DNA from: Bartonella sp. M0283
GTDB taxonomy: Bacteria; Pseudomonadota; Alphaproteobacteria; Rhizobiales; Rhizobiaceae
Direction of reading: 5' to 3'
Length of the DNA: 64,000 nt
NCBI RefSeq assembly: GCF_016100455.1
Contig: NZ_JACFSK010000002.1
Location: 75,321 to 139,320 of the forward strand
The notes under the pieces were generated by a model that had not been told where the DNA came from, searched no databases, and saw only the letters and a program-made list of their open reading frames with translations. The stretch's first letter is position 1. Each line of letters begins with the position of its first letter. A program made the translations under genes and the position numbers. This document shows, in pieces, positions 1-64,000 of this stretch.

Positions 1-1
1 G

Positions 2-223
2 ATAATGCCTGGCATAGAAGGCCAATTCAGCATTTCTTCAATTATGAAAAACACGCACGGAACAGTGCAGCCGATTGCCATGACGCCGGCTTTATTGGTC
101 AATTATGACGAGCAAAAACGCGGGCAGTTTTTACGTGTCTGGCTTGATATTATTAATGGCAATACAACTACCAGAGATACTCTGAACAGCCGCGAAACAA
201 CATCCGACGGGGGAAAGAAGTGA
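2..223 (+). CDS. C-terminal end of an upstream gene, possibly an extracellular solute-binding protein (partial)
   Basis: The frame is open from the window edge to a TGA at 221-223, giving about 73 residues of a C-terminus. The first ATG at 5 is internal and need not be the start. The stop overlaps the GTG start of the sensor kinase (GTGA), so the two are probably co-transcribed. The segment around PALLVNYDEQKRGQFL recalls the C-terminal end of extracellular solute-binding proteins that neighbour kinases with a 2CSK_N sensor domain; this is recollection of a family pattern, not proof. Identity remains open because most of the protein lies outside the window. Confidence 0.5.
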   Translation: MMPGIEGQFSISSIMKNTHGTVQPIAMTPALLVNYDEQKRGQFLRVWLDIINGNTTTRDTLNSRETTSDGGKK

Positions 224-1590
224 AATCACATTTTTCCTTGCGCAGAAGGATTTTTCTGATTGCATTGTCGCTAATGTTGTTAACGGGCGGCATTATTCTT
301 TATTTTACCCAAAACAGTATCGAACACGCAACCGAAAGCGCCTATGACCGGCTGCTCCTTGCATCTGCCCGCACAATTGCCAATGCCGTGCAAACCGAAA
401 AAGGCAAAGTCGCCGTAGAAATTCCCGGAGCAGCATTTTCGATGTTTCCGGGTGACGATCGTATATTTTACGTCATCCGCGACGCTGACGGACATTATGT
501 AACCGGTTATGAAAATTTCGACACCGGTATGGAGCTTGCGAAGAAGACCGGTGGCACTTTCCAAACCACATTCTTTAATAATGAACCGGTGAGACTGGTC
601 ACTGTTGGCCGCCTGATTGCTGCCGGAAATAAAACCGGATGGGTGACAATTCGCGTCGGTCAAACCCGACGTGAACAACAATCATTGAAAAACAGTATTT
701 TATATCACGAAACGATAGCCGTTGTGGCACTCATGTTTGTTGCATTGTGTACAATTTGGCTTGCAATCGGTTTGACCTTTTTTCCTTTAAAAAAGCTTGA
801 AAATGAATTGCAAAGCCGTTCTTTTTCCGACCTTTCACCCTTGGAAAGCCCCTCGCCGAATGAAGTCAATACACTGGTCATTGCGCTCAATGTCTTTATG
901 GAAAGATTGAAACTTGCTTCCGAACGTATGCGAACATTGGTTGCCGATGCCGCCCATCAAATCCGCACACCGTTAGCCTCGCTTTTGTCGCAAATTGAGG
1001 TCGCCATTCATGAGCGTAATGAATCGAAACACCATGAACAACTGCTCAAGGTTGAAAGAAGTGCTATTCAGGCAAGCCGGCTTGTAAACCAGTTATTGAT
1101 GGATGCCACAATTGCCCATCGTCTGGAACAAAAATCGGATAGTCCGATCAATATCGAAAACCTGCTTGATGATGTTATAAACCGCATCCAATCGTTAGAA
1201 CAGGAACGTATAGATATCAAGGCTGACACTTCGATAAAATCTGCAGTCATGATTGGCGACCGTATTGCCTTGAGAGAAATGTTACACAACCTTGTCGACA
1301 ATGCGCTCAGATATACGGATGGCGATGTCACCATAGCCCCGACTGTCAATGACAACCGGTTATCAATCAGAATTATCGATTCCGGCCCCGGTATCAAAAA
1401 AAGCGAGCGGGAAATCGTTTTTCAGCGTTTCCAGCGCGGCAGTACAGCCGGAAAATCCATCGGTTCGGGCTTAGGGCTTGCCATTGCACTTCAGGTTGTC
1501 AAAGCACATGGCGGCACGATAAAGTTTGAAGACATCGATCATCCCACCGGTTTTTGTGTCGAAATCGAATTTCCACTCGCTTCCTCTTGA
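220..1590 (+). CDS. Two-component sensor histidine kinase, TctE/QseC type
   Basis: A 456-residue inner-membrane kinase. It has a membrane segment at about residues 9-29, a periplasmic domain of the 2CSK_N kind (AYDRLLLASARTIANAV, then FYVIRDADG and VTGYENF), a second membrane segment at about 166-190, then a HisKA/HATPase core. The phosphorylated histidine is His246 in AAHQIRTPLASL. The N box (LVDNALRY), G1 box (DSGPGI), F region (FQRFQRGS) and G2 box (GSGLGLAIA) are all present, so the enzyme looks active. In this family the kinase is usually paired with an OmpR-type regulator responding to carboxylates or other small ligands; no regulator is inside the window. The start is GTG, overlapping the stop of the preceding gene. 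Specific signal unknown. Confidence 0.9.
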   Translation: MKSHFSLRRRIFLIALSLMLLTGGIILYFTQNSIEHATESAYDRLLLASARTIANAVQTEKGKVAVEIPGAAFSMFPGDDRIFYVIRDADGHYVTGYENFDTGMELAKKTGGTFQTTFFNNEPVRLVTVGRLIAAGNKTGWVTIRVGQTRREQQSLKNSILYHETIAVVALMFVALCTIWLAIGLTFFPLKKLENELQSRSFSDLSPLESPSPNEVNTLVIALNVFMERLKLASERMRTLVADAAHQIRTPLASLLSQIEVAIHERNESKHHEQLLKVERSAIQASRLVNQLLMDATIAHRLEQKSDSPINIENLLDDVINRIQSLEQERIDIKADTSIKSAVMIGDRIALREMLHNLVDNALRYTDGDVTIAPTVNDNRLSIRIIDSGPGIKKSEREIVFQRFQRGSTAGKSIGSGLGLAIALQVVKAHGGTIKFEDIDHPTGFCVEIEFPLASS

Positions 1591-1994
1591 TCTGTCGGGA
1601 GCTTCCAAGCCTGATTTCAAAAAGCTCTAATAATCAATTCAAATTCGAAAATATCGCACCAATCCGATTATTTTCTGCCGAAGCCATTTTTCCGGCAAAA
1701 TCATTTATCCGGTTGCGACAGAGAGCCTATAACAAAGCTGATATAAACGCCCGCAAAAATGACACGCGCCAATATTTCTCAAAGGATCTTATTTCTGAAA
1801 GAATCTTTATGGCAATTATCAAATTGCACATATTGCCGGTGACAATCGGCAAGTTTTATAAATACCGGAATTCTTAAAGCCGGTTTTCCGTGACAAACCG
1901 TTAAAGCCTGCCCCAAACAATCATTAAATCGAGAATTTTTGGAAAACTGCCGCCAAGACTTAGCTAAGCTTCGTCAAAAGCCCGAATGAGCTTC
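1591..1994. other. Intergenic stretch between convergent genes, no gene seen
   Basis: About 400 bases between the sensor kinase and the MOSC gene, which point toward each other. An open plus-strand frame here resembles no known protein. A short hairpin (TTGCCG at 1833 pairing with CGGCAA at 1847, then GTTTT) could be a weak plus-strand terminator, but it lies about 240 bases beyond the kinase stop. Confidence 0.5.
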
Positions 1995-2678
1995 TCATGC
2001 TACTCCGGTCAATCTTTTCGTCCAGTCTTCGATCTGGTGACTGTCCAGTCTTTTTTGTGCAAGAGATCGCCAGCTCGGCGATAATTCTTCAAGGGACGCA
2101 ATTTGTGATAATTCATCATAATCATTGCGTGTCACATAAAAAGCCTTCCATATGCGATGGATAGTCCAATCTTCGTGACGTCGTTCGAGAAGTTCAAGCT
2201 CGTCTTGCAGAGTGACTTCACCCTCCTCTAAAACACGATAATACCAGCCTGTTCGCCCGCTCTTTTGTGTGCGCAGTGACATATCGGCTATACCGAACCT
2301 TACATTGAGCCGAAAACACGGTTGTCTTCCTTGCGAAACCTCAATGATTGCCTTGCCTAACCGGAATATATCGCCAACTGCGATATTTTTTTCACTCACA
2401 CCTGACGTTGAAAGGTTTTCTCCAAAGGCAGTCGGCGTGTCAAACACCGCTTTATGCCCCAGTTCTTTTTTCCAGAAAGCATAATGGTCGAAATCATAAT
2501 GGTGGACTGCCTTTTCCGGTCCGCCATGATGTTTCTTGTCTGCCTGCTCATCACCGATAAAGCCGGTTTTGGTGAGTAAAAGCGGCCTATCGACCGGTTT
2601 TTTGTCAATTCCGCTTTGTAAGTTGTCAGGCCCGATAGACTTGATTGGTCCGACAGAGAGTGCCAAAAGTTGTACCAT
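1995..2678 (-). CDS. MOSC domain protein, YiiM-like
   Basis: A 227-residue soluble protein with a MOSC beta-barrel domain (about residues 30-165) and a C-terminal 3-alpha tail, the architecture of E. coli YiiM, which protects against N-hydroxylated base analogues and is thought to reduce such compounds using molybdenum cofactor. Visible family features are HHGGPEKAVHHYD, FGENLST, the DIFRLG strand, and the invariant cysteine Cys121 in QGRQPC, the presumed metal ligand. The length matches YiiM. The gene lies 57 bases downstream of the AsmA-like gene on the same strand, so co-transcription is possible, but no functional link is known. Substrate is not deducible. Confidence 0.85.
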   Translation of the reverse strand: MVQLLALSVGPIKSIGPDNLQSGIDKKPVDRPLLLTKTGFIGDEQADKKHHGGPEKAVHHYDFDHYAFWKKELGHKAVFDTPTAFGENLSTSGVSEKNIAVGDIFRLGKAIIEVSQGRQPCFRLNVRFGIADMSLRTQKSGRTGWYYRVLEEGEVTLQDELELLERRHEDWTIHRIWKAFYVTRNDYDELSQIASLEELSPSWRSLAQKRLDSHQIEDWTKRLTGVA

Positions 2679-2734
2679 TTTTTTAACCCCGCCAATTCCG
2701 TAAAACAGCCTTTTAACAAGCCCGATAGTGCGGT

Positions 2735-4630
2735 TTATTGATCTTCATCGATTTCGTCATCTTTTTTAAGATCAATCCCGTTATCAGGAAAATCATTTCC
2801 CGATAACAAGAAATTCAGAGGTTTAATCAAACTATTTGAAACACAAGTGACATCCTGACACGCCTTATCGGAACGGGGAACTTTTTCAAGTACCGAATGA
2901 AGCTTGATCTGATAGCCCTTTTTCCTAACCTCGTCATTTTGCAGATCGGCTTTTCCTTTTGCCAGAAGTCGCCAATTGCCGATAGACATAGAAGATTTGT
3001 TAATAAGCAGATTTTCATCGGTAATTTCTGACTCGATATCCCAGCGGTCAAAACCGGTGGAAACATTATCGGATTTTTCTATGTGGGTTTTATCGTCAGA
3101 GCTTACGGCTGTCCGGATCGAATGAATGTCATAACCTTTAAGCGTGCCCGATGACATATTCAATGTCAAATGCCCTTGCATTTTGGAAAGTACGTCCGGC
3201 CAACGGGTGAAGGGCGCATGCATTGTCAATATGAAACCGGTTTTAGCAATAACCGGAAGGGGGCGCTCAAAAGCTTGTGCTATTGACTGGAGATCAAGCG
3301 AGTTTCCCGATATGCGTCCTTCAATACTGGCTTTATCATTTTCGCGACTGATCTGGATATTTGATTGTATGGCCCCGCCGAAAGCATTGGCATTGCCTAG
3401 ATCGAATATGCCTTTTCCATTTCTGATCTGGATAGCGGCTGCAAGATTATTGAGAGTGACATTGCCGAGTTTTGCTTCTGGTGCAGACATCCGTATATCA
3501 AGGCCAATGCGGTCTAGAACCGAAAGATCAAGAAATTCGTTTTTCTCTTCATCGGGAAAAAACGTCGCAATCAATGTATCAAGATTGAGCCTATCGAAAG
3601 CAAGAGATCCACTGACAAGCGGCAAGTCGTCCTGATAGCCGGTGGCCAAAGCGCCACGTGCATTGTCCTTGTCAAAACTGAAAATAACATTATTGAATTG
3701 CATATGTCCGGGTTGGGCAGAAAAATCCGATTCCCAAACCAGCGGGGCCTTCAAACCCTGTCCCAACAATTGGTGATAGCCCAACCAATCCAGAGTTTTG
3801 TTCCAGCCTGGAGAGCGGGCAGAAAGCCTGCCGTCGAAAATATAATTATCCGAAAGCCGCCCCTTTCCTTCAAAAGTAATACCGCCACTTAAAGAATTGA
3901 GACTGGCTCTGAGATCACTTGTACCGCCGGACAACAATATCAGCGCCTGCATAGCATCAATACGTAAATCGGTCGCCTGCCCGTGCCAGATTGCGTTAGC
4001 GCGAAAACTTGCCGCCCTTGTTGATTCGGGCCATTCGAGAACGGCATTGAGAGCAGTGATTTTTTCTGCCATCCCGCCAAGACTTTCGCGATAAAGAAGC
4101 TCACCATTTTCAATAACAATCCTGCCAAAAGGCTGGTTGAGAAGGCGTGTCGTATCCGGATGATCAGGATTTTTTCCCACAATTTCGCGCGCTTCACGAA
4201 CAGCAGATCCGAAACTGCCTTGCGAACGGGAAAGGGTGTCGAAAAAATCCGCAACTGTTTTGACCGGTTCTTCCATAACAAAATGCGGATTGATAATGCG
4301 GGTCTGCGAAAATGAAATATGCCCGAGTAAAGCATCAAAGAGTGATAAATCGACCTCGATACGCTCGGCCTCCATAAGTGGAGCTGCTTCATCGTTCATC
4401 GGCGTGAGCGTTACACCGGAAAGTGACGCTTTGGGATAAGGAAAAAGATCAAGGTGCGGTGCTTCACGCAATTGCACATTATAGCCGGTCCATGCGCTCA
4501 AATCCTGCGCCAGACGAATGCGGATAGCATCGGTCGAGACGACAAGCGGCAATAACAGGAAAATTGCCACGCCGACAATAACCAGCAAAAAAATCAGAGC
4601 GCCGACATATTTTGCGATTTTTTTGTGCAC
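2735..4630 (-). CDS. AsmA family protein
   Basis: A 631-residue protein with one N-terminal membrane anchor (about residues 8-30, ALIFLLVIVGVAIFLLLPL) followed by a long beta-rich periplasmic region. The N-terminal part has AsmA hallmarks (RLAQDLSAWTGYNVQL, PYPKASLSGVTL) and the C-terminal third has the AsmA_2 pattern (LTLNMSSGTLKGYDIHSI). AsmA-like proteins are now viewed as bridge-like carriers of phospholipids between the inner and outer membranes. It ends in a highly charged tail. The downstream neighbour is the MOSC gene; upstream is a 207-base gap with an oddly oriented terminator. Family assignment is firm; cargo is not known. Confidence 0.88.
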   Translation of the reverse strand: MHKKIAKYVGALIFLLVIVGVAIFLLLPLVVSTDAIRIRLAQDLSAWTGYNVQLREAPHLDLFPYPKASLSGVTLTPMNDEAAPLMEAERIEVDLSLFDALLGHISFSQTRIINPHFVMEEPVKTVADFFDTLSRSQGSFGSAVREAREIVGKNPDHPDTTRLLNQPFGRIVIENGELLYRESLGGMAEKITALNAVLEWPESTRAASFRANAIWHGQATDLRIDAMQALILLSGGTSDLRASLNSLSGGITFEGKGRLSDNYIFDGRLSARSPGWNKTLDWLGYHQLLGQGLKAPLVWESDFSAQPGHMQFNNVIFSFDKDNARGALATGYQDDLPLVSGSLAFDRLNLDTLIATFFPDEEKNEFLDLSVLDRIGLDIRMSAPEAKLGNVTLNNLAAAIQIRNGKGIFDLGNANAFGGAIQSNIQISRENDKASIEGRISGNSLDLQSIAQAFERPLPVIAKTGFILTMHAPFTRWPDVLSKMQGHLTLNMSSGTLKGYDIHSIRTAVSSDDKTHIEKSDNVSTGFDRWDIESEITDENLLINKSSMSIGNWRLLAKGKADLQNDEVRKKGYQIKLHSVLEKVPRSDKACQDVTCVSNSLIKPLNFLLSGNDFPDNGIDLKKDDEIDEDQ

Positions 4631-4654
4631 GTCGTCCCTTTACTCTCTATTAAC

Positions 4655-4760
4655 CATAAAAGATTAAAACCGAATTACATTTCGGCTTCCAGTGAAAAGC
4701 TTGTTTCTGAAATGCCCTTGTTTAAATTTTTGCCGGGTCTTTTTGCCCGGCATTTTTTTA
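4655..4760 (+). ncRNA. Candidate small RNA ending in an orphan terminator
   Basis: No plus-strand gene lies upstream, yet a good plus-strand intrinsic terminator sits at 4731-4759. Another short hairpin (CCGAA at 4670, TTCGG at 4681) precedes it. The simplest reading is a small transcript of roughly 100 bases, or termination of antisense transcription over the AsmA-like gene. A matching promoter is not convincing. Inference only. Confidence 0.25.
4731..4759 (+). terminator. Rho-independent terminator on the plus strand
   Basis: Seven-base GC-rich stem TGCCGGG (4731-4737) and CCCGGCA (4746-4752), eight-base loop, followed directly by seven T. Read on the minus strand it has no T tract, so it does not serve the flanking minus-strand genes. 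Confidence 0.7.
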
Positions 4761-4837
4761 GATGAATTTTACCCGCACGACAATAACAATGGTTAAAAAC
4801 CCGCCTTTATGCCCCGTTTAGCTCAATAAACATTTGG

Positions 4838-5536
4838 TTAGCGCAACAGGCATTTGGCTAAAAAATGCAAAATTGTGTCATTGCGGCGAATACTGTGTCT
4901 TGGCAGTTCGTAATCCCCTTCATTGCCACGCGCCCGTGATTTGATAGTTGTTACAGCAAAATGATAACCGGCATCGTGCACTATTTTGCGTATCGCTTCA
5001 TTTTCATCACCAAATGGATAGGCAAAAGAGACAAGTGGCGCCCCGAGCTCTTCCTCAAGCTTTTGCTTGTTCTCGACGATCTGGCGTTTTGCTTCCTCGA
5101 GCGGAACATCTTTCAAATGTAAATGGTCGAGCGTATGGCCTCCCACTTCATGTCCATGAGCTGCCCAGTCTCTCATTTCATCAAATGTCATGATTTTATT
5201 GCGTTCCGAACGCTCGTTATCCCACGAATTATCAAGTCCCATATGGGAGGAGACAAAAAAATTCGTGGCACTGAACCCCAATTCGTCGAGAATAGGCATA
5301 GCCTCCTGATAGACAGATAAAAAACCGTCGTCGAAAGTAATGGCTGCAACTCTGTCTTTTTTTTCACCCCGAATATAGGGCATTGCCTCTCGGAGAGACA
5401 AACCTTTAAAGCCAAGCCGCTTCAGAACGCGCATTTGTTTGGCAAATTTTTTAACAGTTACATAATTCGAACGCCCCGGAATTCCCGCTTTGGGTGGCAT
5501 TCCAATGTGATGATAAAGAAGAATAGGAACAGCCAT
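4838..5536 (-). CDS. Polysaccharide deacetylase family protein (NodB domain)
   Basis: A 232-residue protein starting with the family opening VPILLYHHIG. The NodB deacetylase motifs are visible: ITFDDG with Asp69 and Asp70, and GGHTLDHLHL with His134 and His138 as the zinc-binding HxxxH pair, then VSFAYPFGDEN. These enzymes remove N- or O-acetyl groups from surface or cell-wall sugars. There is no signal peptide, so it may act in the cytoplasm or leave by an atypical route. The start codon lies one base from the stop of the GT25 gene upstream, indicating one operon with the two glycosyltransferases and pointing to lipopolysaccharide or other glycan modification. Exact substrate unknown. Confidence 0.87.
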   Translation of the reverse strand: MAVPILLYHHIGMPPKAGIPGRSNYVTVKKFAKQMRVLKRLGFKGLSLREAMPYIRGEKKDRVAAITFDDGFLSVYQEAMPILDELGFSATNFFVSSHMGLDNSWDNERSERNKIMTFDEMRDWAAHGHEVGGHTLDHLHLKDVPLEEAKRQIVENKQKLEEELGAPLVSFAYPFGDENEAIRKIVHDAGYHFAVTTIKSRARGNEGDYELPRHSIRRNDTILHFLAKCLLR

Positions 5537-5537
5537 C

Positions 5538-6278
5538 TCAACCTTTCTGACGTTTTGATAATGCCCTGATACGATGCCGATAAAGCGGACGTGCTAATTC
5601 ACGGTAAAGGCGGGCAAAAAGCGAATGTTTACTTTTTATTGTCGAGCCACCCAGTTTCGCAGAAATTTCGCGAACCACCGGAGGTAGAATAACCTCCGGA
5701 TGGACGCCGGTTTTCCAATATAGTTGTTCGGTCGTATCAACCGGACGATCGAATGTGGCTGTCGCATCAAGCAGTTTTCGGGCAGCATTACGACCCACCA
5801 GTTGTGCAACCTGCCCCAAGCCGATTTCAGTTGGCCTAATAAGTTTGATGTCGCCTTTTTCGGCAATTATTTTACCGGTTTCACGCAACCGAAAAGGAAA
5901 GCGGATGAAACTGTCGCGATTACAGTTATCAACGGCAAAACGGAAAACTTCATCAAATCGCTCGTCGAGGGCAACATCGTCTTCAACCACAAAACCGGCA
6001 TCCAGTCCTTCATCAATTATTTTTTGCCAGGCCTCTCTGTGGGACAAAAAGCACGCAATCTCATTTTTTGATAATGTGAAAGGATAATAAGGTCGATAGA
6101 GCTGCTTCCGATAAAAGTGCTGAATCGTTTGATCATCGAGAGAAAGACTATCAATCGCATTTAAAACAATTGTCGGACATGGAAGATGCTTTTTCAGCAG
6201 CGCTACCTGACTTTCCCGTTCATTTGCCCGTTCAAGATGAATAACAAGTGCTTTAATGGTTTTTAATGAACCGTTCAT
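5538..6278 (-). CDS. Glycosyltransferase family 25 protein
   Basis: A 246-residue cytoplasmic transferase of the GT25 family (LgtB/Lex-type), which usually adds galactose or another hexose to lipooligosaccharide. Seen: the N-terminal strand ALVIHLERANERESQ, the block LSKNEIACFLSHREAW at about residues 70-84, and the metal-binding FVVEDDV with Glu99-Asp100-Asp101. The C-terminus is basic (RHRIRALSKRQKG), suitable for membrane association. It lies immediately upstream of the deacetylase and about 90 bases downstream of the GT29-like gene on the same strand, forming a small surface-glycan cluster. Donor and acceptor cannot be read from sequence. Confidence 0.88.
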   Translation of the reverse strand: MNGSLKTIKALVIHLERANERESQVALLKKHLPCPTIVLNAIDSLSLDDQTIQHFYRKQLYRPYYPFTLSKNEIACFLSHREAWQKIIDEGLDAGFVVEDDVALDERFDEVFRFAVDNCNRDSFIRFPFRLRETGKIIAEKGDIKLIRPTEIGLGQVAQLVGRNAARKLLDATATFDRPVDTTEQLYWKTGVHPEVILPPVVREISAKLGGSTIKSKHSLFARLYRELARPLYRHRIRALSKRQKG

Positions 6279-6370
6279 AGTTATCCTGAAAATCCGACAG
6301 CAGAACCGACAAGTTTTTTGTCATAATACGGATTGCATGAAAAGAAAACAACGGCGATCAATCACGCTTG

Positions 6371-6994
6371 TTATAAGAAATGGCAAGTTCCCTCGTCTAT
6401 ACGCTCACGCACCCATTTTGCTTCTGATGACCAGGCATGATGCTTCCATCCCTGCCAGGTAAAACCGCAGATAAAAATTTCCCATTCCGACAAATCGAAC
6501 TGTTTCAAACAATCCCAAATGCCGAGATAGCCGGTCGATGGAAACCATTCTTTGAGTTTATTGCCTTCAATGCCGATTTCAGCGCATGCTTCAAGATAGA
6601 ACTGCGCGGATTTTATAACCACATCCTTGCTCGCCTCGCCAAAAACTTTGATAGCCTTTTCGGTCCAGTCAAGTCTCCGGTGTTTTAACAATTGCGAGCT
6701 TAAGCGGGGACGTGCAAAATAAGTCTTCATAATATAGGGATGATAGACCAGTGTAATGAGCTCGGCCTGTTTAAAAAATTTGTATTCCAAAAACGATTTA
6801 TCGCTAAGCTTCTGCTGCATTGGTTTGCCGGAGTTGCACATCATCAGACAGCTGGTCTTTGAACCACTCCAGCCGTCAAGCAATCTGGGACGGTTAAAGC
6901 GCAAAACATAGTCTGCGCTATCTATTTCTTCAGACAAATCCCTTGGTAAATCGGCGTTTCCAACAACGATGAGTCGTCTTTTTTGAGTTCCCAT
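6371..6994 (-). CDS. GT29-like (sialyltransferase-fold) glycosyltransferase
   Basis: A 207-residue protein with motifs of the GT29 family known mainly from eukaryotic sialyltransferases. LIVVGNADLP at residues 8-17 and IDSADYVLRFNRP at 24-36 match the L-motif region. FPSTGYLGIW at 151-160 and FICGFTWQGWKHH at 174-186 match the S-motif region, and His186-x4-Glu191 matches the HX4E (VS) motif that holds the catalytic base. No signal peptide or membrane anchor is seen, unlike Golgi enzymes. Bacterial GT29-like proteins exist, and some may transfer Kdo or related 2-keto acids rather than sialic acid. No CMP-sialic-acid genes are in the window. It heads the GT25/deacetylase cluster. Confidence 0.72.
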   Translation of the reverse strand: MGTQKRRLIVVGNADLPRDLSEEIDSADYVLRFNRPRLLDGWSGSKTSCLMMCNSGKPMQQKLSDKSFLEYKFFKQAELITLVYHPYIMKTYFARPRLSSQLLKHRRLDWTEKAIKVFGEASKDVVIKSAQFYLEACAEIGIEGNKLKEWFPSTGYLGIWDCLKQFDLSEWEIFICGFTWQGWKHHAWSSEAKWVRERIDEGTCHFL

Positions 6995-7194
6995 ATAACC
7001 AATCCCAAGTTTGACGCTTCACGTCCCCGCGCTTTTAAATGACCACACACAAGCGGTAATTTACTGTTTTAAATGGCAGAATAATAGAAAATTAATTGTC
7101 AGACGCAAGAATTATTCTCCGATATTTCATAGAGAACTTTAAACCATGCAGCTTCTGCACAATTTTTTATCTTGAATTCCGGCAAAAAAACGGT

Positions 7195-8103
7195 TCATGA
7201 TTTTATGCCGTTATTCACCTTTAATGTTTCGTCATGGTATTCACCCGACAGCCGCAACCATTCGCGTGCAGCATAGGAAAGGTGGCTATTGCTGCGCCAA
7301 ATCAATGCCATATGCCATTCAATGATTGTGTCGGTTATTTCAACCATTTTAACATTTTTGACATTACGTTTTTCAGCAATCATACGGGGTAAAAAACCAA
7401 CTCCCATTCCCGCTGCTACCAGACCAAATAAAAAATCGATCTGGCTTGAGCGCGCCGAAACGACCGGCGACAGTCCTTTTTTACGGAATGTTTCAATAAC
7501 AAGCGGTGTCAAAGCAAATTGGCTGGCAAAAAGCACAAACGGATATTCGGCAAGCTCTTTAGCTGTGATCGTGGTACGCTCTCCGGCAAGACTGGCCGGC
7601 ATTAACGCAACAACAGGATCATTACGAACATCCTGATAATCGAAGCCGCTCGCAATTGGTACCAGAGAACCGGCAAGTTCGATTTCGCCCTGCCGCACCA
7701 GCTCTTCCAGTTTTTTGCTCCCGTGTTCGACTATATTGATATCAATCTGCGGGTGTGAGGACGTATAGCGGGCAAGAACGGGAGCAAAAAGCTCCGAACT
7801 GCCGATAGGGGGAAGTCCTATTTTCAAAATACCTCGTTTTAGCCCCTTCAATTCGGCGATCTCGCGTTCCATTGCCGATTCTTCGGCAAGAATTCGTTGG
7901 GCATGGCGAAAGACATATTCGCCTGCCGCTGTAAGCTGCATTTTTCCTTTGTTTCGATTGATTAATTTGGTTCCATACTGGCTTTCAAGCTGGGCCAGAG
8001 ATTTACTGATCGTCGATTGCGTCGAGTTCAGAACTTTCGCGGCCGAGGAAAAGCCGTTCTGGCGTATGATTTCGACAAAAGCTTCAAGTGTTCTAATTTG
8101 CAT
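7195..8103 (-). CDS. LysR-family regulator, CidR-like
   Basis: A 302-residue LysR protein: winged helix-turn-helix at residues 1-60 (FSSAAKVLNSTQSTISKSLAQLE), linker helix, then a periplasmic-binding-type effector domain starting GILKIGLPPIGSSELF. The effector domain pattern (IGLPPIGS, the EHGSKKLEE helix, SSQIDFLFGLVAAGMGVGFLP) resembles CidR, which in Gram-positive bacteria senses acetate or pyruvate overflow and controls cidAB/lrgAB. It is divergent from lrgA-lrgB with a 95-base gap containing a palindrome that directly abuts this gene's start codon. Both facts suggest it controls the pair and represses itself. Effector unproven. Confidence 0.85.
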   Translation of the reverse strand: MQIRTLEAFVEIIRQNGFSSAAKVLNSTQSTISKSLAQLESQYGTKLINRNKGKMQLTAAGEYVFRHAQRILAEESAMEREIAELKGLKRGILKIGLPPIGSSELFAPVLARYTSSHPQIDINIVEHGSKKLEELVRQGEIELAGSLVPIASGFDYQDVRNDPVVALMPASLAGERTTITAKELAEYPFVLFASQFALTPLVIETFRKKGLSPVVSARSSQIDFLFGLVAAGMGVGFLPRMIAEKRNVKNVKMVEITDTIIEWHMALIWRSNSHLSYAAREWLRLSGEYHDETLKVNNGIKS

Positions 8104-8126
8104 GACTATTCTATATAGGAATAGTC
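8104..8126. promoter_or_regulatory. Probable LysR operator between the regulator and lrgA
   Basis: A perfect inverted repeat with 8-base arms GACTATTC and GAATAGTC and a 7-base AT-rich spacer. The core ATTC-N7-GAAT fits the LysR pattern of dyad symmetry around T-N11-A. It touches the ATG of the LysR gene (8101-8103) and lies about 73 bases before lrgA, the usual layout for autorepression plus activation of a divergent target. Confidence 0.6.
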
Positions 8127-8198
8127 AACATGAATTCAATTCATTTTACGAATGACACAGCATCACTTATCTAACGCTTTGTCAGGAGTATAAATTAA

Positions 8199-8606
8199 AT
8201 GATACATCGTCTCTCTATTCAAACACGCCTTCTTTTCCATCGCAACATATTTGCACAGATGGGACTTTTGTGCGCATTCTGGATTAGTGGCGAGGTCATT
8301 ACCTGGGCACTGAACCTACCGATTCCGGGCGCCATTATTGGTATGGTACTCGCACTTCTTGCACTGGCTAGCCACAAGCTCAGCATATTAAGCATGAAAC
8401 GTGGTGCGGATTGGCTCATTGCCGAGATGCTCTTGTTTTTTGTTCCAGCCGTTCTTGCCCTACTCAATCACAAAGAATTCATCGGCTTGTTAGGGATTAA
8501 AATTCTGGTTGTTATTCTGGGTGGCACCTTTGTCGTTATGAGTATCACCGCTTTGACAATAGATCTATGTTACCGCTGGATGTTAATGCGCCATGTCAAA
8601 CATTGA
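8199..8606 (+). CDS. lrgA: LrgA/CidA family holin-like membrane protein
   Basis: A 135-residue integral membrane protein with about four hydrophobic segments. Family signatures are LLCAFWISGEVITWALNLPIPGAIIGMVLALLAL (shown in part: PIPGAIIGMV) and the WLIAEMLLFFVPA block. CidA/LrgA proteins act with LrgB/CidB partners, originally described as holin/antiholin-like and more recently linked to export or import of pyruvate and other overflow metabolites. The gene overlaps lrgB by 14 bases, indicating translational coupling, and is divergent from a CidR-like regulator. Which of the holin-like or transport roles applies here cannot be decided from sequence. Confidence 0.85.
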   Translation: MIHRLSIQTRLLFHRNIFAQMGLLCAFWISGEVITWALNLPIPGAIIGMVLALLALASHKLSILSMKRGADWLIAEMLLFFVPAVLALLNHKEFIGLLGIKILVVILGGTFVVMSITALTIDLCYRWMLMRHVKH

Positions 8607-9336
8607 AGCAAATCTTGAACAATATATGGCTGATATCGAGCTTTATACCAGTCCGGTTTTCAAAACGGTTTTCTGGTCGCTTGTTACCATCCTCCTTTAT
8701 ATGGCGGCTAAAGCATTTTACCGCCGTTTTTCTTATTGGTGGCTAACGCCATTGGCGGTGACACCGCTTCTTTTGATGATTGTTGTGGTCTTGCTAAAAG
8801 GTGACTATGCCCATTACATCAAGGCCACCCATTGGCTGGTTGCAATTCTGGGACCGGTCACTGTTGCCTTTGCTGTACCAATCTGGCAGCAACGCCGCAT
8901 CATTGCTAAAAACTGGTTTATTCTGACAATCGGTATCATCGTCGGTTCTTTTGCCTCGATGTTATCGGCTTGGGGGCTTGCAACACTTATGCAACTCGAC
9001 CCGACTTTGCGGCTAAGTCTTATGCCGCGCTCCATCAGTACGCCTTTTGCTATGGAGGTTTCGGGTGATATTGGTGGCATTCCGGATTTGACAGCCGTTT
9101 TTGTTGTTATGACCGGCGTTTTGGGCGCTGCACTCGGTGAAGTTATTGTCAAATATCTGCCCCTACGCTCGTCCCTTGCACGTGGTGCCCTTTTCGGAAT
9201 GGGGGCACACGGAGCAGGCGTTGCCCGTGCCCACCAAATGGGCCGCGAAGAAGGGTCGATTGCCGGCCTCGTTATGGTGATGGTTGGCATTGTCAATGTT
9301 CTGCTTGCACCGATTTTGGGATGGCTTCTGAAATAG
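8593..9336 (+). CDS. lrgB: LrgB/CidB family membrane protein
   Basis: A 247-residue polytopic membrane protein of the LrgB family, the partner of LrgA. Conserved blocks are FAVPIWQQRRII at about residues 96-107, the PRSISTPFAMEVS segment, GGIPDLTAVFVVMTG, and near the end LFGMGAHGAGVARA, the highly conserved glycine/histidine motif. Length is normal for the family, including E. coli YohK. Its start lies inside the end of lrgA. A strong terminator four bases after the stop closes the two-gene operon. Confidence 0.88.
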   Translation: MSNIEANLEQYMADIELYTSPVFKTVFWSLVTILLYMAAKAFYRRFSYWWLTPLAVTPLLLMIVVVLLKGDYAHYIKATHWLVAILGPVTVAFAVPIWQQRRIIAKNWFILTIGIIVGSFASMLSAWGLATLMQLDPTLRLSLMPRSISTPFAMEVSGDIGGIPDLTAVFVVMTGVLGAALGEVIVKYLPLRSSLARGALFGMGAHGAGVARAHQMGREEGSIAGLVMVMVGIVNVLLAPILGWLLK

Positions 9337-9340
9337 AACA

Positions 9341-9382
9341 GACTATATGCGGTTCTTGATTAAAACCGCATATAGTCTTTTT
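9341..9382 (+). terminator. Rho-independent terminator of lrgAB
   Basis: Perfect 14-base stem GACTATATGCGGTT (9341-9354) and AACCGCATATAGTC (9364-9377) with a 9-base loop and a run of five T. It starts four bases past the lrgB stop codon. Confidence 0.88.
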
Positions 9383-9743
9383 GCCCCATGTTCTTAACCG
9401 GTCATAAAATTTTTCTTTATAGCAACACGGATTGATCGGGGGGGCTGTTGCGGTGACGGGCCACTTTTATGCCGCTACGCTTATCTCACAATCTTTTATA
9501 AAAACCGGCTTTGCGACCGTTAAAATGTCGAAAATCTCCATCCGAATTTTCATCGACGAAGAGCATCGCCTGAATATTTTACGGCTTTAACAGACAGAAG
9601 CCTATTTTCTCTTGCTCTTGCAGCCGAACTCGCTATTTTCCAACTCCTCTGTGTCAAATGCGTACAATGTTGACACAATGACCTGTTTTATTTCAGGAAA
9701 ATGCTTTAAAGCAGAACAAAAAGCCGAGTGAAAGGATTCCTCT
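9383..9743. other. Intergenic region upstream of folD
   Basis: About 360 bases with no convincing gene. It should hold the folD promoter; a TTGACA at 9670-9675 is present, but no good -10 box stands at the right spacing. The folD ribosome-binding site AAGGA is at 9732-9736. Confidence 0.4.
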
Positions 9744-10643
9744 ATGGCCAATGTGATCGACGGGAAAAAACTTTCTGAAGACATCCTTGCCAAGGTAAAA
9801 CAGGAAACTGCTGTTTTACGTGAACAACACAATATTCAACCGGGTATTGCGGTGATTATTGTCGGAGAGGATTCTGCCAGCAAGGTTTATGTTGCATCCA
9901 AGGAAAAACGCGCCGAAGAATGCGGTTTTCTATCCAACAAATATGAACTGGATGAAAAAACCAGCGAGTCGGATTTGCTTGCCCTTGTCAAGAAACTCAA
10001 TGAAGACAAAAATATTCACGGCATTCTGGTGCAATTGCCATTACCGGCGCATATCAATGCCGATCATGTCATCCAGACAATTTCGCCAGATAAAGATGTT
10101 GACGGGTTCCACTATATCAACGCCGGAAAACTTATGACCGGTGCAATCGAAGACGCATTTATCCCCTGCACGCCCGCAGGTATCATGTACATGATCAAAC
10201 ATGGTTTGGGTAAAGATCTTTCAGGACTTGATGCAGTGGTTGTCGGCCGCTCGAATATTGTTGGAAAACCAGTTGCAGCGCTCCTGCTTGCTGCCAATGC
10301 GACAGTAACGATTGCTCATAGCCGCACCCGCGAGATTGATGATGTCTGCCGTAGCGCCGACATTCTTGTGGCCGCTGTCGGAAAACCCGAAATGATCAAA
10401 GGTGACTGGATAAAACCCGGTGCCACGGTCATTGATGTCGGCATCAACCGCATTCCTGCGCCTGAAAGAGGTCAGGGTAAAACCCGTCTTGTCGGTGATG
10501 TCGACTATAAAACCGCAGAAAAAGTGGCAGGCTTCATTACCCCTGTTCCGGGTGGTGTCGGGCCTATGACAATTGCAATGTTAATGGCAAATACTTTGAA
10601 AGCTGCCTGCAAAGCAAATAATTTGCCATTGCCAAAATTCTGA
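9744..10643 (+). CDS. folD: Bifunctional methylenetetrahydrofolate dehydrogenase/cyclohydrolase
   Basis: A 299-residue cytosolic enzyme that interconverts 5,10-methylene-, 5,10-methenyl- and 10-formyl-tetrahydrofolate, feeding purine and formyl-methionine synthesis. Seen: [14 protein letters not shown] with the catalytic lysine region, the signature GILVQLPLP, the NADP-binding [17 protein letters not shown], and the C-terminal [14 protein letters not shown]. Length is typical. ATG has an AAGGA ribosome-binding site. It stands alone, facing edd, with a bidirectional terminator between them. Confidence 0.97.
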
Positions 10644-10700
10644 TTGGGCTGCGATATTTCCTTCAAAACATTTGTTGGATATCATTTCAGGAAATCAATA

Positions 10701-10738
10701 AAAAACGCTCCGGAACAATCAAATCCGGAGCGTTTTTT
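10701..10738. terminator. Bidirectional terminator between folD and edd
   Basis: Thirteen-base arms AAAAACGCTCCGG (10701-10713) and CCGGAGCGTTTTT (10725-10737) with an 11-base loop. A run of A on one side and T on the other lets it end both folD (plus) and edd (minus). Confidence 0.9.
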
Positions 10739-10761
10739 GTGACTATCAAGCTTTAAGACTG

Positions 10762-12597
10762 CTATTTACGCATAGGACCAACAACAACGCTTGCCCCTTG
10801 ATCGGCCCGCCCGACAAATTCGCGAAAAACACGGAAAAGTTCGCGTCCGGTACCGAATTCATGTGCTGAAAGATCAGGATGTTCGATTGGTCTGTTGTTG
10901 AACTCCTGTTCATCGACAAGAATTGTCAATGTTCCGTCATTGGCGTCAAGCCGGATCATATCGCCGTCTTTCAACCGTGCAATCGGACCATTATCAAGTG
11001 CTTCCGGCGTGACATGGATTGCTGCCGGTATTTTGCCGGATGCGCCGGACATGCGACCATCGGTGACAAGGGCAATTTTTTGCCCGCGATCCTGCAACAC
11101 GCCAAGAACTGTCGTCAGTTTATGCAATTCCGGCATACCATTGGCTTTCGGCCCCTGATAGCGCACAACGGCAACAAAATCCTTGCCATCAAGTTTACCG
11201 GCTTTGAAAGCATCTTGAAGTTCCAGCTGGTCATTGAAAACCAGCGCCGGTGCTTCAATCAACCAGCGCTCGGGTTTGACTGCCGACACTTTGATAATGG
11301 CAGCCCCCATATTGCCGGAAAGTACACGAATGCCACCATCCGGTTGGAAGGGTTTCCGCCAGCCGGTGAGCACTTTTTCATCGCCACTTTTTTCCGGTGC
11401 CGGTTCGCGCACCACTTGTCCGTCACGCCCAAGTTTCGGTTCGGTTGCATAAGCACTCAAGCCTTCGCCGACAACTGTGCGGACATCTTCATGAACAAGA
11501 CCTGCTTCAATCAATTGTTTGATAACAAATCCCATGCCGCCTGCGGCATGAAAATAGTTTACGTCGGCAAGACCATTGGGATAAACCCTCGCAATAAGCG
11601 GAACAACCGATGAAATTTCGGCAATATCGCCCCAGGTAAGATCAATGCCAGCGGCATGAGCCATAGCGATCAAATGAATCGTATGGTTGGTCGAACCACC
11701 TGTAGCATTCAACCCGACAATCGCATTGACAAATGACCTTTCGTCAATCATCGCACCGACCGGCGTATATTCATTGCCAAGAGCGGTAATCTTGAGAGCG
11801 CGTCTGGTGGCTTCCCGCGTCAACGCATCGCGCAAGGGCGTATTGGGGTTAATGAACGCGGCTCCCGGCATATGAAGCCCCATCATTTCCATCATCATCT
11901 GGTTGGAATTGGCAGTTCCATAGAAAGTGCAGGTTCCCGGTGCATGATAGGATGTCGCTTCCGATTGAAGCAATGCTTTGCGGTCAACCTTGCCTTCTGC
12001 ATAGAGTTGGCGGATTTCGGCTTTTTTGTCATTGCCCTGACCGGTTGTCATCGGGCCCGAAGGCACAAAAATTGCCGGAATATGCCCGAATGTCAAAGCG
12101 GCAATGACAAGACCCGGCACAATTTTATCGCAAATGCCGAGATAAAGTGCAGCATCGAAAACATCATGCGATAAGCCGACGGCGGCCGCCATAGCAATCA
12201 CATCGCGTGAAAAAAGTGACAGTTCCATGCCGGTATAACCCTGGGTAATACCATCGCACATTGCCGGAACACCGCTGGCAACTTCGGCGACACCACCGGC
12301 TTCACGTGCCGCTTCCCTGATAATTTTCGGAAAAACTTCAAAGGGTTGATGCGCAGACAGCATATCATTATAGGCTGTAATAATGCCGATATTGCCAACA
12401 ACGTCTTCTTTCAACCGCTCTTTATCGAGCGGTGCACAGGCGGCAAAGCTGTGTGCCTGATTGGCACAGGCAAAAAAGCTGCGACGCGGGCGATTGCGTG
12501 CGGCATGGTTTATCCGGTCAAGATAGATTTCGCGACTTTTCTTTGACCGTTCGCGAATCCGGTCTGTCACGGCAGCAATTGTGCCTGAAAGAGACAT
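10762..12597 (-). CDS. edd: 6-phosphogluconate dehydratase
   Basis: A 611-residue iron-sulfur dehydratase of the IlvD/Edd family, converting 6-phosphogluconate to 2-keto-3-deoxy-6-phosphogluconate, the first committed Entner-Doudoroff step. Edd-type features include [22 protein letters not shown] (seen in part, [11 protein letters not shown]), GICDKIVPG, the long [20 protein letters not shown] loop that separates Edd from Ilv[13 protein letters not shown], and [16 protein letters not shown] near the C-terminus. It is the last gene of zwf-pgl-edd, 14 bases after pgl. The aldolase gene eda is not in the window. Confidence 0.97.
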
Positions 12598-12611
12598 GTT
12601 CTTTCTTTCTC

Positions 12612-13379
12612 CTAAACTGAAACTGTATCAAATAACGAATGGGTTCCATCCGTGATCTGCTTTTCCTCTTCATTCGGCGACCAGTAGACCTGAACAGGAT
12701 GACGCGTATTTTTCAACACCGCACGAATTGGCAATTCTTCAACCGGTCCGTCTTGTAAAGCCCGTTCGAAAACATCGAGTTTCGTCTGACCTTCAATATG
12801 AAGAGCGATAAAACGTGCTTCGACAATAACGGGCAATGTAAGCGTTAAGCGGGCCTCCTTCAAGCCACGTGCATGAATTGGTAAAACCAGCGCACGCGAT
12901 TCCGGGTCAATAGCCTGTTTCAAACGGTCACCACCGGGAAAGAACGAAGCTGTATGCCCGTCGGTTCCCATGCCAAGAACGATCACATCAAAAGGCCGTG
13001 GCAGGCCGTTGATGCGACTTGCTGCGGAAAAGGCCGCAAGTTCTGCAGTAATCGACGGGTTATAAAGGCCATAAAAGCGGGCTTTTGAAGCAAAATTCTG
13101 TAAGAGACTTGAACGCACCAGACGTTCGTTGGAGCGATCATCTGTCACGGGAACAAAACGTTCATCCACCAGAGTGACAAGAATGTTTTTCCAATCAATA
13201 TCTGCCTTGGCGAGATAATGGAAAAAAAGTTCCGGTGTTTTACCACCTGACACGGCGAGCACTGCTTGTTTGCGTTCAACAATAGCAACACTCAATTCCG
13301 CTGCAACCCGATCAGCCAAAGCTGAAGCCAATGCCGAAGGCGTATCGAAATTCAGCCGGTTTGTATCCATCAAGCTCAT
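12612..13379 (-). CDS. pgl: 6-phosphogluconolactonase (DevB type)
   Basis: About 255 residues. It hydrolyses 6-phosphogluconolactone to 6-phosphogluconate. The sugar-isomerase-like fold shows [15 protein letters not shown], the [18 protein letters not shown] block and [15 protein letters not shown] with the family histidine. The ATG at 13377-13379 (MSLMDTN) is preferred over an upstream in-frame start inside zwf because an AGGG stands eight bases before it and the upstream residues look unrelated to the family. It sits between zwf and edd in a tight operon covering the oxidation of glucose-6-phosphate into the Entner-Doudoroff route. Confidence 0.94.
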
Positions 13380-13389
13380 AACAAATACC

Positions 13390-14868
13390 CTAAACTGTGT
13401 CGTTCCATGTCCGACCATCCCGCTCGATCAGGGCAATCGATTTTGATGGCCCCCATGTTCCTGCCGTATAACCTTGAACCGGCATGTTTGTTGCTTCCCA
13501 ACCTTCTTCGATCGGATCGACAAATCCCCACGCAGCTTCGACTTCATCACGCCGCATGAACAATGTCTGGTTGCCACGAACAGCATCCATCAACAAACGT
13601 TCATAAGCATCGGGATTTCGAACCTGAAATGAATCGGCAAATGTCATATCAAGCGGTACATGGTGAAGCCGCATCCCGCCCGGCCCCGGATCCTTGATCA
13701 TCAACCATTGTTTGACCCCCTCATCAGGCTGTAAACGGATAACCAGCCGGTTCGGTACAACTTCACCGGCCTCGCTGCCGAAAATATTATAGGGAATGGG
13801 TTTGAACGTCACCACAATTTCCGACATGCGGGTCGCAAGACGTTTGCCGGTGCGCAAATAAAAGGGCGCTCCCGCCCAACGCCAGTTATTGATATCAACT
13901 TTCAAAGCAACAAATGTTTCGGTATTGCTTTTATCTTTTTTAAGATCATCAAGATAGGAACCGACAGGCCCGCTTGTCGAAGCACCGGCTTCATATTGGC
14001 CGCGTACGGTGTGGGTTGTTACATTATGGCTATCAATACGGGAAAGTGAATGAAGGACTTTAAGCTTCTCGTCACGAACGACATCGGCCGTATTGGCTGA
14101 AGGTGGTTCCATCGCAACCAGACACAAAAGTTGCAACATATGGTTTTGCACCATGTCGCGAAGAGCACCTGCATTATCATAATAACCGGCGCGTCCCTCA
14201 AGCCCGACTGATTCGGCAACTGTTATCTGGACATGGTCGATATGGGCAGAATTCCATAATGGTTCATAAAGCGCATTGGCAAAGCGCAATGCCATCAAAT
14301 TCTGGACAGTCTCTTTCCCCAAATAATGGTCGATTCTGAAAATCTGCTTCTCGTGAAAAACCCGTGCCAATGTATCGTTCAGCTTGGTTGCGGTTTCACG
14401 ATCCCGTCCAATCGGTTTTTCGACGATGATGCGGGTTTCATCGGTTACCAGCCCATTTTTTCCCAAATGTTCGGCAATACTACCGAAAAGTGCCGGACTG
14501 ACCGCCAGATAAAAAGCTCTGATCGTGTTCTTTGAAGAAATCTCGATTGCTTTTTTCAATTTGTCCCAACCGTCATCGCTTGTAGCGTCAACGGGGACGT
14601 AACTCAGCCTTTTGAGAAAACGGTCAACTTCGCCTTTGTCTATATCGGCGGCTGAAACATGTTTCTCGATCGCCTGGCGCGCAAAATTGCGATATTCTTC
14701 ATCTGTCAGTTTCGAGCGTGATGTACCGATAATGCGCGTCGGCTCACTGAATTGTCCCGTGCATTGGCGGTGATAGAGTGCAGGTAAGAGCTTTCTTTCG
14801 GCAAGATCGCCCGCACCGCCAAAAACAATGCAATCAAACGGGGGAATAGGAATTATTTTACTTACCAT
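13390..14868 (-). CDS. zwf: Glucose-6-phosphate 1-dehydrogenase
   Basis: A 492-residue enzyme oxidising glucose-6-phosphate to the 6-phosphoglucono-lactone with reduction of NADP or NAD. The nucleotide-binding start CIVFGGAGDLAERKLLPALYH, the invariant active-site motif RIDHYLGKE and the VEKPIGRD strand are visible. Full family length. It is the first gene of zwf-pgl-edd; pgl follows after 10 bases. The 309 bases upstream show no recognisable regulator site, although HexR-type control is common for this operon in other bacteria and no hexR is present here. Confidence 0.97.
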   Translation of the reverse strand: MVSKIIPIPPFDCIVFGGAGDLAERKLLPALYHRQCTGQFSEPTRIIGTSRSKLTDEEYRNFARQAIEKHVSAADIDKGEVDRFLKRLSYVPVDATSDDGWDKLKKAIEISSKNTIRAFYLAVSPALFGSIAEHLGKNGLVTDETRIIVEKPIGRDRETATKLNDTLARVFHEKQIFRIDHYLGKETVQNLMALRFANALYEPLWNSAHIDHVQITVAESVGLEGRAGYYDNAGALRDMVQNHMLQLLCLVAMEPPSANTADVVRDEKLKVLHSLSRIDSHNVTTHTVRGQYEAGASTSGPVGSYLDDLKKDKSNTETFVALKVDINNWRWAGAPFYLRTGKRLATRMSEIVVTFKPIPYNIFGSEAGEVVPNRLVIRLQPDEGVKQWLMIKDPGPGGMRLHHVPLDMTFADSFQVRNPDAYERLLMDAVRGNQTLFMRRDEVEAAWGFVDPIEEGWEATNMPVQGYTAGTWGPSKSIALIERDGRTWNDTV

Positions 14869-15177
14869 AGAAATACCAAAGTCCTCAGACGCTTTACCTC
14901 TAGTCTTAAATCTTATTCATATCACGATATATATGCCTTGAGGTGCTGAATAAGCTGTTAATTTGCCGGTTACTTCACCATTAAATTTATTGTACGGGCT
15001 ATCAAAAACAAGCAATCCGGCATTTCCCCTTTGGAGAAACCCAATTTTCCTGTCAAATCCGGCGCTTCCGACAAGCAAACAATACGCATCCGATACGTTC
15101 AAGCGCAAATATTGTCATTCATCAATTTTGCGCTAGCTACTTCATTCTTCAAAGTGTCGAATTGACAATCACCATTT
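14869..15177. other. Intergenic region upstream of zwf
   Basis: About 309 bases between two minus-strand genes; must contain the zwf promoter. No terminator, operator or small gene could be supported. Confidence 0.4.
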
Positions 15178-16461
15178 TTAGAACCGGTCCATTAAGGCAA
15201 AAAACCGCATCGCCACCCAAAGAAGTGGCGCCCTCAATGCTGTTCCCCCCGGAAAAGAAGAAATCTTCAATTCTTTGAAGAGAGAAAGCCGGTCGCCCTT
15301 TCCAAGAATAGATTCTGCATAAAGCTTGCCCATAAAAGGTGCCAACATCACACCATGACCGGAATAACCACCGCAATAAATTACATTCGGCATAATTTTT
15401 CGGACGTAAGGCATGCGTTCGACGGTAATGGCAACTGTCCCTCCCCAGCAATGGGTGAGTTCAATTTGCCCCAATTTTGGGAAAATCTCTACAATCTGGG
15501 CGCGAATACGTTCGGCAAGGTGGTCAATAACCGAACGGTCGTAGCTTTCAACCCCTCCGAATAATAAACGGTTATCGGCACTTTTTCTGAAATAGCGCAC
15601 AACGAAACGCGAATCATCAACGGCTTCGCCACCACGCAAAATTTCGCTATCGATTGGTAAAGGGGCAGTCGCTCCGATATAGGAACGTATCGGCACAATA
15701 TATTTTTCGACGAAACGTTGCAAACCCAAATCATAACCATTGGTAGCAAACAAAACCTGCTTGGCTACGATATATCCCTCGCTGGTCGTAACAATACATT
15801 TATCGCCTTCGGTGCGAACTGCTGTAGCACGGGTTTTTTCATAAAGCTGCGCACCTGCTTTCGAAGCGAGATTGGCAAGCCCGACAACCAGTTTTAACGG
15901 ATTGATGTGGCCGGTACCGGTATCGCGAATTCCTCCATAATAAAAATCCGAGCCCAAACGCTCATGTGTTTCCTTGCTGTCCATAAAGGACAATTTGTCA
16001 TAGCCGTAACGGAGCATGTTGGCGACATGATCCTGATAGGCAGCAATCTCGCGTTTTTTATAAGCAAGGGACAGTTGTCCGGGAACATAATCAAGATCGA
16101 TTATGCCTTTCTCTTGAAGGTTCAATATATCTTTCTTGGCTTCTTCAGCGAGATCAAACAGCGCTTTTGTCCGCTCGAACCCCAGTGTTTTTTCAAGCTT
16201 TTCAACCCATTGCCGCTGGCCTGTTCCAAGTTGTCCTCCATTGCGGCCGGACGCTCCGTCACCAAACCGCGCACCGTCGACAAGCACAACACTCAAGCCC
16301 GCTTTTGCCAGATGATAGCTTGCCGAAAGTCCGGTGAAACCGCCACCGATTATAGCAACATCACAGTCTTTTTTTTCAAGGAGAGAAGGATAGGTCGGGC
16401 GTTCGGCTACACTGAATTCATACCAGGATAGCCCCGGTGATATATTGTTTTCGTGAAACAT
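15178..16461 (-). CDS. FAD-dependent oxidoreductase, PuuB/OrdL type
   Basis: About 427 residues of the D-amino-acid-oxidase fold. A Rossmann FAD motif CDVAIIGGGFTGLSASYHLA is followed by DGASGRNGGQLG, a signature of gamma-glutamylputrescine oxidases (PuuB) and relatives, and near the end by CGGYSGHGVMLAP. The ATG at 16459-16461 (MFHENNIS) is chosen because an AGGA stands about nine bases before it and it falls just after the preceding stop; a longer frame reaches back into that gene. It follows a glutamine-synthetase-like gene by 12 bases, the pairing seen in polyamine degradation through gamma-glutamyl intermediates. The substrate (gamma-glutamylputrescine or another gamma-glutamyl amine) is inferred. 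Confidence 0.85.
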   Translation of the reverse strand: MFHENNISPGLSWYEFSVAERPTYPSLLEKKDCDVAIIGGGFTGLSASYHLAKAGLSVVLVDGARFGDGASGRNGGQLGTGQRQWVEKLEKTLGFERTKALFDLAEEAKKDILNLQEKGIIDLDYVPGQLSLAYKKREIAAYQDHVANMLRYGYDKLSFMDSKETHERLGSDFYYGGIRDTGTGHINPLKLVVGLANLASKAGAQLYEKTRATAVRTEGDKCIVTTSEGYIVAKQVLFATNGYDLGLQRFVEKYIVPIRSYIGATAPLPIDSEILRGGEAVDDSRFVVRYFRKSADNRLLFGGVESYDRSVIDHLAERIRAQIVEIFPKLGQIELTHCWGGTVAITVERMPYVRKIMPNVIYCGGYSGHGVMLAPFMGKLYAESILGKGDRLSLFKELKISSFPGGTALRAPLLWVAMRFFALMDRF

Positions 16462-16472
16462 AAACTGATATC

Positions 16473-17900
16473 CTACACATTGAGCAGCAAATATTCCCGC
16501 TCCCAAGGACTGATAACTTCCATAAACGTTTCGAATTCTTGCCGTTTTATAGCAGCATAAGTGTTAACGAATGCATCTCCCAGCACCGAGCGCAACCGTT
16601 TATTCTCGTCAAACAGTGCTACCGCCTCGACAAGACCACGGGGCAAATCTACATGATCGGCATTAACAGTCTTTGATGACGGTTCGTCAGGCTTGAGCTT
16701 GTCGACAAGACCGATAAGACCGCAGGCGAGTGATGCTGCAAGTGCGAGATAAGGATTGGCATCGGATGATGGAAGGCGATTTTCAACACGTCGTGCCTGA
16801 GGTGCCGAACGGGGAACACGGAAGGCCGTGGTCCGGTTGTCATAGCCCCAATGGAGGTTGACCGGCGCCGAAAGATCCGGCACCAACCGACGATAGGAAT
16901 TGACATATGGCGCAAGCATAACCATTGCACTTGCCATATGCTTCTGTAAGCCACCCAGAAAATGCCGGAAGGCCGCGCTTTCATTCCCGTCGGAACGGGT
17001 AAAAATATTGTTGCCGGTCTTTATGTCGACAATAGATTGATGGATATGCATGGCTGACCCGGGCTGCCCCTCTATGGGTTTGGCCATAAAGGTTGCATAC
17101 ATATCATGCTTGAATGCCGCTTCACGTATGGTGCGCTTGAACAGAAAAACCTGATCGGCAAGTTCGATCGGGTCGCCGTGACGCAAATTGATTTCGAGCT
17201 GGCCTGCCCCTTCTTCATGAATCAATGTGTCGATTTCCAAGCCTTGCGCCTCGGAAAAATGATACATATCGTCAATCAGTTCGTCGAATTCGTTAACACC
17301 AGCAATAGAATAGCCCTGCCCACCGCCAATTGCGCGACCGGAGCGACCGACGGGAGGTGTCAAAGGATAATCGGGATCAGGATTTTTCTGGACAAGATAG
17401 AACTCTATTTCCGGTGCTACCACCGGCTTCAATCCCAATTTTGTGTATTCTTCCACAACATTGCGCAAAACATTGCGCGGCGTGAATTCAACCCGTTTAC
17501 CGCTCTGGTAAACAATATCGCAAATAACCTGTGCGGTCGGATCATCTTCCCACGGGACAACGCTTAAAGTTGCAAGATCGGGTTCCAATCGCAAATCACC
17601 ATCATCGGCCGGATAATGGAAACCATTACCATCTTCGGGATAATCGCCGGATATTGTTGCCATAAACACAGCCGAAGGCAGAGCAAGCGATGTATCGGAC
17701 GTAAATTTGTTCGACGGCATCATTTTGCCGCGTGCGACACCCGCCTGATCGGGGGTAATACATTCAATGTCTTCAATACCACGAAAAGCGAGCCACTCCG
17801 AGGCTTCATGCCAATTTTTCACGCCATAAATATTCTTGAGATAAGCGTGTTGTAGCTTTGTGCTCTTTTCTTTTGTCTTTTTTGTTTTTTTTAACGTCAT
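16473..17900 (-). CDS. Glutamine synthetase family protein, probable gamma-glutamylputrescine synthetase (PuuA-like)
   Basis: A 475-residue ATP-dependent ligase of the glutamine synthetase superfamily. Seen: VAPEIEFYLVQKNPDPDYPL with metal-binding glutamates, HEEGAGQLEINLRHGDP, GQPGSAMHIHQS and the NRTTAFRVPRSAPQARRVENR region that binds ATP and substrate. Lineage-typical features such as GKMMPSNKF near the N-terminus fit PuuA-like enzymes rather than GlnA. The very basic start (KKTKKTKEKSTK) is unusual. It is the first gene of a two-gene operon with a PuuB-like oxidase, suggesting polyamine or monoamine catabolism to nitrogen and carbon. Confidence 0.85.
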   Translation of the reverse strand: MTLKKTKKTKEKSTKLQHAYLKNIYGVKNWHEASEWLAFRGIEDIECITPDQAGVARGKMMPSNKFTSDTSLALPSAVFMATISGDYPEDGNGFHYPADDGDLRLEPDLATLSVVPWEDDPTAQVICDIVYQSGKRVEFTPRNVLRNVVEEYTKLGLKPVVAPEIEFYLVQKNPDPDYPLTPPVGRSGRAIGGGQGYSIAGVNEFDELIDDMYHFSEAQGLEIDTLIHEEGAGQLEINLRHGDPIELADQVFLFKRTIREAAFKHDMYATFMAKPIEGQPGSAMHIHQSIVDIKTGNNIFTRSDGNESAAFRHFLGGLQKHMASAMVMLAPYVNSYRRLVPDLSAPVNLHWGYDNRTTAFRVPRSAPQARRVENRLPSSDANPYLALAASLACGLIGLVDKLKPDEPSSKTVNADHVDLPRGLVEAVALFDENKRLRSVLGDAFVNTYAAIKRQEFETFMEVISPWEREYLLLNV

Positions 17901-18545
17901 AAAACACCAAATTGAAGTTTATATGGTCTATAGATATCGGCTATCCATTTTCGAAAATTGTGACGACCATTGTCTTTTGTCAACCAGACGTTTATTGTTC
18001 CCCTCGGATTATCAATTGATCGAAACCGGATATAATCTATTCGCCCCGTCTTGCCCCGAGCCGATCTTGATCTTCTAACTTTATTTTCTGCCCGTCTTAA
18101 ACCTTGGCCACATGAGCTCATATTACCTCATGTAACAAAGACCTTGCAAAGCTTTTATTACGTCAATCTTTAGCCGATATTCCGATTTATAAACCGGACG
18201 AGGTTAACAAATTTGGCAGCAAAATTATATTTTAAGCCATTTTTTGATCTTGCCATTTTTGCTCGCCGTTGGCTGAATGAAAAGCCCGTCAGACATAAAA
18301 ATCATCAGTGCATAGCGAAAATTATGCAAGACTCCGTTTTCCAACAAAAGTCACCGAAAGTTCGAAGCCGTTTCTTTTCCGGAACACGTTTCTTCAGGCT
18401 CTTTTTCTGAAGCTGCCAGCGCGTCTTTTACCTGAGTTTTTTTAAACCGCGAAAAGCCGTTCATCTCTCTTCTACTTTTACGTAGATGAAAGCGCTTATG
18501 CACAAGTGCACTTATTGTTGGAATAACCGAAAAGCTCAGAGAAAA
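17901..18545. other. Long intergenic region between the PuuA-like gene and tRNA-His
   Basis: About 645 bases with no credible gene on either strand. It should include the promoter of the PuuA-like operon and the terminator of the tRNA. Short dyads are present (TGCACAAGTGCA near 18498) but nothing recognisable. Confidence 0.4.
17955..17983 (-). promoter_or_regulatory. Possible promoter of the PuuA-like operon
   Basis: Read on the minus strand, a consensus TTGACA (17978-17983) is followed after 17 bases by CAATTT (17955-17960). The -35 is perfect but the -10 is poor. It lies about 55-80 bases upstream of the start codon. Confidence 0.3.
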
Positions 18546-18622
18546 TGGTACGGTTGGTGGGAGTCGAACCTACGACCTCTGGTGCCACAAACCAGCGCTC
18601 TAACCAACTGAGCTACAACCGC
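18546..18622 (-). tRNA. tRNA-His (anticodon GTG)
   Basis: A complete cloverleaf on the minus strand: acceptor GCGGTTG paired with CAACCGT, D stem GCTC/GAGC, anticodon stem CTGGT/ACCAG with loop TTGTGGC (anticodon GTG), T arm GTAGG-TTCGACT-CCCAC. CCA is encoded. The first pair is G1-U72, the discriminator is A73, and the base before G1 is T, so the normally universal G-1 is not encoded; this matches the known alphaproteobacterial tRNA-His class with co-adapted histidyl-tRNA synthetase. Confidence 0.95.
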
Positions 18623-18651
18623 ATCGTCAGAATGAAACATTCTGACCGGTG

Positions 18652-18680
18652 ACATACGGAAGATCGAGCAATTTTGCAAG
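18652..18680 (-). promoter_or_regulatory. Probable promoter of tRNA-His
   Basis: On the minus strand CTTGCA (18675-18680) and GTATGT (18652-18657) are separated by 17 bases, close to alphaproteobacterial tRNA promoters (CTTG-type -35). Between it and the tRNA lies a perfect 9-base hairpin, GTCAGAATG and CATTCTGAC (18626-18646), three bases before the mature 5' end. Confidence 0.45.
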
Positions 18681-18871
18681 TGCCTTAGCGCATTTAAACT
18701 CTATTTATTGGCATTTTCATTGGATTTTTATCTTCGACAGACTGCAAAGCCGCTGAAATTTTTATTCCGCCCACGTAATGGAGCTTATAAAATTGACAAT
18801 CAATAGGAGTTAAAACACGCCCAAAAATGCCACTCCTTATCTGACTAAAAAAACGCACAATCAACAGTTTT

Positions 18872-19600
18872 TGAAAACCGGATTTTCTTATTATCGCAAT
18901 GTTATTCAAGAAAACCGCTTCGCACTTTTCAGGCACTGCCTGGACACTTTTGGGGAACCCGAGTTTTTAGTAAACTTGGGTTTATCCCAAAACCGTACTT
19001 TTTACTTGTCGCGGTGCACTTCCTGAAAACCGCTTCGCACTTTTCAGGTACTGCTTGGACACTTTTGGGGAACCCGAGTTTTTAGTAAACTTGGGTTTAT
19101 CCCAAAACCGTACTTTTTACTTGTCGCAGTGCACCTCCCGAAAACCGCTTCGCACTTTTCAGGCACTGCTTGGGTACTTTTGGAGAACCAAGTTTTTAGT
19201 AAACTTGGGTTTATCCCAAAACCGTACTTTTTACTTGTCGCAGTGCACTTTCTGAAAACCGCTTCGCACTTTTCAGGCACTGCTTGGACACTTTCGGGGA
19301 ACCCGAGTTTTTAATAAACTTGGGTTTATCCCAAAACCGTACTTTTTACTTGTCGCAGTGCACTTTCTGAGAACCGCTTCGCACTTTTCAGGCACTGCTT
19401 GGGTACTTTCGGGGAACCAAGTTTTTAGTAAACTTGGGTTTATCCCAAAACCGTACTTTTTACTTGTCGCAGTGCACTTCCTGAAAACCGCTTCGCACTT
19501 TTCAGGCACTGCTTGGACACTTTTGGAGAACTAAGTTTTTAATAAACGCGGTTCTTATCCCAAAACCGTTTCACACTTTTGGGGAACCGCTTGGTGTGCC
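18872..19600. repeat. Tandem array of about 115-bp intergenic repeats
   Basis: Units begin with AAAACCGCTTCGCACTTTTC at 18911, 19026, 19141, 19255, 19370 (one base changed) and 19484, with a decayed partial unit before the first (from about 18872) and a diverged end running to about 19600. Period is 115 or 114 bases. Each unit carries inverted repeats: CCTGAAAA/TTTTCAGG around CGCTTCGC, and CCCGAGTTT or CCAAGTTT paired with AAACTTGGG. Two unit types alternate, giving a 229-base higher-order repeat. The period is not a multiple of three in the 115-base units, so it is not a protein repeat. Two large palindromes per roughly 110-base unit recall rhizobial RIME-type intergenic elements. Confidence 0.92.
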
Positions 19601-19601
19601 C

Positions 19602-20690
19602 CTAATCAGGGATTTTGCGGTTTGCCCATTTATCCAAAGACAGGTCGCGATATTCCCCTATCTTTTTCGCACCATCATTTTTCATGGTTTCGAGCACATT
19701 TTTCAGAATGTGTCTCGCAAGCCCTGCACCCTCATAAACCATCGCACTATAAAGTTCGACAAGATCGGCACCGGCTTTGATTTTTTCCAGCGCTGTTTTT
19801 GCGTCATAAACGCCACCAACCCCGATGATGGGTTTTTGTTGCTGCACTCTCTTGCGCATTTTCGCAAGAATAATCGTCGAGCGTTCAAATAGCGGCTTGC
19901 CGGAAAGCCCGCCCGATTCGCCGCTGAAGCTTTTATTTTCAAGACCTGTTCTGGAAAGTGTCGTATTGGAAACAATAAGCCCGTCAACATCCGAGGCGAG
20001 AAGCTCGGCGGCAACATCATCAAGCCCTTCTTCGGTCAAATCAGGAGCTATCTTTAAAAAGACCGGAACATGAACACCCGTCTTTTGCTTTTCTTCCGCT
20101 CTTGCACCGCTCACCGACAAGAGCAATTCCTTCAAACTGTCACGGGCTTGCAAATTCCGTAAACCCGGTGTGTTGGGTGATGAAATATTGATGGTGAAAA
20201 AGCTTGCAACATCATAAAAACAATGAATGCCGCGCGAATAGTCGAGAATACGATCGTCCGAATCCTTGTTGGCACCGATATTGACCCCGACAATACCCTG
20301 CTTTTTACGCATAGCGAACCGTTTATGGGCAGCTTCATGCCCCTCATTGTTAAACCCCATGCGATTGATGACAGCCTCGTCTTCACGAAGACGAAAGAGA
20401 CGGGGTTGAGGGTTGCCCGCCTGTGGACGCGGCGTGATTGTACCAACTTCGCTAAAGCCGAAGCCCAAGCGCAGTATTTGATCGGGAACTTCGGCATTTT
20501 TATCAAAACCGGCGGCCAAGCCTAAAAAATTCGGAAATTCCAGTCCGGCTATGTCCACCCCCAAACGTGGGTCATGGATTGCCGGCCTCGAACCGAAGCC
20601 CGCTTTCAATGCAAGGATGGAAAGCTTGTGGGCTTTTTCGGGCGACAGGCAGAAAACCAACGGGCGTAATAAAGAACGATAAAGGTTCAT
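19602..20690 (-). CDS. pyrD: Dihydroorotate dehydrogenase (quinone), class 2
   Basis: A 362-residue membrane-associated flavoenzyme of pyrimidine synthesis, oxidising dihydroorotate to orotate with quinone. The class 2 N-terminal helix ([19 protein letters not shown]) is present, then [32 protein letters not shown], the FMN-site [14 protein letters not shown] with the catalytic serine, and the [16 protein letters not shown] phosphate-binding end. The start overlaps the stop of the DUF952 gene by four bases (ATGA), so both belong to one operon. Its stop is immediately beside the 115-bp repeat array, which therefore occupies the place of its terminator. Confidence 0.96.
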
Positions 20691-21034
20691 GGCAATACCT
20701 CGCTGAACTCGAACAGGCCGTTTTCGTCAGCTTCGAAAGGGCTGACACCGACAACAGCTTCAAGCGATAAGTCACCATAAAGATGAGGGAAAAACGCCCC
20801 TCCGCGAGACACTTCATAACGCAGTGCCTCTTCATCAAGTTGATCTTCATCAACGGCTACAAGCAAGAGACCGGTTTGACCTTTAAAATGTTTGTTTGCC
20901 GTTTCTGCCACCTGTTCGGCAGTTGAAAAATGGATGAAACCGTCGGCAATATCGACCGCAGCACCAGAAAAAACACCTGAATCTTCGGCTTTTTTCCATT
21001 CGTCTTTCGACACAATCTTATAAATCAGGGCCAT
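20687..21034 (-). CDS. DUF952 family protein
   Basis: A 115-residue soluble protein of the DUF952 family, recognisable from [22 protein letters not shown], then [20 protein letters not shown] and [13 protein letters not shown]. The fold is related to ADP-ribosyltransferase-like or RES-type small domains according to family descriptions, but no function is established. In many alphaproteobacteria it precedes pyrD, as here, where the two genes overlap by four bases. It may be a housekeeping partner co-regulated with pyrimidine synthesis. No membrane segment or signal peptide is visible. Confidence 0.85.
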
Positions 21035-21143
21035 AACTTTCGAGCCAATATGCTATTTCGTTGAAAATTGGAATCCACGAAATGGGAAATATTTTCATTC
21101 ATCCCTATATAACCAATAGGAGAGCTTCAACCAAGGAATAAAA

Positions 21144-21539
21144 ATGTCGACTTTTCTTAAAACATTCGTTCTTGCGTCGTTCTGTGCCATCGGTTTGACA
21201 ACAATCGGTTCTGCATCCGATCATCGTTTTGAATTTCAAAAAGTTGATGACGGTTATTTGCGTCTTGATACCGACACCGGCAGCATCGACAAATGTCTTG
21301 ATAAAGACGGGAAAATAACCTGCGCTATTTCCGGTGACGAACGCGCGCGTTACGAACAGGAAATCAAGACGTTGAAAGATAAAATTGCCGAGCTTCAACA
21401 AAATAAAGCCACAACGGGTCTGCCTAGCAAACAGGATATGGATCAGGCTTATGACACAATGAAATATTTCTTCGACAAGTTTAAAAACGACTTTAAAGAT
21501 AACCAAACGTCACCCGATAATGGTGCCGATAAACTTTAA
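21144..21539 (+). CDS. Small secreted protein with coiled coil, function unknown
   Basis: A 131-residue protein with a clear Sec signal peptide (MSTFLKTFVLASFCAIGLTTIGSAS, cleavage after about residue 24), a short beta-like region with two cysteines (KCLDKDGKITC) that could form a disulfide in the periplasm, and a coiled coil at about residues 70-93 (YEQEIKTLKDKIAELQQNK). The C-terminal part is charged and lysine/aspartate rich. Similar short proteins occur in Brucella/Bartonella relatives as hypotheticals. It is a single gene between the DUF952-pyrD operon (divergent) and mscL. No function can be assigned. Confidence 0.75.
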   Translation: MSTFLKTFVLASFCAIGLTTIGSASDHRFEFQKVDDGYLRLDTDTGSIDKCLDKDGKITCAISGDERARYEQEIKTLKDKIAELQQNKATTGLPSKQDMDQAYDTMKYFFDKFKNDFKDNQTSPDNGADKL

Positions 21540-21635
21540 TTCCTGAAAATTCTGCGCGATATTTTAAACTTCTTGCAGGAAATAATCATAAAAGTCTTTT
21601 CTTACCGTTATTGTGCCATATTTTACGGTCGTAGC

Positions 21636-21653
21636 ATAATCAACGTTGATTAT
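21636..21653. promoter_or_regulatory. 18-base perfect palindrome upstream of mscL
   Basis: ATAATCAACGTTGATTAT is fully self-complementary and lies 43 bases before the mscL start codon. Size and position suit the operator of a dimeric regulator, or the RNA could form a tight hairpin in the leader. No regulator is identified. Confidence 0.4.
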
Positions 21654-21696
21654 TGTGAGAGTTGAAAACGACCATGAATAGGCGAGGAAAAGACTA

Positions 21697-22110
21697 ATGC
21701 TCAAAGAATTTCGGGAATTTGCACTAAAGGGCAATATGATTGATCTGGCCATCGGTGTTATTATCGGCGGTGCTTTTGGCGGCCTTGTCAATTCCATTGT
21801 CAACGATTTGCTGATGCCGGTTATCGGACTTATCACCGGTGGCATAGACTTTTCCAATATGTTCATCCAGCTTGCCGGTCAAAAACAGACAACCCTTGCA
21901 GCCGCGCGCGAAGCCGGTGCCACAATTGCCTATGGCCATTTCATTACATTGCTCATCAATTTTCTTATTATTGCATGGGTGCTGTTCATTGTCGTTAAAG
22001 CAATCAATGCAATGCACCGTAAAGAGCAGCAGGCCCCTGCACCAAAGCCGGTTCCCCGTGACGAGGTATTGCTGACCGAAATACGCGATCTGCTGGCTGC
22101 CAAAAAATAA
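21697..22110 (+). CDS. mscL: Large-conductance mechanosensitive channel
   Basis: A 137-residue inner-membrane channel forming a pentamer that releases solutes on hypo-osmotic shock. Seen: the amphipathic N-terminus [43 protein letters not shown] covering the first membrane helix (in part, [17 protein letters not shown]), the second helix [21 protein letters not shown], and the charged cytoplasmic tail [17 protein letters not shown]. Length matches the family. It is monocistronic, with a palindrome before it and a hairpin after it. The unusual loop [14 protein letters not shown] is typical of alphaproteobacterial members. Confidence 0.97.
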
Positions 22111-22133
22111 TACCAAAAAATAATATTTGTGAA

Positions 22134-22155
22134 TGCGCATTTTGATAAATGCGCA
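22134..22155 (+). terminator. Hairpin after mscL, possible terminator
   Basis: Perfect 9-base stem TGCGCATTT (22134-22142) and AAATGCGCA (22147-22155), 24 bases after the stop. The following sequence ATTTA is only mildly T-rich, so termination efficiency is uncertain. Confidence 0.5.
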
Positions 22156-22452
22156 ATTTACAATAAAATTCAAAAGCTCATGAGCACGACCGTTCAGGCA
22201 TTGGAATTGCCTTGAGACTTTATACAAAGCGCTGGCCATTCAAGAAACCGGAGTGCGCCAGCTCGCTTAAAACACTTAAATTTCCGGCTTGATGTAAAGT
22301 GATGCAGTTACGCCTTATCAAACAACGCCCGCATTGAAGATCTTATTGGCGCATAATCCCTAGTAAAAAACGCGGTTTTGAATGTGCTCTTTTAAGACCA
22401 GTTATATTTATAACCGGCTTTTCAGGAAGGCTCTAACAATTCCCTCTTTATT
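22156..22452. other. Intergenic stretch between convergent mscL and the kinase gene
   Basis: About 300 bases, no gene, tRNA or recognisable site found. No good minus-strand terminator for the kinase was seen. Confidence 0.4.
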
Positions 22453-25014
22453 TCACGAACGGCGAACGGGAAAAAATACTTCCACAGTCGTTCCCTGTCC
22501 CGGTCTTGATAGCAGGATAAGCCTTCCGCCAATTTTTTCGGCAAGACCTTTTGTCGTCGGCAGGCCAAGACCGGTACCGGTAAAGACTGCATCTCCCGTA
22601 CGTCCGTCTTTCCTTGCAACCTGTCCATAAGGTTGCAGGGCGCGCGCCATTTCTTCCTCATTCATACCGATACCATTATCGCTCACCGATAGTTTTACAA
22701 AATTCTTATCTGTGGTTGAAAGATGCACCACAATTTGACCGCCACTTTGAGTAAACCGGATAGCATTTGACAGAAGATTGAAAATAATTTGCCTGAATTC
22801 CTGCGCATCAATTCCGATTGCCGGTATTTTTGGCGGCATGGTAATGCGAATGATAATGCCGTTTTCGTTGGCCTGATTTTCAAACAATGCAACCGATTTC
22901 CTCAATTGCTGGATAACGTCAAAACTCGGCACTGAGGATTGAGGTTTGTCTATTGCCTTTTCACTAATTGTTTCTCCAGAGCGTGTTTTTTCTTCGTAAC
23001 GCGATTTTGCCTTTTCAAGAAAGGAGTTAACGAGGGTCAATATATGTTTTCCGGAAGAAACAATGTCGCGCAAATAGCCACGATAACGCTCGTTTTCTAT
23101 GCGGCCGAACCGTTCTTCCCGCATAATATCGGCAAAACCGATCATAGCATTAAGCGGCGTTCTGATCTCGTGGATGGTTTGTGCAAAAACCTCGTTATCA
23201 TAAATTGGCTGGCTTGGAGCCGAGACATTCGTCATATCACGTAAAAGCCCCGCATATCCTTTTTGATTGGTCAGCGGTACGAGAGTGACAAAAACCCGAA
23301 TGTCATCACCAGACTTTGTTTGAATATCAGCCGATTGACCACGATTGAACAATCGTTTTGCGCCACCGCTTTTAAGCGCCGCAAGATAGTCGTTTATCGC
23401 TTCTTCTGAAGTCGCCCGAAACAGGCTTTTAAATGGTCGACCCGTCACGTCCTCTTCATCATAGCCGGTAAGTGCCGATGCGGCTGCACTAAAACCTTCT
23501 ATTGAGCCCTCATTATCGAGAAAAACAAAACCGTCTGTTGCTGTATCCAGCAAATTGAGAAGGGAAGACCGTTCGGGGATAAATTTGTTTTCTCCGGATA
23601 ACTGTTCATCAAGAACTGTTTTATCGCCTTTTGTAGCTTTTGAAAGCGGCCGCGCCACGGCCGGCAATTGTAATTCGCTCCGCAAACGTTCAGCAATTTC
23701 ACGAAAAGCCGAGCGTTCCGAACTGTTCAAGCTCGTGTCCTTATCGCGCTCTTGCGAAGGCTGTTCAGCTTGTTTTTCTTGGCCCCCAAGAGCCGTTTTG
23801 TCTGTGCCATCCGGCGCATTCCCCGTCGATGATTGCGATTGGTTTATTTCGTTTTCAACCGGCTTTTCTTGTACCGGTGCTAACTTGTTTTCGACAGTTG
23901 CAACAGAATCGACATCCCGATTTCCGTTCTGCGGATTTGGCTCCTCGTTCACCCGATCCTTCACCATGCCAAAGCCCCGAAACCCGTCCAGTTTTCCATC
24001 AAGCGACAAAATAGGAAGGCCTGACAAAGAGACTTCCAAATTCACATGTTCCGTTTTAGTTGGAAAAAGAACAACCTCGTCTTGAAAGGCGGTGCATTGC
24101 GTAATTTTTTCGTCAAGTTTTAAAAAACCGGCATTCTTATATTGATTATCAAGATCGGCGAGTGAACGCCCAAGCAATTTTTCGGCGTCACCACCGCAAT
24201 CATAAAACGCGTCTGAAAAACTGCTGAACGCACCGTTATTGTCCATTTGCCATGTAAAACGGGTCGGTTTTTCATTTGTCTTCTGATTGTTCCGGTCGGC
24301 CGCGTTTTCATCTATAGTCGCGATATTGAAGCAAAGGACGAGAAAACGTTGCGGTGTTTCGCAAAGGCGAATAGCATTGACCTGTACTTTTCCCCTACCA
24401 TTTTTCATCAAGGTTTTAACAGGTAAAAAACTATCAATGGAAGAAAGAAAAATTTGGAGCGCATCGCCAAGTGGCTGAAAATTTCCTGTCTGTGCAAGGA
24501 TTTTGTTCCCGTCACCGAAAATAGCAGCCGAAATATTCTTGTCTTCCAGTCCTTCAAGAAGTGCTTCCGGTTGAGTGACCAAAAGATTGCGATTTATATC
24601 ATTTGCCGCTTTGCCCGCCCCGTTTGTTTTTCCGGTCGAATGAACTTCCGAGGCAAAGATAAACCGGTTTTGTTCGTCTCGCGCATTTTGCCCATGCGTT
24701 TTAACTGATGCATCGGCCTCGCCAGATATGAGTGACAAATTGAAAGACCGTGCTCCGCTTTTTCCGCGCAAATGAACCGGACGCCCACTTTTAATGCCAT
24801 TTTCGATCTGGCGTTTGACTGCACTATCGAAGATCTCTTCCCGATCAAGTGCATCGGTCAGTGATGAAAAACCGAAGAACGACAGAGCAGCACCATCAAG
24901 CCACAATAAAACCGATGCGTTGCGGTCAAGCACGAAAGAACACTTGCCGCTCAAAAAAGCGTTTCTGATTGTACTTTCAGATAGAAAATCCAGAAATGCC
25001 AAGAATTGCTCCAC
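22453..25014 (-). CDS. PAS-domain sensor histidine kinase, PdhS/PleC/DivJ-like
   Basis: An 853-residue cytoplasmic hybrid of a long N-terminal region, one clear PAS domain at about residues 490-600 (LDTATDGFVFLDNEGSIEGFSAAASALTGYDEEDVTG), and a HisKA/HATPase core. His615 in IHEIRTPLNAMIGFADIM is the phosphorylation site. The N box FNLLSNAIRFTQSGG, G1 SDNGIGM and G2 GTGLGLPTTKGL are intact. The sequence around MREERFGRIENERYRGYLRDI resembles PdhS, DivJ and PleC, the kinases that act on DivK in asymmetric division of Brucella and relatives. The middle (about residues 370-470) is low complexity and probably disordered. No membrane segments are seen, as in PdhS. Orthology to one named kinase is not certain. 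Confidence 0.82.
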   Translation of the reverse strand: MEQFLAFLDFLSESTIRNAFLSGKCSFVLDRNASVLLWLDGAALSFFGFSSLTDALDREEIFDSAVKRQIENGIKSGRPVHLRGKSGARSFNLSLISGEADASVKTHGQNARDEQNRFIFASEVHSTGKTNGAGKAANDINRNLLVTQPEALLEGLEDKNISAAIFGDGNKILAQTGNFQPLGDALQIFLSSIDSFLPVKTLMKNGRGKVQVNAIRLCETPQRFLVLCFNIATIDENAADRNNQKTNEKPTRFTWQMDNNGAFSSFSDAFYDCGGDAEKLLGRSLADLDNQYKNAGFLKLDEKITQCTAFQDEVVLFPTKTEHVNLEVSLSGLPILSLDGKLDGFRGFGMVKDRVNEEPNPQNGNRDVDSVATVENKLAPVQEKPVENEINQSQSSTGNAPDGTDKTALGGQEKQAEQPSQERDKDTSLNSSERSAFREIAERLRSELQLPAVARPLSKATKGDKTVLDEQLSGENKFIPERSSLLNLLDTATDGFVFLDNEGSIEGFSAAASALTGYDEEDVTGRPFKSLFRATSEEAINDYLAALKSGGAKRLFNRGQSADIQTKSGDDIRVFVTLVPLTNQKGYAGLLRDMTNVSAPSQPIYDNEVFAQTIHEIRTPLNAMIGFADIMREERFGRIENERYRGYLRDIVSSGKHILTLVNSFLEKAKSRYEEKTRSGETISEKAIDKPQSSVPSFDVIQQLRKSVALFENQANENGIIIRITMPPKIPAIGIDAQEFRQIIFNLLSNAIRFTQSGGQIVVHLSTTDKNFVKLSVSDNGIGMNEEEMARALQPYGQVARKDGRTGDAVFTGTGLGLPTTKGLAEKIGGRLILLSRPGQGTTVEVFFPVRRS

Positions 25015-25243
25015 CGGTTAAAGAAATGTTAATTCAATCTTTTACAGGAAAGAGCAAAAAGTTTCAAAAGGAATCGGGACATATCCTTATCAACGTTTAT
25101 AAATTTTGTGCCTTTCACTCAGGCGATCATTTCAATATGCGCCGAATTTCGCCGTTTCTTTTTGCAGATTATTGATCAATTTTACCATTAAAAATAGTGC
25201 TATCTGTTTCTTTAAAATGACGGGATTTGATCTCTAAAAAGCA

Positions 25244-25272
25244 AAAAGGTGCAGACATTACTGTCTACACCT
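25244..25272 (-). terminator. Rho-independent terminator of ftsK
   Basis: On the minus strand AAGGTGTAGACA pairs with TGTCTGCACCTT across a GTAA loop (one mismatch), followed by TTTTT-type sequence. It lies about 30 bases after the ftsK stop. Confidence 0.8.
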
Positions 25273-25301
25273 TCTCGCGAATTGGTTAACTCAACCGATT
25301 A

Positions 25302-28300
25302 TCAAAGTTCATGACCATGATTTAACAGAATTTCACGTTTTCCCACATGGTTGGCCGGACCGACAATGCCTTCAGCTTCCATGCGTTCAACCAGTGTCGC
25401 GGCCTTGTTATAGCCGATACTCAAACGGCGCTGGATATAGGATGTTGAACATTTCTTGTCGCGCATGACCACTTTGACCGCTTGCAAATAAAGTTCTTCC
25501 ATATTTTCTCCGGCGCTGCCGGCAGCCACAATATCGGCAATGGAATCGGCATCCTCAATGGTTTCCTCTTCGTCTTCGCCATCCGTCACTGTTGCAAGAT
25601 AATCGGGTGTGCCTTGTGTCTTTAAATGTGCAACGACATGTTCGACTTCTTCATCCGAAACAAAGGGGCCGTGAACACGAACTATCCGGCCACCGCCCAC
25701 CATGTGAAGCATATCGCCCTGACCCAGCAATGTCTCTGCCCCCTGTTCGCCGAGAATCGTGCGGCTATCAATCTTGGAGGTAACCTGAAATGAAATGCGG
25801 GTTGGAAAATTCGCCTTGATCGTGCCGGTAATCACATCAACCGAAGGACGTTGTGTTGCCATGATAAGGTGAATTCCCGCAGCTCGCGCCATTTGTGCCA
25901 AACGCTGGATTGCACCTTCGATTTCTTTACCTGCAACCATCATCAGGTCGGCCATTTCATCAACAATAATGACGATATAAGGAAGACGCGTAAGATCCAT
26001 TGCCTCTTCATGATAAAGCATTTCGCCGGTTTCTTTGTCAAAACCGGATTGGACACGGCAGGTAATGGTTTCGCCCTTTTCGGCTGCCGCACTGACACGC
26101 TGGTTGAAGCCGTCAATATTGCGCACGCCGAGTTTTGCCATTTTACGATAACGGTCTTCCATTTCACGCACCGCCCATTTCAACGCCGTGACCGCCTTTT
26201 TCGGGTCGGTAACTACCGGCGTTAGAAGATGCGGTATGCCGTCATAGATAGACAGTTCAAGCATCTTGGGATCAACCATGATGAGGCGGCATTGCTCCGG
26301 TTTCAAACGATAAAGCAGAGACAAAATCATGGCGTTGATTGCCACCGATTTACCCGAACCCGTGGTACCGGCAACAAGCAGATGCGGCATTTTTGCAAGT
26401 TCTGCAATGACCGGTTCACCGCCGATATTTTTACCCAGAGCAAGCGGCAGCTTGTAATTGCTATCCTGAAATGTCTTCGACTGGATAATCTCGCGTAAAT
26501 AAACTGTCTCGCGCACTTTATTCGGCAATTCTATGCCGATAACATTGCGCCCCGGAATAACCGCAACACGTGCGGAAATGGCCGACATCGAACGGGCAAT
26601 ATCATCAGAAAGACCGATAACGCGCGATGATTTGACACCGGCTGCCGGCTCGAATTCATACATGGTTACAACCGGCCCGGGACGGACATGAATGATTTCG
26701 CCTTTGATACCGAAATCTTCCAGCACGCTTTCAAGAAGTCCGGCGCTGCGTTCGAGTGTTTCCTGAGAAATCACCGCACCATCTTTATGTTCCGGCTCCT
26801 GCAAAAGGTCGATTGAAGGGAAAATATAAGAATCATCGCTTTGGGATTTCGGGCTTGGAATAAAAGCCGGATTGAGCGTGCGAAATGGCGCAGAAATTGT
26901 CGCTCTAGTCGCGGTTGGCGCAGTTGTTGCAATTGGCGCAGTTGTTGCCATTGGCGCAGTTGTTGCATTTTGCGTAGTTATCGCATTTTGCGCAACAGTT
27001 TGCGGTTTTTCCTTTTGTTCGGGAGCCTTTTCTTCTCCGCTCTGTTGAGGCGTTACAGCCTGTGAAAGCGATCGACCGGCAGGGGCATTGGCGGTTTTCA
27101 CCGGTTCGATATCCTCGATAATTCCGGCAGATGGAGCAACCGGCTGTTGCTGCCCTGAAGAGGAAACAGAAATCGGATTTTGCGGTGCTGCTTGGGATAG
27201 AGTGACGCTAACAGGTTTACCCGTTTGTGCTTCACCGGCCGTATTCTGCGGATTCTTCTCCACACTCCCATTTTCAATCACCACTTGCCCCTGATTATTG
27301 AAGGTGGTGACAACAGAATTGTCAGGCAATGGTGTTACCACTTGTAGAACAGGCGTTTCAGTCACTCGGGGAGTGATTGCCGGACTGACGCTTGATAGCG
27401 ATACACTTTCTGTTACCGCTGTCTGATTGATGATTGATTGCGGTGCCGCGTCAATGATAACGGCATTGGTGTTTCCCACGCCGGCTGTGGCCGATGTTTC
27501 CGGTGCTTGAACCGTCGCATCATTTACAACCGGAGCTGAAGCCCCTGATTCAGTACTTGTCGATTGAACTATGTCCGGTGTCGCCGCTTGCTGCTCAATT
27601 TTTTCTTCAACCTTTTCCGTTGGCTTTTCCGGACCATTTCCATGCTTTTTCGGGAAACGGCATTCCAGCACCCGATAAAGGTCGGCAATGGATTTTTCCT
27701 CAACCTTCAAGCCGCTTTTTTCTTCAGTGGCATTATCCGCCATCAAACTCGAAGCAACTGGCGGCAATTGCGACGCACCCGACATTGGCGCCCCGTCAAG
27801 TGACATTTTTTGTACAGTCACAACGGGCTTTTTTTCAACGGCAAGAGGAGTTCTATCCATTGTAGACGGAGTTATGTTCGCACTTGTTTCCGGAGCGATA
27901 GTGTTTTCACTTTTAAGCGGCTTTTCAAACGGCTGCGGCTCGCTTTCATTTTGCGGCGTAAGTTTTGCCAGATTTTCCAGAATATCCGGCCCGCATTCAA
28001 AAAATGCCGAATCGGAAAGATAAAACGGCTTGATTTCGGCAGGCTTATTAATTTCGGCTACCGGTTTTTCGGCCTCGACCACCGCTTCCTCCATAGAAGT
28101 TTCGTTCCGGATTTGAGCGGCACTATTGTTTTGAGGACGCATATAAACAGATTTGACACTATAATTCTGTTCGATATTTTTGCGTTGGACAGAAGCAATC
28201 ACTTCGTCTTTCAAGGAGCGAACTTGAGTCTTTCCCTGCTCCAAGGGCATGGTTCCGGCAAGTGTCACCGGTTCTTTATTTTCTGAAAGATCCTCTTTCA

Positions 28301-28601
28301 AGGCCACGTTTTCACGCTTTTGCCTTTGCTCCTCTTCGAAGGCTTTCAGCTTTTCGGCAAAATCCGGATCACTTTCAACCCGTTTGCGGACGATTTCGAC
28401 CTCCGGTGTGCGTGTGAAACGTACATTCTGTCCGAGAGCGAAGGCTTTCTTCCATATGGTCGGATATTGCGTTTGTGATGATGCGCCAGAAACCGCTTCG
28501 TCTGGCTTTGCAGTTGCACCAGAAACGGGCTTGGCATCAGGATTTAAAGAGACCGGATTTGTTTTCAGATTACGCATGGCACTCAAACTAGATTGCGGCA
28601 A
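25302..28601 (-). CDS. ftsK: FtsK/SpoIIIE-family DNA translocase without visible membrane domain
   Basis: A 1099-residue motor that pumps DNA during chromosome segregation. Residues 1 to about 590 are a long, acidic, proline/glutamine-rich linker with an ATTAP-type repeat ([19 protein letters not shown]) near residue 555. The translocase domain follows: alpha/beta motor with Walker A GTTGSGKS (Lys751), Walker [14 protein letters not shown], and C-terminal gamma winged helix for oriented sequences ([22 protein letters not shown]). No N-terminal run of transmembrane helices is present, unlike canonical FtsK. Some Rhizobiales carry two ftsK genes, one soluble; this may be the soluble paralogue, or a start much further upstream is excluded by the terminator region. 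A terminator follows. Confidence 0.92.
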
Positions 28602-28689
28602 TTTTTAAAGATTGCCTCTTAACAAAACTCATTTTTTCAACGTTAAAGTGCGAAAGTTAATAACCTTTTGCCAAAGTCGCTTTATCAAC

Positions 28690-28720
28690 AAAAAAACCAC
28701 CGGAAAAGAATTCCGGTGGT
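28690..28720 (-). terminator. Rho-independent terminator of putA
   Basis: On the minus strand a perfect 10-base stem ACCACCGGAA and TTCCGGTGGT with a 5-base loop and at least six T afterward. It lies about 40 bases downstream of the putA stop. Confidence 0.9.
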
Positions 28721-28760
28721 CATGAATAAATCTACAACAAGTGGCAATAATTGCCGGTCT

Positions 28761-31700
28761 TCAGCCGATTGTCATCAGGCTAGCATTGCCTCCGGCTGCG
28801 GCCGTGTTCACCGAAGTCGAGACTTCTTCGCTAAGATAACCGAGATTATAGGGGAGTTCACCTGACGCAAGCTCCTCACTTGTTGCTGCTTGTGTGAAAA
28901 TTATAGGGCCTGAAAGGGCTGCTATAATTTTCTGTTTCTCGATAATGCTGTTTTCATCGCCTTCTATGAGCGCACCCGCATAAGGACCATCGGCGTTTAG
29001 ATTTTCTGACCATTTGACATTCCGGACAAGCTGTTTTGGCAAATCCGAAAGCGAATTTTGCAATTTGCAAGCTGCATCAATTACGGCAATATTGCCGGTT
29101 GCAAATGTCGTAGCAAGCTGCCGGTAAAGCCCGCTTTTCGTTTGCGGAAAAAGGAGAATTTTTCCACGACTGTGAAGGGAATAGACATTGCTTTCCCCAA
29201 CCGGCCCCGGCAAATTGACGGAGACGCCAAGCGGTGACTTACCGTTTAACGATTTTGCAAAGGCTGCATCGGATGAGTCTCCGTGTTGTTGAAGCCAATC
29301 AACAAAACTGTCGATGAGTTCATTTTTTCTTGCCCCGACAGAAAATTGCGTGTCGAGAGCCTGTTTGACGAGGCGACCGATATATAAAGGCCCACCGGCT
29401 TTCGGGCCGGTTCCGGATAATCCCCTTCCGCCAAATGGTTGCGAGCCGACAACCGCGCCAATAATATTGCGGTTGATATAAATATTGCCAACCCGAATAT
29501 GGCTTGAAACATAATTGACAAAATCATCCAGTCTTGTATGAAGCCCGAAGGTCAGACCATATCCTGTTGAATTGATTTCGTTGATAAGCTTTTTAATATC
29601 TTTGCGTTTATAACGCACAACATGCAGGACCGGCCCGAAGACTTCGCGCTTCAATTCGCCAATCGAATCAATCTCGATAAGAGTGGGGCTTACATATGTT
29701 CCCTCTTTTGCAATATCGGGAAGGGGAACTTGCGTTACTTTATGGCCCATAGCGCGCATTGTTTCGATATGCGTTTCGATATTATCCTTGGCTTCTGCGG
29801 TAATAACCGCGCCAATATCGGTACCGATGAAATCGGTGCGTCCGATACGCAATTCCTGCATTGCGCCTTTGAGCATGTCCAGAATGCGGTCAGCCACCTC
29901 CTCCTGTAAACACAAAACCCGCAAAGCCGAACAACGCTGGCCTGCACTATCAAAAGCCGAGGCAATAACATCGCCCACAACCTGTTCGGCAAGTGCTGAC
30001 GAATCGACAATCATGGCATTCTGCCCGCCGGTTTCGGCAATGAGCGGAATGGGTTTCTTATTCTTGTTGAGGCGGGTTGAAAGCTCTTTCTGGATGAGAC
30101 GGGCAACTTCCGTCGAACCGGTAAACATAACACCTGAAGTCGCTTTCTCGCCAATAAGTGCCGCACCGATTTTTCCGTCTCCCGGACAGAATTGTAAGAC
30201 ATCCTTCGGGATTCCCGCTTCATGCAATATGCGCACGCCTTCAGCAGCAATAAGCGGTGTTTGTTCGGCCGGTTTTGCCAAAACGGTATTTCCCGCAGCC
30301 AATGCAGCCGATATTTGACCGATAAATATCGACAACGGGAAATTCCACGGGCTGATACAAACAATCGGTCCCAAAGGTTGTTCATTGCCTTTGAAAGTCT
30401 TACGCACCTCTCCGGCATAAAAGCGCAAGAAATCAATTGCTTCTCTCACTTCGGCAATAGAATTCGGTATAGATTTTCCGGCTTCCCGTGCGGCAAGCGC
30501 AAGAAGTGAAGGCATACGCGCCTGCATAAGATCAGCCGCTTTTTCAAGAATTTCGGCGCGCGATTGATAGGAAGTCTTTGCCCATGATGAAAACGCTTTT
30601 TCAGCGGTCGCAACCATTTTGCGCGCTTCACTTTCATCAATCTCGATAACTTCGCCCACTTTGTCGCGATGGTCTCCTGGATTGACGATTGGGCGTGATT
30701 TTGCGCCCTTTTCCACATTCGCCGGTGCTGCTTGCCAGTCTGTTACCGAACTTTTTTCAAATTCTTTCGAGAGTTCTGCAAGCACTGTTTCGTTCGATAA
30801 ATCATAACCGTCGGAATTGCGGCGGTTTTTCCCGAAAAGATCGGCAGGTGAAGCAATCTTGTCATGCTGGGCACCGGGAACGGGCATATTACGCACCACA
30901 TCCACCGGATCAACAACAAGTTCATCAACCGATATAGACTTGTCGGTAATGCGATTGACGAAAGAAGAATTGGCACCATTTTCCAACAAGCGCCGCACCA
31001 GATAAGCAAGCAAGGTTTCATGTGTTCCGACCGGTGCATAAAGGCGTGCCGGACGCTGCATTTTATCTTTGCCTACAACCTCGTCATAAAGTGGTTCGCC
31101 CATGCCGTGGAGGCACTGGAACTCGAATTGTTCGACAGTATATTTATCAGGCCCCGCCAGATGATAGATCGTCGCCATGGTTTGCGCATTATGCGTTGCA
31201 AATTGCGGGAAAACAGCATCGGGAGCGGAAAGAAGTTTGCGGGCATTGGCAACATAGGAAACATCTGTATAAACTTTACGCGTATAAACGGGAAAACTTT
31301 CAAGCCCGTCAACCTGAGCGCGTTTGATTTCAGCATCCCAATAGGCACCTTTGACAAGGCGCACCATCAAACGATGGTGACTGCGGCGGGCAAGATCAAT
31401 GAGATAATCAAGCACAAAGGGGCAGCGACGACCATAAGCTTGCACAACAAAGCCGATACCGTTCCACCCGTCAAGATCAGGATCGAAACAAAGGCTATCC
31501 ATAATATCAAGTGAAAGTTCGAGCCGGTCGGCTTCCTCGGCATCTATGTTGAGCCCAATATTGTAATTTTTGCACAGCAAAGCCAATTGTTTGACGCGCG
31601 GCATGAGTTCGCCCATGACACGGTCGGCTTGCGAGCGGAAATAACGGGGATGAAGTGCCGACAGTTTAATGGAAATACCGGGTCCCTCATAGACGCCGCG

Positions 31701-32429
31701 CCCGTTCGAGGCTTTGCCAATAGCATGGATTGCCGTTTCGTAATCGCGATAATAGCGATCGGCATCGTCAGCCGTTGTGGCGGCCTCCCCCAACATGTCA
31801 TAGGAATAACGAAACCCGCGTGCCTCCAGTGGTTTCGATCGCTCAAGCGCTTCATCAATGGTTTCGCCGCGCACAAATTGTTCGCCCATCATGCGCATGG
31901 CCATATCCATTCCTTTGCGGATAACCGGCTCGCCACAACGTGCGATAAGACCTGTCAAAGAGGAAGACAGTTCCCCTTCCCTGACACTCGACGATAGTTT
32001 GCCGGTCACCACAAGTCCCCAGGTTGCAGCATTGACAAAAAGCGATTTTCCGCCACCCAAATGCGCTTTCCAGTCACCGCCTGCCACTTTGTCGCGAATG
32101 AGGGCATCACGGGTTGCTTTGTCGGGAATGCGCAACAGCGCTTCTGCCAGACACATAAGCGCCACACCTTCCTGCGACGACAAGGAATATTCGTGAACCA
32201 GACCTTCAACACCATTGCCTTTATATTTTGCCCGCATCGTTTCGATAAGGTGACGGGCTGTGGCAGCAATGTCTTTTTTGGTTTTTTCGTCAATTGTTGC
32301 TGCTTCGAGAAGCGGTTTCAGACATTCAGTTTCCGGACGGCGATAGGCTGCGGTGATTTTTTTGCGAAGTTCGCTCTGCTTGGAAATCGGAGGTGCAAAT
32401 TCAGCAAAAGGCTTTGGTGTTCTGGTCAT
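28761..32429 (-). CDS. putA: Bifunctional proline dehydrogenase / glutamate-semialdehyde dehydrogenase
   Basis: A 1222-residue enzyme that oxidises proline to glutamate at the membrane. The order is an N-terminal arm, proline dehydrogenase barrel (about residues 150-470, with YEGPGISIKLSALHPRY and HNAQTMATIYHLAG), then the aldehyde dehydrogenase domain (ISPWNFPLSIFIGQISAAL, FTGSTEVARLIQ, catalytic Cys in SAGQRCSALRV), and a C-terminal domain seen in long PutA types. The ribbon-helix-helix DNA-binding domain of enteric PutA is absent, so it cannot repress itself; the divergent Lrp-type gene is the likely regulator. A ProP-like transporter gene lies beyond that regulator. Confidence 0.97.
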   Translation of the reverse strand: MTRTPKPFAEFAPPISKQSELRKKITAAYRRPETECLKPLLEAATIDEKTKKDIAATARHLIETMRAKYKGNGVEGLVHEYSLSSQEGVALMCLAEALLRIPDKATRDALIRDKVAGGDWKAHLGGGKSLFVNAATWGLVVTGKLSSSVREGELSSSLTGLIARCGEPVIRKGMDMAMRMMGEQFVRGETIDEALERSKPLEARGFRYSYDMLGEAATTADDADRYYRDYETAIHAIGKASNGRGVYEGPGISIKLSALHPRYFRSQADRVMGELMPRVKQLALLCKNYNIGLNIDAEEADRLELSLDIMDSLCFDPDLDGWNGIGFVVQAYGRRCPFVLDYLIDLARRSHHRLMVRLVKGAYWDAEIKRAQVDGLESFPVYTRKVYTDVSYVANARKLLSAPDAVFPQFATHNAQTMATIYHLAGPDKYTVEQFEFQCLHGMGEPLYDEVVGKDKMQRPARLYAPVGTHETLLAYLVRRLLENGANSSFVNRITDKSISVDELVVDPVDVVRNMPVPGAQHDKIASPADLFGKNRRNSDGYDLSNETVLAELSKEFEKSSVTDWQAAPANVEKGAKSRPIVNPGDHRDKVGEVIEIDESEARKMVATAEKAFSSWAKTSYQSRAEILEKAADLMQARMPSLLALAAREAGKSIPNSIAEVREAIDFLRFYAGEVRKTFKGNEQPLGPIVCISPWNFPLSIFIGQISAALAAGNTVLAKPAEQTPLIAAEGVRILHEAGIPKDVLQFCPGDGKIGAALIGEKATSGVMFTGSTEVARLIQKELSTRLNKNKKPIPLIAETGGQNAMIVDSSALAEQVVGDVIASAFDSAGQRCSALRVLCLQEEVADRILDMLKGAMQELRIGRTDFIGTDIGAVITAEAKDNIETHIETMRAMGHKVTQVPLPDIAKEGTYVSPTLIEIDSIGELKREVFGPVLHVVRYKRKDIKKLINEINSTGYGLTFGLHTRLDDFVNYVSSHIRVGNIYINRNIIGAVVGSQPFGGRGLSGTGPKAGGPLYIGRLVKQALDTQFSVGARKNELIDSFVDWLQQHGDSSDAAFAKSLNGKSPLGVSVNLPGPVGESNVYSLHSRGKILLFPQTKSGLYRQLATTFATGNIAVIDAACKLQNSLSDLPKQLVRNVKWSENLNADGPYAGALIEGDENSIIEKQKIIAALSGPIIFTQAATSEELASGELPYNLGYLSEEVSTSVNTAAAGGNASLMTIG

Positions 32430-32488
32430 GATTTCATTCCACTCTGGATAAAAATTTTTGAATTCGATAAAAATTGGAAAAGATGCGT

Positions 32489-32527
32489 CTATAGCTTATT
32501 ATCGGGTGATAATATCACCGGCTATAG
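32489..32527. promoter_or_regulatory. Cluster of overlapping palindromes between putA and putR
   Basis: Three dyads overlap in the 176-base divergent region: outer arms CTATAGC (32489) and GCTATAG (32521), TATTATC-GGGT-GATAATA (32497-32514), and GGTGAT-AAT-ATCACC (32505-32519). Lrp/AsnC-type regulators bind such AT-rich dyads. Probable PutR operator and putA promoter area. Confidence 0.5.
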
Positions 32528-32605
32528 TTTACTTCTCGCAAAAAAAACGGTATTTTTTAGCGATTTTTCTTGTTTTCTACCTTAAAATTAGGTCTTTTTA
32601 CATTA

Positions 32606-33076
32606 ATGGAAGAAAAAAATAGTGAAATTGACCGCATTGATAATCGTATTATTGATGCGCTTGTTGAAAACGGCCGTATATCTATTACCGAACTTTCCGA
32701 GAAAGTCGGCCTTTCCAAAACGCCATGCCAATTGCGTTTGAAAAGGCTCATGAATGACGGCTATATTACCGGCTTTCGCGCCGTGCTCAATCCAGCAAAA
32801 ATGGGACTTGAACACATCGCTTTTGCAGAAGTGAAACTTTCCGACACAAGAGAAGAAGCTTTGCGGGCTTTCAATGCTGCCGTTAAAAAAATACGGGAAG
32901 TGGAAGAATGTCACATGATTGCAAGCTCTTTCGATTATCTCTTGAAAGTGCGAACCAGCGACATCAAGCGCTACCGCATTGTTCTTGGCGAAAAAATTTC
33001 CGCCTTGCCCTATGTTGAAAGTACATCAACCTTTGTGGTTATGCAAAATGTCGTAGATTCCGGTTTCAGACGCTAA
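32606..33076 (+). CDS. putR: Lrp/AsnC-family regulator, probable PutR
   Basis: About 156 residues. An N-terminal winged helix-turn-helix (DRIDNRIIDALVENGRISITELSEKVGLSKTPCQLRLKRL) is followed by the RAM/AsnC effector domain (VEECHMIASSFDYLLKVRTSDIKRYR). Gene order, divergent from putA, matches PutR of Agrobacterium and Brucella relatives, which activates putA in the presence of proline. The ATG at 32606 (MEEKNSEID) is preferred because it begins just before the family-conserved DRID; a frame from 32570 adds 12 uncharacteristic residues. The ribosome-binding site is weak for either. A hairpin CCGGAG/CTCCGG at 33085-33104 follows the stop, without a T tract. Confidence 0.85.
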   Translation: MEEKNSEIDRIDNRIIDALVENGRISITELSEKVGLSKTPCQLRLKRLMNDGYITGFRAVLNPAKMGLEHIAFAEVKLSDTREEALRAFNAAVKKIREVEECHMIASSFDYLLKVRTSDIKRYRIVLGEKISALPYVESTSTFVVMQNVVDSGFRR

Positions 33077-33195
33077 CCGATATTCCGGAGCGGGAAACCT
33101 CCGGCAAATACCCTGTATTTGTCGGGCCCGTGCATAGGCTTTAAAGGCAAAAAGCCGGTCGGTCGTCAACAAAATGCAACAGACATATTTTTCAA

Positions 33196-34683
33196 TCAAT
33201 TGAGTTTTGGATGCTGGTCGACGAGATTTTGTCTCTGTTCCTCAAGGTCGGAAATTTTGTTTTCAATTTCATTGACCTGATCTTCGATATAATCGAAATG
33301 TTCCTGCAAAACTTCTTTTGCTTCGGTTTTGGATGAAGCAACCGGTGTTGCATCTTTTAACGGGCGATTGGCCGTTTCCGGCATTTTGACAGCTGCAATA
33401 AAGCCGAACACTGCAACCACCATAAGATAATAGGCCGGCATATAAAGAGATTGTAAAGTTTCAACAAGCCAGGCTGCAATAGGTGGCGTAAGACCGGCAA
33501 TCAGCACCGCAATATTGAAACAGATTGCAAGCGTTCTGAAGCGTACATCTGTCGGGAAAAGTGCCGGAAGGATAGAGGCCATAACACCGATGAAACAGCA
33601 AAGAAGAACCGCAAGAATGGCAATTCCCCCTGCAATCATAAACACATTGTGATGCATAACCATATAAAAAGCGGGAATAGCGAGAAATAACTGTCCGACA
33701 GAACCGATGAACAAAAACGGTTTGCGACCGATTCTATCGCTTAAAAAACCGACAAGCGGTTGCACTAGAAGCATGAAAGCCATGACAACAATGATAATAA
33801 GAACGCCATGGTCATAACTGTAACCGAGATTAACGGACAAAAAGTTCGGCATATAGGTGAGCAACATATAATAGGTCGAGTTCACCGCAACCACCAACAG
33901 ACAACTGATAACAATACCGTTGAGGTTTTCCTTGATGATGGTACCGACAGATGTTGTCTCGACCTTTTCCTGTTCTTCTTCGGCCGAATTGTTATTCTGG
34001 GCTTCATAAGTGGGTGATTCATCCAATGATTTTCTTAAATAAAGGCCGATCAATCCCAGCGGTAATGAAATAAAGAACGGAATACGCCAGCCCCAATCCC
34101 CCATTGCTTCCTGCCCGATTGCAATAGAAATTGTCGACACCACCAAGGCACCCACAAGAAAACCGGCAATGGAACCGAAATCAAGCCAGCTCGCCATAAA
34201 GCCGCGTTTTCTATCCGGTGAATATTCGCTCACGAAAACCACCGCACCGGCATATTCGCCACCAACCGAAAGCCCCTGTATGATTTTAGCCAGAAGCAGC
34301 AAAAGCGGGGCAAATACCCCGATTGTTGCATAAGAAGGTATGAGGCCAATGGCAAATGTGCTTGCCGACATCAAAATAATTGTAAAAGAGAGAATGTTTT
34401 TACGGCCATATTTGTCGCCCAGATAACCGAAAATAGCGCCGCCCATCGGTCTGAACAGAAACGGAATGGAAAAAGTGGCAAGAGAAGCGATCAACTGCAC
34501 CGATTGGGGAGCAGAGGCAAAAAACGTGTGTCCGATAATGACTGCCAGAAAACCGTAGACACTGAAATCGAACCACTCGATGGCATTTCCAAGACCGGCA
34601 GCGCAGATAACTTTTCGCAGCTCTTTGTTTCCGACAATTGGAATATCTTTGACAGTAAGTGGTTGTTGTGTCGTTTCTGACAT
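33196..34683 (-). CDS. MFS transporter, metabolite:H+ symporter family, ProP-like
   Basis: About 495 residues and 12 membrane helices. The MHS signatures NAIEWFDFSVYGFLA, FRPMGGAIFGYLGDKYGRKNIL and GLSVGGEYAGAVVFVSEY are typical of ProP (proline/betaine) and close relatives. The C-terminus carries a coiled coil of about 40 residues (HFDYIEDQVNEIENKISDLEEQ), a feature of osmosensing ProP. The ATG at 34681-34683 (MSETTQQ) has an AAGGA ribosome-binding site; the longer frame adds an odd leader. It sits one gene away from putA, so proline uptake for catabolism or osmoprotection is the likely role. Other MHS substrates such as shikimate or citrate are less likely given the tail. Confidence 0.85.
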   Translation of the reverse strand: MSETTQQPLTVKDIPIVGNKELRKVICAAGLGNAIEWFDFSVYGFLAVIIGHTFFASAPQSVQLIASLATFSIPFLFRPMGGAIFGYLGDKYGRKNILSFTIILMSASTFAIGLIPSYATIGVFAPLLLLLAKIIQGLSVGGEYAGAVVFVSEYSPDRKRGFMASWLDFGSIAGFLVGALVVSTISIAIGQEAMGDWGWRIPFFISLPLGLIGLYLRKSLDESPTYEAQNNNSAEEEQEKVETTSVGTIIKENLNGIVISCLLVVAVNSTYYMLLTYMPNFLSVNLGYSYDHGVLIIIVVMAFMLLVQPLVGFLSDRIGRKPFLFIGSVGQLFLAIPAFYMVMHHNVFMIAGGIAILAVLLCCFIGVMASILPALFPTDVRFRTLAICFNIAVLIAGLTPPIAAWLVETLQSLYMPAYYLMVVAVFGFIAAVKMPETANRPLKDATPVASSKTEAKEVLQEHFDYIEDQVNEIENKISDLEEQRQNLVDQHPKLN

Positions 34684-35176
34684 ATGTTCTTCCTTATTCC
34701 TGATACGTCTTTGCCAAAAGCCTCCGCCTCTTTTAGACAAAAGACATATCTCTTCGATAAGCGCAAAATACTACGCAAATGAAGACCGTTTCATTACCAA
34801 ATCTCACGATGTCGCGGTTTGCCCTTCCCCCCGTTTAAAAAAAGTCAATTAACGACTTGCTTCCATCAGTTCTGTCGTTAAAAATAAACAGGAAACTGAT
34901 AAAGGGCTAAAGACGGCTGAACATTTGCCCACAACAACGATAATGACCATTTTGAAATTAGGGCCAGATCAATAACCGTCAACCAAAATCACATATGAGG
35001 GGTACAGTATAGTGAGAAAAATCGAAAATAACAACCCGAATTGCGCTGTGGAACTTTTGATGTGGATATATCTTTTCAGTTCAACAGATGAAAGTGGATG
35101 TCATTTAAAGCGTCATCCTATGATTAACACCTATGTTTTTTAATTAAGTCCGATTGACTGTTACACTGATTGAGCC
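34684..35176. other. Divergent intergenic region upstream of the transporter
   Basis: About 490 bases, AT-rich, between the divergent transporter gene and the membrane-protein gene. No gene is supported. Promoters for both flanks must lie here; none is clear. Confidence 0.4.
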
Positions 35177-35821
35177 ATGGAAGAACTGATCTACATATTA
35201 CCATTTGATCTGCACGGTGTCGAAATTGTTGTTACAATTCTTATAGTGGCACTGGTCTTGTTCTCTATTGTCATGCGGATTTTGAAAGTTCCCCAGAAAC
35301 TTATGGTAATCGCGACCGGTGCTCTTGCAATGAGTATCTATATGGCTTTCCAGACTGACGGTCCGGGGCCTATACAACCTCTGATAAACCTCGCCCAAAG
35401 GCAAAAGCAGCTCGATCAACAATTCGAAAACAAACCATTGAAATTCGAAAATGTGACATTCACCGATGTCAAAGTGCGCGCCCATTCGCTTACACTCACT
35501 TTAAAAAACAACAACCCGTTGCCCGAAGGATCCACGAAAGACGACCTTGAGGCCTATGCCAATTCTTATCTGAATAAAAAGCTCGTCGACTATTGTGAAA
35601 TACTCAACGCCGAACAAGCGCTACCCTATCGAAAGACCAACCAGCGATATTTTGATTTGACGATCACATCCTATTACGTCAAATTTATTGATGGGGATAA
35701 AAGCGCCAAGATGGAAATTCCGGTATCAAGCTGCACGGATAAACCGGCTACAAGCTCAAAACCGGATAAAGCTAAAAATTCCGAAACCGATAAATCCGAA
35801 AATTCCGAACAGGATAAATAA
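35177..35821 (+). CDS. Membrane-anchored protein of unknown function
   Basis: A 214-residue protein with two hydrophobic segments at about residues 14-36 (VEIVVTILIVALVLFSIVM) and 44-60 (MVIATGALAMSIYMAF), then a soluble domain of roughly 110 residues that looks like a small alpha/beta domain (FENVTFTDVKVRAHSLTLTLKNN) with two cysteines, and a repetitive lysine/serine/aspartate tail (NSETDKSENSEQDK). I do not recognise the family. It stands alone before the aldehyde dehydrogenase duplication, on the same strand. Composition matches neighbours, so a recent foreign origin is not indicated. Confidence 0.65.
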   Translation: MEELIYILPFDLHGVEIVVTILIVALVLFSIVMRILKVPQKLMVIATGALAMSIYMAFQTDGPGPIQPLINLAQRQKQLDQQFENKPLKFENVTFTDVKVRAHSLTLTLKNNNPLPEGSTKDDLEAYANSYLNKKLVDYCEILNAEQALPYRKTNQRYFDLTITSYYVKFIDGDKSAKMEIPVSSCTDKPATSSKPDKAKNSETDKSENSEQDK

Positions 35822-36288
35822 AGAGCTTTTGGAAAACTCTCACCGGAAAAGCTCGAAAAACGAGCTTTTCAAAATGCGCCTCTTTAAACGCGTCTCTTTA
35901 TGAGACCGTTTGGCTTATAAAACTGTTCGGGTAAGGCTGTTTAGAGCTTATCGGATTTTTATTGCGGCAACATTGCTTTTACTGGTCTTGTCTTCGGCCA
36001 CTTTCGAGAAACCGAACAATGATGGTTTTAACAAGAGTGATCGCATTTTAAACAACCAGCGCAATCGTGTTTTTAAAAATCTGGTGCATTCACTTTTTCC
36101 TTGGTCATTGTCCATCGCCTATTCGCACCCGTCTATTTTCCTGTCAGTTTTTCCCATCGGTTTTCCCCATAGGTTTTCCCCATAGGTTTTCCAATGACAA
36201 AAAGTTTTGGCAATCTCTACGTCTTATTGCTTTGGATAGAATGAAAAGAGGTATAAAATCACATAACGAGGACTTAAAGGGATAGATT
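35822..36288. other. Upstream region of the first aldehyde dehydrogenase gene
   Basis: About 470 bases. From about 35905 on it is alignable by eye to the region before the second dehydrogenase gene (about 38235 on), sharing GGCTTATAA, CTTGTCTTC, CGCATTTTAAA and CAATCGT blocks. It also holds a short tandem repeat, GGTTTTCCCCATA, two and a half copies at 36159-36192, absent from the second copy. ATG 36289 has a GGGATAG ribosome-binding site. Confidence 0.6.
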
Positions 36289-37719
36289 ATGTTAGAGAAA
36301 CGCAAATTTTATATAAATGGCGCCTGGGTCGAGCCTGTCGAAGCGCACGACCTCGAGGTGATTGATCCTTCAACTGAAGAAGTCTGTGCTGTCATCAGCA
36401 ATGGCACGTCAAAAGATGTCGATCGTGCAGTTGCAGCAGCAAAAGCAGCCTTTGAGGGATGGAAGCACACCGACCCGCAAAAGCGTTTAACCTTTGTTGA
36501 AAAAATATTGGCTATCTATAACCAGCGCCAAGGCGAAATGGCCAAAGCTATTTCAACCGAAATGGGTGCGCCTATTGATATGGCTATTGAACAACAGGTT
36601 GGAGCCGGTGCCCGCCATATCGAAACTTTCATTGATAGCTTTTTGCATTTTTCCTTCCAGACCGATCTTGTCAAAGGTCATAAGGATAGTGCGCTACAAT
36701 ATGAGCCGGTCGGCGTCGTCGGTCTTATTACGCCATGGAACTGGCCAATGAACCAGATTACCTTGAAGGTCATTCCGGCAATGCTTGCCGGTTGTACCAT
36801 GGTTTTAAAACCATCGGAAATTGCCCCGCTTTCCGCTTTATTATTTGCCGATATTATTGATCAGGCCGGGGTTCCGAAGGGTGTGTTCAATCTCGTCAAT
36901 GGTGATGGTGCCGGTGTTGGAACATGTATTTCCGGCCATCCGGATATTGCAATGATAAGCTTTACCGGTTCCACCCGCGCAGGTAAGGCAATTTCCAAAA
37001 ATGCAGCCGATACACTGAAACGTGTAGGACTGGAACTTGGCGGCAAGGGGGCCAATCTGGTTTTTGCCGATGCCCGTGAAGATGCTGTCAAATGGAGCGT
37101 TTTAAGGTGTTTCAATAATAGCGGCCAAAGCTGCAATGCACCGACGCGTATGTTTGTCGAGCGTTCTATTTATGAAAAAGCCAAAAAAACAGCAAAAGAA
37201 GTAGCAAATAATGTCAAACTTGCTGTGGCGAGCGAACACGGAAACCATTTGGGACCGGTTGTATCCAAAGCACAATTTGACAAGATTGAAGGCCTTATCC
37301 AATCGGGTATCGACGAAGGTGCAACGCTTATTGCCGGTGGAACGGGTCTGCCCGAAGGTATCAATCATGGCTACTTTGTCCGCCCGACTGTTTTTGCCGA
37401 TGTCAAACCGAATATGAGAATTTTCCGTGAAGAAATTTTCGGGCCGGTTCTGTCGATGATACCTTTTGATACAGAAGAAGAAGCCTTGGCTATGGCGAGT
37501 GACACAGATTATGGTCTGACCAACTATGTCCAATCCGAGGACAAGGAAAAATGCCACCGTATTGCAACGGCCTTGCGGTCCGGCATGGTTGAAGTTAACG
37601 GTTTGAGCTTGCCGAAGGGAAGCTATTTCGGCGGCGTCAAATATTCCGGCCATGCCCGTGAAGGTGGCATCTGGGGAATCAAGGAATTTCTTGACACCAA
37701 AGCCATTTCCGAGTGGTAA
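36289..37719 (+). CDS. Aldehyde dehydrogenase family protein, copy 1
   Basis: A 476-residue NAD(P)-dependent aldehyde dehydrogenase. Conserved parts are GLITPWNWPMNQITLKVIPAM (nucleotide-site region, shown in part as TPWNWP), FTGSTRAGKAI, the general-base glutamate in LELGGKGANLVF, the catalytic cysteine in NNSGQSCNAPTRM, and EEIFGPVLSMIPF. All catalytic residues are intact. By eye about nine tenths of residues match copy 2; differences cluster at about residues 102-110 and near 357-365, near substrate-side loops. The substrate is unknown; relatives act on aliphatic or semialdehyde substrates. It is followed by a strong stem-loop and a decayed rluD piece. Confidence 0.93.
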   Translation: MLEKRKFYINGAWVEPVEAHDLEVIDPSTEEVCAVISNGTSKDVDRAVAAAKAAFEGWKHTDPQKRLTFVEKILAIYNQRQGEMAKAISTEMGAPIDMAIEQQVGAGARHIETFIDSFLHFSFQTDLVKGHKDSALQYEPVGVVGLITPWNWPMNQITLKVIPAMLAGCTMVLKPSEIAPLSALLFADIIDQAGVPKGVFNLVNGDGAGVGTCISGHPDIAMISFTGSTRAGKAISKNAADTLKRVGLELGGKGANLVFADAREDAVKWSVLRCFNNSGQSCNAPTRMFVERSIYEKAKKTAKEVANNVKLAVASEHGNHLGPVVSKAQFDKIEGLIQSGIDEGATLIAGGTGLPEGINHGYFVRPTVFADVKPNMRIFREEIFGPVLSMIPFDTEEEALAMASDTDYGLTNYVQSEDKEKCHRIATALRSGMVEVNGLSLPKGSYFGGVKYSGHAREGGIWGIKEFLDTKAISEW

Positions 37720-37732
37720 AACAAGATTACTC

Positions 37733-37767
37733 TTTCCGGCAAAAAGCCGTTTCCTTTTTGCCGGAAA
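37733..37767 (+). terminator. Strong stem-loop after aldehyde dehydrogenase copy 1
   Basis: Perfect 14-base stem TTTCCGGCAAAAAG (37733-37746) and CTTTTTGCCGGAAA (37754-37767) with a 7-base loop, 13 bases after the stop. No T run follows, the T tract being inside the stem, so termination is likely but not certain. A degenerate version (CCGGCAA/TTGCCGG, 39976-40004) follows copy 2. Confidence 0.6.
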
Positions 37768-37805
37768 TGCAAATTTATGACTTTTGCATGTGAGCAGAAT
37801 AAAAT

Positions 37806-38230
37806 TTGATCAGACCGGTAAGTGATGACACGGCCGAAGGTCAACATATCGGCCAATGGCTGGCGAAGAATTGTCAGAAGCTAAAATTGTTGGAAATGTC
37901 GCGCGCGTCTTTAAACGCTCACCCGTGAAGGGCCGTTGAAAATCAATCAAAATTTGATTTTAGGACCAAAAACCCGATTGAAATCCAGAACCGAAAACCC
38001 GATTGAAAATCAGAGATTCAATTGAGGTTTCTTTGCCATAACCCGTTACTGCACACTTGCAACGAGAAGCAATAAACCGTGATATTTTCTATGAAGATGA
38101 TGATCTTTTAGTTATCAACAAACCGGCAGGCCTTGTTATCCATCCCGACAACGGAAAAGAGACCGGAACAATGGTCAATGCCGTGGTCTACTCGTCCGGT
38201 TTTTCGCTTTCCGATATTGGCTCTCTTTAA
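37806..38230 (+). pseudogene. Decayed 5' fragment of rluD
   Basis: A diverged copy of the first roughly 126 codons of rluD, whose intact version starts at 40048. It begins with the same TTG start (LIRPVSDDTAEG), takes an in-frame stop after about 40 codons beyond an insertion near 37875, contains further insertions and frameshifts, regains the frame for IFYEDDDLLVINKPAGLVIHP, and ends at a TAA just before the point where the real protein reaches its catalytic HRLDKD motif. It lacks the catalytic domain and cannot be functional. It is a by-product of the segmental duplication. Confidence 0.9.
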
Positions 38231-38527
38231 AAGATCGTTCGGCTTATAAGAGCGTTTAAAATTTACCGGATTTATCGTGTTTCAACAGGGCTTTCTTGTG
38301 TCTTGTCTTCTCGCAACTTTTTTAAAAAATAAACGACAACACTTTAATAGCTACGTTCGCATTTTAAATAATAGGGGCAATCGTATTTTTAAAAAAGCCG
38401 TTTGCACGGAAATACCGGTTCTTCCATTTTTCGAACGACAGACGTTTCTCCAATATGGACATCTTGGGGCTTCGGGAAAAAGGAGAGCCGATAAAAATTG
38501 CCCTCTGTGGGCTTTAAAAGGATAAAT

Positions 38528-39958
38528 ATGTTAGATAAACGCAAATTTTATATAAATGGTGCCTGGGTTGAACCATTAGAGGCTCATGACCTCAAAGTGA
38601 TTGACCCGTCCACGGAAGAAGCTTGTGCTGTCATCAGCAATGGCACGTCAAAAGACGTCGATCGCGCCGTTACAGCAGCAAAAGCAGCCTTTGAGGGATG
38701 GAAGCATACCGACCCGCAAAAACGTTTAACCTTTGTTGAAAAAATATTGTCGATCTATAACCGGCGCAGAGGTGAAATGGCAAAAGCTATTTCAACGGAA
38801 ATGGGCGCCCCCATTGATATGGCCTTGGAACAACAAGTCGGAGGCGGCGCTTTCTTTATCGAAGGCTTTATTGATAGCTTTAAACATTTTTCTTTTAAGA
38901 CCGATCTTGTAAAAGGTCATAAAGATAGTGCGCTTCAATATGAGCCGGTCGGTGTCGTCGGTCTCATTACGCCATGGAACTGGCCAATGAACCTGATTAA
39001 CCTGAAGGTTATTCCGGCATTGCTTGCCGGTTGTACGATGGTCTTGAAGCCTTCTGAAATTGCTCCACTTTCCGGCCTATTATATGCCGATATTATCGAT
39101 GAGGCGGGTCTTCCCAAGGGTGTGTTCAACCTTGTCAATGGTGATGGTGCGGGTGTTGGAACATGTCTTTCCGGTCATCCCGACATTGCTATGATAAGCT
39201 TTACCGGTTCTACCCGCGTTGGCAAAGCAATTTCCAAAAATGCTTCCGACACATTAAAACATGTTGATCTGGAGCTTGGTGGTAAAGGAGCGAATCTGGT
39301 TTTTGCCGATGCCCGTGAAGATGCGATCAAATGGAGCGTTCTAGCCTGCTTCAACAATAGCGGACAGAGTTGCAATGCACCAACCCGTATGTTTGTCGAG
39401 CGTTCCATTTATGAAAAAGCCAAGAAAATTGCTAAAGAAGTAGCAAATAATGTCAAACTTGCTGTTGCGAGCGAGCGCGGAGACCATTTGGGACCGGTTG
39501 TTTCAAAAGCCCAGTTCGACAAAATCCAAGGCCTTATCCAATCGGGTATCGACGAGGGTGCAACGCTTATCGCCGGAGGTACCGGCTTGGCTGACGGTTT
39601 CAAGCGCGGCTATTTTGTTCGTCCGACTGTTTTTGCTGATGTCAAACCGAACATGAAAATTTTCCGTGAAGAAATTTTCGGGCCGGTTCTGTCGATGATT
39701 CCTTTCGACAGTGAAGAAGAAGCCATAGCAATGGCTAATGACACGGATTATGGCCTGACGAACTATGTCCAATCCGGAGACAAGGAAAAATGCCACCGTG
39801 TTGCAACGGCCTTGCGTTCCGGCATGGTTGAAGTTAACGGTAAGAGCTTGCCGAAGGAAAGCTTCTTCGGTGGTGTCAAATATTCCGGCCATGCCCGTGA
39901 AGGTAGTATCTGGGGAATCAAACAATTTCTTGATACCAAAGCCATCTCCGAATGGTAA
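38528..39958 (+). CDS. Aldehyde dehydrogenase family protein, copy 2
   Basis: A 476-residue paralogue of the gene at 36289 with the same length and intact active site (catalytic Cys in NNSGQSCNAP, LELGGKGANLVF, EEIFGPVLSMIPF). The ATG at 38528 is chosen because AAAGGA stands just before it and it aligns with the copy 1 start; the open frame continues ten codons upstream with unrelated residues. Both copies appear maintained under selection, judged by the absence of any lesion and mostly conservative changes. Distinct loops (GGGAFFIEGF against GAGARHIETF near residue 105) could mean different substrates. rluD follows after 89 bases. Confidence 0.93.
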   Translation: MLDKRKFYINGAWVEPLEAHDLKVIDPSTEEACAVISNGTSKDVDRAVTAAKAAFEGWKHTDPQKRLTFVEKILSIYNRRRGEMAKAISTEMGAPIDMALEQQVGGGAFFIEGFIDSFKHFSFKTDLVKGHKDSALQYEPVGVVGLITPWNWPMNLINLKVIPALLAGCTMVLKPSEIAPLSGLLYADIIDEAGLPKGVFNLVNGDGAGVGTCLSGHPDIAMISFTGSTRVGKAISKNASDTLKHVDLELGGKGANLVFADAREDAIKWSVLACFNNSGQSCNAPTRMFVERSIYEKAKKIAKEVANNVKLAVASERGDHLGPVVSKAQFDKIQGLIQSGIDEGATLIAGGTGLADGFKRGYFVRPTVFADVKPNMKIFREEIFGPVLSMIPFDSEEEAIAMANDTDYGLTNYVQSGDKEKCHRVATALRSGMVEVNGKSLPKESFFGGVKYSGHAREGSIWGIKQFLDTKAISEW

Positions 39959-40047
39959 TATAATGATGATCCGTCCCGGCAAAGGGAACATTTCCTCTTG
40001 CCGGAGCGGCTCAATTTCGTAAACTTTAAACGTCGATAGGGCTTCAT

Positions 40048-41046
40048 TTGATCAGACTGGTAAGTGATGACACGGCCGAAGGTCAACGCGTCGATCAATG
40101 GCTGGCACGAAATTGTCCGGAAATGTCGCGTTCGCGTCTTCAAGCTCTCATTCGTGAAGGACAGTTGAAAATAAATCAACTTGTTATACGCGAACCGAAA
40201 ACGCGGTTAAAAACCGGCGATTCGATTGAAGTTTCTTTGCCGGAACCCGTTGCCGCACAACCACGGGGAGAAGCAATAGACCTTGATATTCTCTATGAAG
40301 ATGATGATCTTATAGTTATCAACAAACCGGCAGGCCTTGTTGTCCATCCCGGCAATGGCAACGAGACAGGAACACTGGTTAACGCCCTGATCTACCACTG
40401 CGGTTCATCGCTTTCGGGCATCGGGGGCGTCAAACGTCCAGGAATCGTGCACCGCCTCGACAAGGATACAAGCGGTGTTATGGTTGTTGCCAAAAATGAC
40501 CATGCCCATAATGTTTTAAGCCGCCAGTTTGCTGATCATGGCCGGCAAGGCCCTCTCGAACGCAGCTATCAGGCTGTTGTGTGGGGCGCTTTGTCACAAA
40601 AGGCCGGTGTCGTTGACACCTATCTCGGACGTTCCTCACGGGATCGTATAAAAAGAGCCGTTGTTTCGCCCACCCAGATGGATGCCCGCCACGCAATAAC
40701 ACATTATCAATTATTGGAGTCATTCGGGAAAACAAATGAAAAGGAAGCGATTGCAAGTCTGATTGAATGCCGATTGGAAACAGGACGTACACACCAGATC
40801 CGTGTGCATATGGCTCACATTGGCCACCCGCTTGTCGGCGATCAGGTTTATGGCAGTGCTTTCAAGACAAAAGCCAATATGTTACCCGATGACTTAAAAA
40901 CAATTGTCAGCGCATTTCCGCGTCAAGCTCTTCATGCTGCGACACTTGTCTTCGAACATCCATCTACCGGAAAAATCATGCGCTTTACGAGTAGCCTGCC
41001 AACTGATATGCTCAATCTTATCGGGGCATTTCGGAAATTTAGGTGA
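40048..41046 (+). CDS. rluD: Ribosomal large-subunit pseudouridine synthase D
   Basis: A 332-residue enzyme converting uridines of helix 69 in 23S rRNA to pseudouridine. An N-terminal S4 RNA-binding domain (VDQWLARNCPEMSRSRLQALIREG) precedes the RluA-type catalytic domain with YEDDDLIVINKPAGLVVHPG and the catalytic aspartate Asp138 in HRLDKDTSGVMVVAK; LETGRTHQIRVHMAHIGHPLVGD is the downstream signature. The start is TTG with an AGGG six bases before it, supported by the same TTG in the decayed copy. In related genomes rluD precedes rpoH, as here. The 5' part is the edge of the segmental duplication. Confidence 0.95.
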   Translation: MIRLVSDDTAEGQRVDQWLARNCPEMSRSRLQALIREGQLKINQLVIREPKTRLKTGDSIEVSLPEPVAAQPRGEAIDLDILYEDDDLIVINKPAGLVVHPGNGNETGTLVNALIYHCGSSLSGIGGVKRPGIVHRLDKDTSGVMVVAKNDHAHNVLSRQFADHGRQGPLERSYQAVVWGALSQKAGVVDTYLGRSSRDRIKRAVVSPTQMDARHAITHYQLLESFGKTNEKEAIASLIECRLETGRTHQIRVHMAHIGHPLVGDQVYGSAFKTKANMLPDDLKTIVSAFPRQALHAATLVFEHPSTGKIMRFTSSLPTDMLNLIGAFRKFR

Positions 41047-41180
41047 AACTATTTTGGCTTTGGCGGGTTTGTTTGATTGAACGTCAACCGGACATCCGCA
41101 TATTTCTTAAAAAGGCCATATAGACGGTGTAATGTGCTTGTTACATCCTAGTCGGAAAAAGGATATTTTTCGTTTTCGCC

Positions 41181-41186
41181 TATAAT
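41181..41186 (+). promoter_or_regulatory. Consensus -10 box before rpoH
   Basis: TATAAT with a preceding CC, 28 bases before the chosen start codon. No matching -35 stands 16-18 bases upstream, so this may be an extended -10 type promoter or chance. Confidence 0.3.
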
Positions 41187-41214
41187 GGGAGAACGCGCTA
41201 AAGGAGGGTGCTTT

Positions 41215-42144
41215 ATGGCCCAGACAAATTTACCATCAGTTGCTAACGGTGATGGGGGACTTACCCGCTATCTGGAAGAGATACGCCGGTTTCCTATGCT
41301 GGAGCCACAGGAAGAATATATGCTTGCGAAACGTTATCGCGAGCATAACGACCCGAAGGCAGCTCATAAACTCGTTACCAGTCATTTAAGACTCGTTGCA
41401 AAAATTGCAATGGGCTATCGTGGCTATGGTCTGCCGATCGGCGAAGTTATTTCCGAGGGCAATGTCGGACTGATGCAGGCTGTCAAACGTTTTGAACCGG
41501 AACGCGGCTTCAGGCTTGCCACTTATGCCATGTGGTGGATTAAAGCCTCTATTCAGGAATATGTTTTGCGTTCGTGGAGCCTTGTAAAAATGGGCACCAC
41601 GGCCAATCAGAAGCGCCTGTTTTTCAATTTGAGAAAAGTCAAAAGCAAGATTCAAGCTTTAGATGACGGCGACCTTAACCCCGAACAGGTCAAGGAAATT
41701 GCGACCCGTCTTAATGTCAGCGAAGATGATGTCATTTCGATGAACCGGCGCTTGTCCGGCGACACATCACTCAATGCGCCAATCCGTGCGAGTGAAGGTG
41801 AAAGTGGAGAATGGCAGGATTGGCTCGTTGATGATTCAAGCAGTCAGGAACAGTTGCTGATTGAAGAAGACGAACTCGAAAATCGTCGTGCTATGCTTGA
41901 AAAAGCAATGGAAGGTCTCAATGATCGTGAGAAACGGATTTTTAAAGCCCGCCGTTTGTCGGACGATCCGGTCACGCTTGAAGAACTTTCGACAGAATTT
42001 GGCATTAGCCGTGAACGCGTTCGTCAAATTGAAGTACGCGCTTTCGAGAAAGTGCAGAACGCTGTGAGAGCTGAAGCCATTGCGCAGAAACATGCTCTGC
42101 TGCCAACCACGCCAAAAAAACTCGCACCTGCGGCAAACAAATAA
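41215..42144 (+). CDS. rpoH: RNA polymerase sigma-32 (heat-shock) factor
   Basis: About 309 residues. Region 2 (LVTSHLRLVAKIAMGYRGYGLPIGEVISEGNVGLMQAVKRFEPERGFRLATYAMWWIKASIQEYVLRSW, seen in parts such as TYAMWWIKASIQEY), the diagnostic RpoH box QKRLFFNLRKVK, and region 4.2 (ELSTEFGISRERVRQIEVRAFEKVQ, in part) are all there. The ATG at 41215 (MAQTNLPS) has the strong site AAAGGAGGG; the longer frame from 41185 would contain this site within the coding sequence and is rejected. It directs heat-shock and stress genes. Rhizobiales often have two rpoH genes; which one this is cannot be said. Two hairpins follow. Confidence 0.97.
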   Translation: MAQTNLPSVANGDGGLTRYLEEIRRFPMLEPQEEYMLAKRYREHNDPKAAHKLVTSHLRLVAKIAMGYRGYGLPIGEVISEGNVGLMQAVKRFEPERGFRLATYAMWWIKASIQEYVLRSWSLVKMGTTANQKRLFFNLRKVKSKIQALDDGDLNPEQVKEIATRLNVSEDDVISMNRRLSGDTSLNAPIRASEGESGEWQDWLVDDSSSQEQLLIEEDELENRRAMLEKAMEGLNDREKRIFKARRLSDDPVTLEELSTEFGISRERVRQIEVRAFEKVQNAVRAEAIAQKHALLPTTPKKLAPAANK

Positions 42145-42146
42145 AC

Positions 42147-42170
42147 ATAACCGGAAAGCATTCCGGTTAT
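42147..42170 (+). other. Stem-loop directly after the rpoH stop
   Basis: Perfect 10-base arms ATAACCGGAA and TTCCGGTTAT with an AGCA loop, starting three bases after the stop codon. No T run, so it may protect the 3' end or pause transcription rather than terminate. Confidence 0.5.
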
Positions 42171-42272
42171 TGGCGGCAGTTGATTGGAAAACGCAAAATT
42201 TTGTTAAAGGAGCAGCAAGAATTTCCGACGAAACAAAAAATGAATTCTTGCGCCCCCACAAAAAATAAAATT

Positions 42273-42295
42273 AAAAGGCTCGAAAGAGCCTTTTT
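42273..42295 (+). terminator. Rho-independent terminator of rpoH
   Basis: AAAAGGCTC (42273-42281), GAAA loop, GAGCCTTTT (42286-42294), followed by T-rich sequence. About 130 bases downstream of rpoH. Confidence 0.88.
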
Positions 42296-42771
42296 CTGTT
42301 TTTCATATTTGGTTTTTGGCTTCTAAAAATTTCGTGAAAGCGGTTAGATTGATAGGAATGCTCGTTTCTTTTATGAAATTTCCGCAGCTCTAAAAATACT
42401 AGTATCTATTCAACGCTTTTGGCTCGGCGATATTTTGATCTCCCGCACATTAGCGAGGCTTTTATATCGACCTTCTTTTTAATGAGCAATCGGGAGCTTG
42501 ATCGAGGCCCATTCCGGCATTCGGTTATTTGTTCAAGAAAAAGCGAGCAGAAATTTTGATCAGGTAGCTTTTTAACTGCTACCGTTTTTCCTGCCCCTAC
42601 TTCCCGCCTCTACACCCCGCAAAGAGTATGGAAAAGGCAATCGCCAATGACCTTCGGTAATTCTTGCCAGATACCACTTTACACCACCGTTCTTTTCCAA
42701 CGGTAACCAATGGAAACAAATCCAGCTGCTTTACTTCGCATTCGACAATACGGCTTCAAGTAATCAAACGG
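42296..42771. other. Intergenic stretch after rpoH, no gene seen
   Basis: About 475 bases between convergent genes. No RNA gene, repeat or mobile-element signature was recognised. Confidence 0.4.
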
Positions 42772-44781
42772 CTATTCGGTGTCTTCTTCACCAGCATCGC
42801 CAGATTGATCGTCATTGGTAGAGTTTTGTCCGCCACTATCCGGTGCTTCCGTTGCATCTGAAGGGCTCGCAGAATTGACCTCCGCATTAACGCCACTTTG
42901 TCCGCCGTTTTCCGGATTATCTTGTGGCAAGGCATTATTATTTTCCGCATTGTCACCAGAAGGAGCAGATGCATTTTCTTTGTCAGAAGTCTGCTTCTGA
43001 TCATAAAGAGTGGGTTTATTGTTCTGGTTCAGCCAGCTATCAATAACCTGATTGAAAACAGCTTCCCCATTTGGCCCTTTTGAAAAAGTCAGTTCCGAAA
43101 CCCGTTTGTTTTTATCGGTAATGACAAGCCGGATCCATCCCAATTGTTTCATAAGTTGTAAATTGCGATCACGGAACGGATTTGCCCCGCTTAATGCAAA
43201 GAGGAAGAAATCATCATCGATTTTTGCTTCGACAGTACCTGTTAGCTGTTGGCCGGGTGCCTGTTCACTGTCCTTGAATGTTAATTCATGCACATTATCA
43301 ATCGCCTTGCCTTCAAAATCATCCGGAACGATAAATATCGCCTCGATGAGATAGGCAGCAGGTAAAGATGGGTCGGTGTTGCGCCGGAGAGTCAACCTCA
43401 AAGAAAGCTTCTCGTCGGGAATTGTCACATTGCCGCGCACTGCAATTTCTTCCGGACCTTGCGAATTGGATTTGTCTTTGACAATTGACCATTGAACTGT
43501 ACCGGTCTCGACTTTTTCATCCTGTTGATCGGTACGCGCTTGATAAAAGGTTGCTTCGCCGGGTTGTTCTTGCGGCGTTGTTGTATCTATTGTTCCGGCC
43601 GATGTTGACGTTCCCTCGCCGGGCTTCACCGGGCTCTGTGCCGGCCCTTCGTCAACTTCACTACCGTCAGCCAGCAAACGCTGGGTGAATTTTTCTTTCG
43701 GCTGCTCGCTTGTGCCCGTATTTCCGGCTATATGTTGTTCCGCGTCTTGCGACTTGTTCCTGCCTGAAAGAAATGACCAGGCTGTCAAAAGAACACCAAC
43801 AACAACAATAAGCACCACAGCACTTGATAAGCCGATGACAATTGCCTTCTTTCTTGCTGCACGCCTTTCTGTACGGCGAGCGGCTTGTACAAATATATCG
43901 GAAACAATATCATAATCGCCGTTTTGCTGATTATTGCCCAAGGCCTTTGCTGACTGGAGTTCTTGTTCGGCCTTTTCCTGTTCCGCCTCTTTTTCGGCAG
44001 CTATAATATCTTCCATATTGACCGGTTCGGCATCCGGCACTTGTTGATGGAGACTGGGCTTAGCCGCCTCTTCGCGCTCTTTTTGGAGGTTTTGTTCCCC
44101 TTCATCAATGGTAGAAAGCGGTGTTTTGTCGTGATCAAAACCCGACTCGCGAGAAAAAGCAGGTGCTCCTTCACGGATATCACCATTTTTATTTTCGTTT
44201 CCGACCGGATGACTGGAAGTTTGATAATTACTCTTTTCTAAATTCTGTTTGTGCCCGATTTCATCGGCTGAAGATAAAACCGTTTTAGATTCTAAAGCAG
44301 TTTGTTCGCCAGCCTTATTCGAAGCTTCGCCACCGAGCCTGTCAGCATTATCAGCCGTGTGTCCGGTGGAAAATATCGGCGCGGTTGATGCTGCAACCTT
44401 TTCGGATGCTTTTAAACCGGATTCACCGGGTTCTGATTTTTCCATTCCGGATTCCTGTTTTTCAGGTTCCGGACCATGTTTTGAAAGTTTGTCAGATGAT
44501 GAAACCGGAGCAGGCTCAATTGAAGATTGCTCCTCCGGCTTTTTGATCAAAATATTTGAAAGAAGCTCCTGTTCGACAGCGACATAATCGGCTTCAACAC
44601 TTTTGATAGCGTCATCAAGTGCCTGAAGCTGTGCTTCGGCTACACTTGGAGAAACGTCGGTTTCAGCAAGTTTCCGCTCGACAGTTTCACGAGCACGGGC
44701 ATAAACCCGCGCCCGCAATTGTGGTGTCGGATTTTCCTGAGCATCAATCGTTTTTTTTAACAAACCTGCGAAATTCGCCAT
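42772..44781 (-). CDS. Large single-pass membrane protein of unknown function
   Basis: About 669 residues. A short conserved N-terminal helix-rich part (MANFAGLLKKTIDAQENPTP, then RARVYARARETVERKLAE) leads into about 230 residues of acidic, Glu/Lys/Ser-rich sequence, one membrane helix near residue 325 (AIVIGLSSAVVLIVVVGVLL), and a predicted extracytoplasmic domain of about 200 residues with beta-strand character (GTVQWSIVKDKSNSQGPEEIAV, LRLTLRRNTDPSLPAAYLIEAIF). The C-terminal 70 residues are Asn/Ser/Glu-rich. Homologues occur in Rhizobiales as conserved hypotheticals. The start at 44781 is preferred for the MANF opening; a GTG six codons earlier is possible and neither has a strong ribosome-binding site. 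Function unknown. Confidence 0.8.
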   Translation of the reverse strand: MANFAGLLKKTIDAQENPTPQLRARVYARARETVERKLAETDVSPSVAEAQLQALDDAIKSVEADYVAVEQELLSNILIKKPEEQSSIEPAPVSSSDKLSKHGPEPEKQESGMEKSEPGESGLKASEKVAASTAPIFSTGHTADNADRLGGEASNKAGEQTALESKTVLSSADEIGHKQNLEKSNYQTSSHPVGNENKNGDIREGAPAFSRESGFDHDKTPLSTIDEGEQNLQKEREEAAKPSLHQQVPDAEPVNMEDIIAAEKEAEQEKAEQELQSAKALGNNQQNGDYDIVSDIFVQAARRTERRAARKKAIVIGLSSAVVLIVVVGVLLTAWSFLSGRNKSQDAEQHIAGNTGTSEQPKEKFTQRLLADGSEVDEGPAQSPVKPGEGTSTSAGTIDTTTPQEQPGEATFYQARTDQQDEKVETGTVQWSIVKDKSNSQGPEEIAVRGNVTIPDEKLSLRLTLRRNTDPSLPAAYLIEAIFIVPDDFEGKAIDNVHELTFKDSEQAPGQQLTGTVEAKIDDDFFLFALSGANPFRDRNLQLMKQLGWIRLVITDKNKRVSELTFSKGPNGEAVFNQVIDSWLNQNNKPTLYDQKQTSDKENASAPSGDNAENNNALPQDNPENGGQSGVNAEVNSASPSDATEAPDSGGQNSTNDDQSGDAGEEDTE

Positions 44782-44975
44782 CGGCTTTTGCTTTCTCACA
44801 TCCTTAACAACCAGTAAGCAAGTTGTTTTCTAAGTTGCTTCGGATTGTTGACCGATATTGTTTGTAACAACGCTATCCGGTAAATTCATTCTCCAAGCCT
44901 AAAATAAATATAGTCTTGGAAAACAATCGTCAAATCCGGACTAATCTTCAGATCACGGAAGCATTGCACAAACTT

Positions 44976-46268
44976 TTACCTGTCCTCAAACGGATCAGTA
45001 ACAAGAATTGTATCCTGACGTTCCGGACTTGTTGATAAAAGCGCAACCGGAGCGCCGATCAATTCTTCAATATGGCGGACATATTTGACCGCTTTGGCAG
45101 GCAACTCGGCCCAGCTTCTTGCGCCGGCAGTGGTTTCTTTCCAGCCTTCCATGGTTTCATAAATCGGCTTCAAACGCGCCTGCGCTCCCATTGAGGAGGG
45201 CATATAATCAATCTTTTTGCCATCAAGCTCATAGGCGACGCAAATCTTGATTTCGTCCAGTCCGTCAAGAACATCAAGCTTGGTAAGTGCGATACCGTTA
45301 ATGCCACAGACAGCAATCATCTGACGCAACAACACCGCATCAAGCCAGCCACAACGGCGCTTACGCCCGGTGACGACACCATATTCATGTCCGTGCGTTC
45401 CAAGATATTCACCAGCTTCATTTTTCTGTTCGGTCGGAAACGGTCCTTCGCCAACGCGCGTGGTATAGGCCTTGGCAATACCGAGAACATAGTTGATTGC
45501 CCCCGGCCCCATTCCCGAACCCGTTGCGGCCTGCCCCGCAATCGTATTGGATGAAGTTACATAAGGATATGTACCGAAATCATTATCAAGAAGTGCACCT
45601 TGCGCACCTTCAAAAAGAATTCGTGAACCGGCACGGCGTTGCTCGTCAAGCAATTTCCATGTGCGGTCCATAAAGGGAAGAATATCGCCCGCCACTTCCA
45701 TCAACTCGTCATAAAGTGTTTTTGGATCGATCTCCGGTTTTCCCATGCCGCGACGAAGCGGATTGTGGTGGGCAAGCAACCGTTCGATCTTTTTCATCAA
45801 AGTATCGGGTTCGGCGAGATCCATCACACGAATTGAACGGCGGCCGACTTTGTCTTCATAGGCAGGCCCTATGCCGCGCTTGGTTGTACCGATTTTAAGA
45901 CTTGATGTGGCGTCTTCTCGTGCGGCGTCAAGATCACGGTGAAGAGAAAGAATAAGCGGTGCATTTTCTGCAATACGCAGATTTTCCGGTGTAATTTTAA
46001 TCCCCTGTCCGCGAAGTTTTTTCAACTCTTCCACAAAGTGATGCGGGTCAACAACAACACCATTGCCGATAATTGACAATTTGCCACGCACAACCCCCGA
46101 GGGAAACAGCGACAATTTATAACTTGTTCCATCAATAACCAATGTGTGACCGGCATTATGCCCGCCCTGATAACGCACCACCACATCTGCACGTTCGGAT
46201 AACCAGTCAACAATCTTGCCTTTTCCCTCGTCACCCCACTGTGCACCGACAACCACTACATTGGCCAT
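44976..46268 (-). CDS. purA: Adenylosuccinate synthetase
   Basis: A 430-residue cytosolic enzyme joining IMP and aspartate with GTP to form adenylosuccinate, the first step from IMP to AMP. Seen: [21 protein letters not shown] with the P-loop, the [13 protein letters not shown] site, [44 protein letters not shown], and [13 protein letters not shown]. Length typical. A small hairpin GAAGGTT/AACCTTC (46288-46305) lies in the leader. The gene is on the minus strand next to the large membrane protein gene, an arrangement common in relatives. Confidence 0.97.
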
Positions 46269-46583
46269 AATATTCTCCGTCCAATTTGAAGGTTTTCCAA
46301 CCTTCTTTCAGCAATAAACGAGTTTCTTATACCGGACTCTCCTGTCGAGTGCGACTCCTCTTTTGCGCTTTTACGCCGAAAAAATTTGGATTTTTCCCAA
46401 TCCAAGTCAATTTTCCGACATAACATAAAAGACCAAAACCGGTTAAAAACATAAGAAACTACAAACGGAGTGAAATCCAAAACCTTGTTTTCGACGAAAG
46501 TGTTGTTGAAAAATTCTTTTGACCATTCGCTGCATTTTTAAAACAATCGGCACAGCACCTTCAATCCGACGATATTCCTGTCG

Positions 46584-46798
46584 AAACGTGTCGTTATCAC
46601 CACCGAAAGATGCCATTATCTCGATAGAAAGGTGTCTTTATTGATAAAGGAAGGTACCTCCAATGGAAAAGCGTCGTCGTCCCTGTTGAACGATGCCTTT
46701 ATTCCAATGGAAAGGCGTCGTTATCTCTATCAAAAAGGGTCGTTATTCCTACCAGAAGAAATCTTTGTTCTTACCGAAAGGGTGTCTTTGGTTTCCGG
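46584..46798. repeat. Degenerate 22-bp tandem repeat
   Basis: About ten units with starts at 46584, 46606, 46628, 46646, 46667, 46689, 46711, 46733, 46756 and 46777, mostly exactly 22 bases apart. An approximate consensus is AAAGGYGTCKTTATTCCTACCG. Units such as AAAGGCGTCGTTATCTCTATCA and AACGATGCCTTTATTCCAATGG differ at many positions, so the array is old or loosely constrained. The region has open reading frames on the plus strand only because the repeat avoids stops; they resemble no protein. Confidence 0.75.
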
Positions 46799-47402
46799 CT
46801 TTTTCTTCTATCCGGTTCAGTTTTACAGACGAGAACGTCAAGGCAAAAAGCCAAGTCTATCAATTGTCCAAATCAAGACCATCAAACCGCTTTTATTATT
46901 AAAATTTTGCGATAATCTTGATGTTTTTTAAATCGATTTAATTAAATGCCGGATATTAACTCAAGTGATTCTCCATTCACCGGATCAAAAGAGGTCAATT
47001 AGTTTCGGAACTTGTACTTTATTGCCGAAAACATTTTTTTGGGGCCTACGAAAAACATTTAACCACATAAATTTATTTAAATTGTTCAACAATTTTTATT
47101 GTCTTCTACAGAGACAGAATGATAAACATAACATATTGATAATAAACGTTTGTTTTCGTTTTTATGAATTTACACAAAGCGAATATAAAGAATTTTTTGG
47201 GGAACATTTTTTTCTAAAAAACAGGTCGGAAAAACAAATTTTTAAAAATTTTATCTTTTCAATTTAATTTTTTATATCAAAAACATCATAAAAAACAATA
47301 TGTTAGATGATATCGGTAATTTTGTCGTTTTTGTTATAAAGTCTGATTATCAACATTAGTGGACTAAACAGTATTGTCTTTTCCTTATCAACCATTTATT
47401 CG
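46799..47402. other. AT-rich gene-free stretch
   Basis: About 600 bases, strikingly AT-rich from about 46915 to 47340 compared with the flanks. No coding sequence, RNA or mobile-element end was recognised. It may be decayed or acquired DNA, or a curved upstream region of the glpT promoter. Confidence 0.5.
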
Positions 47403-47423
47403 TGAACAATTATCGATTGTTCA
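47403..47423. promoter_or_regulatory. Palindromic operator candidate upstream of glpT
   Basis: Perfect 8-base arms TGAACAAT and ATTGTTCA around TATCG, 190 bases before the glpT start codon. Size suits a dimeric repressor such as a DeoR-family GlpR, but the sequence is not the E. coli GlpR consensus. Confidence 0.45.
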
Positions 47424-47488
47424 ATAATCACCTTCATTGAACTCACGATAAAAACATAACGTGTTACTGGTCACTAATCGGATCACAT

Positions 47489-47506
47489 TGTCATTGGAAT
47501 GTAACA
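47489..47506 (+). promoter_or_regulatory. Possible PhoB box upstream of glpT
   Basis: TTGTCAT-TGGA-ATGTAAC is two imperfect copies of CTGTCAT spaced 11 bases, the layout of a PhoB site. Four of fourteen positions differ from consensus. Phosphate control of organophosphate uptake would make sense. The same stretch is the right arm of GTGTTAC (47461) / GTAACAC (47501). Confidence 0.35.
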
Positions 47507-47612
47507 CCTGTGCGACGTTTTACTGTCCATCTGGTGGGGGCTTTGGCTGCTTGAACATGAAACGCTTTGGTTTTTCAGGTTGCGTTCTGTCGATATCTAT
47601 GGGAGGCAGTTC

Positions 47613-48956
47613 ATGCTAAACATTTTTAAACACGCGCCAAACAAACCGCGTGTCCCTGAAGCGGAAATCGACCCGCTTTATCGTCGTCTGCGTTGGCAGA
47701 TTTTCTTCGGGATATTCTTCGGTTACGCCGCCTATTATCTCGTACGTAAGAACTTTGCTCTGGCTATGCCTTCTCTGGTCGAACAAGGCTTTACCCGTGG
47801 TGATTTGGGTTTTGCCTTATCGGCTGTTTCTGTAGCTTATGGTATTTCGAAATTTATTATGGGGGCAGTCTCGGACCGCTCCAATCCGCGCGTTTTCCTG
47901 CCGGTCGGTTTGATTCTCGCGTCAGTTGTCATGCTGATCATGGGCTTTGTTCCATGGGCTACATCAAGCATTGCCGTCATGTTCGTGTTGCTTTTCATTT
48001 GCGGCTGGTTTCAGGGCATGGGTTGGCCTCCCTGCGGGCGCACAATGGTGCACTGGTGGTCACAAAAAGAACGCGGCGGTATCGTTTCTTTGTGGAACTG
48101 CGCCCATAATGTCGGCGGTGGTCTTCCTCCAATCCTCTTCATGCTTGGCATGGCATGGTTCAACGATTGGCATGCAGCCTTTTATATGCCTGCTTTTGCT
48201 GCCATTCTGGTCGCCATTTTTGCCTTTGCAATGATGCGCGATACACCGCAATCTTGCGGCCTGCCGCCAATTGAAGAATATAAAAACGACTATCCGGAAA
48301 ACTATTCGGAAAAGAACGAGGTTGAACTCACAACCAAGCAGATTTTCACCCAATATGTTTTGCCGAACAAGCTCCTCTGGTATATCGCTTTTGCCAATGT
48401 TTTTGTTTATCTGTTGCGTTATGGCGTTCTCGACTGGTCGCCGACTTATTTGAAAGAAGTCAAACACTTTGCAGTCGACCAGTCTTCCTGGGCTTATTTC
48501 TTCTATGAATATGCAGGCATTCCCGGCACACTTCTTTGCGGCTGGATGTCCGATAAGGTCTTCCACGGCAACCGTGGTGCAACCGGTGTTTTCTTCATGA
48601 CATTGGTAACCATTGCCACTGTTATTTACTGGCTCAACCCTGAAGGCCATCCCAATATCGATATGATCTGCATGATCGTTATCGGCTTTTTGATCTATGG
48701 GCCTGTTATGTTGATCGGTCTTCATGCTCTCGAATTGGCGCCGAAGAAAGCGGCTGGTACTGCTGCAGGTTTCACCGGTCTTTTCGGTTACCTTGGTGGT
48801 TCGGTTGCTGCTAGCGCGATCGTTGGTTATACGGTCGACTATTTCGGCTGGAACGGTGGTTTCCTTCTCATGATTGGTGGCGGTGTCATCGCTGTCATCC
48901 TTCTTGCTATCGAAATGGTTGGCGAACGCAAGCAACATAAAGAGCAAGCAAACTGA
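47613..48956 (+). CDS. glpT: Glycerol-3-phosphate:phosphate antiporter
   Basis: About 447 residues, 12 membrane helices, organophosphate:phosphate antiporter family of the MFS. The phosphate-binding arginines are present: Arg45 in [13 protein letters not shown], numbered exactly as in E. coli GlpT, and the second in [33 protein letters not shown] is the family signature. The ATG at 47613 has GGGAGG seven bases before it and gives this numbering; a frame 11 codons longer is rejected. It takes up glycerol-3-phosphate in exchange for phosphate at the inner membrane. No glp catabolic genes are adjacent. Upstream dyads suggest regulation. Confidence 0.95.
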
Positions 48957-48996
48957 TCGGCGTTCCATCCGATAAAGTGACGCCAATCACAAAAAG

Positions 48997-49022
48997 AAGA
49001 CGTCTTTTGAAGAAGACGTCTT
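48997..49022 (+). terminator. Stem-loop after glpT, possible terminator
   Basis: Two copies of the self-complementary AAGACGTCTT (48997-49006 and 49013-49022) can pair into a 10-base stem with a 6-base loop. Only three T follow. A second hairpin GGTGCTGAA/TTCAGCACC lies at 49078-49105. Confidence 0.5.
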
Positions 49023-49479
49023 TCAAAGAAAAAAGTGTTTTATAAAAGCACTCTTTAAACTTGTTGCTGACAGGGCCGGTGCTGAAGGGTTCAACTTTCA
49101 GCACCACCGCCAATGACGATGACAGTGCCAAAGTTGTTATTGTTCATCGACTTCCCAGATAAAGCCGTTAACTATCTTCATCCGTGATATTTATAAAAGT
49201 TGAGCTTTCCCGTAAAACTATGGGAAATCCTACTCCCTTAAAGAGCCTTTTAGGCTCACACGAATGATTTGAGACGCACATCCCGTCTGTTTTTCATTGG
49301 GTTCATTCCATCCGCGTTTTATCCGGCTCTGCCCCGCCGGAAAACTGTTGCTACAAAGCTGATGGAGCCTTGGATAAATCGGTGCGACTTACCGTAACAT
49401 CAAGCCTGAAATGGATAAGCGAACGGGCGCGCGAGCTTTTGTCATTTTCAAATTATTGTTTATGAAAAGGCCTTCTTCC
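49023..49479. other. Intergenic stretch between convergent glpT and the dehydrogenase operon
   Basis: About 455 bases with a 9-base hairpin at 49078-49105 but no gene. No clear minus-strand terminator for the dehydrogenase operon. Confidence 0.4.
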
Positions 49480-51243
49480 TCATATCAAAGGACGGGGATT
49501 TTTCAGATATAAGCGCCTGATTGCATCAGCCGCCTTATAGGCAAGAGCTCCAACAGTTCCGGTCGGATTATAACCGGGATTTTGCGGAAAAGCCGAAGCG
49601 CCGACAACAAACAGATTATGCACGTCCCAATTTTGAAGATATTTATTGACGCTGCTATTTTCCGGATCGGCTCCCATTATAAAGCCGCCGACAACGTGGG
49701 AAGATTGGTATGGTACCGAATTCCAATGTCCTTTTGACGGCTGTTGAACAATTTGATCAGGCCCCATTGCCTTTGCAATCTCTGCAACTTTTCCGGTGCA
49801 ATAAAGCGCCATTTTTCGTTCATTGTCGGTGTAGTCATAAGTTATACGCAAAAGCGGCCGTCCGTGCGGATCCTTATATGTCGGGTCAAGAGACAGATAA
49901 TTTGCCGGTGACGAATAATTCGATGCTTCACAACCGATCGACATTGTGGACAGATAATGTTTCACCGTGGCAGCTTTCCATGTTTTCCCCCATCTTGGCG
50001 TATCGGGAGGAACTGGCCGGAACGCGATGGGAGCGGCGCCAATCGGCGTTACCCGAATACTGCCACCGCCAAAAAAGCCAAGCCCCGAATGGTCAAAATT
50101 GTCATTATTGAAATCGTCAATGCCCATACCGACAGCACCTGCGCCAATGAAGGGATTGAAAATCGTTTTGTCGTTGAAAAACAATTGAACATTATTGGCC
50201 GTCTGGTACGCATAATTTCGGCCGGTCGTACCACTCTTATCTATCGGGTTATAAGCCTTACCAACGCCTGAAAGCAGCATAAGGCGCACATTTTCAAGTG
50301 TGAAAGCCGAGACCACCACAATATCGGCCGGCTGCTCGTATTCTATTCCCTCTTCATCGATAAAGCGGATTCCTGTTGCGCGCTTTCCGTCACTATCAAG
50401 CATGACCTGCAAGACCTCGCTATTTACTCTCGCCGTGAAGTTTTTCTTCAGCATCAATGCGGGAATGACACAGGTGAGCGCACTTGCTTTCGAATAATTT
50501 GCGCAACCATAATTTGTGCAAAAGCCACAAAATGTACAAGGAGCCAAACTTACTCCGAGCTCGTTTGTATAGGCTTGCGAGAGAAGCGAAGAGGGAACAG
50601 GAAAAGAGTTATATCCCATTTTTTCGGCTGTTTTTGCAAACAATGCCGGCCCATAAGGCTGATCCATCGGAGGAGTTGGGTAGTCGCTTGAACGTGGCCC
50701 CTCGAACATATTGCCACCACGAATTTTTTTACCCCCGATATTTCCAGCTTTTCCCGAGGTTCCACAAAGTTTTTCAAACCTGTCATAGAAGGGTTCCATC
50801 TCTTGCCAATCGGTTCCCCAGTCCTGCAAGGAAAGAAAATCCGGAATAGCACCTTTGCCATATCGTTCTTCAAGATGGCTTCTCAAACGAAATTCTTCAG
50901 GTTGAAAGCGGAATGTAATTCCTGCCCAGTGAAGACCTGCGCCGCCAATGCCATTGCCGGGATGAAACGACCCCCAATGGCGCATGGGCAAAGCCGTTTC
51001 AGAAACGTTATTTCTAACAGTCACAGCATTTTGGCGCGGTTCCACCATCAATTCCTGACGGTCGTTATAACGCAATTCATCGGGAACTGTTGTTATGTTG
51101 AAATCGCGTGCGGTATCACGCCATGGCCCCCGCTCGAAACCGACAACGCTCAAGCCCTCATCAGCCAATTCGTTGGCGATAATAGCACCCGCCCAGCCAA
51201 GACCGACTATCACTGCATCGACTTCCGGCAATTTTTGCGTCAT
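49480..51243 (-). CDS. FAD-containing large subunit of a membrane-bound dehydrogenase (GMC family, gluconate/polyol type)
   Basis: A 587-residue GMC oxidoreductase. The FAD motif VDAVIVGLGWAGAIIANELADEG opens the protein, and the C-terminal active-site block has HVVGGFIMG with the catalytic histidine and NPGYNPTGTVGALAYKAAD with the FAD-binding end. A cysteine-rich patch CTFCGFCTNYGCANYSKAS at about residues 235-253 matches the iron-sulfur or disulfide region of gluconate 2-dehydrogenase and sorbitol dehydrogenase large subunits. No signal of its own: it is expected to be carried across by the Tat-bearing small subunit. It is the last of three co-directional genes. Actual substrate (gluconate, 2-ketogluconate, sorbitol or another) is undetermined. 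Confidence 0.88.
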   Translation of the reverse strand: MTQKLPEVDAVIVGLGWAGAIIANELADEGLSVVGFERGPWRDTARDFNITTVPDELRYNDRQELMVEPRQNAVTVRNNVSETALPMRHWGSFHPGNGIGGAGLHWAGITFRFQPEEFRLRSHLEERYGKGAIPDFLSLQDWGTDWQEMEPFYDRFEKLCGTSGKAGNIGGKKIRGGNMFEGPRSSDYPTPPMDQPYGPALFAKTAEKMGYNSFPVPSSLLSQAYTNELGVSLAPCTFCGFCTNYGCANYSKASALTCVIPALMLKKNFTARVNSEVLQVMLDSDGKRATGIRFIDEEGIEYEQPADIVVVSAFTLENVRLMLLSGVGKAYNPIDKSGTTGRNYAYQTANNVQLFFNDKTIFNPFIGAGAVGMGIDDFNNDNFDHSGLGFFGGGSIRVTPIGAAPIAFRPVPPDTPRWGKTWKAATVKHYLSTMSIGCEASNYSSPANYLSLDPTYKDPHGRPLLRITYDYTDNERKMALYCTGKVAEIAKAMGPDQIVQQPSKGHWNSVPYQSSHVVGGFIMGADPENSSVNKYLQNWDVHNLFVVGASAFPQNPGYNPTGTVGALAYKAADAIRRLYLKNPRPLI

Positions 51244-51262
51244 GTCTTAACCCCTTCCCCGT

Positions 51263-51994
51263 TTAATCCGGCAATTTGGCAATACTCACCGGTTCAATAT
51301 CAAGCTTTTGGTTATGTTGATGAATAAAGGCGCGGTAATCGTAACGCGCACCCGGAAACCCCAACATTTTCCAACTGACCATGTTTTTATTGCCCCCATA
51401 AATCGGATCGGCGAAAAAACCTTCCATAGTGTTTTGCAACACGATTTCAAAAAACAATTTTGCATCTATTCCCTGAAAGGCGATATTGCCTTCTTCCATG
51501 TCGTGCAAAACCCGATCACGTTGTTCGGGGGGCAAGGCGATAAATGACTGACCGAACTTGCTTGCGCAATATTCACTCAACGCTTTCAACCCCAAGCGGT
51601 AACGCTCACGCGGTGTCAACGAAGATTGGTCTCCTTGCTGGGGAGTGCCTTCCATGAAGGGAGCTGCCATATAATATTTTGCAAAATCGCCATATTTACC
51701 GGCAAGTTGCCTATCGATAAATTCGACACAGCCCGCTTCTTTTCCACTAATACTTAAGGAATCAGCCGGTATCAACTGCTCGACAATTGCTCCGAGAAGT
51801 TCGACTTCATCTTGTCTCAGGAAATACCATTTTCCGGCCGGAAAAACCTCCGGCATACTGACATCACCGGCAATCCAGTCTGGCACCGCGTTTACCACTG
51901 AAGCAAAGCTCGGAATGGTTGGTGTGAACGTCAAAAATGCTGCACCAGCCATCAAAAAATGTCGGCGAGAAAATCGGGCGGCACTGTTTTTCAT
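51263..51994 (-). CDS. Small subunit of membrane-bound dehydrogenase (gluconate 2-dehydrogenase subunit 3 family)
   Basis: A 243-residue protein of the gluconate 2-dehydrogenase subunit 3 family. The N-terminus has a twin-arginine signal, FSRRHFLMAGAAFLTFTP, so the folded small/large subunit pair should be exported by Tat. Family features include FFLRQDEVELLGAIVEQLIPAD (in part, LLGAIVEQLIPAD) and GFFADPIYGGNKNMVSWKMLGFPGARYDY near the C-terminus (in part, PIYGGNKNMVSWKMLGFPG). It lies 19 bases before the FAD subunit gene and 45 after the cytochrome gene. It has no known catalysis of its own; its role is assembly and export. Confidence 0.88.
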   Translation of the reverse strand: MKNSAARFSRRHFLMAGAAFLTFTPTIPSFASVVNAVPDWIAGDVSMPEVFPAGKWYFLRQDEVELLGAIVEQLIPADSLSISGKEAGCVEFIDRQLAGKYGDFAKYYMAAPFMEGTPQQGDQSSLTPRERYRLGLKALSEYCASKFGQSFIALPPEQRDRVLHDMEEGNIAFQGIDAKLFFEIVLQNTMEGFFADPIYGGNKNMVSWKMLGFPGARYDYRAFIHQHNQKLDIEPVSIAKLPD

Positions 51995-52039
51995 GCTCTT
52001 TTCCTTTACGAGAATGCGACGACGGAATTGATCATTTAT

Positions 52040-53317
52040 TCACCCGTCACCACGGCTTTTCTTGCGGGCTTCGAAAACTACATCTTTTCCGATCGGCGCG
52101 GCACGATTGCCCCAACTATTTCTGATATAATTGAGCACCGCCGCGATATCTTCATCCGACAAACTATTGCGAAAACTCGGCATGGTAGGTGCCGTCGGGT
52201 GCTTTTCTGTCGCGGTAGCGCGGTTGCCATTCAAAACCGCCATAACGGGATTTGTTAAATTCCGCATATCTATACTGCTTGGTTTTAAAAAAGCAGGTGC
52301 GATATTTTTCGTTCCTTCACCTTGAACGCCGTGACAGGCGCTACAATGAGCGCTAAATATCAAAGCCCCTTTTTGAAGTTCCGGACTGTCCGGCGCCATT
52401 GCTTTTTTTACGCCTATCTCTCCGGAGCCGGGAACGGATTTAAGGTAGGTTGCGATTGCCTGCAAATCTTTTTCGTCCACATGCTGGAGCGAATTGCTGA
52501 CAGCTGCGCCCATCGGACCAGTGGCAAATGCATGGGCATTATTACCCGTTTTAAGATATTGAACGACTTCCTCGTTTTTCCATGCTCCGATACCATTCGC
52601 GCTATCGGAGGTTATCTCCGGCGCGTACCAGCCTTGCAGCACTGCTCCCTGATAAAGCTTATCTAATTTATCGGCACCAAATATATTTTTCGGTGTGTGG
52701 CACATGCCGCAATGGCCTAAACCTTCAACAAGATATGCCCCTCTGTTCCATTCATCTGTTTGTCTACGATCCGGAACAAAGCCATCCTTTTTAAAAAACA
52801 AGGTATTCCATCCGATAACAAGAAAACGGATATTAAAAGGAAATTTAAGCTCATTTTTCGGCAATGAAGCTTTAACGGGCGGTAGGGTGAAAAGATAGGC
52901 TTTGATTGCCAGAATATCCTCATTGCTCGCTTGCGCAAAATTCGGATAAGGCATTGCCGGATAGAGGAATTTTCCTCCTCTTGACCGGCCATATTTGACG
53001 GCATTGATGAAATCCTGATCGCTCCAATCACCAATGCCGGTTTGCCTGTCCGGCGTGATATTACCGGCGGTAATTTTCCCGAACGGGGTGAGCAGCGGCT
53101 CACCCCCTGAAAAATCCGCTTTGCCTTTTTTACTGTGACAAGCGACACAATCACCAATGCGGGCAAGATAAGCCCCCCGTTTGATTTCTGTTCTTTTTAT
53201 TCCGGATAAAGAAAGGGGAGTAACGCCATTAATCGCCGGCCGCAAATTAATATAACTGACAATGGATAATAGAATGACAATAAAAAATATTGATGCAAAC
53301 AGGAAATAGCGTTTCAT
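52040..53317 (-). CDS. Triheme cytochrome c subunit of membrane-bound dehydrogenase
   Basis: About 425 residues with an N-terminal membrane helix or uncleaved signal (FLFASIFFIVILLSIVSY) and three CXXCH heme sites: CVACH at 57-61, CGMCH at 203-207 and CSACH at about 335. Methionine ligands are likely in PAMPYPNF, GPMGAAV and TMPSFRN. This is the architecture of cytochrome subunits of gluconate, sorbitol and alcohol dehydrogenases that pass electrons from periplasmic FAD to ubiquinone. The ATG at 53315-53317 is two codons inside the longest frame. It is the first gene of the operon, whereas many homologous operons place the cytochrome last. An imperfectly known dyad lies upstream (CGGATA/TATCCG, 53372-53392). 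Confidence 0.88.
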   Translation of the reverse strand: MKRYFLFASIFFIVILLSIVSYINLRPAINGVTPLSLSGIKRTEIKRGAYLARIGDCVACHSKKGKADFSGGEPLLTPFGKITAGNITPDRQTGIGDWSDQDFINAVKYGRSRGGKFLYPAMPYPNFAQASNEDILAIKAYLFTLPPVKASLPKNELKFPFNIRFLVIGWNTLFFKKDGFVPDRRQTDEWNRGAYLVEGLGHCGMCHTPKNIFGADKLDKLYQGAVLQGWYAPEITSDSANGIGAWKNEEVVQYLKTGNNAHAFATGPMGAAVSNSLQHVDEKDLQAIATYLKSVPGSGEIGVKKAMAPDSPELQKGALIFSAHCSACHGVQGEGTKNIAPAFLKPSSIDMRNLTNPVMAVLNGNRATATEKHPTAPTMPSFRNSLSDEDIAAVLNYIRNSWGNRAAPIGKDVVFEARKKSRGDG

Positions 53318-53895
53318 AAACAATAACCTTTCCCGCTGCTACAATTTCGACTCAAATTTTCTTGTATAAGCCGGATAACATCATAATATCCGATAAAGGA
53401 CGCTTTGAAAGTGCAATTTTATGTTATTTTTTCTTTGTCATGGGAGTAGATAACTTTACCCTTTGAAAATTCAAATATTTTATCGAAAATTCGACCAACG
53501 CATGCCGTTCCGTGTTTGAACTCATCAATTTTTCTTTGTTATCGAGCGAGGCCGCTATTCGTAACGACCAATCGTTTTCCGCGTTGAGAAAACTCGAAGA
53601 ATGAATGGATGAGTTCTATGTATTTTTGAAATTTTCTGATAATTATATAGTTTATTTTTATCATATAATAGGAATTACATTTTCAAAAATAGAATTTAAA
53701 AACCTGAAACAAGACTCAATTAATATAAAGAATATTTTTACTTATTTAATATATAAGAATAATGCAAAAATAAATATTTTTAAAATCTTAATACATGAAT
53801 ATATATAAACTTATATTGAAATGAAAGAATGAACTTGGGTAATCGAAAAGACGGGACAGGGCCGATAAAGCGGAAAACCGGTATTACCCAAATTT
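53318..53895. other. AT-rich gene-poor region
   Basis: About 575 bases. The part 53600-53820 is extremely AT-rich and holds an open frame of 67 codons (ATG 53605) full of Ile, Lys, Asn and Phe with no ribosome-binding site and no recognised relatives; I do not call it. A dyad CGGATA/TATCCG sits at 53372-53392 before the cytochrome gene. A long inverted repeat TTGGGTAAT (53835) / ATTACCCAA (53883), followed by T, ends the stretch at the GNAT stop. Confidence 0.5.
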
Positions 53896-54426
53896 TTAGT
53901 GTTGACACACCATGTAACGGGCATCTTCGCTATAAGTCAGCAATTTTTGCTTCAATTCCTTTGACACATCAACCGTTTTAAACCCGTTCTTCTGCCAAAA
54001 GAGTTGTGCCCCATGAACAGCAACAAGGGAAAGTTTGTCGAAATTTTCCCGCTCTGCTACATTGAACAGCAGCTCCACCGCTTTTTTGCCATTTCCCCCG
54101 CCTTGCGCTTCAGGCAATAAAGCAAGGTCGTGAATATAGAGCGTATCACATTTTTCCGGCAGTTTATGAAGCAGCTGGTCAAGAGCAGGAATGGAATTCA
54201 TTTTGTATGGATGGGCAAGGCAATAGCCATAAACGCTACTCGAGCTTGATTCATTATCGGATAAAATAAAGCAGGACAAAGGAGAAAGATTAAACTTTTC
54301 TTCGAGCACTGCATCCTCTTCCGGAAAATCCGGATGACAAAGTGAAGCGATCCGGCAGACATCTGCCAGATCGCTTTCTTTCATTAAACGCCAATATTTC
54401 ACGGTTCGATCAACCGTTAGCGACAT
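53896..54426 (-). CDS. GNAT-family N-acetyltransferase
   Basis: A 176-residue protein of the GCN5 fold. The acetyl-CoA-binding motif is LALLPEAQGGGNGKKAVELLF (in part, PEAQGGGNGKKA) at about residues 101-117, preceded by the strand DTLYIHDLAL and followed by LSLVAVHGAQLFWQKNGFK, the usual C-terminal motif B. The acceptor cannot be predicted. Its start overlaps the end of serA by 17 bases, so it is probably translated from the serC-serA transcript; an alternative start (MKESDL) 14 codons in would avoid the overlap. The glycine-rich GGG in place of the usual R/Q-x-x-G-x-G/A is slightly unusual. Confidence 0.82.
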   Translation of the reverse strand: MSLTVDRTVKYWRLMKESDLADVCRIASLCHPDFPEEDAVLEEKFNLSPLSCFILSDNESSSSSVYGYCLAHPYKMNSIPALDQLLHKLPEKCDTLYIHDLALLPEAQGGGNGKKAVELLFNVAERENFDKLSLVAVHGAQLFWQKNGFKTVDVSKELKQKLLTYSEDARYMVCQH

Positions 54427-56014
54427 CGAATTCCAGAGGTTGGGTGTGTTTGATACCCTTTATCTTGCGCAATTCATCAAGCACTTGATCGGGAATACGA
54501 GCATCAAGATAAAGAAGCGCGATTGCGTCACCGCCCGGTTCATTACGTCCCAAAGCGAAGTTTGCAATATTCACGCCGGATTTTCCGCAAATCGTACCGA
54601 TTGTACCGATAATTCCCGGTGTGTCGGTGTTGGTGATATAAAGCATATGCGGGCCGACCTCGGCATCAAGATTGATGCCCTTGATCTGGATAAAGCGCGG
54701 TTTGCCGTCAACAAAGCAGGTTCCGGCAATGGAACGGGTGCGCTTCGATGTTTTGACAGTCAGTTTGATATAGCCGTCAAAAATACCGGATTTATCGCGC
54801 TTGACCTCGGAAAGAATAATACCGCGTTCTTTAACGAGAACCGGTGCCGACACCATGTTGACATCGGCAAGTTGCGGGCGGATGAGACCGGCCAATGCGG
54901 CACTGATGAGCGCGCGCGTATTCATGGCAGCAGTTGAACCGTCAAACAGAATCTCGACTTCCTTGATGTCTTCCTCGGTCGATTGGCCAACAAATGCTCC
55001 GAGAACTTCGGCAAGTTTGACAAACGGTTTCAAACGCGGTGCTTCTTCTGCCGTAATCGATGGCATATTGATTGCATTGCTGACAGCACCGTTGATAAGG
55101 TAATCCGACATTTGTTCGGCAACCTGAATAGCAACGTTTTCCTGAGCCTCGGTCGTTGACGCACCAAGGTGCGGTGTGCAAACGACATTATCAAGGCTAA
55201 AGAGCGGGTCATCGGCAGCCGGTGGCTCGACTTCATAGACATCAACCGCAGCACCTGCAATTTTGCCCGACTTCAAAGCGTCGACGAGGTCTTTTTCAAC
55301 AACCAGCGCACCGCGTGCACAATTGATAAGTCTTACGCCATTTTTCATCTTGGCAATCGTTTCTGCATTGATGATATGGCGGGTCTTATCGGTAAGCGGT
55401 GTATGCAAAGTAATGAAATCGGCGCGCTTCAACAGATCGTCCAATTCGACCTTTTCGACACCAAGTTCTTTGGCTCGGGCATCCGAAAGGAACGGGTCAT
55501 AGGCAATGACTTTCATCTTCAATCCGACGCCGCGGGTTGCGACAATCGAACCAATATTACCACAACCGATAATACCAAGAGTTTTGCCGGTGATTTCAAC
55601 ACCCATAAAGCGGCTTTTCTCCCATTTGCCGGCTTTGGTCGATTTATCGGCAGCCGGCAATTCACGGGCAATAGCAAACATCAATGCAATAGCATGTTCT
55701 GCTGTTGTAATCGAATTGCCGAATGGCGTATTCATAACAATAATACCGCGCCGTGAAGCGGCTGGAATATCAACATTGTCAACACCGATACCGGCACGAC
55801 CAACAACTTTCAGATTTTTCGCGGCAGCAATAAGTTTTTCCGTTACTTTGGTTGCCGAACGGATTGCCAGACCATCATATTGACCAATAACTTCGAGAAG
55901 TTTTTCTTTATCTTTACCGAGTTCCGGTTTGAAATCGACTTCAACGCCGCGATCTTTAAAAATCTGGACAGCAGTCGGGGATAGTTTATCAGATACGAGT
56001 ACACGAGGTGCCAT
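54410..56014 (-). CDS. serA: D-3-phosphoglycerate dehydrogenase
   Basis: About 534 residues. It oxidises 3-phosphoglycerate with NAD, the first step of serine synthesis. Seen: the N-terminal VLVSDKLSPTAVQIF, GRAGIGVDNVDIPAA, the Rossmann motif GKTLGIIGCGNIGSIVA, RLINCARGALV, VCTPHLGASTTEAQENVA with the catalytic histidine, then the intervening ASB domain and a C-terminal ACT domain (HMLYITNTDTPGIIGTIGTICG) for serine feedback. This is the long, type I form. ATG at 56014 (MAPRVLVSD) has the strong site GGAGG; a longer frame adds 17 unsupported residues. It follows serC by 75 bases. Confidence 0.96.
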   Translation of the reverse strand: MAPRVLVSDKLSPTAVQIFKDRGVEVDFKPELGKDKEKLLEVIGQYDGLAIRSATKVTEKLIAAAKNLKVVGRAGIGVDNVDIPAASRRGIIVMNTPFGNSITTAEHAIALMFAIARELPAADKSTKAGKWEKSRFMGVEITGKTLGIIGCGNIGSIVATRGVGLKMKVIAYDPFLSDARAKELGVEKVELDDLLKRADFITLHTPLTDKTRHIINAETIAKMKNGVRLINCARGALVVEKDLVDALKSGKIAGAAVDVYEVEPPAADDPLFSLDNVVCTPHLGASTTEAQENVAIQVAEQMSDYLINGAVSNAINMPSITAEEAPRLKPFVKLAEVLGAFVGQSTEEDIKEVEILFDGSTAAMNTRALISAALAGLIRPQLADVNMVSAPVLVKERGIILSEVKRDKSGIFDGYIKLTVKTSKRTRSIAGTCFVDGKPRFIQIKGINLDAEVGPHMLYITNTDTPGIIGTIGTICGKSGVNIANFALGRNEPGGDAIALLYLDARIPDQVLDELRKIKGIKHTQPLEFDVANG

Positions 56015-56089
56015 TATGGCCTCCAAAAATTTTGTAAAATGGGGGAATGAGCGGCCTTGAAACAAGCCGCTACAAGGGAATCTTAATTT

Positions 56090-57253
56090 TTAAAGAGCTG
56101 CTTTTTCAGCCTTGAAAGCCCAGTCAAGCCATTCCGTCAATGCCTGAAGGTCGCGAGCCTCAATCGTTGCACCAGCCCAGATGCGCAAACCTGACGGTGC
56201 ATCGCGATAGGCGCCTATGTCATGAGCGACACCGGCTTTTTCCAGACGGTTGACAATAGCCTTAGCAAATGCTGCCTGTTTGTCGGCATCGAGTTTAACT
56301 ACGGCAGGATCAACAATTTTGAAGCAGACGGAAGTGTTCGAGCGGGTTGCCGGATCTTTCGCCAGAAATTCGATCCACGGAGTTTTTTTGACGAATTTGT
56401 CCAGAACAGCAAAGTTCTCGTCAGCCCGTTTCATCAATGTTTTCAGACCACCTATGGACTTTGCCCATTTCAATGCATCAAGGTAATCCTCGACACAAAG
56501 CATAGACGGCGTATTGATTGTTGCGCCCTCGAAAATACCCTCATTGAGTTTTCCGCCTTTTGTCATGCGGAAAATTTTTGGCAGCGGCCATGCGGGCGTA
56601 TAGGTTTCAAGACGCTCTACCGCGCGTGGTCCCAGAATAAGCACACCGTGGGCACCCTCGCCACCCAGCACTTTTTGCCAGGAGAATGTTACAACATCAA
56701 GTTTCGAGAAATCGAGATTTTGCGCAAATGCGGCGGATGTCGCGTCGCAAATCGTAAGCCCCTTACGATCAGCCGGAATAAAATCGGCATTGGGAACACG
56801 CACACCCGATGTTGTTCCATTCCATGTGAAAACAACATCACGATCAAAATCGACTTTGGTCAAATCCGGTAATTCACCATAAGGCGCTTCCAACTTGCGC
56901 ACATCGGTCAATTTCAATTGTTTGACAACATCTGTTACCCAGCCCGAACCGAAGCTTTCCCATGCCAGCATATCAACACCACGTGCTCCAAGGAGCGACC
57001 ACAGTGCCATTTCAACAGCACCGGTATCGGATGCGGGAACAATGCCGATACGATAATTTGCAGGAACTTCCAATACTTCGCGGGTGAGGTTGATTGCCTC
57101 AGCCAGCTTGGCTTTACCAATTTTCGCACGATGGGAACGGCCAACCGGCGCATTAGCAAGCGCTTCAACCGTCCAACCGGGACGCTTTGCACAGGGACCA
57201 GAAGAGAAATTGGGATTGTTCGGGCGCACGCCCGGCTCGTTTAAATTTGTCAT
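56090..57253 (-). CDS. serC: Phosphoserine aminotransferase
   Basis: A 387-residue PLP enzyme of class V aminotransferases, converting 3-phosphohydroxypyruvate and glutamate to phosphoserine. Seen: [61 protein letters not shown] and [20 protein letters not shown] with the PLP lysine. It represents the longer alphaproteobacterial SerC type. First gene of serC-serA, with a structured leader that matches the serC RNA motif, and an AAAGGG ribosome-binding site. Confidence 0.96.
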
Positions 57254-57274
57254 ATTAATCTACCCTTTCAGATA

Positions 57275-57345
57275 GCTCGCCTCTCGTTGGGAAGAGGTGG
57301 CCCGCTGACGTGATTATCCGAAAGGCACTCCCAGCACAAGTAAAA
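57275..57345 (-). promoter_or_regulatory. serC leader RNA element
   Basis: The serC leader, read on the minus strand, has a GC-rich stem-loop with CCTCT/AGAGG arms (57280-57297) flanked by GCGGGCCACC and GGCGAGCT, and an outer dyad GCTG (57332-57335) / CAGC (57304-57307). This resembles the serC motif described by Corbino and colleagues for alphaproteobacterial serC genes, a candidate cis-regulatory RNA with unknown ligand. Recognised from memory; alignment to the family model is needed. Confidence 0.6.
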
Positions 57346-57362
57346 AAATAGATTATCACAAA

Positions 57363-58229
57363 TTATTTAACCGGAGCCGCTTTTAGACAAAGTTTTTCAA
57401 TGTATTGTTTAAGTGTTATTTTTCCTCTCAACGTTTTATTCAAAGGCGGCCAATCACCACTTATTGTGTTTAACGCCATCGCAGCAAATGACATTGCACT
57501 TGAGTTCGAGAAAGAAAGAGAAAGATAATAATTTTCAATATCTTCCTTGTTCACTCCTACGAGTTTCACAGGTTTTCCAAGTGCCGTTTGAAAAGCTGTT
57601 GCGACATCTTGAATCGTGTAACGTTCCGGCCCTTCAATATAATGAATGCCAGCTTTTCCACTCTCAATAAGCCCCGTCAAATAATCGGCGATATCGCGAG
57701 GAGCGACCATCGGAATGATAGAATGGGAAGGATAAATGGTGGTCAAACATCCTTTTTCGATAATTTCGTTGAGAGCAAAATCCCAATTGGACATATAAAA
57801 GCCTGCGCGAACAATCAGCGCTTCCGGATAAATCTCTTTAACCTTCTCCTCCAATAAATAAAGGCTTCCTAAATCTCCGATATGGTCACCTTTTTGAGCA
57901 CCATAAGTCGACTGCACAATGACTTTTTCAAGATTCGTGTTTTCGAGCGCGCGCGTAATCGCTGCAATTGTTCTGCGCTCTTCAACATCAACATCATGAA
58001 CAGGATTGGCAGGCGGATTAAGGATATAAACGCCGCTCGCCTGTTTCAAAATCTCATGGAACAAATGGTAGTCGGAAATATCGATTTCCGCGAGTCTGGC
58101 ACCAAGCTTGACAAGGTTTTCAGCGCGTTTTCCAGAACGGGTTACCACTGTCACATCTCTCCCCGAACGCAGCAGATTTTTTGCGAGTTCCGAACCGATA
58201 TGGCCGGTTGCACCCAGCACGACAAACAT
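57363..58229 (-). CDS. NmrA-like/SDR family NAD(P)-binding protein
   Basis: A 288-residue protein of the atypical short-chain dehydrogenase superfamily. Nucleotide motif VLGATGHIGSELAKNLLRSG is at the N-terminus, then DVTVVTRSGKR where an NADP-binding basic residue follows the second strand. The middle has VIVQSTYGAQKGDH and LIVRAGFYMSNW, and YIEGPERYTIQDVATAF is typical of NmrA and quinone-oxidoreductase-like (QorB/YtfG) proteins. The usual Tyr-x3-Lys catalytic pair is not evident, as in NmrA, so it may be a redox sensor rather than an enzyme. Its stop is at the upstream edge of the serC leader. No operon partner. Confidence 0.8.
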   Translation of the reverse strand: MFVVLGATGHIGSELAKNLLRSGRDVTVVTRSGKRAENLVKLGARLAEIDISDYHLFHEILKQASGVYILNPPANPVHDVDVEERRTIAAITRALENTNLEKVIVQSTYGAQKGDHIGDLGSLYLLEEKVKEIYPEALIVRAGFYMSNWDFALNEIIEKGCLTTIYPSHSIIPMVAPRDIADYLTGLIESGKAGIHYIEGPERYTIQDVATAFQTALGKPVKLVGVNKEDIENYYLSLSFSNSSAMSFAAMALNTISGDWPPLNKTLRGKITLKQYIEKLCLKAAPVK

Positions 58230-58336
58230 AATTCACCGCTCTGTCAAAATCCGTTAGCCTATCGGATAACGATAATCATTCTTGTCGGGAAGGGCTAATA
58301 AAACTATGATAAGCTTTAAAACATGACGGGTGCAGG

Positions 58337-58774
58337 ATGAAACAATTGCATTGGATAAAAAGCTTAAGTCTTATGATCATTCCGCTTTTGTTTTTAAGCG
58401 GTTGCCAATCGGTTCCCAAGCTCAAATCACCCGATAATGTTTACGAGTTCAACACCCGCCCGACAAATGAAGTTGGCATTCCGGCCGATGTCTTGAGGCG
58501 TGCCGCTTTTACGGCTGAACGTCGCGGCTATCGTTATTTTACAATCAGTGATACATCCGAAGGTGCCCAGACTTCAAAAATGCCGACTTTCGGCATTAAT
58601 TATGGACGCGATCCTTATGGCTTTTCTGACCCTGGTGCCGACAGTACGGGAGGTGGAATTTCAATGGATTTACCATTAAATACACGTCGCATCCATTGGG
58701 TTGTCACCATGATGCATACGCCCGAAACACAATCGACCAAAGTTTATGATGTAACCGAGGTTATTGCCAAATAG
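58337..58774 (+). CDS. Small lipoprotein of unknown function
   Basis: A 145-residue protein with a lipoprotein signal peptide: basic start MKQLHWIKS, hydrophobic SLMIIPLLFLSGC with the lipobox cysteine at about residue 22. The mature part is around 120 residues with no cysteine and a repetitive middle of Gly/Asp/Ser (YGRDPYGFSDPGADSTGGG), followed by two beta-like strands (RRIHWVVTMMH, STKVYDVTEVI). It resembles the alphaproteobacterial CC0125/CC1285 type of lipoprotein by its RRAAFTAERRGYRYF segment. It precedes the urease operon on the same strand but is probably not part of it. Confidence 0.72.
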   Translation: MKQLHWIKSLSLMIIPLLFLSGCQSVPKLKSPDNVYEFNTRPTNEVGIPADVLRRAAFTAERRGYRYFTISDTSEGAQTSKMPTFGINYGRDPYGFSDPGADSTGGGISMDLPLNTRRIHWVVTMMHTPETQSTKVYDVTEVIAK

Positions 58775-58849
58775 CTGTTTTCAACAAGTTGGCCACTTCA
58801 AGTTCAAGATAAAAATTGCGTTTTATAGAAAAACTGTTGTCATATAGCG

Positions 58850-59719
58850 GTGAGAAGAACAATATTTTTACAAAAACTTGGGGATGGCAATCATTTGCAA
58901 AATTCATCTTTAAAAAAAATCGCTATGCAGCGCATGGAAGGCAGCGCTTCGTTCAGTACGGTTTATAAAGATCAACGGTCATCTTTGGAAAAGCTTTATC
59001 AATCCGGTTCATTGAAATTACGTTTTCCGCTTTATTCCGACAACCATTTCGAGGCTGTGCAAATCAATACGGCAGGCGGTGTGACCGGTGGCGACAAGCT
59101 TTTCTGGAAATGCGAACTCGGTGAAAAAACAAAAGCAACAATCACCACACAAGCCGCCGAAAAAATATATCGCTCGCTTGATGCTATGCCGGCCGAAATC
59201 AATATTTCGCTAAATTTAAGAAAAAACTCTACATTGTTCTGGCTCCCGCAGGAGACAATTTTTTTTAATTGTGCCGCGTTAAAACGCAAAATCACCGTCG
59301 AGATGGAAGAAGGTGCAGCCCTTCTTCTGGTAGAAGCTTTTATTTTCGGACGGAAACTCATGGGAGAGAAAGTTGTCAACGGCTTTATTGATGACGAGTG
59401 GCAAGTGCGTCTTTGCGATAAGCTTGTCCATTTTGAAGCCTTTAAAATCAATGGCAATATTTTACAGCAATCAACCCGCTCGGCAATTTTCAACGCCAAT
59501 CAGGCCATTGCCACAATTCTTTACATTGCCAATGATTATGAAAGCAAAGAAGCGGCTGCGAGAGAGATTATCGGACAATCCGGCGGGGTCTCTGCATGGA
59601 ATGGCAAGCTTCTTGCTAGGATTATTGAAAAGGACTCCTATTCTTTGAGGGAAAAACTCGTTCCTTTGATAAAACTGCTAACAAAAGGGGCAGACGTGCC
59701 AAAATTTTGGTCAATTTAG
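58850..59719 (+). CDS. ureD: Urease accessory protein UreD
   Basis: A 289-residue accessory protein (also called UreH), which forms the UreD-UreF-UreG complex that delivers nickel to apo-urease. The family core LRFPLYSDNHFEAVQINTAGGVTGGDKLFW and the ITTQAAEKIYRS segment are clear. The start is uncertain: GTG at 58850 gives the length above, while ATG at 58925 (MQRMEGSAS) would omit 25 residues; many UreD proteins begin near the latter. ureA follows after 13 bases. It opens a collinear urease operon. Confidence 0.93.
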   Translation: MRRTIFLQKLGDGNHLQNSSLKKIAMQRMEGSASFSTVYKDQRSSLEKLYQSGSLKLRFPLYSDNHFEAVQINTAGGVTGGDKLFWKCELGEKTKATITTQAAEKIYRSLDAMPAEINISLNLRKNSTLFWLPQETIFFNCAALKRKITVEMEEGAALLLVEAFIFGRKLMGEKVVNGFIDDEWQVRLCDKLVHFEAFKINGNILQQSTRSAIFNANQAIATILYIANDYESKEAAAREIIGQSGGVSAWNGKLLARIIEKDSYSLREKLVPLIKLLTKGADVPKFWSI

Positions 59720-59732
59720 CTATGGGTGAATA

Positions 59733-60035
59733 ATGATACTTACCGAAAGAGAAAAGGACAAATTGTTGATCTCAATGGCGGCCATGGTTGCTCGCAAACG
59801 ACTCGAACGGGGAGTAAAGCTCAATCATCCGGAAGCTGTTGCACTGATTAGCGATTTTGTCGTGGAAGGTGCCCGTGATGGCCGCACCGTTGCCGACCTC
59901 ATGGAACAAGGTGCTTATGTATTGCGCCGCGATCAGGTCATGGAAGGCATTCCTGAAATGATTGAAGACATTCAGGTTGAAGCAACATTTCCCGACGGGA
60001 CAAAACTTGTCACTGTCCACCATCCGATACGTTAA
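59733..60035 (+). CDS. ureA: Urease gamma subunit
   Basis: A 100-residue structural subunit of the (UreABC)3 urease. Typical sequence: [39 protein letters not shown] (seen in part as [10 protein letters not shown]), then [11 protein letters not shown] and VTVHHPIR at the C-terminus. It forms the outer part of the trimer and has no catalytic residues. It is separate from ureB, unlike fused versions in Helicobacter, and here the two are divided by a nickel-permease gene. Confidence 0.96.
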
Positions 60036-60079
60036 GTTCAATAATTGAAATATATAAAACTATGAAGAGGGGAACTCTC

Positions 60080-60685
60080 ATGAAACTTTTGTCAAGATCG
60101 ACAGTCATAACAGCTTTGATGATTTTCACATCCACACCGGCTTTTGCCCACCTGACCGGTGTTCCACATGACCATAGCTCTTTTACAAGCGGCTTTTTAC
60201 ACCCGCTAACCGGTTTTGATCATATTCTGGTCATGGTGGCGGTCGGCTTATGGGCAGCTCAACTCGGCGGAAAATCGATTCTAGCAGTTCCGGCAAGTTT
60301 TGTTGTCTGTATGGCAATTGGTTTTTGGCTTGCCACAAAAGGCATTGCATTACCTTATGTTGAACCGGTCATTCTTGCTTCCGTGATTGCGATGGGGCTC
60401 TTTGCGGCAATGGCCATTCATCTTCCCATTATGCCGGCCATGCTCGTCGTCGGTGCTTTTGCGCTTTTTCATGGTTATGCGCATGGTCTCGAACTTGAAA
60501 ATTCGGAGGCCTATGCTTACGGAATCGGTTTTTCTATTGCCACAGCATTGCTTCACGGCGTCGGTATTACAATCGGCTTGGGAGCAAGCAAAATTTTTGG
60601 CCGGTCAAATGGCGCAACAGCAATCAGAATCGGCGGCGTTGCGACCACTCTTGCAGGGCTTTATCTGGCCTTTGCTGCTGCATGA
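60080..60685 (+). CDS. HupE/UreJ family nickel permease
   Basis: A 201-residue polytopic protein with a signal-like first helix (MKLLSRSTVITALMIFTSTPAFA), the motif HPLTGFDHILVMVAVGLWAAQLGGK, an internal HLPIMPAML segment and FALFHGYAHGLEL, all HupE/UreJ signatures whose histidines bind nickel. ATG 60080 has GAGGGGAA upstream; ATG at 60062 would contain this site within the coding sequence. Its position between ureA and ureB makes nickel import for urease the likely role. Related inserted ORFs are known in rhizobial urease clusters. Confidence 0.9.
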   Translation: MKLLSRSTVITALMIFTSTPAFAHLTGVPHDHSSFTSGFLHPLTGFDHILVMVAVGLWAAQLGGKSILAVPASFVVCMAIGFWLATKGIALPYVEPVILASVIAMGLFAAMAIHLPIMPAMLVVGAFALFHGYAHGLELENSEAYAYGIGFSIATALLHGVGITIGLGASKIFGRSNGATAIRIGGVATTLAGLYLAFAAA

Positions 60686-60726
60686 AATCGAATTCCTACT
60701 ACCCGTTTTAACAATCGGAAAGAAAT

Positions 60727-61035
60727 ATGATGGTTCCCGGAGAAATTATTACAGAGGCAGGCGATATTGAAATGAATGCCGGCCGTAATGCGATAAAACT
60801 CAAAGTCGGCAATAGCGGTGACCGCCCTATTCAAGTGGGGTCGCATTATCATTTTTATGAAGCCAATCCTGCCCTTCAATTCGACCGCGAAAAAGCCCGT
60901 GGAATGCGACTTGATATTCCGGCCGGTACCGCTGTCCGGTTTGAACCCGGACAGGAAAAAGATGTTTTCCTCATACCATTAGCGGGAAAACAGCGTGTCT
61001 TCGGTTTTCGTGCAAAAATTCAGGGGGATCTTTGA
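60727..61035 (+). CDS. ureB: Urease beta subunit
   Basis: A 102-residue structural subunit. Diagnostic sequence: [18 protein letters not shown] at the start, then [24 protein letters not shown] and [28 protein letters not shown] (in part, RFEPGQ). It stabilises the active site flap region of UreC in the trimer of trimers. Its stop TGA overlaps the ureC start by one base (TGATG), so the two are translationally coupled. Confidence 0.97.
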
Positions 61036-62744
61036 TGAGCCACAAAATTTCGCGTGCCGCTTATGCGCAAATGTTCGGGCCGACAAAAGGTGACCATATC
61101 CGCCTTGCCGATACAGACCTTTTCGTAACTGTCGAAGATGACAAGACAACTTATGGCGAGGAAGTCAAATTCGGCGGTGGTAAAGTTATCCGCGATGGTA
61201 TGGGCCAAAGCCAATATTCACGTGAAAAAGGGGCTATGGATACAGTTATCACCAATGCCCTTATTGTCGATTATACCGGCATTTATAAAGCCGATATCGG
61301 TTTGAAAGACGGTCTTATCGAAAAAATCGGTAAAGCTGGCAATCCCGATATTCAACCAAATGTCGATATCATCATTGGCCCTGCAACCGAAATTATTGCA
61401 GCGGAGGGGAAAATTGTAACCGCTGGCGGAATTGATTCACACATTCATTTTATTTGCCCCCAGCAGGTCAACGAAGCACTCTATTCCGGCATTACAACCA
61501 TGTTTGGCGGTGGCACGGGGCCCGCACACGGAACGCTAGCGACCACCTGCACACCGGGCCCTTGGCATTTGGCGCGCATGATACAGGCGGTAGACAGCTT
61601 GCCGATGAATATCGGCCTTGCTGGCAAAGGCAATTCATCTTCTCCTGATGCTTTGATCGAAATGGTCAATGCCGGTGCTTCTTCGCTCAAACTTCATGAA
61701 GATTGGGGGTCGACTCCGGCGGCAATCGACAATTGCTTGAGCGTTGCCGATGATTATGACGTGCAGGTTATGATTCACACCGATACATTGAATGAAGCGG
61801 GGTTTGTCGAAGATACAATCGCTGCATTCAAAGGCCGGACAATCCATGCCTTCCATACAGAAGGTGCCGGCGGTGGTCATGCTCCCGATATTATCCGTGT
61901 TTGCGGGTTTGAAAATGTATTGCCTGCCTCAACCAACCCCACGCGCCCCTATACGAAAAACACCATTGCCGAACATCTTGATATGCTCATGGTTTGCCAT
62001 CACTTGTCGGCAAAAATACCGGAAGATGTTGCTTTTGCCGAAAGTCGTATACGTAAGGAAACAATTGCCGCAGAAGATATCCTGCATGATATTGGTGCCT
62101 TTTCTATTATCGCGTCGGATAGTCAGGCAATGGGACGGGTTGGCGAAGTCATTATCCGCACATGGCAGACTGCCGATAAAATGAAAAAACAGCGTGGTTA
62201 TTTGGGCAACGATAGCGGGTTCAACGATAATGAACGCGTGAAACGCTATATTGCAAAATACACAATCAATCCGGCCATTGCACAAGGAATTGGTCATGTC
62301 ACCGGTTCGATAGAAACCGGTAAACGTGCCGATATTGTCATCTGGTCGCCCGCCTTTTTCGGAGTAAAACCGGAGATGGTTTTGCTTGGCGGGATGATCG
62401 CAGCAGCACCAATGGGTGACCCCAATGCATCGATTGCAACACCACAACCGGTTCACTTCCGGCCAATGTTCGGCGCTCTCGGAAAGGCTGTCAAACACAC
62501 ATCTCTTACCTTTACCAGCAAAGCCGCTATTGATAACGGGCTCGCCGAAAAGCTTGGGCTTGAAAAGGAACTCGTTGCCGTTAAAAACACCCGCACTATT
62601 TCCAAAAAATCCATGAAACTCAATTCTGCAACGCCGCATATCGACGTTGACCCAGAAACTTATGAAGTGCGCGCAGATGGTGAATTATTAACCTGCGAAC
62701 CGGCAAAGATACTTCCGATGGCACAACGCTATTTTCTTTATTGA
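61035..62744 (+). CDS. ureC: Urease alpha (catalytic) subunit
   Basis: A 569-residue nickel amidohydrolase that hydrolyses urea to ammonia and carbamate. The ligands are intact: HIHF near residue 137, the carbamylated lysine Lys219 in [20 protein letters not shown], the [12 protein letters not shown] region, and the flap [12 protein letters not shown] with Cys321 and catalytic His322. These numbers lie two above the Klebsiella enzyme, consistent with the chosen start. ATG at 61035 is preferred to TTG 61032 because it couples to ureB and has GGGGG upstream. Cytosolic; needs UreD, E, F and G for nickel. Enzyme should be active. Confidence 0.98.
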
Positions 62745-62751
62745 GGTTTAA

Positions 62752-63216
62752 ATGTCCTATAAAACTTTTCGAGCAACAAAATATATACCGGCGTCCAATG
62801 CCAAAGGAGTTGAAACTTCAGGTGCGCTTTCACTTTCCCATGACGAGCGCCATATCCGCCGAAAATTACTTCATTTTGTGAATGGCGATATGATTATGGT
62901 GGATTTGAAAGAACCCGTCCATCTTTCTGAAGGAGATGTCCTTGAAGCAGAAAATGGCGAATATTTTCTCATCCACGCAGCCAACGAACCACTTTATTCT
63001 GTAACGGCGAACACACCGCTGGAGCTTACCCGACTTGCCTGGCATTTGGGCAACCGTCATCAAGCAGTCGAAATTAAAGAAAACAGAATCCTTGTGCTTC
63101 GTGATCCTGTTATACGCGCTATGCTTGAAGGTTTAGGAGCAACCGTTGAAGAGATCGAAGCTCCTTTTCGACCTCTCCACGGAGCTTATCACGACCTTGC
63201 GGGGCACCATCATTAA
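62752..63216 (+). CDS. ureE: Urease accessory protein UreE (nickel chaperone)
   Basis: A 154-residue metallochaperone that donates nickel to the UreG complex. N-terminal peptide-binding domain (LSHDERHIRRKLLHFVNGDMIMVDL, in part LSHDERHIRR), then the metal-binding domain with LAWHLGNRHQAVEI and the histidine pair near the dimer interface. It ends with a short His tail (HDLAGHHH), shorter than the His-rich tail of Klebsiella, so probably less nickel storage. The stop TAA overlaps the start of ureF. Confidence 0.95.
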   Translation: MSYKTFRATKYIPASNAKGVETSGALSLSHDERHIRRKLLHFVNGDMIMVDLKEPVHLSEGDVLEAENGEYFLIHAANEPLYSVTANTPLELTRLAWHLGNRHQAVEIKENRILVLRDPVIRAMLEGLGATVEEIEAPFRPLHGAYHDLAGHHH

Positions 63217-63875
63217 TGTTGCAGGGTGACGCCTCTTTGCTGCGTTTGATGACGCTTTTTTCGCCGGTCTTTCCGGTCGGCGGCTTTGCCTATAGCCACG
63301 GTCTCGAACAAGCAGTCCATGAAAATTCTATTCAAAATGCCGAAGATTTGTTTGATTGGCTTGATGCTCTTGCCAATCACGGATCTCTCCATAATGACGT
63401 GGTTTTGATCGCCGAAGCGTGGAGATCAACCGATCAAGGAAAATCCATTATTGCCCTTGTTGAACTAGCCAATGCCAACACTGCCTCGAAAGAACGCTTC
63501 CTGGAAATCGATTTACAAGGCCGTGCTTTTTGTACCTCAGTTGCCCAAACCGGTTTTTCAAAAGAAATCTATAAAGCCCTTCCCTATCCAGTTGCTGTGG
63601 GCGTTCTCGGACACCAATTGGAAATTTCATTGTCATCTGTCCTGACAGCCTATCTCCACACATTTCTGTCAAATCTGGTGCAGGCAGCTATAAGACTTGT
63701 TCCGCTTGGACAAAGCGACGGCGTCAAAACCATGGCAAAGCTCGAAAGAACAATTCTTGCTATCACCGAGAACAGCGATAAGCTTACACTTGATAATCTC
63801 GGTTCATGCTGTTTCCTATCCGACATCATGGCAATGCGACACGAAACACTTTATTCAAGGATTTTCCGTTCATGA
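63216..63875 (+). CDS. ureF: Urease accessory protein UreF
   Basis: A 219-residue all-helical accessory protein linking UreD and UreG during metallocentre assembly and acting as a checkpoint on GTP hydrolysis. Recognisable blocks: [21 protein letters not shown] at the N-terminus, [18 protein letters not shown], then [12 protein letters not shown] and [25 protein letters not shown]. Starts in the ureE stop (TAATG) and overlaps ureG by ATGA, so translation is coupled through E, F and G. Length slightly under the usual 220-240. Confidence 0.95.
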
Positions 63876-64000
63876 CATCTTCTTATTCACCAAACGGCCC
63901 GTTACGTATCGGCATTGGAGGCCCTGTCGGGTCCGGAAAAACAACTTTGACGGAAATGCTTTGCAAGGCCTTGCGCGATCATTACTCGGTCGCCGTTGTT
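63872..64000 (+). CDS. ureG: Urease accessory GTPase UreG (partial, cut by window end)
   Basis: The first 43 codons are visible. The GTPase P-loop [20 protein letters not shown] follows the usual UreG lead-in PLRIG. Its ATG overlaps the ureF stop. UreG supplies the GTP hydrolysis that drives nickel insertion. The rest lies beyond the window. Confidence 0.95.

Follow-up and report, generated by a model that had tools for sequence, protein, structure and literature searches.

RIME, the Rhizobium-specific intergenic mosaic elements of Osteras, Stanley and Finan (1995), reportedly have a layout of two palindromes. A second well-known class, the REP/BIME sequences, includes BIME-2 of E. coli, which is linked with gyrase. 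In Brucella the palindromic intergenic repeats are Bru-RS1 and Bru-RS2, given in the accessible text of PMC10800456 as 103 and 106 bp long (103 bp also in that of PMC3163539), and the available part of PMC3733652 states that CGTC repeats are absent from Bartonellaceae and Brucellaceae. We describe here a tandem array of palindromic units in a Bartonella genome of 2.68 Mb, located within a 64,000-nucleotide stretch of DNA that was analysed as a whole and is referred to as the window. We consider it probable that an intergenic hairpin of the RIME/Bru-RS type was amplified head to tail at the 3' end of pyrD in one group of Bartonella that includes bee-gut species, and that this hairpin would act at the 3' end of the transcript.

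The array occupies the spacer between pyrD, confirmed as a quinone-dependent dihydroorotate dehydrogenase (NCBIfam NF003645), and tRNA-His; both genes are on the - strand, the array lying directly behind the pyrD stop codon and on the 5' side of the tRNA gene (Table 1). Tandem Repeats Finder (TRF) describes the same span either as 5.8 copies with a period of 115 bp (92% matches, score 1115) or as 2.9 copies with a period of 229 bp (score 1148), whereas the maximum tandem score in 100 dinucleotide shuffles of positions 18500-20000 is 45, and the tandem array that a sequence-only reading had proposed behind pyrD and beside tRNA-His is thus real. That reading counted six clean units of two alternating types, with a 229-base dimer as the real repeat. 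There are indeed six unit starts, at 18910, 19025, 19140, 19254, 19369 and 19483 (spacing 115, 115, 114, 115 and 114 bp), but the order is A A B A B, and the sixth unit is a hybrid (GGACACTTT with GAACTAAG) that continues into a complete canonical hairpin. Because four of the 14 variable columns in units 1-5 fit the AABAB split while two informative columns conflict with it, and because the scores for the two periods are nearly equal, the alternation is borne out only in part and the dimer is plausible as the amplified unit but not established. The motif AAAACCGCTTCGCACTTTT, which had been assigned to every unit, is exact in five of the six, unit 5 reading GAGAACCG. Outside the array, a block upstream of tRNA-His (18623-18700) is alike in 11 of 13 related spacers and partly so in the other two; it is perhaps the tRNA gene's own promoter, and a scan of it for the sigma-70 consensus gave no site.

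Table 1. Features of the array and its flanking genes (window coordinates)
Feature	Coordinates	Strand	Evidence
Tandem array, six units of 115/114 bp (A A B A B + hybrid sixth)	18910..19569	.	TRF 1115/1148, unit alignment, shuffles
Complete canonical hairpin b, 11 nt after pyrD stop codon	19549..19590	-	R1 57.2 bits, E 3.3e-18
Hairpin a, unit 6	19470..19512	-	R1 38.9 bits
Hairpin a, unit 5	19356..19398	-	R1 32.0 bits
Hairpin a, unit 4	19241..19283	-	R1 40.9 bits
Hairpin a, unit 3	19127..19169	-	R1 36.3 bits
Hairpin a, unit 2, inner part matched	19023..19047	-	R1 30.2 bits, model positions 8-32
Hairpin a, unit 1, outer arm decayed	18897..18939	-	R1 31.8 bits
Second palindrome of unit 1, made by two successive hairpins b whose halves face each other (CACTTTTGGGG..arm, linker, arm..CCCAAAACCG); also in units 2-5	18945..18995	.	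Sequence
pyrD, 362 aa, stop codon 19602-19604	19602..20690	-	ORF; NCBIfam NF003645 502 bits
tRNA-His (GTG)	18546..18622	-	ARAGORN

Read on the pyrD strand, hairpin a of the array has on its 5' side an outer arm GCAGTGC, an inner stem CTGAAAA and a G, followed by the apex UGC-GAA-GCG and a further G, and on its 3' side the inner stem TTTTCAG, a few bulged bases and the outer arm GCACTGC. The family to which it belongs has outer arms of 6-8 bp, a 7-bp inner stem (CCGAAAA/TTTTCGG), a 3-bp apical stem closed by GAA, and mostly a bulge of 3-5 nt on the 3' side. Each 115-bp unit contains a complete hairpin of 42-45 nt (a) together with half of each of two further hairpins (b), the halves facing each other: between successive hairpins a come the 3' half of one hairpin b and then the 5' half of its neighbour, and these two halves can pair over the intervening linker. 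Both of the palindromes that had been ascribed to each unit are therefore present, but the second is formed by facing halves of two hairpins b, and we read the 115-bp unit as approximately two 57-bp element lengths, one of them presumably rearranged. Folding of one unit (19027-19141) gives z scores of -3.48 on the + strand and -2.35 on the - strand. A search of the window with R1, a covariance model built from 13 elements of other genera and without window sequence, recovers seven hairpins, and the core hairpin of the dispersed Rhizobiaceae copies (CCGAAAAG...CGGTTTTCGG), which we used as the test of membership in the RIME/Bru-RS type, is present in the window.

The Brucella RNA model BASRCI408 contains the array's hairpin at its positions 357-401, and in an Rfam scan at relaxed threshold four of the six units and the complete hairpin match this one 45-nt part, with the best match at 19547-19591 (41.5 bits). 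The name of the model raises the question of whether the units encode small RNAs, whole or in part, and besides these five weak matches to Brucella sRNA CI408 there is one to CI27 (21.7 bits); both RNAs are listed as RT-PCR-confirmed in B. abortus in the available part of a review (PMC9751625). We find this very unlikely, as the scores fall far below the gathering scores of 398 and 59.8 and the matches cover 45 of 435 and 43 of 167 positions respectively, the CI408 model may simply include a dispersed element, and a scan of 18500-20800, limited to the sigma-70 type, finds no promoter-like site. No named Rfam RNA reaches its gathering score over the array. Elsewhere in the window, 5_ureB_sRNA (61190-61474, - strand, 109.5 bits) and a serC leader (57255-57307, - strand, 61.4 bits) score above theirs.

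A search for the hairpin core that allowed one mismatch was positive in 47 of 151 Rhizobiaceae genomes, a set with two Bartonella, and in 39 of 109 genera; there are up to 157 copies, and the reversed control pattern gave none. Elements for comparison were drawn from eleven genomes of eight other genera. At least seven of the eight outer-arm positions are paired in 103 of 126 distinct elements at 97 loci, a set unselected for pairing in which some members are adjacent array copies or orthologues and so not independent, and arms swapped between loci reach that level in 14%. Among 13 elements of other genera, preselected for an intact inner stem, at least six of eight paired arm positions and distinct arms, 99.0% of cells are paired, and there are 38 double-sided changes versus 12.6 in shuffles (0/500). 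The Bartonella copies (43 distinct rows, in an alignment that was fitted to the model) have 96.9% of cells paired and 93 double-sided changes versus 29.6 in shuffles (0/500); each of the six outer pairs and two of the inner pairs show compensatory change. The hairpin is thus conserved by compensatory change across loci and genera, and its locus-specific outer arms stay complementary. The sequence-only reading had noted a resemblance to rhizobial RIME, and a likeness to rhizobial intergenic palindromic elements is supported; it had also held a functional element to be unlikely if the unit occurred nowhere else and its palindromes lacked compensatory changes. The 115-bp unit was in fact found in the genome only at this locus, but its inner 42-45-nt hairpin recurs in the genome; because this hairpin occurs elsewhere and the compensatory changes are present, there is by that measure a conserved structured element.

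Singles dominate some genomes of the other genera (in G195 only 3 of 56 copies are clustered), and tandem runs of 52-60 bp occur too. Dispersed singles begin with TAGAGC or a similar sequence in 67 of 86 cases, and tandem copies in 3 of 12. Using a motif that was written after the copies had been inspected, a second hairpin was found in 51 of the 86 dispersed singles, in 12 of 276 control stretches and in none of the 12 tandem copies examined, which suggests that tandem arrays are built from the first hairpin only; a looser count of inverted repeats separates singles (53 of 86) from control windows (44 of 184) less clearly. By reading, the second hairpin is absent from the window. One composite stretch with two hairpins matches 43 plasmid records, 24 of them from Rhizobium, none over more than 80% of its length.

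Within Bartonella, R1 matches 11 of 71 genomes (E 0.01, with stricter filters) and has no match in the other 60. Ten of the eleven, with genomes of 2.2-2.9 Mb, contain 5 to 26 matches each and include B. choladocola, B. apihabitans, B. apis PEB0122 and strain M0177, and the eleventh (G034) has one weak match. At pyrD the nearest named relatives, from which the closest records were possibly left out, are Bartonella sp. M0177, B. choladocola, B. apihabitans and B. apis, the last three of which we take to be bee-gut bacteria. The genome containing the array has 18 hairpins at five loci, those at pyrD being intergenic, and 17 of the 18 are clustered, a cluster being two or more hairpins with starts at most 170 bp apart. 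The tandem arrangement had been regarded as exceptional, but clusters are the usual state in the ten related genomes, where they hold 108 of 120 hairpins. Spacing in these genomes is 53-58 bp in 57 of 77 gaps and 113-115 bp in six.

A sample of 464 kb, comprising the window and 20 stretches, contains no other tandem array with a period of at least 20 and AAAACCG or its complement in the consensus (35 rows); three further hairpin clusters exist outside this sample. Several other repeats were noted in the genome. A second hairpin array with 56-58 bp units, interrupted by a run of N, lies at approximately 2225690-2225790 of G000:C1 (L170), and a mosaic of short repeats with periods of 35, 46 and 71 bp, based partly on CCGAAAACCGTNCTT, is found at 1141-1522 of L173 (G000:C1:178200-181500). 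CRISPR-like arrays with the repeat GTTGTAACAGATTAGAAAATGCGGTCAAGCCGCAAC and a period of about 66 bp lie between about 1819 and 8368 in L125 (G000:C1:270001-290000), and L014 has a similar repeat close to a hairpin element.

The number of units at pyrD differs among close relatives. The window has six unit starts, B. choladocola (L044) five, B. apis PEB0122 (L047) two, and L043, L045, L046 and L051 one each, B. apihabitans having one; L046 and L051 also carry hairpin b. By reading, spacer L049 (254 nt) holds two diverged copies, and no element is present in L050, L052 and L053 (105 nt each), L082 (140 nt), L054 (144 nt) or L048 (257 nt). A second array, at G000:C1:702118 and, with aligned flanks, at its orthologues in five genomes, varies from two to four hairpins. 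Units 1-5 of the window are 92.2-96.5% identical and units 2-4 of B. choladocola 98.2-100%, and identity between the two sets is 87.0-92.2%. Because units resemble one another more within a genome than across genomes, we take the pyrD array to have been amplified or homogenised after the species parted. Copies would be gained and lost through RecA-dependent unequal exchange or replication slippage, either of which is favoured by long near-identical repeats and hairpins, and the earlier suggestion of expansion by exchange between copies agrees with the unit counts and the identity within genomes.

These observations also suit a neutral minisatellite, in which slippage and exchange have multiplied an old and now functionless hairpin: a range of one to six unit starts at pyrD, two to four hairpins in the second array, greater likeness of units within a genome, and no match in 60 of 71 Bartonella genomes at the threshold given above would all be expected. 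The hairpins would then persist only through self-copying or correction within the family, whereas compensatory change affects all six outer and two inner pairs, also between loci that share no outer-arm sequence, and the elements are biased in position towards convergent gaps (see below). We lean away from this reading while taking it seriously.

Returning to an amplified element that acts in the transcript, the hairpin may be a 3'-end structure by which the mRNA of the preceding gene, here pyrD, is terminated, stabilised against decay or processed, and this step is less certain; it may also keep pyrD read-through off tRNA-His. Among 102 element groups placed with crude ORF calls, 80 could be classified (37 convergent, 33 co-directional and 10 divergent), with 18 inside a called ORF and four lacking a flank; G195 and G096, which both contributed to this count, are of one genus, so some loci may be orthologous. 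In three genomes pooled, the ratio of convergent to divergent gaps is 18:6 for gaps with elements versus 12:24 for other gaps (Fisher p 0.003), an excess that rests on two of the three genomes (G143 alone gives 3:2). The element is on the gene strand in 24 of the 33 co-directional cases (p 0.014) and nearer the upstream stop codon in 20 of the 33 (p 0.30), and the stem pairs give a weak strand signal (see below), which speaks against action in the transcript. On the pyrD strand the hairpin is not followed by a clear U-run; terminator-like sites in 18500-20800 number eight versus 3.6 expected, six of them in the array (four on + and two on -) with short T-rich tails. A role at the transcript 3' end would seem the most likely. 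The range of unit starts from one to six argues that array length matters little, and extra copies in the array are probably redundant.

The hairpins could instead act in DNA, as cruciforms or an array of protein-binding sites by analogy with BIME-2 and gyrase. The narrow spacing of 53-58 bp would be accommodated by such a site, as would stems in which nine inner and outer pairs have 30 G-U to 23 A-C combinations and so no clear strand preference. However, with outer arms free to vary, a sequence-specific protein would have the inner core alone to recognise, and at the third apical pair G-U is confined to one strand, with 40 G-U to no A-C (39 of the 40 are of one pair type and may go back to a small number of lineages, and the search pattern itself dictated the other two apical pairs). 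We judge a DNA-level site unlikely. Tandem iterons and tRNA genes frequently mark sites of replication, segregation or integration, and the array stands beside tRNA-His; but it lies on the 5' side of that gene, its hairpin recurs at five loci in the genome, and nothing found in this sequence analysis points to replication or segregation, leaving a site of this kind with almost no credibility.

Further candidates were set aside. A REP mobilised by a RAYT is not indicated, as the Y1 transposase (PF01797) was found in none of 12 genomes, element-rich ones included, in a search whose control was positive in 5 of 14 known genomes. By reading, whole units repeat and there are no unique spacers, which excludes a CRISPR. 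Positions 19465-19604 have no match in the phage or plasmid collection, and no phage or plasmid origin is suggested. Both strands of the array are touched by ORFs, five in all and 61-80 aa long, but these follow the repeat unit, and a coding function was set aside. The array contains no CcrM-type GANTC sites.

A more speculative idea, which we hold to be improbable, is that the family has its own unrecognised, RAYT-free means of multiplication, such as template switching or rolling-circle copying, that would build head-to-tail arrays of about 56 bp with locus-specific, self-complementary outer arms; it would be active in bee-gut Bartonella, with array length serving as a tunable 3'-end insulator. 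That the arms are locus-specific and yet complementary raises the question of how such palindromes are copied or corrected. Through this locus a local tandem array is linked with an element whose structure is conserved across the family, and the natural series of one to six units at one gene end in close species offers a direct test of RIME/Bru-RS function. The array may also be of use in typing bee-gut Bartonella. Among the titles and abstract openings listed in searches of open-licence PubMed Central papers, none describes such arrays in bee Bartonella, and a description may exist in print.

The array can be compared with four known systems. It resembles REP/BIME sequences in being made of short extragenic palindromes, which are sometimes in arrays, but differs from those with a RAYT, the Y1 transposase being missing from all 12 genomes searched. 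Like an intergenic VNTR minisatellite it is tandem, its units are alike in place and their number at pyrD varies between relatives (a between-species comparison), yet its unit holds a structurally conserved dispersed element. With Bru-RS it shares palindromic intergenic repeats in a related genus, a likeness drawn from description and the Rfam match, although the window units are tandem, 115 bp long and have one complete hairpin each. The likeness to RIME lies in intergenic, palindromic, multi-copy elements of Rhizobiaceae, of which 51 of 86 dispersed copies have the second hairpin by motif, and the difference in tandem units that lack both this hairpin and the TAGAGC ends. Judged by the features common to RIME and Bru-RS, the copies in the genome are intergenic, multi-copy and dispersed (18 copies at five loci), though 17 of the 18 are clustered, and the window units do not have the second palindrome that brings such elements to about 103-108 bp in all. 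Because this palindrome is missing and RIME was set beside the array by description, we do not claim RIME proper; from its sequence we regard the array as a tandem, single-hairpin variant of the RIME/Bru-RS-type element.
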